Part shown: piece by piece, positions 1 to 10,921 of the stretch
Layout: the number at the start of each line of letters is the position of its first letter
How positions within the stretch are numbered: the first letter of the stretch is position 1
NCBI GenBank assembly: GCA_025774865.1
Contig: JALGZO010000224.1
Location: forward strand, 1 to 10,921
Origin: a bacterium
Lineage (GTDB): Bacteria; ARS69
Direction: 5' to 3'
DNA length: 10,921 nt
The notes under the pieces: generated by a model
What the model was told of the DNA's origin: nothing
What the model saw: only the letters and a program-made list of their open reading frames with translations
The model's database searches: none
Position numbers and translations under genes: made by a program

Positions 1-61
1 CGCCAGCCGCTCGATCTACCGCACCAGCTCCGGCACCGTGCGCTCGTGGAACTGCTGAAGA

Positions 62-166
62 CCCGATCGCGCCGACCAGGAGCGAGATCACGCCGATGCC
101 CGCGACGGCGAGGCTCATCATGCCGATCACGCAGTCGAGGCTCTTCAGCATTCCCGTCTGGGTGTT
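62..166 (-). pseudogene. Possible remnant of an FtsX/MacB-type ABC permease
   Basis: Reading the minus strand from 166 down to 62 gives about 35 residues with one strongly hydrophobic stretch that ends in GIGVISLLVGAIG. That pattern resembles the transmembrane helix of MacB/FtsX permeases, whose usual form is close to GISLLVGGIGIMN. It is preceded in frame by a TAG (169-167). The recognisable pattern stops after AIG. A different frame (60-16) continues with LQQFHERTVPELVR and then a TAG, so if this was a gene it is now frameshifted and stopped. No start codon with a Shine-Dalgarno is evident. The similarity is to a short hydrophobic motif only, so it could be chance; the call is tentative. 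Confidence 0.25.
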
Positions 167-192
167 CTAGTGGCCCTCGCCCACGCCACTCG

Positions 193-750
193 TCAGCGCG
201 ACGGCGGATCGATCGCAGCGCGGAAGGTGCCTGTCACGTTCACCGAAGGACCATCGTGGAACTCGCTGCCGATCACGGCGTCGATCGAGAATTGAATCTC
301 ACCCCCACTCCCGCACTGCAGTTTCTGGAACGTGATGGAACCGCTCGAGCGCGCGTCCTGGGATGACAGCTCGTTCGCCGGATCGTCCGACAAGTCGGCG
401 ACAAAGAGGTCCACGTCCTTCGGGAGGTCAAACACGAAACCGTTCGGAAACGCGAGCGGTTGCCCAATCGTCACATCGGCGACGACGGCACGGAGGTGCC
501 ATCTCGGATCTCCCGGGCCTGGTCCGCCGAACAGCACCTGAACGCTCGGCGTGACAACCAGGCCCTCCTCCCACGGTCCGCACCACACATAGAGAAACGC
601 GTCGCTCGAAAACGAGATCTCGGACCGATCGGCGCGCGTGAATACGAGACTGTTTTGGGTGGCGCCCGGTCCTGACGGACTGCTCTCACTGCATGAAAGC
701 GAGAGAGAGGCGGCGGTGGCCAGCGCAAGAACTCCTGCGGCCCTGTTCAT
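193..750 (-). CDS. Predicted lipoprotein of unknown function
   Basis: This gene encodes 185 residues and starts at ATG 750-748, with a G-rich stretch (GGGGGG) four bases upstream that may serve as Shine-Dalgarno. The N-terminus is a short signal sequence: Arg3, then a hydrophobic run to LSLSC with the candidate lipidated Cys20. The lipobox is imperfect because Ser, not Leu, sits at -3. A Ser/Gly/Pro-rich linker (21-33) follows, as is typical of exported lipoproteins. The rest is rich in alternating hydrophobic residues, suggesting a beta-sandwich. It has two further cysteines (Cys57 and Cys146) that could form a disulfide, and ends in a VTGTF strand. I do not recognise the family and assign no function. 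It stands alone: the next material upstream is phage debris. Coding is supported by the signal sequence and by a plausible, non-repetitive composition in this frame. Confidence 0.7.
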   Translation of the reverse strand: MNRAAGVLALATAASLSLSCSESSPSGPGATQNSLVFTRADRSEISFSSDAFLYVWCGPWEEGLVVTPSVQVLFGGPGPGDPRWHLRAVVADVTIGQPLAFPNGFVFDLPKDVDLFVADLSDDPANELSSQDARSSGSITFQKLQCGSGGEIQFSIDAVIGSEFHDGPSVNVTGTFRAAIDPPSR

Positions 751-1244
751 GGTACCCCCCGATGTGGGTTGGTGCGCCGCACGGCCCGATACCGGTGAAC
801 CGGTGTTTCAGGGCAAGGATAGCGGCTTCCACGCATAACGGCTCTGCCGCTCTGCCGAGGCGAGTGAGGAGTATCAGGTCTCAGCGTTAGCGTCTGTAGA
901 GCGTCGAACAGGTCGTCGTGCTCGGCCTGGGGGAAGAGGATCAACTCGTCGGTCAGCGCCTGCCAATCGTCGACGTTCCGCTGCAGGTGCTTCGCCGGAA
1001 ACAGGATCTGGCCGTTCTCGAAGAACGGCTGAAGCCAGTACGCCCGCGACACCTTGTCCTTGGTCCTATCCACCCGGCGCACCGGCATGTACCGTTCGGC
1101 GTCTTGCGGCACGTACTCCTGCGACGCCACTGTCTCGATGAGCACCTCGAGCGGCCGGTATCGCTCGTTCATCGCACGCAGGTGATCGAGAGGAAGAAGT
1201 CGCGATCGTCGCGAAAGACGCGCGGCTCGAGCAGACCCACTCAC
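747..1244 (-). pseudogene. C-terminal remnant of a phage terminase large subunit
   Basis: The recognisable part is residues 25-123 of this frame (about 1172-876). It shows the nuclease-domain end of terminase large subunits (Terminase_6C/RNase H-like fold): a strand RPLEVLIETVASQ, then DRTKDKVSRAYWLQPFFENGQILFP, and finally the typical FPQAEHDDLFDAL, where the HDD-x-x-DA motif carries a conserved metal-binding aspartate. Just upstream, the related piece LLEPRVFRDDRDFFL lies in another frame (1234-1190), so there is a frameshift near 1190. The ATPase domain is entirely absent. The open frame begins at a GTG overlapping the rpoD stop, and the tail after residue 123 has no terminase character, so this is a decayed fragment, not a working gene. 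In a live phage this protein would cut and package DNA. Nothing else phage-like is seen in the window. Confidence 0.7.
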
Positions 1245-2977
1245 GGGGCATCCACGTAGCCCTGAAGCTTCCTCGCGCGCGAGGGGTGCCGGAGCTTCCC
1301 GAGCGCCTTCGACTCGATCTGTCGAATCCGCTCGCGGGTCACGTTGAAGATCGCCCCCACCTCCTCGAGCGTGCGAGGACAGCCGTCTCCGAGCCCGAAA
1401 CGAAGCCGGATCACCTTTTCCTCGCGCCGGGTCAAGGTGGAGAGGACATTGGACATCTGCTCCTGGAGCATCGCGAACGCGGCCGAGTGCGCCGGGTTGA
1501 TCGCGGAGGTGTCCTCGATGAGGTCGCCGAGGTTGGAGTCTTCAGCTTCGCCGATCGGCCGATCGAGCGAGGTGGGCTCCTGGGCGGCCTTCAGGACCGC
1601 CTTCACTTTCTCCACCGGCACGCCGAGCTTCTTCGCCACCTCCTCCGGGAGCGGCTCGCGGCCGTACTCCTGACCCAGGCGCCGGCTGGCCCGCACGACC
1701 TTGTTGATCGCCTCGATCATGTGGACGGGAACGCGAATGGTTCGCGCCTGGTCAGCGATCGCCCGGGTGATCGCCTGGCGAATCCACCAGGTGGCGTACG
1801 TCGAGAACTTGTAGCCCCTCTTGTAGTCGAACTTGACGACGGCACGCATCAGGCCGGAGTTTCCCTCCTGGATGAGATCGAGAAACTCCAGACCGCGGTT
1901 CGTGTACCGCTTCGCGATCGAGATGACGAGACGCACGTTGGCTTCGATCATCTCGCTCTTGGCCTGCTCGGCGATCTTCTCGCCCGCGTGGATCGACTCG
2001 CAGAGATCCGCGAGCTCGCTCGAGCTGCACTGCGCTTCCTGCTCGATTCGGCGGACCTTGCGCCGCACGTTCTTGATCTGCTTGGAGTACTCCTCGATGT
2101 CCTCTTTCGAGAGACGCCCCCGGCGACGCCCGGACCTGAGCTCGTTCCCCTTCGCCAGAAGGTTGATCTCCTCAGCAGTGAGTCCGGTCGCCTCCTCGAC
2201 CTCGAGGACCTCGCCGTCCGCCTCCTGAACGCGACCGTGGAACTCCTTGAGTCGCTCGATCAGCTTCTCCCCGAGCTTCGCGTGAAGCTTCAGCTCGATC
2301 AGCTCTTCGTTGACGCGGTTGCGCAGAGTCGACCGCTTCTTGTCGTAGTCACGGCGTTGCTTCTCCGTCCACGACTCGCGCGGGGGCGCCTTCGCCAGCT
2401 TCTCGAGCTCGTTGTGGGAGCGAACGATCCTCCGGACCCGCTGGAGGACGGCAGTCCGCTCCGCTTTCCCCGGCGCGTGAGAGGTCGCGAATCCTCCCGG
2501 GTCGACCCGGACGAGCTCCTCCAGGTTCATTTCTTCCTTTTCCACGCGCTGGGCCATGTTCGCGAGCTCCTTGACCGAACTCGCGCTCCGGAAGACGGTC
2601 TGAAGGACCATCTCCTGGCCCTCCTCGATCCGCTTGGCGACCCTGATCTCGCCTTTCCGGTTGAGAAGCGGCACGCGCCCCATCTCGCGCAGGTACATGC
2701 GGACCGGGTCGTCGAACCGGACCGGCTGAGAGGGCAGGATGGACTCGGCGCGCTCCTTCTCCGACTTCTTCCGCTTGACGCGGGCCCGTCCCTCCTCCAC
2801 CGAGTCGACGACCTCCACCTTGATCTTCCCGAGGGAGGCGTAGATCTCGTCCATCTCCTTGAGGCTCGCGTCTTCGTCGAGGTAGTCGTTGATCTGGTCG
2901 TAGGTGAGGAAACCCTGTTGCGCACCGACCTTCTTCAGCGACTCCAGAACTTTCGTGTGGGACTCCCTGGCCAGCAA
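1241..2977 (-). CDS. rpoD: RNA polymerase primary sigma factor RpoD (sigma-70)
   Basis: This is the housekeeping sigma factor that directs RNA polymerase to -10/-35 promoters. Its 578 residues show the whole group 1 architecture. Region 1.1 spans about 9-58 and region 1.2 about 88-122 ([17 protein letters not shown]). A basic and acidic non-conserved region follows (about 125-335). Region 2 spans 343-413, with the core-binding and -10-melting stretch [18 protein letters not shown]. Region 3 covers about 420-497. Region 4 covers about 510-568, with helix-turn-helix [20 protein letters not shown] and the C-terminal [10 protein letters not shown]. The start is TTG at 2977-2975, chosen because GGAGG lies eight bases before it. 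Position 380 reads Val where many RpoD proteins have Asp (RAVVKFDY rather than AVDKF). Unusually, no dnaG or rpsU precedes it. A terminase fragment begins right at its stop codon, but the natural C-terminus is intact. Confidence 0.97.
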
Positions 2978-2985
2978 ACTCTGTT

Positions 2986-2990
2986 CCTCC
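2986..2990 (-). promoter_or_regulatory. Shine-Dalgarno for rpoD, fixing a TTG start
   Basis: GGAGG on the minus strand is followed by eight bases and then TTG at 2977-2975. The spacing is optimal. It supports a TTG start that places conserved region 1.1 at the very N-terminus. Confidence 0.75.
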
Positions 2991-3390
2991 GGGTAGGTAG
3001 GTACCTTCTAGACCGAATCCTTCGCGCTGATTGCGGCGATTCCGCGCGCCAGCTCGTTTCTCCTTCGGGCGCAATCGAGCACCTGGGGCTCGTCGCCTCG
3101 CGCCTTCGCCCTGGGGGGCGGGAAATCCCCTCGAGGCCGAGAGTGAGAATCCTGGGATTCCGTCACGACGAATTGGGGGCAAGTCGAGCGTCGGAAGTCG
3201 TTATCCCGGTCTCCGCCCATTTCGGCGATAGAAAAAGGGGCGGCCTCCCCCTCTTCTGTTGCCGCCGAAGGGTCGAAAGGACCTCGCCGAGAGGGGGCTG
3301 CTCTATGCGTTCTCGAAGTTGTGCCCACAGCCCCCGGACACCTAGAACCATACCTAGGACGAGGGGGTCAATCAACGGCGCTTCCGGTGG
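2991..3390. other. About 400-base region upstream of rpoD without a convincing gene
   Basis: This stretch should carry the rpoD promoter and leader. Minus-strand reading frames here are open but rich in Arg, Pro and Ser without domain character, and I do not accept them as genes. A TTGACC (3371-3366) is a fair -35 match, but the bases downstream offer no properly spaced -10. The tandem CCTAGGT/TCTAGGT just after it (3358-3340) is the only local repeat I saw. The dnaG gene that often precedes rpoD is not here. Confidence 0.4.
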
Positions 3391-3970
3391 TCGTCCCTAC
3401 ACCCATATCTGGACTCACCCATGCCTGGTATCGGCCTCGTGACTGCCTGTGTCTTGCGCGCAGAGGTCGGGCGGTTCGACCGCTTCCGAAACGGAAAGCA
3501 ACTCGCTCGCTTCTGCGGATTGAGTCCACGAAACGTATCGAGCGGGATCAAACAGGCCGACGCCGGTCTTATTAGAGCGGCCAGCCCACTTCTTCGGAGC
3601 ACGCTGATCGAAGCATCACATCGGTTGGTCCGCCTCCAACCGAGGTGGCGAGCAATGCGAGATCGTTTTCCTCGAAGCAGGCAAGCCGGTGCCGGTTGCG
3701 ATCGCAGCTGTGGCGAATCGCTGGGTACGTTGGCTCTTCCATCAGCTCAAAGGAATCCAGTGCCCGGCTTGAACGACTTACGAGACCGCTGACCTCTCGG
3801 CAGCAGTGTGCTCGGAATACTTCTGGGCTGGAAACGCTCGTTCTCAGATCGGGCAGCTGCGCCGACTCGAACCACCCACTTGGGCAGACGGCCAAGAGCC
3901 GAAACGCTCGGATAGAAGAATGGGGATTCAGCGGGACGTGTGCTTGACTGGCGACGGGTCTTCATAGAAG
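3385..3970 (+). mobile_element. Remnant of an IS110-family insertion sequence
   Basis: The core of this remnant is the broken transposase at 3400-3772. Downstream, about 200 bases lack a gene and end near CTTCATAGAAG (3960-3970). From memory this resembles the non-coding right ends of IS110-type elements, but that is an inference. A 10-base direct repeat GAAACGCTCG occurs at 3831-3840 and 3901-3910. IS110 elements lack long terminal inverted repeats, so the borders given are estimates. The N-terminal RuvC-like DEDD half of the transposase and the left end are missing. Confidence 0.5.
3400..3772 (+). pseudogene. Truncated, frameshifted IS110/IS116/IS902 transposase (C-terminal domain)
   Basis: The frame that has ATG at 3421 gives PGIGLVTACVLRAEVG, then FRNGKQLARFCGLSPR and LLRSTLIEASHRLVR. 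This is the Transposase_20 domain of IS110-family recombinases, with its helix-hairpin-helix and serine-bearing loop (SSGIKQADAGL in place of the common SSGGK/R form). After AMRDRF the reading breaks. In the +1 frame the normal family ending continues as LEAGKPVPVAIAAVANRW and finishes with CPA and TGA at 3770-3772. Removing one base at about 3670-3671 restores a continuous protein. Family resemblance extends in frame slightly upstream of the ATG (LDSPMPGIG), so that ATG is not a true start. The N-terminal DEDD catalytic half is gone. The element is dead by both truncation and frameshift. Confidence 0.85.
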
Positions 3971-4074
3971 AGGGTTCCCTCTGCCCGCCCGCGAAATAGG
4001 AATCGTCGCCCCGCTGAGCCTCACTTCACCCACCCTGAATGAATCGAGTCGGGTTTTGACAACGTCGTTCCATA
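3773..4074. other. Gene-free stretch after the IS110 remnant
   Basis: No reading frame here has protein character. It holds the repeat pair GAAACGCTCG (3831 and 3901), the 14-base perfect palindrome AGAGGGTTCCCTCT at 3969-3982, and then the end of the secreted-protein gene on the other strand. The palindrome lies downstream of that gene but has no T-run, so I do not call it a terminator. The first 200 bases may be the IS110 non-coding end. Confidence 0.4.
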
Positions 4075-6027
4075 TCACCGGACGAAAACCACGCGGCGCA
4101 CTCCCTTCCCCGCAGCCGTCGTGACCCGTGCGAAGTAGACGCCGGCGGAGACCAGTCGGCCCTGGTCATCTCGACCGTCCCACGTGAGCGCGTGCGGCCC
4201 GGCTTCGAACCGGCCGTTCGCCAGCGAGCGGATCCGTCGCCCGCCGGCATCGTAGACGGCGCCGGTGACCGGACCGGCTGCCGGTAGCGAAAACGAGAGC
4301 GCCGCCTCCGCCCCCGCCCGAAGCGGGTTCGGACGGCTCGGCTCCAGACGGAAGTCGGACACCCCCGCGATCTCGGGCACTGAGGTTGCGCCCGGCCGGG
4401 GCGTGACGAGGTAGATCGCGGTCGATCCGTCCGTGAAGAAGACCTCGAGCACGCGGCCGTTGTCGTCGGTGATTCCCGCGCCGAACTGGACGAACGCGAC
4501 GACGCGCGGATCGGAGCCGTCTCCGGTGCTCGAGAAATCCAGGAGGTCGCCCTCGCGAAGGATTACTCTGTGTGCCCCATCCGGCTCCAGGACGAAGATG
4601 GCCTCGTCGTTCAACGGCCCGATCCCCGGTCCGGAGAACGTCGCCGAGTACCACAGGTGGCTCGTCGAGTCGAAGCCATTGAGAACGACGCTTGCGAAGG
4701 TCGCCCCGGAGATCGCCGGAACCGGGAGTCCTTCCCCCGCGACCAGGGTGATCGTACCCGGACGGTCCCACCAGATCCCGAGGTCCGGATCCAAGATCGA
4801 CCCGCTGTCCGTGAAACCCCAGAACGCGATCTCGTCCTGGTCGTTGATCACACCCCGGATGAAGTGCGAAAAGTGCACGCCCGCCGGGAAGCCGGGCGCC
4901 GGATCGCCGGGCGGGTTCCCGGGAAGCGGGCGGAAGCCTCTCACGAGAAACTCCGGTGATCCGTTCCGCGTGGTCCAGATGGAGCGCGCGCGCGTGAACT
5001 GCGCCGAGTGCAGTGCGGCCCCGAACAGGAGGGAGCCCTGCGCATTGATGTAGATCCCGATGTCGTCCTCCGGGTCTCCGAATGCCCGAAACCCGGTGCT
5101 CGAACCGAAGCGCACGTTGCCCGCACGGCCAGGCGCCTTGTCATCCTCGCGCACGAGCATCTGGAGACCGCTGGGGGTCTCCACCCAGATCGCCTCGTTG
5201 TCGTCGGTGGTGATCCCCGGCCCCTCCATCGTCCCCGCAAAGACGGCGGTCGTCTCGTTCGCATCCCAGACCGAGATGGGTCCCCGCTGCGAGGTGTCGT
5301 TCGCGAAGACGACACCCGCCGGCATCCCGGGAACCGGCTGGTCCTTCACCAGGATCGTCTCCCAGGTTCCTGTGCGGTTCCGCCAAAGCCCCTCGTTTTG
5401 GTAGCCGAGGCCGTTGCCGACCGTGAAGAACCCGTTCAGGAGGATCTCGTCGCCCCTGTGGACGGGATTGAAGTCGAAGATGCTCTCCCCCGCCGGCAGG
5501 TCCGGGAGCATGTCTCCTGTCAACAGAACCCGTTCCAGCGAGCCGAACCGCTCCGACCAGATGCCAGTCGCCGGGTTGTTGACCGGACCGATCGATCCGA
5601 AGATGGTCAGCCGGCCGTCGATGACGAACGGAGTGTGGCCGAACAGTCCCGGGAAGCCGGAGAAGATGTCCCCAGTTCCGGGCGCCGGATCCCCCACGAA
5701 CAGGAACAGGTCGAGCGAGGTTCCGTTGAACTTCCAAATGCCCCGGTCGGTGTCTTCAATCGTGCTGGGATCTCCATCGCCGAGGAACGCGTGAAACGCC
5801 ATGGTGCCTTCGCTCCCCACTGCGGGAGGAGCGGCGAGATTTCCGCCGAGTGGGGGTAGAGTGCCGAAGTGCTCGAACAAGAGTCCGGGCGCCGCTCCCG
5901 GCGCCGGATCGCCGCGGCGGGCCACGACGGTGAAATCGAACTCGAGACCCACCCCGCGGGCGGGAGTGACGGGAAGAAGGAACAGCGCGCCGCACCACAG
6001 GGCCATTAGATGACGAACAGTCCTCAT
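4075..6027 (-). CDS. Secreted NxxGxxA-type repeat protein with a FlgD-like C-terminal domain
   Basis: This gene encodes 650 residues starting at ATG 6027-6025, with GAGGAG (6040-6035) seven bases upstream. Residues 1-25 form a Sec signal peptide (RTVRH, hydrophobic core, cleavage near PARG). Residues about 34-545 contain eight degenerate repeats of 58-74 residues, beginning near 34, 108, 167, 225, 290, 360, 427 and 488. Each opens with a strand and a turn like VxxGDPAPG, then has xNDxxExAFxG and GIW segments. This matches the choice-of-anchor tandem repeat (NxxGxxA) proteins and suggests a propeller or solenoid. Residues about 575-650 are a FlgD_ig/T9SS sorting-like domain (VYDAGGRRIRSL, LTWDGRDDQG, SAGVYFARV), common at the ends of secreted proteins in FCB phyla. 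The protein is probably exported and displayed or released; its ligand is unknown. It is transcribed divergently from the sigma/CHAT operon, 237 bases away. Confidence 0.85.
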   Translation of the reverse strand: MRTVRHLMALWCGALFLLPVTPARGVGLEFDFTVVARRGDPAPGAAPGLLFEHFGTLPPLGGNLAAPPAVGSEGTMAFHAFLGDGDPSTIEDTDRGIWKFNGTSLDLFLFVGDPAPGTGDIFSGFPGLFGHTPFVIDGRLTIFGSIGPVNNPATGIWSERFGSLERVLLTGDMLPDLPAGESIFDFNPVHRGDEILLNGFFTVGNGLGYQNEGLWRNRTGTWETILVKDQPVPGMPAGVVFANDTSQRGPISVWDANETTAVFAGTMEGPGITTDDNEAIWVETPSGLQMLVREDDKAPGRAGNVRFGSSTGFRAFGDPEDDIGIYINAQGSLLFGAALHSAQFTRARSIWTTRNGSPEFLVRGFRPLPGNPPGDPAPGFPAGVHFSHFIRGVINDQDEIAFWGFTDSGSILDPDLGIWWDRPGTITLVAGEGLPVPAISGATFASVVLNGFDSTSHLWYSATFSGPGIGPLNDEAIFVLEPDGAHRVILREGDLLDFSSTGDGSDPRVVAFVQFGAGITDDNGRVLEVFFTDGSTAIYLVTPRPGATSVPEIAGVSDFRLEPSRPNPLRAGAEAALSFSLPAAGPVTGAVYDAGGRRIRSLANGRFEAGPHALTWDGRDDQGRLVSAGVYFARVTTAAGKGVRRVVFVR

Positions 6028-6077
6028 CGGTCGGCTCCTCTCGGACTAATGGGCTTTTCGTTCGGGCGCTCGCGGAG

Positions 6078-6106
6078 AATATGACGCGGACGACCGGTCC
6101 TGTCTC
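6078..6106 (-). promoter_or_regulatory. Weak candidate promoter for the secreted repeat protein
   Basis: On the minus strand GAGACA (6106-6101, four of six matches to the -35 consensus) is separated by exactly 17 bases from CATATT (6083-6078, four of six matches to -10). It lies 51 bases before the start codon. In GC-rich DNA such a match could be chance. Confidence 0.25.
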
Positions 6107-6229
6107 ACAGAGCCTGCCGCACGCACTTTCGTACATCTTTGGCACTGGCGACAGGTGCCGGCCGGGGTGACGTGCGTTCGCACACGGATGCAGCTTCTCG
6201 GCATGTCACTGGGGGCTGTGGATTCCGAC

Positions 6230-6258
6230 TTCAGTCCTGGCCCAGGCTGTCAGATAAT
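6230..6258 (+). promoter_or_regulatory. Candidate promoter giving a leaderless sigma-factor mRNA
   Basis: TTCAGT (6230-6235, three of six to TTGACA) is followed by a 17-base spacer and GATAAT (6253-6258, five of six to TATAAT). Only six bases (CCGCGG) then lie before the ATG at 6265, so transcription starting seven bases after the -10 would begin on the A of the start codon. No Shine-Dalgarno precedes that ATG, which fits a leaderless mRNA. The -10 is of housekeeping type, not the ECF GGAAC/-35 type. Confidence 0.45.
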
Positions 6259-6264
6259 CCGCGG

Positions 6265-6891
6265 ATGCCGTCGATCCGTCCCCGCAAAAGGGCAAAGCAG
6301 CCTCGCGCTGCTCCGATCAGACTTGAGAAACTCTCGGACGCCGAGATCGTTGCCCTCTGCGCGGGCGGGGACGAGGCGGCCTGGCGGGCCTTGGTCCTCC
6401 GTTACCGCCGGCTGGTCTACACGATCCCCTATCGGATGGGTCTTGATCCGGACGACTCTGACGAGGTATCCCAGGTCGCTTGGGTGCGGCTGGCCCAGCG
6501 GATCGGGCGGATCCGGGAGCCCGCGCGGGTGCGGGCGTGGCTCGTCACCACCGCCCGCCGCGCGGCGCTCAACGTCGTCGGAAGAAGGCGCGATGCCGCA
6601 ACCGAGATGTCGGCCGAACTCACCGACCCTGCGGATCTGCCGTCCGAAGAGATCGAACGTCTCGAGCAGCAGCAGTTGGTGCGCATAGCCCTTGCGCAGC
6701 TCGACCGGCGCTGCCGAGACCTTCTGTCGCTACTCTACTATCCAGACGAGCGCTCAACCGAACCGGCCTCTTACGATGCCGTGGCGAAGAAGATGGGGAT
6801 CGCCCCTGGGTCCGTCGGCCCAACCCGGCTCCGGTGCCTGAAGAAACTTCTGGTGCAGTACCGGAAACTACAGAACAAACAGGTATCATAG
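6265..6891 (+). CDS. ECF-type RNA polymerase sigma factor
   Basis: This gene encodes 208 residues from ATG 6265; an in-frame extension up to 6139 reads as non-coding Arg/Ser-rich sequence, so I reject it. After a basic N-terminal tail (RPRKRAKQ), region 2 runs from about residue 28 to 110, with DEAAWRALVLRYRRLVYTIPYR (core binding) and DDSDEVSQVAWVRLAQRI (-10 recognition). Region 4 runs from about 142 to 203: ALAQLDRRCRDLLSLLYY, then helix-turn-helix YDAVAKKMGIAPGSVGPTR followed by RCLKKL. Regions 1 and 3 are absent, as expected for the group 4 (ECF) class, and the length is normal. It redirects RNA polymerase to a small regulon that cannot be read from this window. It is the first gene of an operon with a zinc-finger protein and a TPR-CHAT protease, which suggests its activity is held by the former and released by the latter. 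I do not assign an ECF subgroup. Confidence 0.9.
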   Translation: MPSIRPRKRAKQPRAAPIRLEKLSDAEIVALCAGGDEAAWRALVLRYRRLVYTIPYRMGLDPDDSDEVSQVAWVRLAQRIGRIREPARVRAWLVTTARRAALNVVGRRRDAATEMSAELTDPADLPSEEIERLEQQQLVRIALAQLDRRCRDLLSLLYYPDERSTEPASYDAVAKKMGIAPGSVGPTRLRCLKKLLVQYRKLQNKQVS

Positions 6892-6920
6892 CTTCGCCGA
6901 GGCGGGTCTGTGAGACGGTC

Positions 6921-6925
6921 GGAGG
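6921..6925 (+). promoter_or_regulatory. Shine-Dalgarno fixing the start of the zinc-finger gene
   Basis: GGAGG is followed by eight bases and ATG at 6934. The alternative GTG at 6910 lies before this site and has no such signal, so the ATG is preferred. Confidence 0.65.
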
Positions 6926-6933
6926 TGGCCAGC

Positions 6934-7548
6934 ATGCACCCTAGATTCGAAGACTGGATCGAGCTGATCGAAGGCTCGGTCGCCGGCGCGGCGCGCCACA
7001 GGCTCGAGGAGCACCTCGCCGAGTGTGACGAGTGCTGCAAGCGGGAACGTGAGATTCGCGACATGCTGGAGACAATGGTCGCAGACCGCTTGTTGGAGCC
7101 GTCACCCGCCGCGCTCTCATCTGTTTTCGAAGCGCTCCGACCGTCCGGCTTCAAGCTCACACTCCCAGGCTGGGCCCGCGGCCTACGCGAGCGGCTGGCT
7201 CGGCCCGCCTTCGATACGCTGGAGAATCGCCAAGAGGCGTTCGCGGGTGCGCGCTCCTCGTCCGTGGCCCGGCGGCTCCGATTCAACGAGGGGCGACTCG
7301 AGCTCGACATTCTCGTGGAGGCAGAAGGAGACCGGCGCCGCCTCACGGCCCAGCTCCTCTCGCTCGGCGAGGAGCCTCAACCCCTGGTCGGCGCCCGCTT
7401 CCTCGTTTCAGCGAGTGGGACGATCGAGGCCGACGGCGAGACCGACGCGCACGGCGGATTCCTGCGGGAAGTCGCGGCCCCCGGGGACATCGAGGTCCGG
7501 GTAGCGACCGAAGACGGACTCGTCGTTTTCACTATCCCGGACTGTTGA
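6934..7548 (+). CDS. Putative ZAS-type (zf-HC2) anti-sigma factor with a C-terminal beta domain
   Basis: This gene encodes 205 residues from ATG 6934. Residues 1-45 carry the zinc anti-sigma signature H-x3-C-x2-C (His27, Cys31, Cys34), with an upstream His (His2 or His22) as a possible fourth ligand and an extra Cys35. ZAS proteins bind and silence the ECF sigma encoded beside them. Residues about 50-110 are a flexible Arg/Ala/Ser-rich linker. Residues about 115-205 look like a beta sandwich: GRLELDILVE, then LVGARFLVSASGTIEADGETD and GGFLREVAAPGDIEVRV, close in form to carboxypeptidase-regulatory or peptidase-associated Ig-like domains. There is no transmembrane helix, unlike many ZAS anti-sigmas, so it acts in the cytosol. 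It lies 42 bases after the sigma gene and four bases before the CHAT gene. Silencing of the sigma factor is inferred from motif and position. Alternatively the protein could be mainly a protease substrate or adaptor. Confidence 0.75.
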   Translation: MHPRFEDWIELIEGSVAGAARHRLEEHLAECDECCKREREIRDMLETMVADRLLEPSPAALSSVFEALRPSGFKLTLPGWARGLRERLARPAFDTLENRQEAFAGARSSSVARRLRFNEGRLELDILVEAEGDRRRLTAQLLSLGEEPQPLVGARFLVSASGTIEADGETDAHGGFLREVAAPGDIEVRVATEDGLVVFTIPDC

Positions 7549-7552
7549 TCGA

Positions 7553-10417
7553 GTGGCTCTTGTCACCGAGGTCCTCAGGGCGCCCGACCTCGACGCCGTC
7601 CGCAGACTCGCAGCCGACCGGCCTATCGCCGATCTTCAGGCGATCTTCCCGTCGCTGAAGGACGAGGTCCAGCGAATGATGCGCACGGAACCGAAGCGTG
7701 CGCTCGACATCGGGGAGCGCGCCGTCGTCGTGGCGGAGATCGCGCGCGATCCCGAGCTCGAAGCGCGAGCCGCCTGGATGCGCGGTTACGGGCTGGTCGG
7801 CATCCTGCGAGCCCGGGAAGCCGCCGCAGACTACGAGCGCGCCGCCGCCATCTTTCGCGACCTGGGGAACAAGCTCGAAGAGGCCGAGGTCGCGATCGGC
7901 TGGGTCGGCGCCCTGATGTTCTTGGGCGATTACGAAAAGGCACTCGCTCTCGGGGAACGATCGCTACGCGTGCTCCGGCGGCGCGGGCGCGTCGCCGAGG
8001 CCGCGAAGCTCGACTTCAACCTCGGGAGCATCCACGATCGGATGAAAGGTCCCGTGGCCGCGAAGCGGCACTTCGACCGGGCCCTCAAGTCCGCAAAACA
8101 GCTCGGCGATCCGGTGATGATCCGCGTCATCCAAATGAACCGGGCACACGCGTTCAAGAGTCTCGGACGGTGGGAGCAGGCCGAGAGCCTCTACCACTGG
8201 GTCCGGAAGGCGGCGCATGAAGCGGGCGAGACGCGCTTGGTAGGTCTCGCCGAGGGCAACCTCGGTCACTTGGAGCTCTTGCGAGGGGAGTACGGGCGGG
8301 CTTTCAAGCGTCTGGAAGCGGCGCGAGCCCTGCAGCTCGAGGATCCCTACCTACTGACTTACACGCTCGGGGATCTCTCCCAGCTCTTCTTGGAAATGAA
8401 CAGCTTTCAGCGCGCGAACGCTCTCGGGCGCCAGGCACGGTGCGTCGCGCTTCGACACGGCATTCGGTTCGAAGTGGGGCGGGCCGCTACTTATCAGGCC
8501 ATCGCGTGTCTCGGCCTCGGCGAGATCACCCAGGCCTCCACGCATCTCGAGGACGCGACCCGCGCGTTTCAGCTGGAAGGTAACCCTCCCCCCAGATTCG
8601 TCGGCTCGCTCTTCTGGGCGGAGCTCGAGGCCCGCCGCGGTCGGCTCTCGTCGGCGGCGAGGCTTCTCGCGCGGGCGGCCGAGGTGTTCGCCAAGGAGAG
8701 GCTGCCGCTGTACGAGGCAACTGCGTGGGTGAATCGGGCGGCGATCGAGCTCCGGCGAGACCGCCGCGAGAGTGCCCGGACGGCGATCACCCGAGCTCGA
8801 CGCCTGATGCGGCGCGTGCGCTCGCCTTGGCTGCAGGCTCGCATCGACCACCTCGCCGGGCGGGTGGCGATGGACGAGCAGAAGATGGGAGTCGCCCTGA
8901 GGAGTTTTCGCAAGGCGGTGGAGCGCGTCGAGACGAGCCGGGGGCGCATCGGCATCGACGAGCTCTGCATCCACTTCGGCGCAAACAAGGCGCCGATCTA
9001 CACGGATCTGGTCGAGACGCTGCTGCGTCGCGGGGGGAAATCAGCCGTTGCCGATGCCTTCGAGGTGGTCGAGCGTTCGCGATCCCGCGCGCTCGTGGAT
9101 CTTCTCGCCGGCCACCTGACCGGCGCGCGCAACAAGGCGGACCCCGGAGTCGCGCGCCTCATGCGGCGGCTGGAGACGTTGCGGGCGGAACTGAACTCGC
9201 TGTCGGGTTTCAGCGCACGGTGGGACAAGGGTGGCAGCGACGAGTCGCGGCCCCGATGTTCGGCGGCCGAGGTAAGGAAGCGGGAGGAGGAATTCACCGA
9301 CGTCGTCCACCGGTTGCGTGCCAAGGACGCGCCGATCGGAGCCCTGACCGCGGGCGAGACCGCGACTCTGGCCGGGGTTCAGCGCGGGCTACCCGCAGGC
9401 ACAATCCTCGTCGAGTACTACGTTCATCCACGCGGATCGATGGCGTTCGTCGTGGCCCGGGATGGCGCCCGCCTCGTCGAGCTTCGGGCGGGGCACAAGG
9501 AGATCGTCGACAATATGTCGCGACTCCGCTTCCAGCTCGAAAAGTGGTTCTATGGAAAAGCGTATGTTGAAGCACGCCAGGCGGTGTTGCGCGACGCCCT
9601 TGAACACGAGCTGCGCCGGCTTGCAGAGCGGCTGTGGGACCCGCTCGGAGTGAGCGCCCGACGCGTCATCGTCGTTCCCCATGGACCGTTGCACTCGCTG
9701 CCGTTTCACGCCCTGACCGGAGCCGATGGGGTGCCGTTAGCGAAGCGGCACGTCTTCTCGTACCTACCGAGCGCGAGTGTCCGCCGTTACCTCGACGAAG
9801 ACCACACGGCGACGAACAGCCGCCGTTTTGCGGATGCGCGGATCTTGGCGGTCGGCGCGGGAGACGGTTCCATCCCGCAAGTAGATCAGGAGGTCAAACG
9901 CGTGCGCCGCCTCTTCCGCCGGGGTCGCACTCTTCGGGGCAGGCACGCGACCCGAGAGCGGTTCGTGCGGGAGGCCCGCAACGCGGACGTCGTACACGTC
10001 GCCACGCACGGCGTATTCCGCCAGGACGATCCGCACTTCTCCGCCCTGCAGCTCGCTGACGGCTGGATGAGCCTCTACGATCTCTACGGCCTGCACCTGA
10101 GAGCCGGACTCGTCTGCGTGAGCGCGTGCAACAGCGGCCGCAACTGGGTCGGCGCAGGAGACGAGATCGTCGGGCTCGTCAGGGGTTTCCTACACGCGGG
10201 GGCGCGGACTCTCGTTGTCAGCCTTTGGCCGGTGCAGGATGACTCGACGGTGCGCTTCATGGAGATCTTCTACCGGCACTTGCGCTCCCACCGACCGGCG
10301 GAAGAGGCTCTGACCGCTGCGATGTTGGAGCTCCGGGAGGAATTCCCTCATCCATATCATTGGGCGCCGTTCGTGCTCATCGGACGCGGCGGACCCATCA
10401 GCCACTCCTTAGAATAG
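7553..10417 (+). CDS. TPR-CHAT caspase-like cysteine protease
   Basis: This gene encodes 954 residues from GTG 7553, four bases after the preceding stop. It has no clear Shine-Dalgarno, so translation is probably coupled. Residues about 50-460 are helical tetratricopeptide repeats with ALALGERSL, AKRHFDRALKSAKQLG and similar pairs: a sensing or protein-binding solenoid. Residues about 470-600 hold the usual linker ahead of CHAT (VVERSRSRALVDLLA) and a charged helical stretch. The CHAT domain (about 615-948) has VPHGPLHSLPFHAL, the catalytic His819 in VATHG, the catalytic Cys859 in VSACNSG, and GLVRGFLHAGARTLVVSLWPV. The clan CD protease dyad is therefore intact. CHAT proteases are caspase/separase relatives that cleave partners after activation, for example Csx29 or gasdermin-linked proteases. 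No gasdermin is present, so the adjacent zinc-finger protein is the obvious candidate substrate. There is no signal peptide or membrane segment. Confidence 0.9.
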   Translation: MALVTEVLRAPDLDAVRRLAADRPIADLQAIFPSLKDEVQRMMRTEPKRALDIGERAVVVAEIARDPELEARAAWMRGYGLVGILRAREAAADYERAAAIFRDLGNKLEEAEVAIGWVGALMFLGDYEKALALGERSLRVLRRRGRVAEAAKLDFNLGSIHDRMKGPVAAKRHFDRALKSAKQLGDPVMIRVIQMNRAHAFKSLGRWEQAESLYHWVRKAAHEAGETRLVGLAEGNLGHLELLRGEYGRAFKRLEAARALQLEDPYLLTYTLGDLSQLFLEMNSFQRANALGRQARCVALRHGIRFEVGRAATYQAIACLGLGEITQASTHLEDATRAFQLEGNPPPRFVGSLFWAELEARRGRLSSAARLLARAAEVFAKERLPLYEATAWVNRAAIELRRDRRESARTAITRARRLMRRVRSPWLQARIDHLAGRVAMDEQKMGVALRSFRKAVERVETSRGRIGIDELCIHFGANKAPIYTDLVETLLRRGGKSAVADAFEVVERSRSRALVDLLAGHLTGARNKADPGVARLMRRLETLRAELNSLSGFSARWDKGGSDESRPRCSAAEVRKREEEFTDVVHRLRAKDAPIGALTAGETATLAGVQRGLPAGTILVEYYVHPRGSMAFVVARDGARLVELRAGHKEIVDNMSRLRFQLEKWFYGKAYVEARQAVLRDALEHELRRLAERLWDPLGVSARRVIVVPHGPLHSLPFHALTGADGVPLAKRHVFSYLPSASVRRYLDEDHTATNSRRFADARILAVGAGDGSIPQVDQEVKRVRRLFRRGRTLRGRHATRERFVREARNADVVHVATHGVFRQDDPHFSALQLADGWMSLYDLYGLHLRAGLVCVSACNSGRNWVGAGDEIVGLVRGFLHAGARTLVVSLWPVQDDSTVRFMEIFYRHLRSHRPAEEALTAAMLELREEFPHPYHWAPFVLIGRGGPISHSLE

Positions 10418-10422
10418 ACCAG

Positions 10423-10440
10423 CCACGAGCGCCGTCGTGG
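10423..10440 (+). terminator. Small hairpin after the CHAT operon
   Basis: CCACGA and TCGTGG form a perfect six-pair stem around a six-base loop, five bases after the CHAT stop codon. There is no T-run after it, so as an intrinsic terminator it is weak. It may only be a transcript-end stabiliser or chance. Confidence 0.25.
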
Positions 10441-10464
10441 TCAGGGCGAGGCCCCAGAGCGTAC

Positions 10465-10795
10465 TGTCCGAACATCTCGATCGAGGCCGCCCATCTCACG
10501 CCGCCCGCCGATGGTAGTAGCTGAGCACGCCGCCGAGTCGCGCACTGACCTCGACTCTCCCCTCACGCTGCGGTGCCGCCCCGCTGACGATCTCGTTCCC
10601 GATGCCTTGGTGGCTTCGCTCGTCGTGGTAGTGTTCCACATACTCGGCGATCGCTCGATCGAGCGATTCCTGCCCCAGGAAGATTCCCCGATCGAGACAC
10701 TCGGATTTGATCGACCTCACGAACCGCTCCGCGTGCGCGTTCATGTTCGGCGCTCGGTACGCCGTCAGTAGGATTTCAACTCCTGTAGCGTCCAT
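10465..10795 (-). mobile_element. 3' part of an rve/DDE-type insertion sequence
   Basis: The element's transposase is cut at about 10795, so only its right part remains. TGTCCGAACATC at 10465-10476 lies 20 bases past the transposase stop and is a plausible right terminal repeat (TG-start). The matching left end is missing, so this border cannot be confirmed within the window. Confidence 0.45.
10496..10795 (-). pseudogene. Truncated integrase-core (rve_3) transposase
   Basis: The 100 residues show the C-terminal part of the integrase core of IS3/IS481-like transposases: ILLTAYRAPNMNAHAERFV, then SIKSECLDRGIFLG, YVEHYHDERSHQGIGNEI, and a tail GGVLSYYHRRAA before the stop. The catalytic glutamate of the DDE triad is likely the Glu in HAERF or SIKSEC; the two aspartates lie in the missing N-terminal half. 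Reading back in frame above 10795 gives no transposase-like sequence, so the ATG there is an accident of the break. The element is inactive. It sits between the CHAT operon and the next gene on the plus strand. Confidence 0.85.
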
Positions 10796-10870
10796 AAAGA
10801 GAAGTCCGTGTTCTCGCCTTGGAATTAGTTGGCACGTCCTCTCCTCACGGGCCGGACAGAGTCCACTTGA

Positions 10871-10875
10871 GGAGG
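10871..10875 (+). promoter_or_regulatory. Shine-Dalgarno for the right-edge gene
   Basis: GGAGG, within TTGAGGAGGG, is followed by seven bases and ATG at 10883. An in-frame ATG at 10877 is only one base away and too close, so 10883 is preferred. Confidence 0.6.
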
Positions 10876-10882
10876 GATGATC

Positions 10883-10921
10883 ATGTCATTCTGGAAGCGA
10901 TCCAAGAGAAGAGAGGAAGCC
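10883..10921 (+). CDS. Start of a gene cut by the window edge; possibly an ADOP/MacB-type ABC permease
   Basis: Only 13 codons are visible: MSFWKRSKRREEA. The strong Shine-Dalgarno supports a real start. The basic opening resembles that of the large FtsX-domain permeases (ADOP family) common in Acidobacteria and similar phyla, which begin with a short W/R/K-rich segment and then an acidic DLDxEIxxHL helix. With so few residues this is a guess; other proteins, such as FtsY-like ones, start similarly. It lies 88 bases from the break in the transposase remnant. Confidence 0.4.
   Translation, partial: MSFWKRSKRREEA

Follow-up and report, generated by a model that had tools for sequence, protein, structure and literature searches.

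In type III-E CRISPR systems, the TPR-CHAT protease Csx29, with its catalytic dyad, is encoded in one locus with an ECF sigma factor (CASP-sigma) and a soluble inhibitor, Csx30, whose cleavage is thought to free the sigma factor (PMC10028731). CHAT domains and ECF sigma factors are also linked in Myxococcus xanthus where, as reported (PMC4374960), the sigma factor DdvS is restrained by the CHAT-domain protein DdvA, inactivation of DdvA leads to activation of DdvS, and a sigma-dependent promoter forms part of the system. Sigma factors of the ECF54 group are encoded with carboxypeptidase, subtilase and CHAT proteins (Casas-Pastor et al. 2021, as cited in PMC8999054, which reviews non-canonical ECF factors); the group is described there without an anti-sigma factor, with proteolytic control being proposed. 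Zinc-finger anti-sigma factors of the RsrA and ChrR kind have a short, soluble, N-terminal HxxxCxxC helical domain, and their genes adjoin that of an ECF sigma factor.

The locus described here lies in a window of 10,921 nucleotides, by which we mean the whole stretch of DNA that was analysed. It shares with the type III-E systems a TPR-CHAT protein with a catalytic dyad, encoded together with an ECF sigma factor and a probable soluble inhibitor, but lacks Cas7-11, CRISPR and Csx30; the inhibitor is built from other domains and a different sensor must exist. Whereas DdvA is described as one transmembrane protein, the putative inhibitor and the CHAT protein are here separate and soluble. Taken over the window and its relatives, the ingredients resemble those listed for ECF54, to which we liken the cassette by context; in Nonomuraea, which like the model species of ECF54 belongs to the Actinobacteria, the order is subtilase, sigma factor, beta protein, TPR-CHAT. 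Unlike the ECF54 group as described, the window and loci from several phyla have a middle protein whose zinc finger is like that of anti-sigma factors. This protein in turn differs from RsrA and ChrR in having a conserved beta-sandwich, a protease gene alongside and a zinc finger that is dispensable in relatives.

A conserved three-gene cassette

The three genes lie on one strand in the order sigma factor, middle gene, TPR-CHAT, with gaps of 42 and 4 bases (Table 1); on recheck, the coordinates, order, strand and gaps reported in an earlier note on this DNA were correct. The first product, which that note had called an ECF sigma factor, is indeed one (Pfam Sigma70_r2, 5e-12; NCBIfam TIGR02937, 9e-23), and domain searches found regions 2 and 4 only. 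Hydropathy analysis revealed no membrane helices in any of the three proteins. The window contains no repeats resembling a CRISPR array, and its genome (92.65% complete) gave no RAMP-family match for a Cas7/RAMP protein (gRAMP/Cas7-11), in agreement with the earlier remark that neither gRAMP nor a CRISPR array is nearby.

Table 1. Features of the locus, by position in the window
Feature	Position	Strand	Remarks
Divergent secreted DUF7453 protein, C-terminal FlgD_ig domain	4075..6027	-	possible sigma target
Weak promoter-like site GTACG-N17-CTCTGTG	6106..6134	-	2 mismatches; 78 bases before DUF7453 ATG
ECF sigma factor gene	6265..6891	+	ATG start; 208 aa; family motif GS[IV]GPTRxRCL in region 4
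Predicted sigma-dependent promoter GTATC-N19-TCTGTG	6883..6912	+	between sigma and middle genes
Middle protein gene	6934..7548	+	ATG start; 204 aa; soluble; probable anti-sigma factor
Anti-sigma-like zinc-finger helices	6934..7083	+	residues 1-50; H27-x3-C31-x2-C34; lost in several relatives
Arg107 codon	7252..7254	+	candidate cleavage site; low-confidence loop
Ig/macroglobulin-like beta-sandwich	7267..7545	+	residues 112-204; CarboxypepD_reg-like in relatives
TPR-CHAT protease gene	7553..10417	+	GTG start; 954 aa; soluble
CHAT domain	9608..10387	+	Pfam residues 686-945
Catalytic His819 codon	10007..10009	+	invariant in alignment
Catalytic Cys859 codon	10127..10129	+	invariant in alignment
IS integrase remnant (rve_3)	10496..10795	-	occupies relatives' subtilase slot; contig ends 10921

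The earlier note had proposed a search of genomes for this three-gene neighbourhood as a check. A scan of the genome collection with sigma-factor patterns alone recovered 25 loci, 22 of which had not been used for the query. The middle gene lay downstream of the sigma gene in 21 of these 22 independent loci, which are from Burkholderiales, Chloroflexi and Krumholzibacteriota. In 20 of them the contig was long enough to look for the CHAT gene, and in 19 it adjoined the middle gene; at one locus, L069, the CHAT gene is on the opposite strand. The cassette is also found in three relatives (G001, G002 and G004), in Actinobacteria and in other groups. A cultured bacterium, Rubrivivax rivuli, carries one as well (L074). 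When a profile of the middle protein was run against 386 genomes, nine matches fell outside the window's family, and six of the nine had the sigma, middle and CHAT genes together. The window's own genome carries a second, complete cassette, a paralogue on contig C451, and the cut-off start of a third on C537. Since the arrangement recurs there as well as in other phyla, it is not due to chance, and the suggestion of a conserved unit that exists apart from CRISPR was borne out. The sigma factor, middle protein and CHAT protein give concordant gene trees, each of which places the C451 paralogue with G002 and not with the window, so that the three genes are evidently inherited together.

A fourth gene, encoding a secreted subtilase, follows the CHAT gene in most loci, including the paralogue in the window's own genome. 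No defence-like gene was found among the genes conserved beside the cassette. A similarity cluster of 111 ORFs near the cassettes was considered as a gene family and rejected, as its members were antisense frames of GC-rich genes.

The TPR-CHAT protease and the middle protein

The third product matches the Pfam CHAT family (1.8e-59) and contains TPRs; in its structural model (pLDDT 84.5) the TPRs form a long superhelix that accompanies the CHAT region. The catalytic residues that the earlier note had described as intact, His819 and Cys859, are invariant in a 20-row alignment and align with the catalytic pair of Csx29. Using VIA-align, the best fold matches in the PDB were Csx29 (Z 31) and the separases (Z 28); DdvA, whose entry names it a transmembrane anti-sigma factor, came lower in the list (Z 21-22). 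By sequence, DdvA is the closest CHAT protein of solved structure (2e-12), and it keeps both catalytic residues. The likeness to Csx29 drawn in the earlier note is supported by the fold and the dyad; the curated Csx29 model gave 37.8 bits against a cut-off of 300. Asp896 is invariant among the cassette CHAT proteins; DdvA has it too, whereas Csx29 does not. By a possible parallel with separase, it might serve as an Arg-binding S1 residue, which we treat as a lead only.

The middle protein had been described as a zinc-finger anti-sigma factor. Its N-terminal helical domain holds the zinc ligand pattern H27-x3-C31-x2-C34, it is soluble and its gene adjoins that of the sigma factor, all of which agree with that description; the zinc finger is weak by score, however (zf-HC2, E 0.009, 16.5 bits versus a Pfam cut-off of 22.2; RsrA-type anti-sigma, 2e-4). 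As the zf-HC2 score is below the curated cut-off, which relatives L062 and L102 pass, we regard the window protein as a probable anti-sigma factor and not as a filed member of the family. In the AlphaFold model (mean pLDDT 88.8), anti-sigma-like helices (residues 5-50 and 58-68) and a strand (86-94) are followed by a loop at residues 101-110 with a mean pLDDT of 64, and then by a beta-sandwich of the macroglobulin/Ig kind (Z 9.5). Structure searches with the middle protein, which barely probed its N-terminal helices, returned generic beta-sandwich matches only.

Comparison of relatives showed that only the C-terminal part, the beta domain with one arginine, is universal among middle proteins. 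This arginine, Arg107, lies in the loop and is the sole residue invariant in all 38 aligned sequences. The zinc finger is present in several phyla and absent from the Burkholderiales and Actinobacteria, and its ligands are lost in a near relative (L059), so that we dropped the finger as the core of the protein. Its distribution needs at least three changes on the CHAT tree, and the finger appears to have been lost at least three times. Taken together with the gene order and the precedent of DdvA, the branch of middle proteins with a zinc finger suggests that the middle protein is probably a soluble anti-sigma factor, for which binding to the sigma factor is predicted.

Pfam found no CarboxypepD_reg match in the window protein; three relatives (L103, L105 and L083) gave matches, all below the cut-off. 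Since the beta domain of relatives weakly resembles CarboxypepD_reg, the 'carboxypeptidase' listed for ECF54 is, judged from these sequences, probably this beta domain and not a protease.

A promoter motif and a predicted exported regulon

A de novo promoter search of the sigma upstream regions gave nothing convincing above shuffles. The motif used here derives from the upstream regions of a secreted gene conserved beside Burkholderiales cassettes, which share GTATC-N17-CTCTGTG; in general form we write it GTATC-N18/19-TCTGT. Its relaxed core occurs in the gap between sigma and middle genes in 19 of 26 loci and after the CHAT gene in 14 of 19 (0.0 in shuffles). The window has one strict copy, at 6883-6912 (0.01 expected from dinucleotide shuffles), which overlaps the sigma stop codon and ends 21 bases before the ATG of the middle gene. 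The window's genome has six copies, of which three lie between the sigma and middle genes at its three cassettes. In G002, all four genome-wide copies fall within 8 kb at the cassette, for which the chance probability is near 1.5e-8, while G003 has neither a copy of the motif nor a match to the middle-protein profile. As other genomes hold between 0 and 28 copies, the pattern alone is not diagnostic.

Motif sites were also found before the subtilase gene and before genes for exported proteins, namely DUF7453, CHRD, beta-propeller and PQQ proteins, several of which have C-terminal FlgD_ig domains; in the Burkholderiales they precede lipoproteins, and in the relative G001 a DUF7453 gene has a perfect site. 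The location of the motif, at the cassette and before such genes, suggests that the sigma factor most likely governs the inhibitor-protease unit of its own cassette as well as a regulon of exported proteins. Since the predicted targets are exported, they are easier to reconcile with a response at the surface or in secretion than with immunity, and of the stress or defence regulon envisaged in the earlier note the defence part was not upheld.

A proposed switch and its alternatives

We propose that the cassette is a CRISPR-independent, protease-linked switch for an ECF sigma factor. The middle protein would use the anti-sigma helices at its N-terminus to keep the sigma factor inactive in the cytosol. 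The TPR arm of TPR-CHAT, which is encoded directly behind the middle protein, would sense a signal, and TPR-CHAT would inactivate the middle protein, most likely by a cut at Arg107, in the flexible loop that connects the anti-sigma part to the beta-sandwich. The freed sigma factor would then recognise GTATC-N18/19-TCTGT and transcribe the middle-CHAT unit, as feedback, together with the subtilase gene and a limited number of genes for exported proteins. We give this reading a probability of about one in two. Some findings count against it: the zinc finger is missing from Burkholderiales and Actinobacteria, so that sigma binding there is only putative; the invariant arginine is shared by two remote middle-like proteins whose genes have no CHAT gene near them; and the lineages of L102-L106, like Nonomuraea (L083), yielded no copy of the motif.

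The step of cleavage is plausible by analogy, given the invariant dyad and the precedent of Csx29 and Csx30 (PMC10028731). As the cleavage sites of Craspase are not conserved (PMC11106740), an invariant arginine need not be a site of cleavage, and Arg107 in that role is a guess. The switch could also work by a route other than proteolysis, in which TPR-CHAT would bind the beta domain in the manner of a scaffold and alter the release of the sigma factor by partner exchange, the dyad serving another substrate. DdvA, the nearest characterised CHAT protein, is an anti-sigma factor with a fused CHAT domain for which the available part of the account reports no cleavage (PMC4374960), and the middle and CHAT genes, which frequently overlap by 4 bases, are often translationally coupled, as would suit such partners. 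We nevertheless consider a scaffold unlikely, because even very distant members have His819, Cys859 and the residues around them unchanged, which argues that catalysis has been kept.

We think it somewhat less probable again that CHAT degrades or trims the sigma factor itself, with the middle protein as an adaptor or chaperone. Protease control of this kind, with no anti-sigma factor, has been proposed for ECF54 (PMC8999054), and many middle proteins are devoid of a zinc finger. However, an anti-sigma zinc finger, which does not figure in the proposal as reviewed there, occurs in this same protein in several phyla, and it is the middle gene that stays next to CHAT. That the cassette is an immune device, sensing phage and answering with a defence regulon or cell death in the manner of a CRISPR-free Craspase, is improbable, as the fold similarity to Csx29 and a weak match of the CHAT domain to BovA in PADLOC are set against exported predicted targets (subtilase, DUF7453, CHRD, beta-propellers, lipoproteins), conserved neighbours among which none is defence-like, and a genome in which no RAMP gene was found; no result of the analysis points to immunity.

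What stands of the earlier interpretation is therefore a conserved, CRISPR-free unit with an intact catalytic dyad and a middle protein that resembles a soluble anti-sigma factor; the zinc finger is not the core of that protein, a secreted subtilase is usually a fourth member, and the defence reading is not supported. More tentative than the proposed switch at this locus is the general statement that bacteria widely possess, independently of CRISPR, a class of cytosolic anti-sigma factors cut by a separase-like CHAT protease at one invariant arginine and thereby freeing an ECF sigma factor to express exported proteins from GTATC-N18/19-TCTGT; here we would sooner expect some part to fail than the whole to hold.

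A link between proteases and ECF54-type sigma factors had already been proposed (PMC8999054). To the extent of the literature available to us, what is new is that the ECF54 'carboxypeptidase' is probably an anti-sigma factor with an optional zinc finger, as well as the promoter motif, the predicted regulon and the invariant arginine of the middle protein. As ECF54-type sigma factors are listed without an anti-sigma factor, and with a mechanism that is only proposed, the locus points to a missing partner. It also offers a predicted promoter suited to a simple reporter assay and exact residues for mutation (Arg107, Cys859 and H27/C31/C34). If cleavage is confirmed, caspase-like control of transcription would be a common bacterial circuit and not an oddity of CRISPR, from which the CRISPR version would be derived; Csx29, Csx30 and CASP-sigma would then be the CRISPR-captured form of an older and common circuit.

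Cassette variants and remote relatives of the middle protein

In a close relative, the middle protein has lost every zinc ligand while retaining its remainder. Two remote proteins combine a zinc finger with a beta domain and share the Arg of the middle proteins; neither a sigma nor a CHAT gene was recognised in their vicinity. One genome carries two complete cassettes in tandem, each comprising sigma, middle, CHAT and subtilase genes.

A recurrent secreted protein and the promoter motif

A conserved secreted protein ('VGAVxLDNIFVPDGAxC'), without a Pfam family, repeatedly adjoins cassettes in Burkholderiales and Caldilineaceae, and it was via the promoter of its gene that the predicted sigma-dependent motif GTATC-N18/19-TCTGT was discovered. 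In G001, a relative's cassette-bearing genome, one motif copy lies within or adjoining a C25 (gingipain-family) peptidase gene, probably by chance.

Other features of the window

The window also contains an IS110-family transposase fragment and, 3.3 kb from the ECF cassette, the gene for the housekeeping sigma factor RpoD. The latter is adjoined by a fragment resembling a terminase large subunit nuclease domain, perhaps a prophage remnant.

Features in the window and at loci in other genomes (L numbers; local coordinates)
Feature	Position	Strand	Match
Terminase-like fragment	window 747-1244	-	Terminase_6C, 2.6e-5
RpoD	window 1241-2977	-	NCBIfam, 612 bits
IS110 fragment	window 3421-3792	+	Transposase_20, 4e-20
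Ligand-less middle protein	L059 1467-2093		
Remote proteins	L108 6742-7440; L109 7024-7599		
Tandem cassettes	L103 2856-15418		
Secreted protein, ~180 aa	L066 8176-8718; L067 11162-11725; L062 6739-7308; further loci		
C25 peptidase	L131 3-1487	-
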